From assembly GCA_003512825.1 (NCBI GenBank), contig DOOI01000200.1, positions 1 to 30,840 of the forward strand: a DNA stretch of 30,840 nt. The letters are read 5' to 3'. This document shows positions 1 through 30,840 of the stretch, one piece after another. The notes below the pieces were generated by a model. That model made no database searches, had not been told where the DNA came from, and saw only the letters and a list, made by a program, of their open reading frames with translations. Numbering within the stretch: the first letter of the stretch is position 1; every line of letters starts with the position of its first letter. The stretch comes from Paracoccaceae bacterium (GTDB lineage Bacteria > Pseudomonadota > Alphaproteobacteria > Rhodobacterales > Rhodobacteraceae). The position numbers and the translations under genes are program-made.

Positions 1-92
1 CCGCCCCCCGGCCCCCGAACGCATCGTGCCCATAGACCAGAGGCCGACCATGCACTAACATTTACCCCGGACCACTCGATGGGGGCAGTCCA
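1..92 (+). mobile_element. Right end of an insertion sequence (partial)
   Basis: The first 92 bases do not fit the polysaccharide gene that occupies the minus strand from 875 downward. They carry the last codons of a transposase-like frame on the plus strand, then a short tail ending GGGGGCAGTCCA, which read inward gives a TG-starting terminus typical of many insertion sequences. The wzz-like protein keeps its expected sequence up to about position 93 and then turns into unrelated residues, so the junction is placed near 92. The other end and any target duplication lie outside the window. Family assignment (IS3-like, DDE) is an inference from the transposase tail. Confidence 0.6.
2..58 (+). 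CDS. IS transposase, C-terminal 18 residues (partial)
   Basis: This frame enters from the left edge and ends with TAA at 56-58. The visible tail reads RPPAPERIVPIDQRPTMH, resembling the C-terminus of rve-type (IS3-like) transposases from Rhodobacterales, in which a GYRPPAPE-like stretch closes the DDE domain. No catalytic residues are in view. It lies antisense to the disrupted chain-length determinant gene, which supports an insertion. Recognition is from memory of the motif and has not been searched. Confidence 0.5.
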   Translation, partial: RPPAPERIVPIDQRPTMH

Positions 93-875
93 ACGGTTCA
101 GCCCAACCAAGCCTTCCGGACTGATCAAATCTGTATTGGACGAGAACTCCTTGAGCCGCGATTCCGACGTCTCCAGCTCCGTTTGCAGCTCCAGAACCCG
201 CTCGCTCAACCATTCCGTTGCACGTTCGGTGGCGGCAAACTTCACATCCAACTGATCCTGAATATACGCCTCCGCCAAGGCATTGGCCAAAAGCGCGGAC
301 TTCTCCGCATTCTGCGTCACTGCCGTCAATTCGAACACATAGCTTTGCCGCAGGTTCGATACCGTAATCGCGCTCTGCACGGCCGCGACAGTGCGATCAC
401 GCTGCACTGTCTCACTGGGCAGAGCCGCTTCTCTCTCTCCACGTATCAGCCTGACGACATTTCGCACAATCGCTCCGGGCGTATATTTCTCGGGCTTTCT
501 TAACGCGGCGTTAAATTCGGGGTCTTTCACCAAATCCAACTCATCAACCAGTTTTTCCGCCAATCCGCGCGACCGGATCACTTCCACTTCCGTATTGATC
601 GTCGATTGATCACCCCCAAGCCCTGCCATCACGGACGTCAGATCGGTCACTTGCGATTCACGGCTCTCAAGCGCCACAGTGGCGCGCGCCGTGTAAAGCG
701 GGGTTGCTTGGAAAAACCCATACCAGACACCAATCAAAAACCCGAGCACGGCACAGGCCATGATCAGCCACTTGGCGCGCCACAGGGTGCGGACCAGTTC
801 CATCAGGTCGATTTCATCCTCTGGCGTCTGCGCTGAAATGGATGCGCTTGGGCCACGAGTAGGATCTTTAAGCAT
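93..875 (-). pseudogene. Polysaccharide chain-length determinant (Wzz/GumC type), interrupted by an IS
   Basis: Inner-membrane co-polymerase that sets chain length and export of exopolysaccharide. About 261 N-terminal residues are present. A cytoplasmic start contains EDEIDLMELVRTLWRAKW, followed by a first membrane helix at about residues 35-52 (LIMACAVLGFLIGVWYGF) and the periplasmic Wzz region (ATPLYTARATVALE at about 54-67). Coiled-coil sequence follows near the end (ERVLELQTELETSESRLKEF). Family members continue for hundreds of residues to a second helix, and some have a C-terminal tyrosine kinase. Here homology stops after LVGLNR and runs into IS sequence, with the frame still open to base 1. 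Start ATG at 873-875 has AAGG eight bases upstream. It lies downstream of pncB with a separate 120-bp leader. Whether it belonged to the kinase-fused class cannot be seen. Confidence 0.7.
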
Positions 876-891
876 CTGAAATACCTTGGTT

Positions 892-903
892 AGACAATTG
901 TCT
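892..903. promoter_or_regulatory. 12-bp palindrome upstream of the wzz-like gene
   Basis: AGACAATTGTCT is a perfect 12-bp palindrome 17 bp before the wzz-like start codon, in an AT-rich 120-bp leader. Its position suits an operator or promoter-overlapping site for a dimeric regulator. No regulator is identified, and a chance palindrome of this size is possible. Confidence 0.3.
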
Positions 904-958
904 CATCACATATTAACCACCTTAAAACAACTCACACCTACTACCTTTTCCGCTGCAA

Positions 959-974
959 CCGCCGTCAACGGCGG
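959..974 (-). terminator. Hairpin after pncB
   Basis: CCGCCG TCAA CGGCGG forms a six-base-pair G+C stem with a tetraloop 22 bases after the pncB stop codon. No clear T-tract follows on the minus strand, so it is either a weak terminator or a transcript-stabilising hairpin separating pncB from the polysaccharide gene. Confidence 0.35.
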
Positions 975-995
975 AAAGGCGCAATGTCAAAAGAG

Positions 996-2288
996 TCACA
1001 CTTCGACGGCAATCGCCTCCTGCGTGCCCACCTGAAACACCCGCTTATAGCGCTGAATCTCCGTCTCCGGCCCCATGGCCTTGTTCGGATTGTCCGAGAG
1101 TTTCACCGTTGGGTGCCCATTCGCAGCCACGGCCTTGCACACCAAGCTGAACGGCGCCAATCCATCGTTCTTGGTTAATCCTCTGAAATCATTCGTCAAA
1201 AGAGTGCCCCAACCAAAGGAAACCTTGGCGCGGCCCCTAAACCGTTCGGAGAGCGCTACGATCCGGTCCACATCCAAACCGTCCGAGAAAATGATCAGCT
1301 TCTCCCGCGGGTCTTCTCCGCGTGATTTCCACCACGCAATGGCGGTTTCCGCCCCCTCTTCGGGCGCACCCGAGTCGATACGGATGCCCGTCCATCCAGC
1401 CAGCCAATCCGGCGCTCGGTCCAAGAACCCCTTCGTGCCGAATGTGTCGGGCAGAATGATCCGCAAATTGCCGTCATGCTCGTCTTGCCAATCGGCCAGC
1501 ACCTTATAGGGCGCATCGGCCAATTCCGCATCATCGCGCGCCAGCGCCGAATACACCATCGGCAACTCATGCGCGTTGGTGCCAATTGCCTCAATGTCGC
1601 GCTTCATCGCGATCAGACAATTCGAGGTGCCAACGAACTTCTCGCCCAGGCCTTCGATCATCGCTTGCACCGATTGATCCTGCCACAGGTAAGAATGGCG
1701 CCGTCTTGTGCCAAAATCAGCAATTCGCAGCCCCTCTACTGTGGCCAATTGCTCGATCTTTTCCCACAATTTGGTCAGCGCGCGGGCATAAAGCACCTTC
1801 AGCTCAAACCGTCCCATCCGGTTCAACACGGCGCGCGATCTCAGCTCCATCAACACCGACAACGCCGGAATTTCCCACATCATCACTTCGGGCCATTTGC
1901 CCTCAAATGTCAGCTCATATTGCCCGTTGCGCTTTTCCAGATGGTAGGGCGGCAATCGCAGGCCCTCAAACCACTCCATGAAATCCGGGCGAAACATTTG
2001 GCGCTTGCCATAAAATGTATTGCCGCGCAGCCAAGTGCTCTCGCCACGGCTCAGTGACAGCGAGCGGATATGGTCCAATTGCTCGCGCAATTCACCCTCA
2101 TCAATCAACTCGGCAAGCTGCACATCTTTCGAGCGGTTGATGAGCGAAAACGTCACCACCGTATCGGCCTTGTTGCGAAACACCGATTGGCACATCAGCA
2201 ATTTGTAAAAATCCGTGTCGATCAACGAGCGGACAATCGGGTCGATCTTCCACTTATGATTCCAGACACGTGTCGCGATATCGGTCAT
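996..2288 (-). CDS. pncB: Nicotinate phosphoribosyltransferase
   Basis: Converts nicotinate and phosphoribosyl pyrophosphate to nicotinate mononucleotide, the entry step of NAD salvage (Preiss-Handler pathway), in the cytosol. The 430 residues match the usual length of bacterial PncB. The N-terminal segment [17 protein letters not shown] matches the family's conserved TDxYKxxM signature. The region [14 protein letters not shown] contains the histidine that is phosphorylated in this family. GIRIDSGAP and [12 protein letters not shown] are characteristic phosphoribosyl-binding segments, and the C-terminus retains [22 protein letters not shown]. The ATG start has AAGGGAG six bases upstream. It is separated from dnaJ by an intrinsic terminator, so it probably has its own promoter in 2289-2379. 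No pncA or other NAD gene is visible beside it. Confidence 0.95.
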
Positions 2289-2379
2289 GGCCCTCTCCCT
2301 TGGGGATGGGCCTGAGTTTTGGCTGGAAGCAGGCCAAGGCGCAAGAGGGCACGCCCCTAACCCTCAGCACATCCAATAA

Positions 2380-2414
2380 AAAACGGCCCGCAACCATGAG
2401 GTGCAGGCCGTTTT
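2380..2414 (-). terminator. Rho-independent terminator of dnaJ
   Basis: AAAACGGCC and GGCCGTTTT form a nine-base-pair stem. The inner GCAACC/GGTGC pairs extend it and a short ATGA loop closes it. Read on the minus strand, the stem is followed by a run of Ts (complement of the A-run before 2384). It lies 42 bases past the dnaJ stop codon and before the pncB start, so it ends the dnaK-dnaJ transcript. Confidence 0.8.
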
Positions 2415-2455
2415 GTTTCCCATCCGCCTCAAAGGCGCGGTATCCGAGGGCGGTC

Positions 2456-3607
2456 TTAGCCCTTCATCGAATCCCAGAAGTTTTTGACCGAGCGGAAAAA
2501 GGTCGAGCTTTCGGGGTTATTCTCTTCCGAAAGGTCCTCAAACTCCTTCAACAGCTCTTTCTGCCGCGAGGTCAGGTTTACCGGTGTTTCCACAGCCAGT
2601 TCGATAAACATATCGCCCTCGCCCCCGCCACGCAGCGCAGGCATGCCTTTGGCGCGTAGCCGCATTTGCCGCCCCGATTGCGACCCCGCCGGAATCTTCA
2701 CCTTGGAGCGGCCACCGTCAATCGTCGGCACTTCAATATCTCCGCCCAAAGCTGCCGCCGTCATCGACACTGGCACGCGACAGAACAGGTTCGTCCCCTC
2801 GCGTTCGAAAATCGCGTGGTTCGCAACTTCGATAAAGATATAAAGGTCGCCCGAAGGCCCGCCTCGCATCCCCGCTTCGCCCTCACCCGACAACCGGATT
2901 CGTGTGCCCGTCTCCACCCCTTTGGGAATATTGACCGACAGTGAACGATCCCGCTGCACGCGACCTTGCCCGCCACAAGATTTGCAAGGGTTCTTGATGA
3001 TCTGACCTAGCCCCGAACAGGTTGGACAGGTGCGTTCCACAGTGAAAAAGCCCTGTTGCGCCCGCACTTTGCCCAAGCCCGAACATGTCGGGCAAGACGT
3101 CGGTTCCGCGCCGCCCTCTGCGCCCGAGCCTTCGCAGCCGGTGCATTTGATCGAAGTTGGCACATTGATCGTCTTTTGCAGCCCGCCATAGGCCTCTTCC
3201 AGACTGACCCGCAGGTTATAGCGCAAATCCGCCCCGCGCACGGCGCGCTGCCGACCGCCATTGCCGCGCCCGCCCATGAAATCACCGAACAGGTCGTCAA
3301 AAACATCAGAGAAGGCCGAGGCGAAATCGCCTTGCTGGTTGCCAAAACCACCACCCGGCCGACCGCCACCACCCATTCCGCCTTCAAAAGCAGCATGGCC
3401 ATACCGATCATAGGCCGCCTTCTTGTCAGCGTCCTTCAGGCAATCATAGGCCTCATTGGCTTCCTTGAACTGCGCCTCTGCATTCGGATTATCCGCGTTG
3501 CGATCGGGGTGCAGTTCTTTGGCTTTGGTGCGATAGGCTTTCTTGATCTCGTCCGCATTGGCACCTTTTGCGATGCCGAGCACGTCATAATAGTCACGTT
3601 TTGCCAT
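2456..3607 (-). CDS. dnaJ: Chaperone DnaJ (Hsp40)
   Basis: Co-chaperone that delivers unfolded clients to DnaK and stimulates its ATPase. All canonical regions are present in 383 residues. The J domain (about 1-70) carries the HPD triad in [12 protein letters not shown] Gly/Phe-rich linker (about 75-125) is followed by the cysteine-rich zinc domain with four CxxCxGxG repeats ([32 protein letters not shown] at about 148-215), then the C-terminal client-binding domains. The ATG start is preceded by GGGGGA seven bases upstream. It lies 78 bp after dnaK on the same strand, the standard bacterial heat-shock pair, and ends in an intrinsic terminator. This is type I DnaJ with no missing motif. Confidence 0.97.
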
Positions 3608-3634
3608 TCAGGGGTCCCCCTTGCCGGAATGCAG

Positions 3635-3664
3635 GGGGCCAGCCCGGTCGCCCGAACCGGCCCC
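3635..3664 (-). other. Hairpin between dnaK and dnaJ
   Basis: GGGGCC (3635-3640) pairs with GGCCCC (3659-3664), and GGT/ACC pairs inside. It starts 22 bases after the dnaK stop codon. There is no T-tract on the minus strand. A processing or stability element that lowers dnaJ relative to dnaK is plausible but inferred. Confidence 0.3.
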
Positions 3665-3685
3665 TTACGGTTCCGTCAGCCAAGG

Positions 3686-5602
3686 TCAACGGCGCTTGCC
3701 GTTGCCCATGTCCTCAAAATCGGCGTCGATGATATCGTCATCGCCGCTCGAACGAGGTCCGCCATCCATATCCGGCTCATCGCCGCCTTCCGACTGGCTC
3801 GACTTGTAGATCGCCTCGCCCAGCTTCATCGCGGCTTCGGTGACGTTCTGGATGCCAGACTTGATCTTGCTGGCATTGTCCTTCTCCAGATCATCCTTTA
3901 GCGCCGCAATCGCCAGCTCAATGGCTTCGATTGTCGTCGGGTCCACCTTGTCGGCATGCTCTTCCATCGCCTTCTCGGTCGAATGGATCAGGCTTTCCGC
4001 TTGGTTTCTGGATTCAACCAGTTCCCGCCGCTCCTTGTCCGATTCCGCATTGGCTTCGGCATCCTTCACCATCTTCTCGATATCCTCATCCGAGAGGCCG
4101 CCCGAGGCTTGAATGGTGATCTTCTGCTCTTTGCCAGTGCCCTTATCCTTCGCACCCACCGCCACGATACCGTTGGCATCAATGTCGAAGGTCACTTCGA
4201 TCTGCGGCATGCCGCGCGGAGCAGGTGGAATGTTCTCAAGGTTGAATTGGCCAAGGATCTTGTTATCCGCCGCCATTTCACGCTCGCCTTGGAACACCCG
4301 GATCGTCACTGCGTTCTGGTTGTCCTCAGCCGTCGAGAACACTTGGCTCTTCTTGGTCGGAATGGTTGTGTTGCGGTCGATCAACCGGGTGAACACACAG
4401 CCCAGCGTCTCAATCCCCAAAGACAGCGGGGTGACGTCGAGCAGCACCACGTCCTTGACGTCACCTTGCAAAACACCTGCCTGAATAGCCGCGCCCATGG
4501 CCACAACCTCATCCGGGTTCACACCCTTATGCGGCTCCTTGCCAAAGAACTTGGTCACTTCCTCCATCACCTTGGGCATCCGGGTCATCCCGCCCACAAG
4601 CACCACCTCATCGATGTCGCTCGTCGACAGACCGGCGTCCTTCAGAGCGGCCTTGCACGGATCCATCGACCGTTTGATGAGATCACCCACCAACGACTCC
4701 AGCTTTGCCCGCGTCAGCTTGACCACCATGTGAAGCGGCGCACCCGAATTCGGGTTCATCGCGATGAAGGGCTGGTTGATCTCGGTCTGCGACGACGAGG
4801 ACAGTTCAATCTTCGCCTTTTCAGCCGCTTCCTTGAGACGCTGCAGCGCCATCTTGTCCTTGGTCAGGTCAACGCCATGCTCTTTCTTGAACTCATCCGC
4901 GAGGTAGTTGACGATCCGCATGTCAAAATCTTCGCCGCCAAGGAACGTGTCCCCGTTGGTGGATTTCACTTCAAACAAACCATCGTCAATCTCAAGGATC
5001 GTCACGTCAAACGTGCCGCCGCCCAAGTCATAAACCGCAATCGTATGCGTATTCTTCTTGTCCAAACCATAGGCCAGTGCAGCAGCCGTCGGCTCGTTGA
5101 TGATGCGAAGCACCTCAAGCCCGGCAATCTTGCCCGCGTCTTTGGTGGCCTGACGCTGCGCGTCGTTGAAATAGGCCGGAACCGTGATGACGGCCTGCGT
5201 GACAGGCTCACCCAAATACGACTCAGCCGTCTCTTTCATCTTTTGCAGAATGAACGCCGAGATTTGCGACGGTGAATATTTCTCACCACGCGCTTCAACC
5301 CACGCATCCCCATTGCCACCGCTGATCACGGTGTAGGGCAGGTTCTTCTTGTCCTTGGCGAGATGCGCGTCATCGGCCCGACGGCCGACCAAACGCTTCA
5401 CACCGAAAATTGTGTTGGACGCATTGGTCACGGCTTGGCGCTTTGCAGGCTGACCCACCAGCCGCTCGCTCTCCGTGAAGGCAACGATAGAAGGCGTCGT
5501 CCGTGCGCCTTCCGAATTCTCGATCACCTTCGGCTGCGAACCATCCATGATGGCGATGCAGGAGTTGGTGGTTCCGAGGTCAATCCCGATTACTTTACCC
5601 AT
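3686..5602 (-). CDS. dnaK: Chaperone DnaK (Hsp70)
   Basis: ATP-driven cytosolic chaperone working with DnaJ and GrpE. The 638-residue length is normal. The nucleotide-binding domain opens with [10 protein letters not shown], contains [16 protein letters not shown] and the phosphate-binding [14 protein letters not shown] near residue 200, and carries [13 protein letters not shown] at about 340. The substrate-binding beta domain starts after the linker [17 protein letters not shown] (about 388-404). The helical lid ends in an acidic tail with [12 protein letters not shown] and a final GNGKRR. The ATG start has AAAGGG ten bases upstream. The leader contains a sigma-32-like promoter. Long open frames antisense to this gene are codon-bias shadows. 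Confidence 0.98.
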
Positions 5603-5714
5603 GTTCGATCCCTTTCAATTCAAGGCGATGGCTCGAGGCGCAGACCCGATTAGGCATCCTGCCCCGATACTTTGGTGCGGATTTGGGCTTGTCCCATCAC
5701 CGCGCTCTGGGCGT

Positions 5715-5743
5715 ATATAGGAGCGCCAAATTTGAGCTGCAAG
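5715..5743 (-). promoter_or_regulatory. Candidate sigma-32 (RpoH) promoter for dnaK
   Basis: On the minus strand CTTGCA (5743-5738) and CTATAT (5720-5715, within CCTATATA) are separated by 17 bases. This fits the alphaproteobacterial heat-shock pattern of a CTTG element and a CYTAT-type -10 box. It predicts a leader of about 105 bases ahead of the dnaK start. The fit is by eye. Confidence 0.55.
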
Positions 5744-5825
5744 CGCTGCCGCCCATTCTGACCCTCCGTTTCGGTCATTTTCACTGCAATTTAGTCTATC
5801 TCACCCCGCCACAAAGGCCCGCAGC

Positions 5826-6443
5826 ATGTCGATCATGATCAAATACGTCCATGTCTACCCCGGTCATCTCGGGCTGGCCGCCCAATTGGCTCTTGTCGCG
5901 GAGTTGCGCGGACTACTTGTCGCCGCCCCGCTTTTTCGCTCCAGCATCGCGGGCGGCAAACAGATGAGCGTGCGAATGAGCTCTGCAGGCCGCTTCGGCT
6001 GGGTCAGCGATCCTCGCGGTGCGCGCTACGAGACCCGCCATCCCGCTACCGGCGCCCCCTGGCCCGCCATTCCCGACTCGGTCCTCGCAATCTGGCGCGC
6101 GATTGCCGCCCCGCACCTGCGTGATCCTGCACGACTGCCCGACAGTTGCCTGATCAACTGGTATGATGCCAGCGCCCGGATGGGTCTGCACCAAGATCGC
6201 GACGAAGGCGATTTTGGCTGGCCAGTGCTGTCGATCTCGCTGGGTGACGAAGCCCTCTTTCGCGTCGGCGGCACCGCGCGCAGCGACCGAACAGAATCGC
6301 TCTGGCTTCGCTCGGGGGACGTTGTCCTCATGGCGGGCGCGGCGCGCCTGTGCTTCCACGGCATTGACCGCATCCGCCCCGGCTCGTCAAACCTCCTGCC
6401 CCGAGGTGGCCGCATCAATCTCACCTGCCGCGTCGTGACCTGA
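5826..6443 (+). CDS. alkB: Alpha-ketoglutarate-dependent dioxygenase AlkB
   Basis: Fe(II)/2-oxoglutarate dioxygenase that directly reverses 1-methyladenine and 3-methylcytosine damage in DNA. At 205 residues it is close to E. coli AlkB. The iron ligands are visible as H and D in MGLHQDRDE (about 118-126) and H in CFHGIDRI. The 2-oxoglutarate-binding arginines lie in GRINLTCR near the C-terminus. The preceding LINWYDASARMG matches the conserved NxY segment. The start ATG was chosen as the first in frame; another ATG lies three codons later (5835), so the exact N-terminus is uncertain. It diverges from dnaK and stands alone. No Ada-type regulator is adjacent. Confidence 0.9.
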   Translation: MSIMIKYVHVYPGHLGLAAQLALVAELRGLLVAAPLFRSSIAGGKQMSVRMSSAGRFGWVSDPRGARYETRHPATGAPWPAIPDSVLAIWRAIAAPHLRDPARLPDSCLINWYDASARMGLHQDRDEGDFGWPVLSISLGDEALFRVGGTARSDRTESLWLRSGDVVLMAGAARLCFHGIDRIRPGSSNLLPRGGRINLTCRVVT

Positions 6444-6456
6444 CCCAACCCGCGCC

Positions 6457-6521
6457 GCAATTTCTTGCAAGAAATTGCCAATTTCCCTGCAGGGAAATTC
6501 CGATTTCCTTGCAAGGAAATC
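6457..6521. repeat. Triple TGCA-centred palindrome array, copy 1
   Basis: Three perfect palindromes follow each other: 6457-6478 (22 bp, half-site TTTCTTG), 6480-6499 (20 bp, half-site TTTCCCTG) and 6502-6521 (20 bp, half-site TTTCCTTG). Every centre is TGCA, and the centres (6467.5, 6489.5, 6511.5) are exactly 22 bp apart. The array begins 14 bp after the alkB stop codon. As RNA it would fold into three hairpins with UGCA loops. As DNA it offers three dimer sites on roughly the same helix face. A second array lies at 19526-19590. Confidence 0.9.
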
Positions 6522-6548
6522 TCTCCCGCGCCACGCCCGCGGTGAAAA

Positions 6549-6625
6549 GGTTAACGCGTCAGCGCCGTCTTTGCGCGTCATGACGCAAGCCAGACGCCAA
6601 CCAGACGCGGATCATACGTGAAAAA
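6549..6625. repeat. Dispersed intergenic element with 11-bp iterations, copy A
   Basis: The stretch starts GGTTAACGC, contains the palindrome CGTCATGACG (6576-6585), then three consecutive 11-mers: TGACGCAAGCC (6581-6591), AGACGCCAACC (6592-6602) and AGACGCGGATC (6603-6613). It ends in CATACGTGAAAA. The same ordered blocks recur at 22848-22907 with two 11-mers. It lies between the convergent alkB and cobO genes, where no promoter is needed for either. Together with the palindrome array it accounts for most of the 252-bp gap 6444-6695. Confidence 0.7.
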
Positions 6626-6695
6626 GTGACAGGCTTTCCCGTTAAGACTTGCCCGATCGGCCCCTTCAACTGCACCCGTCCCAGCGAGGCGCAGC

Positions 6696-7298
6696 TTAGA
6701 AATCCACCCCGCGCTGCGCCTTGATCCCGTTTTGAAACGGGTGCTTTTGCTCTTCGATGACACTCACCAAATCCGCATAAGCACACACCGCCTCGGGCGC
6801 ATCCCGCCCGGTCAAAATCGCTCCGGTCTTCGACGCACGCTTGTCCAGCGCGGCAATGACGGCCTCTGGTGTAAGATAATGATATCTAAGCGCAATATTG
6901 ATCTCATCAAGGATAATCAGATCATATTTTCCACTGGCCAGCATCTCCGCGGCCCGCGCCAGCGCCGCCTCTGCGGCCTGAATATCGCGGGCTTTATCTT
7001 GGGTATCCCAAGTGAACCCTTCGCCCATCGTATACCAATCAACGCCGCCAAGCTGTTGAAAGAATTGGCGTTCTCCGGTCACCCATGTTCCCTTGATGAA
7101 TTGCACCACGCCGACGGTCTGCTTCCAGCCAATCGCTCGAATGGCCACGCCAAACGCCGAAGAAGACTTGCCCTTGCCATTCCCGGTATGCACCAAAACC
7201 AGCCCCCGCTCCGGGTCGCGCAATTCGGCCACTTTCTCGCGCTGCACCTTTTGCAGCTTTTGCATATCCGCTTTATGCGCCGCCGTGTCGTCACTCAT
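6696..7298 (-). CDS. cobO: Cob(I)yrinic acid a,c-diamide adenosyltransferase
   Basis: Transfers the adenosyl group of ATP to the cobalt of reduced corrinoids in adenosylcobalamin synthesis or salvage (CobO/BtuR/CobA family), in the cytosol. The 200 residues are the usual length. The P-loop HTGNGKGKSSSAFG sits at about 37-50, the family segment VGVVQFIKG at about 62-70, and the Walker-B-like YDLIILDEINIALRY at about 124-138. The C-terminal GIKAQRGVDF corresponds to the typical family ending. The ATG start has GGGAG six bases upstream. No other cobalamin gene is visible; it is transcribed alone or with genes outside the block, and converges on alkB. Confidence 0.93.
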   Translation of the reverse strand: MSDDTAAHKADMQKLQKVQREKVAELRDPERGLVLVHTGNGKGKSSSAFGVAIRAIGWKQTVGVVQFIKGTWVTGERQFFQQLGGVDWYTMGEGFTWDTQDKARDIQAAEAALARAAEMLASGKYDLIILDEINIALRYHYLTPEAVIAALDKRASKTGAILTGRDAPEAVCAYADLVSVIEEQKHPFQNGIKAQRGVDF

Positions 7299-7331
7299 TG
7301 CGATCTCCCAAAAGGCTTTTGTTTCAGAGCG

Positions 7332-8120
7332 TTAAAAGGATTTGAGAAAACGTTGAAGCTTGGCCATGCCACCAATCCAGCGATCGTAATTCTCAACTTT
7401 GGCCTTCATATAGCCCGCCACCACCGCATGGGGCAGTACCAAAAACCGCTCCTCGCGCACCGCGTCCAAAGCGGCTCGCGCGACGGTTTCTGCGGGCAAG
7501 ATACCATCTGCCAAGGCGGGGTTCTCTTTGCTCGCTTCTGCCACCATCGGCGTATCTACCCCTTGGGGGCACAGCACGGAAACCCGAATGCCGTCGTCCT
7601 TATGACCAAAGGCCAAAGCCTCGGCAAATCCCACCGCAGCATGTTTTGTCGTGCCATAAACCGCTGATCCGACTTGGTTAAGCAGCCCCGCCGCAGAAGC
7701 CGTATGCAGGAAATACCCGCCCCCACGCGCCGCCATCCGAGGAATCAAAAACCGCGCGGCATGCACATGCGCCATCACATTGACGGCCCAAGCCTGATCC
7801 CAGACGTCAGTGGTCGCAAAGGCGATATTGTCAAAGCGGCTGTCTTTCCCTGTCAGGATACCCGCATTGGAACACATCAAGTCGATAGGCCCCACGTCGC
7901 GCTCAACGCGCTCCAGCATGGCCTCAACCTGTGCTTGGTCGCCCACATCACAGGCCATCGCCACACCGCCCACCAGTCGCGCGGTCTCTTCTGCGCCTTC
8001 AAGACGCAAATCAACCGCCACAACATGCGCGGCACCAGCCTCTGCCAAAGCCACACAAAGCGCTCGACCAATTCCCTGCGCCGCGCCAGTAACGACGGCA
8101 GTGACCCCTTCTAGCTTCAT
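7332..8120 (-). CDS. Short-chain dehydrogenase/reductase (SDR)
   Basis: NAD(P)-dependent oxidoreductase of the classical SDR family, 262 residues. The cofactor loop TGAAQGIG lies at about 11-18, the acidic residue after the second strand (VAVDLR) suggests NAD preference, and CSNAG is the structural NNAG motif. The catalytic set is Ser in HTASAAG and YxxxK in YGTTK. The start is the ATG at 8118-8120, overlapping the permease stop by four bases. A longer in-frame start at 8258 would lie inside the permease and adds non-SDR residues, so it was rejected. As last gene of the importer operon it may oxidise an alcohol or aldehyde derived from the imported amine. The substrate is unknown. Confidence 0.85.
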   Translation of the reverse strand: MKLEGVTAVVTGAAQGIGRALCVALAEAGAAHVVAVDLRLEGAEETARLVGGVAMACDVGDQAQVEAMLERVERDVGPIDLMCSNAGILTGKDSRFDNIAFATTDVWDQAWAVNVMAHVHAARFLIPRMAARGGGYFLHTASAAGLLNQVGSAVYGTTKHAAVGFAEALAFGHKDDGIRVSVLCPQGVDTPMVAEASKENPALADGILPAETVARAALDAVREERFLVLPHAVVAGYMKAKVENYDRWIGGMAKLQRFLKSF

Positions 8121-9070
8121 TGTGGCGTCAGCCCACGCATCCGCTCGCTCCGGCGCCGCAGTAATTCCACCACAGTCAAAAGCGCAATCGAGATAATCAC
8201 GAGGATCGTCGCCACGGCCAAGATCGACGGCGAGATTTGCTCCCGGATACCATTCCACATCTGACGCGGAATGGTTTGCTGCTCGTGGCTGCCAATGAAC
8301 AGAACCACCACAACCTCATCAAAAGATGTCACAAAAGCAAACAGCGCCCCGGAAACAACACCGGGCGTGATCAACGGCAACTGCACTTTGAAAAAGGTCC
8401 GCACGGGACCCGCGCCCAGATTGGCGGCCGCGCGGCTCAGTGATTTGTCAAAGGAGGACAGCGTCGCCGTTACCGTGATAATCACGAAAGGAATGCCCAA
8501 CGTGGCATGCGCCAAAATCACGCCCAGATAGGTTGATGTCAGGCGACCGCAGCCCCCGGCAGGCTCAAGCGGGCCCAACACCGAGCATGGGTTGGAATAA
8601 AAGAAAAACAGCCCCGTCGCGGTGATGATCACGGGCACAATCATCGGCGACAAAAGCACCGCCGTGATCAGTTTGCGATAAGGCATCTCTGGCCGTGACA
8701 GCCCCAATGCCGCCAGCGTTCCCAGCGAAGTTGCCAAAAGTGTCGCCCAAAAGCCGACGATCACCGAGTTTTTCGCTGCCCGGATCCATTGTGCGTTATT
8801 CCACATATCCGACCACCAAGCCCCATCCCGCAGCACATTCGGGAATTGCATGCCATGGGTCAGCAGATTGTCGTACCAACGCATCGAATAGCCTTCGGGA
8901 TCAAACGAAAGCATCTTTTCTGTGAAGGTGAAATACGGCTCTGCGTTGAACGACAGCGGGATCACAATGAGAATAGGCGCGATCAAAAACAAAAAGATCA
9001 GCGCACAAATCACCAGGTAGGTCTTGTGCCAGACCCGCTCCAGCGGCGTGGCATAAATTGGAAGTGCCAT
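8117..9070 (-). CDS. Polyamine-type ABC importer permease (PotC-like)
   Basis: Inner-membrane subunit of a binding-protein-dependent importer of the spermidine/putrescine family, 317 residues. About six membrane segments are visible, the first at LVICALIFLFLIAPILIVIPLSF (about 19-41). The ATPase-contacting EAA loop is present as SLSRAAANLGAGPVRTFF followed by VQLPLITPGVVSGAL. A cysteine-containing extracytoplasmic insert (NPCSVLGPLEPAGGCG) may form a disulfide. It starts 3 bp after the stop of the companion permease and overlaps the SDR start, indicating translational coupling. Family substrates are polyamines or related cations. The exact substrate cannot be read from sequence. Confidence 0.88.
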   Translation of the reverse strand: MALPIYATPLERVWHKTYLVICALIFLFLIAPILIVIPLSFNAEPYFTFTEKMLSFDPEGYSMRWYDNLLTHGMQFPNVLRDGAWWSDMWNNAQWIRAAKNSVIVGFWATLLATSLGTLAALGLSRPEMPYRKLITAVLLSPMIVPVIITATGLFFFYSNPCSVLGPLEPAGGCGRLTSTYLGVILAHATLGIPFVIITVTATLSSFDKSLSRAAANLGAGPVRTFFKVQLPLITPGVVSGALFAFVTSFDEVVVVLFIGSHEQQTIPRQMWNGIREQISPSILAVATILVIISIALLTVVELLRRRSERMRGLTPQ

Positions 9071-9073
9071 GAC

Positions 9074-10318
9074 TTACCCCAGCTTCATATTATCAATGCC
9101 AACCAAGCGATCATACACCCAGTAAAGCGCCAAGACTGCGGCCAGCAACATTGCCGCCAGAGCCGCCGCAAGCGACCAGTTCAGCGAATCCTGCATATGG
9201 AACGCGATTTGGTTCGAGATCAGTGTGCCCGTCGCACCGCCCACCAAGGCAGGCGTGATGTAATATCCAACGGCAAGAATGAACACGAGGATACCCCCTG
9301 CGCCAATGCCTGGAATGGTCTGCGGCACATAGATCCGCCGGAACGTGGTCCAGCTTGTTGCACCCAAACTGCGCGCCGCGCGGGTATAGGTGATCGGTAT
9401 CGTTTTCATCACCGAATAAAGCGGCAAGATCATGAAAGGCAGCAAGATATGCGTCATCGCAATGATCGTGCCCGTCTGGTTATACATCAATGCCAAGCGG
9501 CCATTGTCTTCCAGAATACCCAGATAAACCAACATGTTGTTGAGAATTCCCTGTTCTTGCAACAAAACCATCCAGCTGGTGGTCCGAACCAGAAGCGAGG
9601 TCCAGAATGGCAAAAGCACAAGGATCATCAGCAGGCTGGAAATCCGCATTGGTAACCGCGCCAACAAATGCGCCACCGGAAATCCAAGGATCAAGCACAA
9701 CAGCGTCACCGCCCCCGACAGCACAAAGGTCCGCCAAAACAGCGTCAGATATACCCGCAGGTCTTCTGGCGCTTTTGCATAAACGCCTTCATCGGTCAGC
9801 TTGCGGTCTGTTGCCGCCTGATAAAAAGTCGTCGTGACTGCGGCAGAGGCGTTCCGCATCGCGGCCCAGACCACCTTGTCACCCCATTCCTCATCCGCAG
9901 CCAGCACCGCATCTTTGAACGGGGCTTCCATGTTCTTGGCTTTACGCCCAGTCGAGGTAAACAACGAGCGTGTGCCCGACACATCATAGTTGATCCGGGT
10001 CGCCACGGTGCCGATTGTGCGCGCATTCGCAGCGTTCACCAAATCCACAACCAGCGCCGCATAGGCGGCTTCATCAGGTTCGGTGCCCTCTGGGTTGGCG
10101 GCAAACCACGCCACAACACTCGGCATATTCGCGGAGAAAGCATCGTTCGTCACCGAGCGGCTCAACATCTGCCCAATCGGCACGACGAAGGTGATCAGCA
10201 CGAAGGCCAAGAGAGGAAGCACGAGCATAAACGCACGCCGCCGCGCCACAGCCGAAGCGCGCATAAGCGCCGCCTTCAGGGGCTTTCCATCTGCAGTGCG
10301 TAGAATTGTATCGCTCAT
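9074..10318 (-). CDS. Polyamine-type ABC importer permease (PotB-like) with large periplasmic insert
   Basis: Partner permease of the same importer, 414 residues, considerably longer than a typical PotB of about 280-300. The first helix is at about 30-50 (AFMLVLPLLAFVLITFVVPIG). A hydrophilic stretch of roughly 140 residues (about 55-195) follows before the next helix (FVLSGAVTLLCLILGFPVAHLL). The core is normal: LPFWTSLLVRTTSWMVLLQ, and the EAA loop YTRAARSLGATSWTTFRRIYVPQTIPGI near the C-terminal third. The insert should face the periplasm and might contact the binding protein. The gene follows the binding-protein gene after a hairpin-bearing 67-bp gap. Confidence 0.87.
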   Translation of the reverse strand: MSDTILRTADGKPLKAALMRASAVARRRAFMLVLPLLAFVLITFVVPIGQMLSRSVTNDAFSANMPSVVAWFAANPEGTEPDEAAYAALVVDLVNAANARTIGTVATRINYDVSGTRSLFTSTGRKAKNMEAPFKDAVLAADEEWGDKVVWAAMRNASAAVTTTFYQAATDRKLTDEGVYAKAPEDLRVYLTLFWRTFVLSGAVTLLCLILGFPVAHLLARLPMRISSLLMILVLLPFWTSLLVRTTSWMVLLQEQGILNNMLVYLGILEDNGRLALMYNQTGTIIAMTHILLPFMILPLYSVMKTIPITYTRAARSLGATSWTTFRRIYVPQTIPGIGAGGILVFILAVGYYITPALVGGATGTLISNQIAFHMQDSLNWSLAAALAAMLLAAVLALYWVYDRLVGIDNMKLG

Positions 10319-10347
10319 CCCGCGTCCCTTGTCTCAGAATGAAATGA

Positions 10348-10376
10348 GGGCGGCACCACAGGTCGTGATGCCGCCC
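10348..10376 (-). terminator. Intra-operon hairpin between binding protein and permease genes
   Basis: GGGCGGCA (10348-10355) pairs with TGCCGCCC (10369-10376), and CAC/GTG pairs inside after one mismatch. It starts 10 bases past the binding-protein stop codon. Such hairpins commonly stabilise the upstream message or attenuate the downstream permeases, matching the need for excess binding protein. Confidence 0.55.
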
Positions 10377-10385
10377 CTTTTTATC

Positions 10386-11459
10386 TTACTTCAACAGCCA
10401 CGCGTTGAACTTCTCCGACAGCTCGACATCACGGTCGGCCCAGAATTCGAAGTCGTTGGTCAGCGCGTTCTTCAGGGCTTCGGGCGAGGTGGGCATGTGA
10501 GGCGCCATCTCGGTCTTGCCGTCCTGATACAGACCTACCAGCGGTGCCGACGACTTACGCGCAGGACCGTAGGAGATGTACTTCGCTTGGTCAGCCAAAC
10601 GCTGGCTGTCGGTTGCGAAGGCGACATATTCCATCGCGAGGTCTTTGTTGGGCGCGCCCTTAGGAATGACGAAGAGGTCGAAGTCCATGATCTGGCCATC
10701 CCACAGGATGGTGAAAGGCTTACCTTCGCCGATAGCGGCGTTGAAGATACGGCCGTTATAGCCAGTGGTCATGACCACTTCACCGTCTGCAAGCAGCTGT
10801 GGCGGCTGAGCGCCTGCTTCCCACCAAACAACATCTGCCTTGATGGTGTCGAGCTTGGCGAATGCGCGGGCAACGCCTTCTTCGGTCTCAAGCAGGCTAT
10901 AGACTTCAGCCGCGGGAACACCGTCTGCCATCAGCGCCATTTCGAGGTTCGCTTTGGCCGACTTACGCAGGCCGCGCTTGCCGGGGAACTTTGCGGTGTC
11001 AAAGAAATCCGCGATCGAGGTCACGCCGGTCACTTTGGAGGAGTCGTAAGACACGACAGTCGACCAAACGATGTTGGCAACCGCGCACTCGGACGCCAGA
11101 GCGCCTGCTACGAAGTCGTCCGCAGCTGGAGTGCCGTCAACGCCTGCGGGCAGGGCTGCGTGATCGATGACTTCAAGCTTGCCTTCGTCGCAAAGGCGAA
11201 CCGCGTCCGAAAGCTCAACGTCAGCCACATCGATGGTTACGTTGTTGGCTTCCACCATTGCAGCGATCGGCGTGCCGGGGTTGTCCGCGGCGACCATGTT
11301 GACAGTGACGCCCTTCATGGCAGCGAAAGGCTTGTTATAGGCTTCGATTTGGCTGGCTTCATAAGCGCCACCCCAAGACATCACAGTCAATTCTGCGGCT
11401 TGAGCGGCAAATGCGGCGCTGGAAAGAGCTGTCGCCAGAAGTGCGGTCTTTAGTTTCAT
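10386..11459 (-). CDS. Polyamine-type ABC importer substrate-binding protein
   Basis: Periplasmic binding protein (PotD/PotF superfamily), 357 residues. A cleavable signal peptide is visible: MKLKTALLATALSSAAFAAQA, then mature AELTVMSWGGAYEASQIEAY, the usual N-terminal strand of this family. Later segments such as TSIADFFDTAKFPGKRGL, and VVMTTGYNGRIFNA with DGQIMDFDLFVIPKGAPN, match the lobes of spermidine/putrescine binders. The start is ATG at 11457-11459 because GGGAG lies eight bases upstream; the ATG at 11465 is too close to that site and a TTG at 11474 is weaker still. It sits second in the operon after the ATPase and before two permeases. Confidence 0.88.
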   Translation of the reverse strand: MKLKTALLATALSSAAFAAQAAELTVMSWGGAYEASQIEAYNKPFAAMKGVTVNMVAADNPGTPIAAMVEANNVTIDVADVELSDAVRLCDEGKLEVIDHAALPAGVDGTPAADDFVAGALASECAVANIVWSTVVSYDSSKVTGVTSIADFFDTAKFPGKRGLRKSAKANLEMALMADGVPAAEVYSLLETEEGVARAFAKLDTIKADVVWWEAGAQPPQLLADGEVVMTTGYNGRIFNAAIGEGKPFTILWDGQIMDFDLFVIPKGAPNKDLAMEYVAFATDSQRLADQAKYISYGPARKSSAPLVGLYQDGKTEMAPHMPTSPEALKNALTNDFEFWADRDVELSEKFNAWLLK

Positions 11460-11531
11460 ATTCATAACTCCCAATGACCCGTCTGGTCACTTTCAGGGCT
11501 AAACCGCGGGCCTCGGCCTAACCCCTTTTCC

Positions 11532-11554
11532 ACCTCTCTCAGAGTGAGAGAGGT
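11532..11554 (-). other. Ten-base-pair hairpin after the importer ATPase gene
   Basis: ACCTCTCTCA and TGAGAGAGGT pair perfectly around a three-base loop, eight bases beyond the ATPase stop codon and before the binding-protein gene. No strong T-tract follows on the minus strand, so it is more likely a processing/stability or attenuator hairpin within the operon than a full terminator. Confidence 0.5.
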
Positions 11555-11561
11555 AAATTTC

Positions 11562-12662
11562 TTAGGCATCCAATGCACGACAATCCTGCGGCAGCCAGCC
11601 AATCTCAATCTCCGCACCCGGCTCCAGACGCACAGCATCCGGCGCGTTCCGGGTCTTGATGATGAAATTGTCATTGCCCGCGACCGAAAGCCGTGTGCGG
11701 AAAATATCGCCCATGTAAATGAACTCGCGCACCGTCGCTTTGAGCGTATGTGCGCCGGGTTGCAGGCGGGATTTGTTCATCTCCACCCGCTCTGGCCGGA
11801 TCGAAACGCGGGTGCGCTCACCCACTTTCGACACGTTCACAGGCTTGGCATCAATCAACTCGCCATCGTCCAGCTTGACCACGCATTTGTCACCGCTGAT
11901 CTCGGTCACGATACCTTCCATCGTGTTATTCTCACCGATGAACTGCGCGACGAAACTGTTTTGCGGCGCTTCATAAAGCGACGCGGGCGGGGCCAATTGC
12001 TGGATACGCCCGTCGTTGAATACGGCCACACGGTCCGACATGGTCAGCGCTTCGGTCTGGTCGTGCGTCACATAGACCACGGTAATTCCCAGATCATGCG
12101 CCAAGCGGGTGATCTCAAATTGCATATGTTCGCGCAACTGCTTGTCGAGCGCTCCCAATGGCTCGTCCATCAGCACCAGCTCGGGCTCAAACACCAGCGC
12201 GCGCGCCAAAGCGATCCGCTGTTGCTGACCGCCCGAAAGCTGCGCCGGGCGACGGTTGGCGAATTGCCCCATCTGCACCATGTCCAGCGCGCGGGTGATC
12301 TTGGCTTCGCGCACAGTCTTGTCCATGCCACGCACTTCCAGCGGGAAGGAGAGGTTTTCCGCCACCGACATATGCGGGAACAAGGCGTAATTCTGAAACA
12401 CCATGCCGATGCCGCGCTTATGCGGCGGGATGTTGTTGATAGGCCGCCCGTCGAGCAGGATCTCTCCATGCGTCGCCGTCTCAAAACCTGCCAGCATCAT
12501 CAAGCATGTCGTCTTCCCCGACCCCGACGGGCCGAGCATCGTCAAAAACTCGCCCTTGGGCATCGAAAGGTTCAAATCTTTTACGACCAGCGTTTCGCCG
12601 TCGTAGCTTTTCTGAACGCGGTCAAAAACGACAAATGCGTCCGTGGTCTTGGTATCGGCCAA
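11562..12662 (-). CDS. Polyamine-type ABC importer ATPase (PotA-like)
   Basis: Cytoplasmic nucleotide-binding subunit of the minus-strand importer, about 366 residues from the proposed start. Walker A is GPSGSGKTT (about 44-52), Q-loop MVFQNYALFPHMSV, signature LSGGQQQR, Walker B LVLMDEPLGALD and switch histidine VTHDQTEA. A C-terminal TOBE domain (VRVSIRPERVEM-like segment TRVSIRPERVEMNKS) is present. The start chosen is TTG at 12660-12662 because GGGGAG lies six bases upstream; the frame stays open to 12767, but those 35 residues do not resemble the family. First gene of the operon ATPase-binding protein-permease-permease-SDR. Confidence 0.88.
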   Translation of the reverse strand: MADTKTTDAFVVFDRVQKSYDGETLVVKDLNLSMPKGEFLTMLGPSGSGKTTCLMMLAGFETATHGEILLDGRPINNIPPHKRGIGMVFQNYALFPHMSVAENLSFPLEVRGMDKTVREAKITRALDMVQMGQFANRRPAQLSGGQQQRIALARALVFEPELVLMDEPLGALDKQLREHMQFEITRLAHDLGITVVYVTHDQTEALTMSDRVAVFNDGRIQQLAPPASLYEAPQNSFVAQFIGENNTMEGIVTEISGDKCVVKLDDGELIDAKPVNVSKVGERTRVSIRPERVEMNKSRLQPGAHTLKATVREFIYMGDIFRTRLSVAGNDNFIIKTRNAPDAVRLEPGAEIEIGWLPQDCRALDA

Positions 12663-12682
12663 ATCAGGCTCCCCGTGTAAAC

Positions 12683-12728
12683 CGAAGCGATCTATAGCCG
12701 CTTTCTGGCATCTCACTAAACCGCTTCG
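12683..12728. promoter_or_regulatory. Inverted repeat in the importer-operon leader
   Basis: CGAAGCG (12683-12689) and CGCTTCG (12722-12728) form a seven-base inverted repeat about 20 bp upstream of the proposed ATPase start, enclosing a TATAGA-like box on the minus strand. It could be an operator around the promoter or a leader hairpin. Support is limited to symmetry and position. Confidence 0.25.
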
Positions 12729-12761
12729 TGGATAGTGATGCAACAGTAAGGCGACGGAAAA

Positions 12762-12774
12762 TCGCAATTTGCGA
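12762..12774. promoter_or_regulatory. 13-bp inverted repeat upstream of importer ATPase
   Basis: TCGCAA-T-TTGCGA is a perfect inverted repeat with a one-base centre, about 100 bp upstream of the ATPase start and 72 bp beyond the preceding gene's stop. It is a plausible binding site for a dimeric regulator of the transporter operon. No regulator is assigned. Confidence 0.3.
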
Positions 12775-12846
12775 CACGGTCAGGTCAGAGTGCTGCAAAC
12801 AGGGGCATTAAAAGCCATTTCGCCTGCTCTTCACGCCGCCTTGCGG

Positions 12847-13914
12847 TCACGGAGAGAGAATCCCCAAGCGCGGTTCCGTCAAAGAGGTCACAGCAACCCG
12901 CCCATCCGGCAGGCTCACCGCGCCCGTTGTCAGGGCATAATCCCCGCTCGGATCTTGCCATGTGCCCATCACTTGACCGGACTCATCCAGCCTTACGATC
13001 AGCCCATGCCGCGCCGGCGCGGGCTTCAGGCTCTCAGGCAAGCGCAATACAATCTTGCGAAGAAACGGCAGCCCGGCCAGCTTATCCATCAACGCATTGC
13101 GCGGGCTCACCAGCCCAAGCCAATAGCCACCCGGCGCATCGTTGATATTGTCTGGAAATCCCGGCAAGTTCTCCAACTCCACCACAGGCGGCGCGCTTGG
13201 GTCGGCAATCTCATATGACAACAGTCGATATTTCCCGGTTTCCACCACCATCAATAGACCGCCATCCGCACTTACCGCCACCCCATTGGCAAAGGCGAAC
13301 CCGGCAATGAAAACAGTCGTTTCATCTCGCTGCGGGTCATAGCGCAGAATGCGTCCACTGGCGGAGTGCTCAATCAGATCAAGCACCGACGCGGCCAAGG
13401 TGCCCCCATGCGCGGCCGCGCTAAAGCGCGTCGAAGCGTCGGAAAAATACACCATCCCATCCGGGGCAATGTCCACGTCATTGGCATAGCCTATTGGCAC
13501 ACCGCCCGCTTCTGTTGCCCGCACAGTCAGCGCACCCGAGGGCGTGACCGACACCAGCCCCAAGATCGCATCCGCGACCCAAAGCGTTCCATCAGCGCCA
13601 AACTCGAGCCCCAAAGGCCGCCCGCCGGTTTCTACCCATCTATCGAGCGGTCCCTCAATTGGCCCACGCAGCAACGCGCCACTGTGGCTTGCCGTGTAAA
13701 GCAACCCATCCGGCCCAACGGCAGCATCCTCCGGTCCGCTTTCACCACGCAAGTCGACCATCGCAAGGTCGCGCAAACCGGAATTCACCTCATATGCGCC
13801 GGTAAACCCCGCGTCTTGCGGAGCCTCCCAAGCGACCGGGTCAGCAGGAACAGGCCACAGCAAGAAATAGCCAAACCAACCAGCCAGAAACCCGACGGTG
13901 ATCCGTTTGAGCAT
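12847..13914 (-). CDS. Strictosidine synthase-like / SMP-30-type beta-propeller protein
   Basis: Predicted six-bladed propeller protein of about 355 residues, anchored by an N-terminal hydrophobic segment (MLKRITVGFLAGWFGYFLLWPV). GPEDAAVGPDGLLYTAS, GRPLGLEFGADGTLWVAD and YANDVDIAPDGMVYFSDAS are propeller-blade segments. FANGVAVSADGGLLMVVETG and ENLPGFPDNINDAPGGYWLGL closely follow the pattern of strictosidine-synthase-like proteins, most of which are probably lactonases or esterases rather than alkaloid synthases. The start at 13912-13914 gives the anchor helix; upstream in-frame sequence overlaps the aminotransferase end and lacks family features. It follows the aminotransferase by 23 bp, so is likely co-transcribed. 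Substrate unknown. Confidence 0.78.
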   Translation of the reverse strand: MLKRITVGFLAGWFGYFLLWPVPADPVAWEAPQDAGFTGAYEVNSGLRDLAMVDLRGESGPEDAAVGPDGLLYTASHSGALLRGPIEGPLDRWVETGGRPLGLEFGADGTLWVADAILGLVSVTPSGALTVRATEAGGVPIGYANDVDIAPDGMVYFSDASTRFSAAAHGGTLAASVLDLIEHSASGRILRYDPQRDETTVFIAGFAFANGVAVSADGGLLMVVETGKYRLLSYEIADPSAPPVVELENLPGFPDNINDAPGGYWLGLVSPRNALMDKLAGLPFLRKIVLRLPESLKPAPARHGLIVRLDESGQVMGTWQDPSGDYALTTGAVSLPDGRVAVTSLTEPRLGILSP

Positions 13915-13937
13915 CCCCGCCTGCGCGCAGCCCTTCC

Positions 13938-15335
13938 TTACGTTGCTGCGTGCCACAATCCCTCTGCTTTCGCCGCCGCCATTCCCTCGTCGAGGCTCTT
14001 CCATGCCCGCTCAATCAACAGATCAACCTCGGATTTGGTAATCACCAAAGGCGGCGAGATGATCATCCGGTCGCCCACGTGACGCATCACCAAACCATTG
14101 GCAAAGCACCGTTCACGGCAAAGATACCCTACTGTGCCCGCTTCCGCTGCAAATTTTGCACGGCTTTCTTTGTGCGGCGTCAGCGCGAGTGACCCCATCA
14201 ACCCAACAATCTTCGCTTCCCCGACCATCGGATGCGCGGTCAGGGCTTCCCACTTTTCCTTCACATAGGGCGCAATGTCCTCACGCACCCGGTCGATGAT
14301 CTTTTCCTCTTCGAGAATCCGCAGGTTCTCCAACGCCACCGCTGCGGCCACAGGATGCCCATGATAGGTGTAACCGTGGTTGAATTCGCAGGCCCCGATG
14401 ACCGCCGCCACCTCGTCACAGACAATCGACCCACCCATCGGCTGATAGCCCGAGGTCAGCCCCTTGGCGATTGTCATGATGTGCGGTTTCCAACCCACGG
14501 TTTGCGAACCAAACCAATTTCCGGTCCGGCCAAAGCCACAGATCACCTCGTCAGCAATCAAGAGAATCTCGTATTTGTCGCAAATGCGCTGAATTTCCGG
14601 CCAATAGCTTTCGGGCGGCACAATCACCCCACCTGCACCCTGAACAGGCTCGGCGATAAAGGCCGCGACATTGTCTTCGCCCAGATCGTGGATGGCTTGC
14701 TCCAACTGGCGCGCCCGCTCCAAGCCGAACTCCTCCGGGCTCAGCGCGCCGCCTTCGGCCCACCAATTTGGCTGGTCAATGTGGTGAATGCCGGGAATAG
14801 GCATGCCGCCCTGCTCATGCATAGGCGTCATCCCACCCAGGCTTGCTCCGGCCATCGTCGATCCGTGGTAGGCGTTCTTGCGACTGATGATAACTTGCTT
14901 CGAGGGCTTGCCCTTTTGCGCCCAATAGACCCGCGCCATGCGAATATTGGTGTCATTCGCTTCCGAACCCGACCCGGCATAGAAAACATGGTTCAAATCA
15001 CCCGGCGCCACTTCTGCCAGTTTGGCCGACAACGCGATGACCGGAACATGGGTCGTCATGAAAAACGTGTTATAATAAGGCAGTTCGCGCATTTGCTTGG
15101 CGGCCACTTCCGCCATGCTGTCGCGCCCATAGCCCACATTCACACACCACAAACCTGCCATGCCATCAAGAATGCGGTTGCCTTCGCTATCAGTGAGCCA
15201 AACGCCCTCGCCGCGTGTAATCACCCGTGCACCCCGCTCCGCCAGCTTCAGCTGGTTGGAAAACGGATGCATGTGATGCGCCGCATCAAGCGCTTGCAGT
15301 TCGGCGGTGGGCAATTGGCTGGAGATCGTGACCAT
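13938..15335 (-). CDS. Class III aminotransferase, probable putrescine/polyamine:pyruvate type
   Basis: PLP-dependent omega-aminotransferase, 465 residues. The PLP phosphate-binding segment is AGSGSEANDTNIRMAR (about 120-135), with Tyr-His in NAYHGST (about 154-160). EPVQGAGGVIVPP is at about 229-241, ADEVICGFGRTG carries the PLP Asp262, and the Schiff-base lysine is Lys291 in IAKGLTSGYQPMGG. Overall it resembles SpuC-like polyamine:pyruvate and related omega-amino transaminases, which move terminal amino groups to pyruvate. Start ATG with AGAGG seven bases upstream. It sits between the GntR regulator and the propeller gene, flanked by two polyamine-type importers, supporting an amine-catabolic role. 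Beta-alanine or taurine as substrate cannot be excluded. Confidence 0.85.
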   Translation of the reverse strand: MVTISSQLPTAELQALDAAHHMHPFSNQLKLAERGARVITRGEGVWLTDSEGNRILDGMAGLWCVNVGYGRDSMAEVAAKQMRELPYYNTFFMTTHVPVIALSAKLAEVAPGDLNHVFYAGSGSEANDTNIRMARVYWAQKGKPSKQVIISRKNAYHGSTMAGASLGGMTPMHEQGGMPIPGIHHIDQPNWWAEGGALSPEEFGLERARQLEQAIHDLGEDNVAAFIAEPVQGAGGVIVPPESYWPEIQRICDKYEILLIADEVICGFGRTGNWFGSQTVGWKPHIMTIAKGLTSGYQPMGGSIVCDEVAAVIGACEFNHGYTYHGHPVAAAVALENLRILEEEKIIDRVREDIAPYVKEKWEALTAHPMVGEAKIVGLMGSLALTPHKESRAKFAAEAGTVGYLCRERCFANGLVMRHVGDRMIISPPLVITKSEVDLLIERAWKSLDEGMAAAKAEGLWHAAT

Positions 15336-15407
15336 GGGTCTACCTCTGTGTTTGGAAAAAGGATTTTCCGCGCAGGGCAGCGCCCGCCGGAATCTGCCTC
15401 CAGAATA

Positions 15408-15421
15408 TGATCAAATTGCGC
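15408..15421. promoter_or_regulatory. Candidate GntR operator upstream of the aminotransferase
   Basis: TGATCAAATTGCGC lies 73 bp upstream of the aminotransferase start. A near-identical motif, TGATCAAAATTGGCGC, lies at 16232-16247 upstream of the second importer's binding protein. The two share TGATCAAA and TTG(G)CGC in the same order, and the regulator gene lies between them. Assignment to that regulator is an inference. Confidence 0.4.
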
Positions 15422-15434
15422 CAAGTCAATCGAA

Positions 15435-16130
15435 TCAGGCCGAGATCGCCTCGCTCAAAACCATCCGGATCACATCCATTCCCTGCACCACATCTTCGCG
15501 CATGGCTTGTGCCACACCCTCCACATCGCCCGCTCGCAAGGCCGCAATCGCCTCCTTATGGCGGTCGGGCACATTCTGCGTGCCGACCCGTCCACAGACC
15601 ACCCGCAGCGATGGCCCAAAACGCAGCCACAGCCCCTCGGCCAGCTCTGCCAAAATGGGCGCACCCGCCATTTCGTAAATCGCTGTATGAAAGCGGTGGT
15701 TCTCCGTCAGATAGCCGCGCACATCGCCGCGCCGAATCGCGGCATCCAGCGCCATATCAATCGCTTCAAGCCTGTTTGCGTCCTCTGGTTTGGCCCGATC
15801 AGCGGCACGGCGCGCCAGTTCGGTATCCAGCGCTTCACGAATAAAAATGATCTCTTCAAGGTTTTCTGGGCCGAGAATCGGCACGCTTACCCGCCGATTG
15901 CCCTGCGCCATCAATGCCCCCTCCGCAGTCAAACGCCGGATCGCCTCGCGCACAGGTGTCATCCCCGCAGAAAGATCGGTGGTCAGCCCCTGAATCGTCA
16001 CAGCCTGTCCCGGCACCAACTCGCCATGCAAAATCAGCGTCCTGAGCCGCCTGTAGACCAGTTCATGTTCCGGTCGCCGCCCGCCATCGGAGAGTTCCAC
16101 AGCGACTTGTTCTGCCGTTTTTACGTTCAT
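15435..16130 (-). CDS. GntR family transcriptional regulator (FadR/FCD subfamily)
   Basis: Cytosolic ligand-responsive DNA-binding protein, 231 residues. The N-terminal winged helix-turn-helix covers about 20-80, with VYRRLRTLILHGELVPGQAV and the recognition region SAGMTPVREAIRRLTAEGAL. The C-terminal all-helical FCD ligand domain (about 95-220) includes FIREALDTELARRAA, and its effector site is suggested by HRFHTAIYEMAG. The ATG start is at 16128-16130. It is divergent from the second importer operon and directly upstream of the aminotransferase on the same strand, so it likely controls both. The usual mechanism is repression relieved by a pathway metabolite; the inducer is unknown. Confidence 0.9.
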   Translation of the reverse strand: MNVKTAEQVAVELSDGGRRPEHELVYRRLRTLILHGELVPGQAVTIQGLTTDLSAGMTPVREAIRRLTAEGALMAQGNRRVSVPILGPENLEEIIFIREALDTELARRAADRAKPEDANRLEAIDMALDAAIRRGDVRGYLTENHRFHTAIYEMAGAPILAELAEGLWLRFGPSLRVVCGRVGTQNVPDRHKEAIAALRAGDVEGVAQAMREDVVQGMDVIRMVLSEAISA

Positions 16131-16212
16131 TTCACCGCTTTTTTATCTATTCACCCCGTAGCAAGGAAACCCATCCTTGCCACAAAGCCATCCGCGTGAA
16201 AACAATACCCCA

Positions 16213-16229
16213 TTGCCCGCAAAGGGCAA
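16213..16229. promoter_or_regulatory. Inverted repeat in the GntR/importer divergent promoter region
   Basis: TTGCCC (16213-16218) and GGGCAA (16224-16229) are separated by five bases in the 164-bp gap between the regulator and the second importer operon, just beside the TGATCAAA motif. A regulatory role fits the location but is not demonstrated. Confidence 0.3.
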
Positions 16230-16231
16230 CT

Positions 16232-16247
16232 TGATCAAAATTGGCGC
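16232..16247. promoter_or_regulatory. Candidate GntR operator upstream of the second importer
   Basis: TGATCAAAATTGGCGC, preceded by T so that TTGATCAA is a perfect palindrome, lies 47 bp ahead of the binding-protein start. It matches the motif at 15408-15421 upstream of the aminotransferase. It is a candidate site for the adjacent FCD-type regulator. Confidence 0.45.
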
Positions 16248-16294
16248 AACAACCCTTGCCACTCAAGGGAAATGTCCAAAGGGAGACGACACGG

Positions 16295-17377
16295 ATGACC
16301 ATGAAACTGCTGACGACCGTCGCCGCACTTGCGCTCGCGACCGCCGCTACCGCCGAAGAAGTGCGCGTGTACAACTGGTCCGACTATATCGACGAGGCGC
16401 TCTTGACCAAGTTTGAAGCCGATACCGGCATCAAACTGATCTATGACGTCTTCGACTCGAACGAAGTTCTCGAAACCAAACTTCTCGCAGGTGGCTCAGG
16501 CTACGACATTGTCGTTCCCACAGGCTCTTTCTTGCAACGCCAGATCCAAGCCGGCGCTTTCCAGAAGCTCGACAAATCGAAACTCTCGAACATCGGCAAC
16601 GTCTGGGACGTGGTGTCCTCGCGGACTGATAAATACGACCCCGGCAATGAATATTCGATCAACTACATGTGGGGCACCACAGGGCTTGGCGTGAACCTCG
16701 CCAAAGTCAAAGAAGCGCTGGGCGAAGATGCTCCCATCGACAGCCTCGCGCTGATCTTTGATCCGAAAAATGCGGAAAAACTGGCGGCCTGTGGCATCCA
16801 CATGCTCGATGCGCCCGATGAGGTGATCCCGGCTGCGCTCAAGTTCCTTGGCGAAGACCCCGACAGCTCCGACGCTGCCGTGATCGAAAAAGTCGAACCC
16901 CTGCTGATGGGCGTGCGTCCCTTCATTCAGAAGTTCAACTCGTCCGAGTATATCAACGCGCTTGCCAATGGGGACATCTGCGTTGCCTTCGGTTGGTCCG
17001 GTGACATCCTTCAAGCGCGCGATCGTGCGGCCGAAGCCAATAACGGTGTCGAAATTGCCTATAACGCGCCGTCCGAGGGCGCGCTGATGTGGTTCGACCA
17101 AATGGCCATCCCGGTAGACGCGCCAAACGCCGAAGCCGCCCATAAGTTCCTCGACTTCATCCTGAACGCCGAGAACATGGCCGCAGCGTCCAACTACGTC
17201 TATTACGCCAATGGAAACAAAGCCTCGCAAGAGTTCCTTGCCGAGGATGTCATCGGCGATCCGGCAATCTACCCATCTGAAAAGGCGCTGGAAAACCTCT
17301 ACACCAAGTCACCCTACGACACCAAACTCCAGCGCACCGTCACGCGCCTTTGGACCAAGGTGAAGTCAGGCACCTGA
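16295..17377 (+). CDS. Putrescine-type ABC importer substrate-binding protein (PotF-like)
   Basis: Periplasmic polyamine-binding protein, about 360 residues. The signal peptide MTMKLLTTVAALALATAATA is followed by mature EEVRVYNWSDYIDEALL, the hallmark N-terminus of PotF/PotD proteins (YNWSDYI). YDVFDSNEVLETKLLAGGSGYDIVVPTG, NYMWGTTGLGVN and ICVAFGWSGDILQARDRA are conserved ligand-lobe segments. Later IAYNAPSEGALMWFDQMAIPVDAPN matches PotF strongly. ATG at 16295 was selected because GGGAG lies nine bases upstream; an ATG two codons later is possible, and an upstream extension to 16241 lacks signal-peptide character. First gene of the plus-strand operon, preceded by the shared operator-like motif. 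Putrescine is more likely than spermidine, but affinity cannot be judged. Confidence 0.92.
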   Translation: MTMKLLTTVAALALATAATAEEVRVYNWSDYIDEALLTKFEADTGIKLIYDVFDSNEVLETKLLAGGSGYDIVVPTGSFLQRQIQAGAFQKLDKSKLSNIGNVWDVVSSRTDKYDPGNEYSINYMWGTTGLGVNLAKVKEALGEDAPIDSLALIFDPKNAEKLAACGIHMLDAPDEVIPAALKFLGEDPDSSDAAVIEKVEPLLMGVRPFIQKFNSSEYINALANGDICVAFGWSGDILQARDRAAEANNGVEIAYNAPSEGALMWFDQMAIPVDAPNAEAAHKFLDFILNAENMAAASNYVYYANGNKASQEFLAEDVIGDPAIYPSEKALENLYTKSPYDTKLQRTVTRLWTKVKSGT

Positions 17378-17390
17378 CCTGATGCAATCG

Positions 17391-17414
17391 GCCCGCGCCC
17401 TCGTTGGCGCGGGC
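17391..17414 (+). terminator. Intra-operon hairpin after the PotF-like gene
   Basis: GCCCGCGCC (17391-17399) and GGCGCGGGC (17406-17414) form a perfect nine-base-pair stem with a six-base loop, followed by TTTCTC. It begins 14 bases beyond the binding-protein stop and before the ATPase gene. It looks like a partial terminator or stabiliser that yields more binding protein than ATPase and permeases. Confidence 0.65.
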
Positions 17415-17465
17415 TTTCTCATCAAGAGGGCACAAGACCCTCGTAACCAATGGGGACAATAGACG

Positions 17466-18602
17466 ATGGCCGTGCCCGTTTTCGCGCCTTGGGAAGATCC
17501 AACCCAAAAGCCGCTGATCCAGTTCAAAGGTGTGACAAAACGCTTCGGCGATTTTACCGCCATCGATAACCAAACCCTCGACATCTATACGCGCGAATTC
17601 TTCGCTTTACTCGGCCCCTCCGGCTGCGGCAAAACCACGATGATGCGAATGCTGGCCGGGTTTGAACAGCCCACCGAAGGCCAGATCCTCATCGGCGGCA
17701 TAGATATGAAGGGCGTCCCGCCCAACGAGCGCGAAGTGAACATGATGTTCCAAAGCTATGCGCTCTTCCCGCATCTTTCGGTCTGGGAAAACATCGCCTT
17801 TGGTTTGCGCCGTATGGGCCAACCCAAAGACGAGCTCGAAGCCCGCGTCGAAGAGATGCTGCGCCTCACCCGCCTGACCAAATTCGCCAGACGCAAACCC
17901 CACCAGATTTCGGGGGGCCAACGCCAACGCGTGGCCTTGGCCCGCTCGCTCGCCCGCGCCCCCAAACTCCTCTTGCTGGACGAGCCCTTGGGCGCTCTCG
18001 ACAAGAAATTGCGCGAAGAAACGCAATTTGAACTGATGGATATTCAGGAAAAAACGGGCACCACCTTTGTCATCGTGACCCATGATCAGGAAGAAGCGAT
18101 GACTGTCGCCTCCCGGATCGCAGTCATGGACGAAGGATGCGTCATCCAAGTCGCCACTCCCGCCACGATCTATGAAGCGCCAAACTCCGTTTATGTCGCC
18201 GACTTCATCGGCGACGTGAATATCATCGAAGGTGCCGCCAAACGCGCCGGCACCGGCTACGAGATTACTTGGGCCGAGGGCGAAGCGCCCCTGCACACCC
18301 GAAAGGAAGAAGGCGAGATTGTCGCCATTCCCGAAGGCGGCAAGGCCTATCTGGCGATTCGTCCCGAGAAGGTCGCCATACACGCCGACAAACCCCAAGG
18401 CGTCGCCAATGCCGTGCAAGGCAAGATTATCGACGTGGCCTATCTTGGCAATCTGTCCACCTATCACGTCCGCCTCGCCAACGGCACCATGGTCCGCGCC
18501 CAAACCGCCAACACCCGCCGCCTCGCGCTGCGCCCCTTCACATGGGAAGATACTGTCTGGCTGTCTTGGACCGATACCGCCGCGATCTTGCTGGCCGAAT
18601 AG
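17466..18602 (+). CDS. Putrescine-type ABC importer ATPase (PotG-like)
   Basis: Energy-coupling subunit of the second importer, 378 residues. Walker A GPSGCGKTT is at about 49-57, Q-loop MMFQSYALFPHLSV, signature ISGGQRQR (an I in place of the usual L), Walker B LLLLDEPLGALD and switch histidine VTHDQEEA. A C-terminal TOBE-type region follows, with YLAIRPEKVAIH and VAYLGNLSTYHVRLANG. The N-terminal extension of about 20 residues before IQFKGVTKRFGDF is common in PotG. It lies between the binding protein and two permeases on one strand. Confidence 0.92.
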   Translation: MAVPVFAPWEDPTQKPLIQFKGVTKRFGDFTAIDNQTLDIYTREFFALLGPSGCGKTTMMRMLAGFEQPTEGQILIGGIDMKGVPPNEREVNMMFQSYALFPHLSVWENIAFGLRRMGQPKDELEARVEEMLRLTRLTKFARRKPHQISGGQRQRVALARSLARAPKLLLLDEPLGALDKKLREETQFELMDIQEKTGTTFVIVTHDQEEAMTVASRIAVMDEGCVIQVATPATIYEAPNSVYVADFIGDVNIIEGAAKRAGTGYEITWAEGEAPLHTRKEEGEIVAIPEGGKAYLAIRPEKVAIHADKPQGVANAVQGKIIDVAYLGNLSTYHVRLANGTMVRAQTANTRRLALRPFTWEDTVWLSWTDTAAILLAE

Positions 18603-18615
18603 GGGGGAGCGTCTC

Positions 18616-19506
18616 ATGCGGAAATTCGCCCTTGTCTCAGTGCCCTATTTTTGGCTCCTGATCCTCTTTTTGGTGCCGTTCCTGATCGTGCTGAAAATCA
18701 GCCTGTCTGACACGGCTCTGGCGATCCCGCCCTATACGCCGACCCTCGATCTGGCCGAAGGCTGGGCCGGGATCAAAGCCTTCTTTGCCGGGCTTGATTT
18801 CGAAAATTTCACCTTCCTCACCGAAGATCCGCTGTATTGGAAAGCGTATTTCTCCTCGCTGCAAATCGCGACGATCTCCACCACGCTGGCGCTCCTTGTC
18901 GGTTTTCCCATTGCATATGGCATGGCTCAAGCGCCCGATGAATGGCGCACCACGCTGATGATGCTGGTGATCTTGCCGTTCTGGACATCCTTTCTCATTC
19001 GCGTCTACGCATGGATCGGCATTCTCTCGACCGAGGGATTTCTCAATCAGTTCCTGATCTGGATCGGGGTGATTGATACGCCCTTGATCATCATGAACAC
19101 TAAAATCGCCGTCTATATCGGCATCGTGTATACCTATCTGCCGTTCATGATCCTGCCGATCTATGCCGCTTTGGAAAAACTCGACAACTCGCTCCTTGAA
19201 GCAGCCGAAGATCTTGGCTGCACCCGCACGCGGGCCTTCTGGCTGCTCACCGTTCCCCTCTCCAGACCGGGGATTATCGCGGGATGCTTCCTCGTCTTTA
19301 TTCCCGCCTTGGGCGAATTTGTGATCCCCTCGCTCTTGGGCGGCTCCGAGACGCTGATGATAGGCAAGATCCTTTGGGAGGAGTTTTTCAACAACCGCGA
19401 CTGGCCCGTAGCCTCGGCCGTGGCTGTGGTGCTGCTGGCAATCTTGATCATTCCAATCATCCTGTTCCAACGGAACGAACAAAAACAGCGCGAGGCCGGG
19501 AAATGA
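18616..19506 (+). CDS. Putrescine-type ABC importer permease (PotH-like)
   Basis: Inner-membrane permease, 296 residues, the usual PotH length. The first helix is SVPYFWLLILFLVPFLIVLKISL. The core has TLMMLVILPFWTSFLIRVYAWIGIL and the EAA loop NSLLEAAEDLGCTRTRAFWLLTVPLSRPGIIAG. The start ATG at 18616 has GGGGGGAG seven bases upstream, 13 bp after the ATPase stop. An upstream in-frame stretch reaching back to 18232 is a shadow of the ATPase gene. It is followed by the second TGCA palindrome array before the partner permease. Confidence 0.92.
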   Translation: MRKFALVSVPYFWLLILFLVPFLIVLKISLSDTALAIPPYTPTLDLAEGWAGIKAFFAGLDFENFTFLTEDPLYWKAYFSSLQIATISTTLALLVGFPIAYGMAQAPDEWRTTLMMLVILPFWTSFLIRVYAWIGILSTEGFLNQFLIWIGVIDTPLIIMNTKIAVYIGIVYTYLPFMILPIYAALEKLDNSLLEAAEDLGCTRTRAFWLLTVPLSRPGIIAGCFLVFIPALGEFVIPSLLGGSETLMIGKILWEEFFNNRDWPVASAVAVVLLAILIIPIILFQRNEQKQREAGK

Positions 19507-19525
19507 CCCAACCGTCCCTCCCCCC

Positions 19526-19590
19526 CGGAATTTTGCAAAATTCCGCCAGCGTTTCTTGCAAGAAACGCGAAAATCCCTTGCAAGGGATTT
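19526..19590. repeat. Triple TGCA-centred palindrome array, copy 2
   Basis: Three perfect 20-bp palindromes: 19526-19545 (half-site GGAATTTTG), 19549-19568 (half-site GTTTCTTG) and 19571-19590 (half-site AATCCCTTG). All are centred on TGCA, with centres at 19535.5, 19558.5 and 19580.5, that is 23 and 22 bp apart. The array starts 20 bp after the PotH-like stop codon, inside the operon, and fills most of the 112-bp gap before the next permease. The half-sites vary while internal symmetry is perfect, which implies selection on the symmetry. Same architecture as 6457-6521. Confidence 0.9.
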
Positions 19591-19618
19591 CGCCCCTCGT
19601 GGCACGAAAGGCGCGCGC

Positions 19619-20440
19619 ATGAGACGGTTCACTTGGTTCAACGCCACCTCGCTCACCCTGGGCTTTGCCTTCCTTTACATGCCCATGGTCATCTTGGTGA
19701 TCTATTCGTTCAACGAATCCAAACTCGTAACCGTCTGGGCTGGGTTTTCCACCAAATGGTATGGGGAGTTGATGCAAAACCAAGCCTTCCTCGATGCCGC
19801 TTGGGTCACGCTCAAAGTTGGCGTTGCCGCCTCCACTCTCGCCACCGTGCTGGGCACCATGGCGGCCCTCGTGCTGGTTCGCGCCGGGCGGTTTCCCGGC
19901 CGCACCCTGTTTTCCGGCATGATCTACGCCCCCCTTGTGATGCCCGAAGTCATCACAGGCCTCTCACTGCTTCTCCTCTTCATTTCCCTTGGCGTCGATC
20001 GCGGTGTCTTTACCATCATCCTCGCCCATACCACCTTCGCGATGTGCTATGTTTCTGTCGTGGTCTCCTCCCGCCTTGTCACCTTCGATCAATCCCTCGA
20101 AGAAGCGGCGCTGGATTTGGGGTGCTCTGCCTTCACAGCCTTCCGTCTGGTCACTCTGCCAATCATCGCCCCCGCTGTGGTGTCAGGCTGGCTCCTTGCC
20201 TTTACGCTCTCGCTGGATGATCTCGTCATCGCCTCGTTTACCGCAGGCCCCTCTGCGACAACCTTGCCGATCAAGATCTTCTCCGCCGTCCGCCTCGGCG
20301 TCTCGCCAGAAATCAACGCGCTTTGTACGCTCATGATCGCCATCGTCGCAATTGGGGTCATCGGCACTTCCATCGGCACCAAACGCGCCGCCCTTCGCCA
20401 AAAACGCGACGAGCAAGCCGCCGCCCGCGCCACTGGTTAA
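19619..20440 (+). CDS. Putrescine-type ABC importer permease (PotI-like)
   Basis: Partner inner-membrane permease, 273 residues. The first helix is TLGFAFLYMPMVILVIYSFN, followed by ESKLVTVWAGFSTKWYGELM, a segment typical of PotI/PotC. APLVMPEVITGLSLLLLFISLG marks the central helices, and the EAA loop is QSLEEAALDLGCSAFTAFRLVTLPIIAPAVVSG. TLSLDDLVIASFTAGPSATTLP is also typical. The start is ATG at 19619, preceded by AAAGG seven bases upstream. The longer frame from 19556 would translate the palindrome array and is rejected. It ends 4 bp before the oxidase gene. Confidence 0.92.
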   Translation: MRRFTWFNATSLTLGFAFLYMPMVILVIYSFNESKLVTVWAGFSTKWYGELMQNQAFLDAAWVTLKVGVAASTLATVLGTMAALVLVRAGRFPGRTLFSGMIYAPLVMPEVITGLSLLLLFISLGVDRGVFTIILAHTTFAMCYVSVVVSSRLVTFDQSLEEAALDLGCSAFTAFRLVTLPIIAPAVVSGWLLAFTLSLDDLVIASFTAGPSATTLPIKIFSAVRLGVSPEINALCTLMIAIVAIGVIGTSIGTKRAALRQKRDEQAAARATG

Positions 20441-20444
20441 GGCG

Positions 20445-21776
20445 ATGCGCCGTCTCTTTGGTGCTCATGCCTACGGCCCCGGTCCTGCCGCGCAATGCGG
20501 CTGGTCTGCCGATATTCCCGACGCCGCACTTGATGGCCCCGCCCTGCCGGGCTCTGCCACCACCGATGTCGCGATCATTGGCGCGGGCTACACCGGGCTC
20601 ACCGCGGCCCTTCATCTCGCCCGCGCGGGTGTCCCTGTCACTGTGCTCGACGAGCATTTCCCCGGCCATGGTGCTTCCGGCCGCAATGGCGGGTTTTGCT
20701 GCTTGGGGGGCTCCCATCTTTCTTCGCAGGAAATCGCTACAAAATACGGTGCCTCCGCGCTGGCCGAATGGCGCCTCACAGAGCGTGCAGCCATCGATAC
20801 CGTGCAGGCCTTCCTCACCGATCACGCCGTTGACGCTCAAACGCATTCGAACGGCGAAACCATTCTCGCCCATTCGCCGCGCGCCTTTCGCGACCTGATT
20901 ACGCTCTCCGCCGAAGTTGAAGCCGAGCGTGGCTTACGTGCCGCGCTTCATACGCCGCAAGACCTCAGCGACCTTGGCATGTCCGGCCCTTGGCATGGCG
21001 GGCTTACCATCCCCTTGGGCTTTGGCCTCCATCCAAGGCGCTATCTCAAGGGCCTGCGCGACGCCGCCCTCGCCGCAGGCGCGCAGATTTACGCGCATAG
21101 TCCGGTCACGGCTCTCACCCCCGGTGCACCACACCGCCTGACCACGCCACACGGCACGCTCTCTGCCCGCCGCCTTTTGGTCGCCACCAATGGCTACTCG
21201 TCCGAAAACCTCCCCCCTTGGCTCGGCGCACGCTTCATGCCTGCACAGTCAAACGTGCTGATGACCCGCCCAATCACCCCGGACGAACAAGCCGAGGCAG
21301 GCTGGACATCGGCGCAAATGGCTTATGACAGCCGCAATCTCCTGCATTATTTCCGCCTGCTCCCCGATGGCCGCTTCCTGTTTGGCATGCGCGGCGGCCT
21401 CCTGTCGTCGCGCCGCGCCGATGAGGCAATGCACAAAGCCACCCGACATCATTTCGACCGCCTCTTTCCCGCATGGTCCCATGTCGAAAGCCCATGGAAC
21501 TGGTCTGGCATGGTCTCACTCGCCGCACATGGATTGCCCTTTGCTGGCGCAATCCCTGACCTCCCCAATGCTTGGGCCGCATTAAGCTTTCACGGCAACG
21601 GGGTCGCCATGGGTAGTTTTGCCGGCGCATTGCTTGCACAGCTCATCAAAGGGGAAACGCCCGCACTTTACCCTTCGGTCATGCGCGTGCCGCCGCCGCG
21701 TATCCCGCTGGGCCGCTTTCGCCGCCTCGCCATGCCTTTTGCATACGCCGCACGCGGCCTCGCGGACTTGCGTTAA
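20445..21776 (+). CDS. FAD-dependent amine oxidase, PuuB-like (DAO family)
   Basis: Flavoprotein oxidase of the D-amino-acid-oxidase superfamily, 443 residues. The Rossmann FAD motif is IIGAGYTGLTAALHLARAG (about 44-62), followed by the acidic VLDEH, and GASGRNGGFCCLG matches the conserved GASGRNGG loop of gamma-glutamylputrescine oxidase (PuuB). LRALHTPQ-like and YLKGLRDAALAAGAQIYAHSP segments fit the substrate/FAD domain. SFHGNGVAMGSFAGALLAQLI is the C-terminal FAD-binding stretch. It starts 4 bp after the last permease and is co-transcribed with the putrescine-type importer, suggesting oxidation of an imported amine or its gamma-glutamyl derivative. No PuuA ligase is visible, so a free amine may be the substrate. 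Confidence 0.85.
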   Translation: MRRLFGAHAYGPGPAAQCGWSADIPDAALDGPALPGSATTDVAIIGAGYTGLTAALHLARAGVPVTVLDEHFPGHGASGRNGGFCCLGGSHLSSQEIATKYGASALAEWRLTERAAIDTVQAFLTDHAVDAQTHSNGETILAHSPRAFRDLITLSAEVEAERGLRAALHTPQDLSDLGMSGPWHGGLTIPLGFGLHPRRYLKGLRDAALAAGAQIYAHSPVTALTPGAPHRLTTPHGTLSARRLLVATNGYSSENLPPWLGARFMPAQSNVLMTRPITPDEQAEAGWTSAQMAYDSRNLLHYFRLLPDGRFLFGMRGGLLSSRRADEAMHKATRHHFDRLFPAWSHVESPWNWSGMVSLAAHGLPFAGAIPDLPNAWAALSFHGNGVAMGSFAGALLAQLIKGETPALYPSVMRVPPPRIPLGRFRRLAMPFAYAARGLADLR

Positions 21777-22696
21777 CCTTGCGGCGTCATCCCTTGGCGG
21801 CTCTTTTCGCGCTTCAGCCCCAAAGCATGTTCGCGCCAAATAATCAGCACCCCTGCCAAGATCACAATCGCTCCACCCAACAGCGTGCGAAGCGTCGGCA
21901 CCTCGTCAAAGATGAAATAGCCAATCAAGACAGCAAACAGCATTGAAGAATAATCAAACGGAGCCACGACGCTGGCATCCGCATGCCGATAAGCCGAGGT
22001 CAGAAATATCTGCCCCAGCCCACCCAAAAGCCCGGCCATGATCAACAAAGCAGCCTCAAATGCGGTCGGCACAACCCAACCAAAGGGCAGCGTCGCCAGC
22101 CCCAAAAGGCTTGCCGTTGCCGAGAAATAAAACACGATTGCCGAGGTCTGCTCCACCTTCACCATCTGTCGCACATGAATCGCCGCAAGCGACGCAAAAA
22201 CCGCCGCGATCAAGACCAAAATCGCACCAATCGCCTCGCCCTGCATCACTGCGCCACTTTCCAATAACGTCAGTTTCGGCGCGAGAATGATCAACACACC
22301 CGTAAGCCCCAACGCTACGGCGCCCAATCGGAACGCCCGCACATCTTCGCCTAGGAACATCGCCGCGAAAATCACCACCAATAATGGTGTCGCATAGCCG
22401 ATGGCAGTCACATCAGGCAGCGGCAAAAACCCCAGCGCCGAAAAGCCGAAACCCATGGCGCAGGTGCCAATCAATCCGCGCCAGAAGTGGGCCATCCGAG
22501 ACTGCACCCGCAATCCGGTCGACAAGTCGCCACGCCACCAAAGCCAGCCAAGGATCACTGGAATAGCAAAGAACGAGCGGAAAAAGACGGCCTCACCGGG
22601 CGGCACCTCTGCAGAGGTGGCCTTGATCATTGCCGACATGCAGATAAACACCAAGACCGATCCGATCTTGAACGCGATGCCCTTGACCGGGTCCAT
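21773..22696 (-). CDS. EamA/DMT-family membrane transporter
   Basis: Drug/metabolite transporter of the EamA (RhaT-like) family, 307 residues, with about ten membrane segments arranged as two EamA repeats (about 5-140 and 150-290). Examples are IGSVLVFICMSAMIKA at the start, ATPLLVVIFAAMFLGED closing repeat one, and FDYSSMLFAVLIGYFIFDEVPTLRTLLGGAIVILAG closing repeat two. The start ATG at 22694-22696 has GGGAGG six bases upstream; extension to 22756 has no family support. It converges on the oxidase, the two stop codons sharing TTAA. Substrate unknown; members export amino acids and other small metabolites. Confidence 0.88.
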   Translation of the reverse strand: MDPVKGIAFKIGSVLVFICMSAMIKATSAEVPPGEAVFFRSFFAIPVILGWLWWRGDLSTGLRVQSRMAHFWRGLIGTCAMGFGFSALGFLPLPDVTAIGYATPLLVVIFAAMFLGEDVRAFRLGAVALGLTGVLIILAPKLTLLESGAVMQGEAIGAILVLIAAVFASLAAIHVRQMVKVEQTSAIVFYFSATASLLGLATLPFGWVVPTAFEAALLIMAGLLGGLGQIFLTSAYRHADASVVAPFDYSSMLFAVLIGYFIFDEVPTLRTLLGGAIVILAGVLIIWREHALGLKREKSRQGMTPQG

Positions 22697-22847
22697 ACGC
22701 ACCTCCCTGTTTCTTGACCCGATGCTCACGCTTGCCCGCAGAAAGGTCAACGGCATGACGGCTATGCGCTGTCGTCAAATCGTCTGCGCCAAACCCCGAA
22801 AACTGTTCGGTAAACGGTAAAGAAGGCCCTATGCCTACGGCCGTTGC

Positions 22848-22907
22848 GGTTAACGCATTTCGCCCGCCAACGTCATGACGCCAACCAGACGTCACCCATA
22901 CGTAAAA
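22848..22907. repeat. Dispersed intergenic element with 11-bp iterations, copy B
   Basis: GGTTAACGC, the palindrome CGTCATGACG (22871-22880), two 11-mers TGACGCCAACC (22876-22886) and AGACGTCACCC (22887-22897), then CATACGT (22897-22903) and an A-run occur in the same order as in 6549-6625. It lies about 150 bp upstream of the EamA gene and beyond the end of the export permease gene. The 333-bp gap 22697-23029 otherwise holds only the hairpin at 22995-23018; I see no gene in it. Confidence 0.65.
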
Positions 22908-22994
22908 CAGACCCGTTTTTCGCCAAAATGCCCAAGGGTTAATACCGAAACGGAATAGCCGCTGTTAGCAAAGCACGGGTGCGCCTATTGCAAT

Positions 22995-23018
22995 GCGGCG
23001 CCAACAAAATAGCGCCGC
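22995..23018 (-). terminator. Hairpin after the polysaccharide export permease gene
   Basis: GCGGCGC (22995-23001) pairs with GCGCCGC (23012-23018) around a ten-base loop, 11 bases past the permease stop codon on the minus strand. The T-rich stretch is in the loop rather than after the stem, so it is only a moderate terminator candidate. Confidence 0.45.
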
Positions 23019-23029
23019 CAAGGTTCAGA

Positions 23030-23851
23030 TCACCGCCGCGCGCCCCAAGACAGCGACGCCGCCCGACGCGTGTAAAACTCACCCAATAGCCCGATCACCA
23101 GAAAAATAATTCCCATGTAGATCGCATACATCACCGACGAATACCGGGGCTCATAATTGAGAAACACAAACCCACGGCTTTGATCGATAATATGGAAAAG
23201 CGGGTTCCAATCGAACATGTCGCGCATATAGCCCGGCAGCGTATTGGCCACGAACATCTTGCCTGACGCGATCATGTTTGCCCGCTGATACACCGTCGAC
23301 AACACCCCCACCGCGCCGGGGTTCCATGGCTTGAGCGCCAGAAAAACCATCCCCAACGCCAGCCCGGTAAACCACGCAACAAGCAGCATCCCAAACGCTG
23401 CAACGGGCTGTTCAATCTCGAAAGGCACGATGGTGTAATAGACAAACAAAATCGCAAACAGCGATAAAACCTGAATATAAAGGGCTCCGAACGCCGCCGA
23501 GAGGATGGCCACAATCGTATTCATCGGCGCGTGCTGCATCATCGGGCTTGACGGGCCCTCCGCTCCGGCAACCGCGCCCAAGGTCTTCGCATGCGTCATG
23601 TACAAAAACACGCCCGACATGATGTAGAGCAGGAAATCCCCGCGAATGGCTGTGCGGCGCAGGCCCAAAAGGTCGAACATGATGTAGAAGGCCAGCACAA
23701 AAATGATGGCCTGCATCATGTTGGTCAAAATCGACATCAACGCATTTCCATGCGACTTTCGCACGGATCGCACCACCCCGTGGTAGACCAATTCAAACAG
23801 CGTAAACGCTGAGGCCAGAAAATTGCGGTTGGTGGAACGTGTTTGAAACAT
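23030..23851 (-). CDS. Polysaccharide export ABC permease (KpsM/Wzm-like, ABC-2 type)
   Basis: Inner-membrane channel subunit of an ABC-2 exporter for capsule or O-antigen-type polysaccharide, 273 residues with about six membrane segments (for example MMQAIIFVLAFYIMFDLLGL and IMSGVFLYMTHAKTLGAVAGAEG). The C-terminal half has the family segment LPGYMRDMFDWNPLFHIIDQSRGFVFLNY, matching the NPL-H-I-xxxR pattern of KpsM/Wzm proteins. The ATG start is at 23849-23851. No KpsT/Wzt ATPase gene lies next to it in this window, so the partner must be elsewhere. It diverges from cysQ-kdsB, consistent with a KDO-linked capsule locus. Confidence 0.85.
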   Translation of the reverse strand: MFQTRSTNRNFLASAFTLFELVYHGVVRSVRKSHGNALMSILTNMMQAIIFVLAFYIMFDLLGLRRTAIRGDFLLYIMSGVFLYMTHAKTLGAVAGAEGPSSPMMQHAPMNTIVAILSAAFGALYIQVLSLFAILFVYYTIVPFEIEQPVAAFGMLLVAWFTGLALGMVFLALKPWNPGAVGVLSTVYQRANMIASGKMFVANTLPGYMRDMFDWNPLFHIIDQSRGFVFLNYEPRYSSVMYAIYMGIIFLVIGLLGEFYTRRAASLSWGARR

Positions 23852-23991
23852 GACTACTCACGGCCCAATTGGTTTGAGCAATTTGAGGAATGGAAACTTG
23901 CCGAACTTCCTGACGCGCATCATAAGAGGCCTGACGAAAGGGATCAACGCTGCGTTGTTCCCGGATGAACACGATAACAGGAGTGCGGCAT

Positions 23992-24786
23992 TTGGATTAC
24001 GAAAAGCTTGAGATCGTGATGCGGCGTTTGGCCTTGGAGGCTGGCGACAAAATCATGGAAATCTACCAATCTCCTGATTTTGAAGTCAAAACCAAATCCG
24101 ACGCCTCCCCCGTCACCGAAGCCGATGAAGCCGCAGACGCCCTGATCTCGGCGGGCCTTCGGGCCGCATTCCCCGATGAAGCGCTCGTCACCGAAGAACA
24201 ATCGACCAGCCACGCGCAATCGGTAAAGACGTTCCTCGTCGTCGATCCACTCGACGGAACCAAGGAATTCGTTCAACGTCGCGGCGATTTCACCGTAAAT
24301 ATCGCTTATGTATTAGATGGCTCGCCTGTGCGCGGAATTGTTTATGCTCCCGCAAAAGAACGCCTGTTCTATACCGATAAAGGCGGAAATGCCGTCGAGG
24401 AAATTGGTCCATTCAATAAATCTACTCCCGGCGAAAAACGCAGCTTGCGCGTGGCACGCCCTGATAATGGCTCCTTAATGGTTGTCGCGTCTAAATCGCA
24501 CAGAGATCAAGCGACCGACGATTACATTTCAAAATATTCGGTCAAAGACATGCGGAGTGCCGGGTCTTCTTTGAAATTCTGTCTCGTGGCTACAGGCGAA
24601 TCCGATATTTACCCTCGATTGGGCCGAACAATGGAATGGGACACCGCAGCCGGACACGCTGTTTTGGTTGGCGCAGGCGGCGACGTCGTTCGCTTTGATA
24701 GCCATCAGCCACTGCGATATGGCAAAGACGGGTTTGAAAACCCCTTTTTCATTGCCTTTGCGCCCGGCGTGGACTTGAAAAAATGA
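23992..24786 (+). CDS. cysQ: 3'(2'),5'-bisphosphate nucleotidase CysQ
   Basis: Mg-dependent, Li-sensitive phosphatase of the inositol monophosphatase superfamily. It hydrolyses 3'-phosphoadenosine 5'-phosphate to AMP and so protects sulfate assimilation and sulfotransfer. Metal ligands are visible in LVTEEQS and VVDPLDGTKEFVQRRGDF (the DPLDGT signature), with the second motif near the C-terminus in MEWDTAAGHAVLVGAGG. The start is chosen as TTG at 23992, which has AGGAG eight bases upstream and gives about 264 residues; an ATG at 23965 is also in frame but has no ribosome site. It is coupled to kdsB by a four-base overlap. In this context PAP recycling may serve polysaccharide sulfation, which is an inference. 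Confidence 0.9.
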   Translation: MDYEKLEIVMRRLALEAGDKIMEIYQSPDFEVKTKSDASPVTEADEAADALISAGLRAAFPDEALVTEEQSTSHAQSVKTFLVVDPLDGTKEFVQRRGDFTVNIAYVLDGSPVRGIVYAPAKERLFYTDKGGNAVEEIGPFNKSTPGEKRSLRVARPDNGSLMVVASKSHRDQATDDYISKYSVKDMRSAGSSLKFCLVATGESDIYPRLGRTMEWDTAAGHAVLVGAGGDVVRFDSHQPLRYGKDGFENPFFIAFAPGVDLKK

Positions 24787-25583
24787 GCGTCCTGATTGCG
24801 ATTCCCGCCCGCTACGCGTCCACACGCTATCCCGGGAAGCCGTTGGTCGCGTTGACCGGGGCAACGGGCCTAGCCAAAACCCTGATCCAGCGCAGCTGGG
24901 AAGCCGCAAGCGCAGTTAAGGGCGCAGACCGCGTCGTCGTGGCCACTGATGACGACCGCATCCGCACCCACGCACAGAGCTTCGGCGCTGAAGTCGTGAT
25001 GACTTCAGTCGCATGCCAGAATGGCACCGAGCGCTGTGCAGAAGCGGCCGAAAAACTGGGCGGCGGTTTTGAGATGGTGGTCAATCTACAGGGCGATGCT
25101 CCGCTTACCCCCGCTTGGTTTGTCGAAGACCTTATCGCGGGCCTTCGCGCCGCTCCTGATGCGGATATTGCAACCCCGGTTCTTCGCACCGAAGGCCGCG
25201 CCCTCACTGGCTTTCTCGAAGATCGCCGCGCCGGGCGTGTGGGGGGTACCACCGCGGTATTCGGGGCTGGAGGCCGGGCGCTTTACTTCTCCAAAGAGGT
25301 GATCCCCTACACTGGAAAAACCTACGCCGATCAAGATGATACGCCAGTCTTTCATCATGTTGGTGTCTACGCCTATCGTCCGCCCGCTTTGGCCGCCTAT
25401 GCGGGTTGGACGACGGGCCCTCTCGAAACGCTAGAGGGTCTCGAACAGCTTCGTTTCCTAGAAAACGGGCGCAAGGTGCTCTGCGTTGAAGTCGATGCAA
25501 AGGGTCGTCAGTTCTGGGAATTGAACAACCCCTCCGATGTGCCCCGCATCGAGGCGATGATGGCCGAGATGGGCATGGCATGA
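24783..25583 (+). CDS. kdsB: 3-deoxy-manno-octulosonate cytidylyltransferase
   Basis: Activates KDO to CMP-KDO for lipopolysaccharide core or KDO-linked capsule, in the cytosol. The 266 residues are close to family length. The N-terminal signature IPARYASTRYPGKPL at about 6-20 is diagnostic, followed by VVVATDDDRI (about 56-65) and MVVNLQGDAPLTPAWF, where the family has a QGDEP/QGDAP motif at the nucleotide site. HHVGVYAYRPPAL and LETLEGLEQLRFLENG are conserved in KdsB/KpsU. It overlaps cysQ and the following glycosyltransferase by four bases each. Its place opposite a KpsM-like gene makes a KpsU-type capsule role as likely as the LPS housekeeping one. Confidence 0.93.
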   Translation: MSVLIAIPARYASTRYPGKPLVALTGATGLAKTLIQRSWEAASAVKGADRVVVATDDDRIRTHAQSFGAEVVMTSVACQNGTERCAEAAEKLGGGFEMVVNLQGDAPLTPAWFVEDLIAGLRAAPDADIATPVLRTEGRALTGFLEDRRAGRVGGTTAVFGAGGRALYFSKEVIPYTGKTYADQDDTPVFHHVGVYAYRPPALAAYAGWTTGPLETLEGLEQLRFLENGRKVLCVEVDAKGRQFWELNNPSDVPRIEAMMAEMGMA

Positions 25584-26827
25584 CCCAGGATCGGCCAACG
25601 ATCAGCGTTGTGATCGTTAGCCGGGGTCGGCCTGCCAGCCTGTCACTTTGCCTTATGGGTGTCGCGCGACTGGTTTATGCGCCCTATGAAATCGTTGTTG
25701 TGGCCGATGCTTTGGGCTTGGAAGCGGCCCGTGCCTTGCCGTTTGCGGCAGCCCTCAAACTTGTCGCGTTTGATGAGGCCAATATTTCCGCCGCTCGTAA
25801 CGCCGGGGTTTTGGCTGCGGGGGGCGAGATCATCGCCTTTATTGATGATGACGCGGTTCCCGAGCCTGCATGGTTGGCCCATTTTGCCGCCGCCTTTGCC
25901 CAATTCAATTGCGCCGCCGTGGGCGGGTATGTGCGCGGCCGCAATGGCATTTCTTGGCAATGGCGCGCACGCAGCGTCGATGAGACAGGCCGCGCTTTCG
26001 CACTTGATATGCCTAGCTCCGAGCCGTTTTTGCCTATCGTTCCCGCGGGGCAATCGGTGAAAACCGAGGGCACGAACATGGCGGTGCGGCGTGATATTCT
26101 TTGCGCTTTAGGTGGTTTCGATCCCTCTTTTCGCTTCTATCTTGATGAGACCGACCTCAATCGTCGTCTTGGGCTTGCAGGCCATAAAACTGTGCTGGTG
26201 CCTTTGGCTGAAGTGCACCACGCCTATGGCCCGTCGGATTTACGCCGTGGGGACCGGGCGGTGCGTGATCTTACCCAAATCGGTGCCTCCTCCGCGATTT
26301 TTCTGCGCCGTCATGCCCCGCCTGACACTCACAGGCCCCGGCTTGACGAAATTCGCACCGAACAGCGACGGCGTTTGACGCAACAGATGGTCGATGGTCT
26401 GATCGAACCCCGTGATCTGCCCCGGTTGATGGCTACCTTGGAGCGCGGTATCGCACAGGGGCTTTCCACGGGCCTGTCCACGGGCCTTGAACCGCTTATC
26501 GCAATGCCTCCCTCCGCGCCTTCCTTCTCCCCCTTTGAGAGCCTCAGCACAGGCCAGCATCATGTTCTCGCAGGTCGCTTTTGGCGCGTCCGCAGCATTC
26601 GCCGTGACGCCGAACGCCTTGCGCGCGAGGGTCACATCGTCTCTGTTTTTGTCTTCTCCCGAACCTTTCTTTTTCACTCTGTCCGCTACCTTGCTCCCGG
26701 AATCTGGTGGCAAAGCGGCGGGCTTTGGGGTCGGTCAGAGCGGAAATTCTCGCGTCGTCAATTCCACCTTTTTACGAAAAGAGTTGATATAGAACGCGTC
26801 AGAGTTGCGCGCGCGCGCGGACTTTGA
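25580..26827 (+). CDS. Family 2 glycosyltransferase
   Basis: Cytosolic GT-A enzyme, 415 residues. The catalytic domain spans about 1-235. It opens with ISVVIVSRGRPASL, has EANISAARNAGVLAAGGEIIAFIDDDAVPEPAW (the DDD metal/nucleotide motif at about 90-92), then EGTNMAVRRDILCALGGFDPSF with FYLDETDLNRRL as acceptor/base region. A C-terminal region of about 160 residues contains a small repeat (GLSTGLSTGLE) and an aromatic, arginine-rich part of unknown function. The extreme 3' end is a GC-alternating run coding VARARGL. Start overlaps kdsB by four bases. Donor and acceptor sugars unknown; surface polysaccharide assembly is the likely role. Confidence 0.85.
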   Translation: MTQDRPTISVVIVSRGRPASLSLCLMGVARLVYAPYEIVVVADALGLEAARALPFAAALKLVAFDEANISAARNAGVLAAGGEIIAFIDDDAVPEPAWLAHFAAAFAQFNCAAVGGYVRGRNGISWQWRARSVDETGRAFALDMPSSEPFLPIVPAGQSVKTEGTNMAVRRDILCALGGFDPSFRFYLDETDLNRRLGLAGHKTVLVPLAEVHHAYGPSDLRRGDRAVRDLTQIGASSAIFLRRHAPPDTHRPRLDEIRTEQRRRLTQQMVDGLIEPRDLPRLMATLERGIAQGLSTGLSTGLEPLIAMPPSAPSFSPFESLSTGQHHVLAGRFWRVRSIRRDAERLAREGHIVSVFVFSRTFLFHSVRYLAPGIWWQSGGLWGRSERKFSRRQFHLFTKRVDIERVRVARARGL

Positions 26828-26875
26828 CAATAAATCAATGCAATTCCCCTAAACATCACCGCTTTTTTGCCGTTT

Positions 26876-26918
26876 TTAGCAATTAGCAAGCTTTCATGAT
26901 CCATAAGTCGTGTATGGT
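26876..26918 (+). promoter_or_regulatory. Candidate promoter/regulatory region of galU
   Basis: A tandem heptamer TTAGCAA-TTAGCAA (26876-26889) is followed by CTTTCA (26891-26896) and, after 16 bases, TGTATGGT with TATGGT at 26913-26918, resembling an extended -10 box. It lies in the 139-bp gap between the glycosyltransferase and galU, which argues for a separate galU-galE transcription start. The match to a -35 box is poor. Confidence 0.3.
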
Positions 26919-26966
26919 ATCCTTAAGCCGGGAAACACGGCGCAATTGGATATAGAGGTGGGGCGA

Positions 26967-27860
26967 ATGCGTAAAAAAGTAACCAAGGCTATCTTTCCTG
27001 TGGCAGGTCTCGGCACCCGATTCCTTCCAGCGACCAAGTCTGTTCCCAAAGAAATCATGACCTTGGTGGATCGACCGTTGATCCAATACGCGATCGACGA
27101 AGCCCGTGCCGCGGGTATCAAGGAATTTATTTTCGTCACATCACGCGGTAAGGGTGCACTGGAAGATTACTTCGACACTGCCCCCCAGCTTGAGGCCGAA
27201 TTGCGAAAGAAGGGCAAGGATGACCTTCTGGAGCTGTTGAAGAACACCAATATGGATTCCGGGGCCATCGCGTATATCCGCCAACATAAAGCCATGGGCT
27301 TGGGTCATGCCGTGTGGTGCGCCCGTCGCCTCATCGGTAACGAACCCTTCGCCGTCATACTTCCCGATGATGTGATTGCGGCGGAAAAACCCTGCTTGCA
27401 ACAGATGGTCGAGGCCTACGAAGAAACGGGCGGCAATATCGTGGCCGCAATGGAAGTGCCGCAGGAAAAGGCCAGCTCTTATGGCATTCTCGACGTCAAG
27501 GAAGATATGGGTTCCATCGTCTCTGTGCGCGGCATGGTCGAAAAGCCCGCCACGGGCTCTGAGCCGTCCAACCTTGCTGTGATCGGTCGCTACATCCTGA
27601 CGCCGCGTGTCTTGTCCAACCTCAACAAGATCAAGGTTGGTGCTGGTGGCGAGATCCAATTGACGGATGCAATCGCGCAGGAAATCGAAGCCGACCGCCC
27701 TGTTTATGGCTACCGCTTCCGTGGTCAACGCTTCGATTGCGGGTCCAAAGCAGGCTTCTTGCAAGCGACTGTTTCATTTGCATTATCGCGCCCGGATTTG
27801 CGCGATGAATTGGCAATGTTCTTGCAATCGGTTGTCGCGGAACAAAGGGCAGCACAGTAA
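26967..27860 (+). CDS. galU: UTP-glucose-1-phosphate uridylyltransferase
   Basis: Makes UDP-glucose from UTP and glucose-1-phosphate, the main donor for exopolysaccharide and cell-surface glycans; cytosolic. About 297 residues, normal for bacterial GalU. The nucleotide-binding signature AGLGTRFLPATKSVPKE is at about 11-27, DRPLIQYAIDEARAAGI follows, then FAVILPDDVI (UDP/metal site), MVEKPATGSEPSNLAVIGRYIL, and FDCGSKAGFLQATVSFAL near the C-terminus. ATG at 26967 is preceded by GAGGTGGGG; the frame extends to 26910, but the extra 19 residues lack conservation. galE follows after 3 bp. Confidence 0.95.
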   Translation: MRKKVTKAIFPVAGLGTRFLPATKSVPKEIMTLVDRPLIQYAIDEARAAGIKEFIFVTSRGKGALEDYFDTAPQLEAELRKKGKDDLLELLKNTNMDSGAIAYIRQHKAMGLGHAVWCARRLIGNEPFAVILPDDVIAAEKPCLQQMVEAYEETGGNIVAAMEVPQEKASSYGILDVKEDMGSIVSVRGMVEKPATGSEPSNLAVIGRYILTPRVLSNLNKIKVGAGGEIQLTDAIAQEIEADRPVYGYRFRGQRFDCGSKAGFLQATVSFALSRPDLRDELAMFLQSVVAEQRAAQ

Positions 27861-27863
27861 TTC

Positions 27864-28850
27864 ATGACGAAGCATGTTTTGGTAACTGGAGGGGCGGGCT
27901 ATATTGGGTCGCACGCCTGCAAAGCCCTGCGCGACGCAGGCTATACTCCCGTCGCCTTCGACAATCTCGTGACAGGCTGGCAAGACGCCGTGAAGTTTGG
28001 GCCCTTCGAACAAGGCGACTTGCTCGACCGCTCCCGACTTGATGCCGTCTTCGCCAAATGGCGGCCAGTGGCCGTGATGCATTTTGCGGCCCTCAGCCAA
28101 GTCGGCGAAAGCATGAGCATGCCGGGAAAATACTGGCTCAATAATGTGATGGGATCGCTCAATCTCTTCGAAGCCTCCATTGCTGCGGGGTGCTTGAATG
28201 TCGTCTTTTCCTCGACCTGCGCCACCTACGGAGATCATGACAATGTGGTCTTGGATGAAACGACACCTCAGCATCCGATCAACGCTTATGGGGCCTCAAA
28301 GCGCGCCATCGAAGATATGCTTCGTGACTTTGGAGCTTCAAACGGCGTGAATGCTGTGGTTTTTCGCTACTTCAACGTGGCTGGCGCCGATCCTGAAGCC
28401 GAGGTTGGCGAGTTTCATCGCCCCGAGACCCATCTCATTCCCCTCATGCTCGATGCAATTGACGGAAAGCGTGGCGCGCTGACCATTTTTGGCACAGATT
28501 ATGACACGCCTGATGGCACCTGTATCCGCGACTATGTTCATGTTTGTGATCTTGTGGATGCTCATGTGCTGGGTTTGAAATGGCTTGAGGATGGCCGTGA
28601 AAGCCGTGTCTTCAACCTAGGCACAGGCATGGGATTTTCGGTGCGAGAAGTTGTTTCTGCCAGCCGCACCGTAACTAACCGCGATGTGCCAATTATCGAA
28701 GGCGAGCGCCGTGCTGGTGATTGCACGCGTCTCGTTTCCGGCTCAAGCCGTGCGGTGCAAGAATTGGGCTGGCGCCCGAAACGCTCCGACATGGCCACAA
28801 TGATTGCCGATGCGTGGAGGTGGCACCAGTCTGGAAGCTATGAGCGGTAA
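27864..28850 (+). CDS. galE: UDP-glucose 4-epimerase
   Basis: NAD-dependent epimerase interconverting UDP-glucose and UDP-galactose, extended SDR family, 328 residues. The N-terminal VTGGAGYIGSHACKALRDAGY carries the GxxGxxG motif (about 7-13). MHFAALSQVGES and SSTCATYGD are conserved active-site strands, and the catalytic YxxxK is YGASK at about 140-144. RYFNVAGADPE and DYVHVCDLVDAHV are typical GalE segments. It follows galU by 3 bp, giving a UDP-glucose to UDP-galactose pair feeding the adjacent glycosyltransferases. The next gene overlaps its end by 11 bp. Confidence 0.95.
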   Translation: MTKHVLVTGGAGYIGSHACKALRDAGYTPVAFDNLVTGWQDAVKFGPFEQGDLLDRSRLDAVFAKWRPVAVMHFAALSQVGESMSMPGKYWLNNVMGSLNLFEASIAAGCLNVVFSSTCATYGDHDNVVLDETTPQHPINAYGASKRAIEDMLRDFGASNGVNAVVFRYFNVAGADPEAEVGEFHRPETHLIPLMLDAIDGKRGALTIFGTDYDTPDGTCIRDYVHVCDLVDAHVLGLKWLEDGRESRVFNLGTGMGFSVREVVSASRTVTNRDVPIIEGERRAGDCTRLVSGSSRAVQELGWRPKRSDMATMIADAWRWHQSGSYER

Positions 28851-30072
28851 TCCATCTGCCCATATACTTGATCTGACGCGGCTCACTCGGCGGGCCGGGC
28901 GGAGCTTGACCGGGGGCGATCGGGTAGAGCTGGCTTATCTGACGCATTTTGTGAATTTGCCTCAGCCGCTCTTTGGACTTATCCGCACCAGTCTTGGGTA
29001 TTTGCTCCTCAACAAGTAAGGTTGCCGCGCCTTTCAGGCGCGGGTCACGGGCCTGACACCTTGGGGCCCCCCTGATCGTCTCTCCCGGATAGCCCGCGGT
29101 CTGGATGACGCGCAGCGCGCCGCAGAAGCGGATTTGCGTCGATTGGCTCTTGCCCGCTGCTTGCCCGTTTCCTTGGGGCGTATGCTGGCAAAATACCTTC
29201 CAGCTGGGGCAGTCTATTTCAACACAGGGCATTCTAATGCCACTGATCGCGTGCTCTCCTCGCTCAAGCATCAGGCAAAAGTTCGTATTGCCGTGTTTGT
29301 GCATGACACTATTCCGCTCGATCATCCGACGCTTCAGCGCCCCGGAACTATTGAGCCTTTTCGTGCCTTCTTGCGCCGAATTTGTATTTTTGCGGATATG
29401 GTCATCGCCAACTCTGCGGCGACTGCGAATGATTTCGCGCGTCACGTGACCGGGACAGTGCCTCGTGTAATTGTTGCGCCCCTCGGGGTGAATCCGGTCA
29501 CGCCTCACCCTCTCAAGTGTGCTCTGCCACTAGATCCGTCGCGCCCGTTTTTCGTGATGGTGGGCACGATAGAGCCGCGCAAAGGCCACGCGCTTTTGCT
29601 GAATGTTTGGCAGGAACTTCTTGCCGTGCAGCCCGCAAATGCCATGCCGCAGTTGGTGATTTGCGGCGCGCGCGGTTGGGCCAATGAGGCAGTTTTCGCC
29701 AAGCTTGATGCATTGGGCCCGCTGGAGCCTCATGTCATAGAGGCGCCCGGTCTCGACGATGGTGAAATCGCTTGGTTGCTGAGCCGGTCACGCGGCCTTC
29801 TGTTCCCGTCCCTCGCTGAAGGATATGGTCTGCCGCCTCTTGAAGCTGCGGCCTTGGGCGCCGAGGTTATTTCGGCAAATTTGCCCTCTGTCAGTGAAAT
29901 CCTTGGTGACCGTGCCGTTTATATCAGCAGCACCGATGCATCCGCATGGTTAAGGGAGATTCAGCAACGTCTTGACGTTAAATGGGTAAATCTGTCGTTA
30001 AAAACGAAACAATCAATGTTTTTACCTCCAAGTTGGGATACACATTTCAACATGGTCTTAAGAGAGTTATGA
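28840..30072 (+). pseudogene. Family 4 glycosyltransferase interrupted by one in-frame stop codon
   Basis: GT-B retaining glycosyltransferase for surface polysaccharide. One continuous frame of 411 codons from ATG 28840 is broken only by TAA at 29017-29019. The first part (59 residues) carries HILDLTRLTRRAGRSLTGGDRVELAYL, a typical N-terminus of this Rhodobacterales GT group. After the stop the same frame continues with homologous-looking sequence (GLTPWGPPDRLSRIARGLD) into the full enzyme: HDTIPLDHPTLQRPG, VGTIEPRKGHALLLN and the EX7E motif in SLAEGYGLPPLEAAALGAE. No frameshift is needed. A nonsense mutation, a sequencing error, or a downstream TTG restart at 29134 are the alternatives. It overlaps galE by 11 bp. 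Confidence 0.8.
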
Positions 30073-30114
30073 GAAAGGTATATGCCGCCTAAACTGCGGT
30101 AAAGGATACGGGAA

Positions 30115-30840
30115 TTGGGGTTTTGGCGCACATATAGGCTTAGGCTCCAACGCAAGCGTTGGCTGATCCGCGCGTTTCGAAAACGCCGCGAATTAAAGGC
30201 TATTGTCAACCGAACTGCCGCAATAAAGCCCGGCGATATTCTGCTTTTCTGCACGCAGCGCAATGAGCATGTCCGCCATCCATATTTTCTAAAATACTAC
30301 CGAGATATGGGGGTGAATCACTTCCTGATCGTCGATAACGATTCGACCGATGGCAGTTTGGACTATCTTGCCGATCAACCCGACGTTTCAGTTTGGCACA
30401 CCAAGGCCAGTTACAAGCGCTCTCGATTTGGAGTTGATTGGCTCAATTGGTTGCAGCGCAAATATGGGCATGGGCATTGGACTCTGGTCGTCGATCCTGA
30501 CGAATTCCTGATCTATCCTTTCTCCGATACCCGCCCTTTGCGAGCACTGACCGACTGGCTTGACGCGTCTTCGATCAAGTCTTTCTCGGCGATGCTCCTT
30601 GATATGTATCCCAAAGGTCGGATCGATGAGCAGCCCTACCGAGCAGGTCAGGATCCATTGGAAATCGCCAGTTGGTTCGATGCGGGAAATTACGTGATTG
30701 AGCGCAACACGCGCTATGGCAACCTCTGGATTCAGGGTGGTCCGCGCCAGCGGATGTTTTTTGCCGACGCCCCAGAAAAAGCCCCCGCACTCAACAAAAT
30801 TCCCTTAGTGAAATGGGATCGTAAATACACCTATGTTTCT
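30115..30840 (+). CDS. Family 2 glycosyltransferase (partial, runs off the right edge)
   Basis: First 242 codons of a Glyco_tranf_2_4-type enzyme. A basic N-terminus (WRTYRLRLQRKRWLIRAFRKRRE) precedes the catalytic part: KPGDILLFCTQRNEHVRHPYFLKYYRDMGVNHF, then VDNDSTDGSLDYLADQ and TLVVDPDEFLIYPF (DxD-like metal site). LLDMYPKG and LNKIPLVKW follow. There is no ATG upstream in frame before the stop at 30100, so TTG at 30115 is taken as start; AAAGGA lies eight bases upstream. It follows the broken family 4 gene by 42 bp and probably belongs to the same polysaccharide cluster. Substrate unknown. Confidence 0.82.
   Translation, partial: MGFWRTYRLRLQRKRWLIRAFRKRRELKAIVNRTAAIKPGDILLFCTQRNEHVRHPYFLKYYRDMGVNHFLIVDNDSTDGSLDYLADQPDVSVWHTKASYKRSRFGVDWLNWLQRKYGHGHWTLVVDPDEFLIYPFSDTRPLRALTDWLDASSIKSFSAMLLDMYPKGRIDEQPYRAGQDPLEIASWFDAGNYVIERNTRYGNLWIQGGPRQRMFFADAPEKAPALNKIPLVKWDRKYTYVS

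Follow-up and report, generated by a model that had tools for sequence, protein, structure and literature searches.

A clade-restricted family of tandem, loop-less palindromes located mostly just past stop codons in Rhodobacteraceae

Between two permease genes in a polyamine-type transporter gene row of a Paracoccaceae bacterium lie three palindromes in tandem, and the locus raises the question of what kind of element this is, how it came to be there, and whether it serves the genes beside it. We followed this question in the whole stretch of DNA analysed (30,840 nt of contig DOOI01000200.1, assembly GCA_003512825.1; hereafter the window), in the rest of the genome (G000), and in related genomes. 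The features concerned are as follows:

6458 to 6521, no strand: first array, three palindromes with spacings of 22 and 22, between convergent AlkB-like (+) and CobO-like (-) genes
18616 to 19506, + strand: potH-like ABC permease gene (gene call), 5' of the second array, stop codon TGA at 19504 to 19506
19507 to 19618, + strand: 112-nt stretch missing in congeners G001, G002 and G003 (congener comparison)
19526 to 19545, no strand: palindrome 1, CGGAATTTTGCAAAATTCCG, 10 of 10 pairs
19549 to 19568, no strand: palindrome 2, GCGTTTCTTGCAAGAAACGC, 10 of 10 pairs
19571 to 19590, no strand: palindrome 3, AAATCCCTTGCAAGGGATTT, 10 of 10 pairs
19619 to 20440, + strand: potI-like ABC permease gene (gene call), 3' of the array

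The potH-potI array (19526 to 19590) consists of three perfect 20-bp palindromes with TTGCAA centers, spaced 23 and 22 bp center to center, exactly as the original prediction had described it. Its first base lies 19 nt past the potH-like stop codon and its last base 28 nt before the potI-like start. Both flanking genes match Pfam BPD_transp_1 (1.4e-16 and 2.9e-12), and their top NCBIfam matches are PotH (395 bits, under a cut-off of 489) and PotI (326 bits, under a cut-off of 476). The gene row also includes potG-like and potF-like genes; PotH, PotI, PotG, and PotF scores all fall under the NCBIfam equivalog cut-offs, and the ATPase clears the potA subfamily cut-off. At the first array, the middle palindrome has the center CTGCAG, and the NCBIfam match of the adjacent AlkB-like gene is under its cut-off. 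A short repeated motif, CATGACGCAAGCCAGACGC..CCAGACGC, occurs 3' of two arrays in this genome, at 6577 to 6619 of the window and past a GlnD-like gene (L174), and a stretch resembling it also lies 3' of the GlnD-like gene in two array-less congeners (L305 and L312). Elsewhere in the window, positions 23136 to 23287 (+) match the Rfam family Cis2_sRNA (RF02645) at 69.4 bits against a gathering score of 50.

The original prediction had counted two arrays, a number that proved far too low: the 3.0-Mb G000 assembly (223 contigs, 82% complete) holds at least 16, and while the arms vary between arrays, each palindrome is still symmetric. A pattern of three TGCA cores at the observed spacing matched 22 places in G000, compared to a single match for a reversed control pattern; of the 20 that were read, 14 were triples of near-perfect palindromes and 6 were not, and the verified set comprises these 14 triples and two arrays of two palindromes. 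When any center was accepted in a scan of 422 kb of G000, all 11 palindrome clusters found were of the array type and three mononucleotide shuffles yielded none, although this sample was chosen partly for array-bearing contigs and therefore gauges the type of cluster rather than its density. In the common design, two to five near-perfect palindromes of 20 bp with the core TTGCAA follow one another in tandem, the pitch being mostly 22 to 23 bp. Genes referred to here as HADH, ExoIII, UbiH, TldD, lpd, GlnD, fabD-fabG, carboxylase, SDR, and thiolase carry names that we presume from the look of their sequences rather than from family searches.

The palindromes share a consensus arm, (C/A)A(G/A)NN(C/T)C followed by TTGCAA, and within it vary widely, with 39 different 7-nt arms among 48 palindromes of G000 and 54 among 83 of the Roseicyclus group. 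To describe pairing we used 158 tandem cores chosen by spacing alone, with arms unselected (41 from G000 and 117 from the Roseicyclus group). No mismatch was present in pairs 4 to 9 of 149 of these cores (37 of 41 and 112 of 117, respectively); the remaining four in G000 have 3 to 5 mismatches and are chance-like, and the remainder in the Roseicyclus group comprises four with one mismatch and one with four. Pairing intermediates are thus almost missing. Isolated TTGCAA cores are chance-like, with only 9 of 132 in G000 and 1 of 25 elsewhere free of mismatches. Each of pairs 4 to 9 is paired in 153 to 157 of the 158 cores, compared to averages of 42 to 102 after column shuffling, while the outermost pair, 10, is paired in 136. 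G.T (G.U in RNA) pairs are scarce, occupying 2 of 948 cells across pairs 4 to 9. Symmetry also extends through the center: with the center unselected, the central 4 nt were self-complementary in 27 of 28, 62 of 66, and 17 of 17 array palindromes, compared to 5 of 17, 20 of 64, and 4 of 7 isolated inverted repeats obtained by the same arm rule. Even among the centers in Roseibacterium persicicum that are not TGCA, 9 of 13 are self-complementary and 4 are not; the symmetric centers include TGCA, TCGA, GCGC, and CCGG.

R. persicicum also carries a second tandem-palindrome family with arms like CGGAAAAC / GTTTTCCG and a pitch of about 23, at L198 4750, L201 9303, L203 5525, L265 17568, L271 3508, L272 1082, and L273 14880. 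Its arms are half-conserved, and its center varies (CTGCAG, CTCGAG, CGCGCG, or CCCGGG) while remaining mostly symmetric.

Arrays occupy a narrow position relative to genes. According to a home-made codon-based gene caller, retrained for a genome of 71% GC, 24 of 28 arrays in two samples follow a stop codon at a distance of no more than 20 nt, where random intergenic placement would give 9 to 10%. Sixteen of these 28 have tandem neighbors, 11 convergent, and 1 divergent, against null expectations of 10 to 11% convergent and 25 to 30% divergent; for the 16 verified G000 arrays the figures are 9, 6, and 1. At the place of the divergent array of G000 (L165 16394), a congener has a palindrome-free region of comparable length, which is too diverged for a call between insertion and decay. 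Arrays also sit within operon-looking gene pairs, among them potH-potI and one that resembles fabD-fabG.

Comparison with congeners reveals that this lineage carries the potH-potI array and that the three congeners examined lack it. In G001, G002, and G003 (PotI identity of 94, 94, and 83%) the junction has no array, and the two genes meet in an ATGA stop/start overlap. Gain is the simpler reading here than loss, since the overlap is found in all three congeners, and the empty junction lends support to the alternative raised in the original prediction, that a short repeat had been inserted. ATGA flanks the insert on both sides, in this one case only, and this is also accounted for by the need for both a stop and a start codon. 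At the ExoIII-like gene, the convergent gap of 88 nt in G000 compares with gaps of 4, 4, and 2 nt in the congeners; past the lpd-like gene, G003 shows, by eye, a hairpin and then a T-run where G000 carries an array. More broadly, we traced ten genes flanking G000 arrays into the congeners and found no array at 27 junctions inspected by eye, with synteny lost at some (L165, L177, and one L173 ortholog) and left synteny lacking at the first array of the window; a scan of 52 congener loci likewise recovered no array.

A different picture emerges around R. persicicum, where nine arrays with ten flanking genes were traced into G042 to G044 and orthologs were read wherever the locus was returned. 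At six gene ends the array was kept in all 12 orthologs read (HADH, 2; L199, 3; L202, 3; L203, 2; L209, 1; L210, 1; further L209 and L210 matches were left unread), and the number of palindromes was equal across orthologs except at L203, where G041 has five and the other genomes have four. At three other gene ends (L206, L208, and, from the second family, L265), none of the eight orthologs read had an array; neighboring genes differ at L206 and L208, and no clean empty site was seen there. In the six aligned ortholog sets, with only the last three palindromes of L203 included, 33 of 230 pairs vary, and 22 of these are Watson-Crick in all genomes compared; 8 of the 11 that are mismatched in at least one genome are the outermost pair. 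The constraint on pairing proposed in the original prediction is therefore borne out. The comparison of orthologous junctions it had envisaged, in which presence or absence with a clean junction would speak for mobility and conserved presence for function, gave the first result at potH-potI and the second at other genes in the Roseicyclus group; each of the two alternatives thus has evidence, and they are compatible.

Among seven homologs in G000 of R. persicicum array genes, six lack an array and only that of HADH has one. An array directly follows a 3-hydroxyacyl-CoA dehydrogenase-like gene both in G000 (L165 4946) and in R. persicicum (L195 5440), with different arms. After the same gene in congeners G002 and G003, no array is present. 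We do not read the common position as shared descent; a rough estimate gives about 0.3 chance coincidences.

The array family is dispersed within genomes and restricted to few clades. The strict triple pattern matched 1 of 41 genomes (G000 and 40 relatives, the three congeners among them), namely G000 itself, and in a family-wide search with one genome per genus it again matched only G000, with 294 of 295 genera lacking it. Among 61 genomes around R. persicicum, it matched 4, all from the Roseicyclus/Roseibacterium group (41 matches in R. persicicum KMU-115, and 33, 31, and 34 in the others, where one four-palindrome array scores as two), and none of the other 57. A looser two-core pattern was found at 1, 2, and 1 places in the three congeners and at 62 to 86 in G041 to G044. 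In named genomes, among the matches listed (117 stretches), 10 carry palindrome arrays of this kind, and all 10 of those belong to Roseicyclus, R. persicicum, or Rhodobacterales bacterium HKCCSP123; L071 and L097, also among the matches listed, show weak two-unit clusters. As to spread by phage, the stricter core pattern had no match in viral contigs, a narrow test on which this route was rejected.

How the arrays relate to known systems can be judged from several resemblances. REP elements are short extragenic palindromes 3' of genes. Like the REP, BIME, and REPIN sequences of enterobacteria, Pseudomonas, and other bacteria, the arrays are many-copy short extragenic palindromes 3' of genes, often in rows. 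REP/BIME sequences have a conserved stem, whereas in the arrays the core is conserved and the stem varies, as the arm counts above demonstrate, and the arrays further differ in that their units, two to five in number, are loop-less palindromes set at a 22- to 23-bp pitch. A GTAG/GTGG foot occurs in 1 of 49 G000 palindromes (2%, background 8%) and in 14 of 84 from the Roseicyclus group (17%, background 10%) and is not general. Searches for RAYT (Y1_Tnp) found no match in eight genomes, of which G000 is incomplete; a control search gave matches in 5 out of 14 known genomes, Escherichia coli among them. A RAYT-driven REP was rejected on these two grounds. Compensatory changes have been reported in REPIN spacers (PMC3116915), and perfect palindromes with a 3- to 4-nt loop in some REPs (PMC8266576).

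The arrays also resemble intercistronic mRNA-protecting hairpins of the malE-malF type, which are stable, lie between operon genes, and have no U-tract; E. coli operon hairpins without a U-tract are reported to protect upstream genes and not to terminate (PMC5927463). The hairpins described there come operon by operon, whereas the arrays form a genome-wide family of one design by which messages, we infer, may be protected. With intrinsic terminators they share inverted repeats right after stop codons, as seen in their predicted folds and placement, but they lack the U-tract. Inverted repeats past gene ends are common in bacteria and mostly have a 4-bp spacer, unlike the arrays, which are symmetric through the center; the portion of that study available makes no mention of tandem spacer-less arrays (PMC13155455). 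Concerted compensatory changes further recall hairpins maintained by template switching, but that study concerns stems of rRNA and found compensatory changes accompanied by loop inversion to be extremely rare, and the arrays have symmetric centers (PMC8794818). Of the marks of MITEs, ATGA on both sides was seen at potH-potI only, and arms differ between copies (flanks compared by eye). The arrays are neither REP elements by membership nor canonical terminators, and since a conserved stem, a general GTAG foot, and a RAYT match in the eight genomes searched were lacking for the former and a U-tract for the latter, we file them as a variant of dispersed 3' palindromic repeats. A literature search over open-access sources, with most subscription papers lacking, found no published description matching the array family.

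The reading we tentatively favor, while stopping just short of calling it probable, is that the array works as a REP/BIME-like 3' hairpin barrier by which the message 5' of it is stabilized and potI is freed from its coupling to potH. Each palindrome in the transcript is predicted to fold into a short hairpin with a UGCA or UUGCAA loop, with median single-hairpin energies of -8.1 and -10.4 kcal/mol. Three hairpins are predicted for the potH-potI array, with a modest z of -2.49 (2 of 200 shuffles as good), and the best predicted fold of the first array joins palindromes 2 and 3 (z of -5.74 versus shuffles). A row of such hairpins at a 3' end would halt 3'-5' exonucleases and so shield the upstream message, and because each palindrome is identical on both strands, a single array could serve both of two convergent genes. 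At potH-potI, the array would in addition undo the translational coupling through ATGA, and potI expression would fall relative to that of potH. A role in setting the ratio of the two permeases, as put forward in the original prediction, is plausible because this coupling would be lost. In favor of the barrier are the placement close to stop codons, the pairing found in cores whose arms were unselected, the compensated changes and retained arrays at orthologous gene ends, predicted folds that are better than shuffles, and the absence of a U-tract, as in the E. coli operon hairpins above. Some observations count against the barrier: one of the 16 G000 arrays is divergent, congeners manage without arrays, six of the seven G000 homologs of R. 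persicicum array genes have none, the fold at potH-potI is only modestly better than shuffles, and the first array is not predicted to form three separate hairpins in its best structure. Others count against a plain RNA reading, namely, the scarcity of G.U pairs, which an RNA stem alone should tolerate, and the symmetric centers, which exceed what a hairpin loop requires. Both could be explained by strand-equivalence or by some form of copying, for instance template switching. A more speculative and unlikely extension is that dyad symmetry rather than sequence is inherited, the arms being rewritten jointly, perhaps by hairpin-templated copying (template switching), and the TTGCAA core being read by some factor or through loop-loop kissing; joint rewriting would keep perfect palindromes of ever-new sequence at gene ends, with intermediates hardly visible.

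Other explanations account for parts of these data. The arrays may be selfish dispersed elements of a MITE-like or hairpin-transposing kind, which would simply put up with a place behind stop codons, keep their symmetry because they move or are copied as hairpins, and have no host role. The empty potH-potI site in all three congeners, the ATGA flanks of the insert, and the short ExoIII-like gaps fit this, as do near-identical R. persicicum arrays at L209 8007 and 19131 and an array at L199 with a similar palindrome order in reverse orientation. We nevertheless consider it rather unlikely: no Y1_Tnp/RAYT gene was found in the eight genomes searched, viral contigs had no match to the stricter core pattern, a target duplication would rest on a single case in which the need for stop and start also gives ATGA, and some orthologous arrays persist through the Roseicyclus group with compensated changes. 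Quite unlikely, in our assessment, is a role at the DNA level, in which the dyad itself, lying between transcription units, would form a cruciform, take up supercoiling, or be bound by a dimer. Its appeal is that varying centers mostly remain self-complementary, that G.T pairs are scarce, that 22 to 23 bp approximates two helical turns, and that convergent pairs are enriched; a protein site, however, leaves the equal symmetry of the least conserved arm positions unexplained, strict placement at stop codons fits RNA better, and arms of 9 to 10 bp are short for cruciform extrusion. Ordinary operator sites were rejected on the same ground, symmetry being undiminished at the least conserved positions.

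Tandem intrinsic (Rho-independent) terminators would explain the 3' placement and the hairpins, and the hairpin with a T-run that G003 shows after the lpd-like gene is in keeping with them. We consider them very improbable, as in all 53 array-and-direction cases the 15 nt downstream contain no T-run longer than 2, and arrays occur inside operon-like pairs; the canonical terminator was rejected for its absent U-tract. Chance or an assembly artefact has a next to negligible probability, despite the fragmentation and incompleteness of G000, since shuffled sequence gave no clusters and the same family recurs in independent named genomes, isolates included; that recurrence excludes the artefact that the original prediction had named as its refutation.

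These arrays offer, in each genome, many natural stem variants with a common core and pitch, located at defined gene ends and with empty sister sites. This makes it testable whether perfect pairing owes its persistence to selection or to a copying mechanism, and what effect a 3' array has on mRNA decay. If the proposed mechanism is true, the family would show that REP-like 3' elements can arise along a route for which no known RAYT is required.
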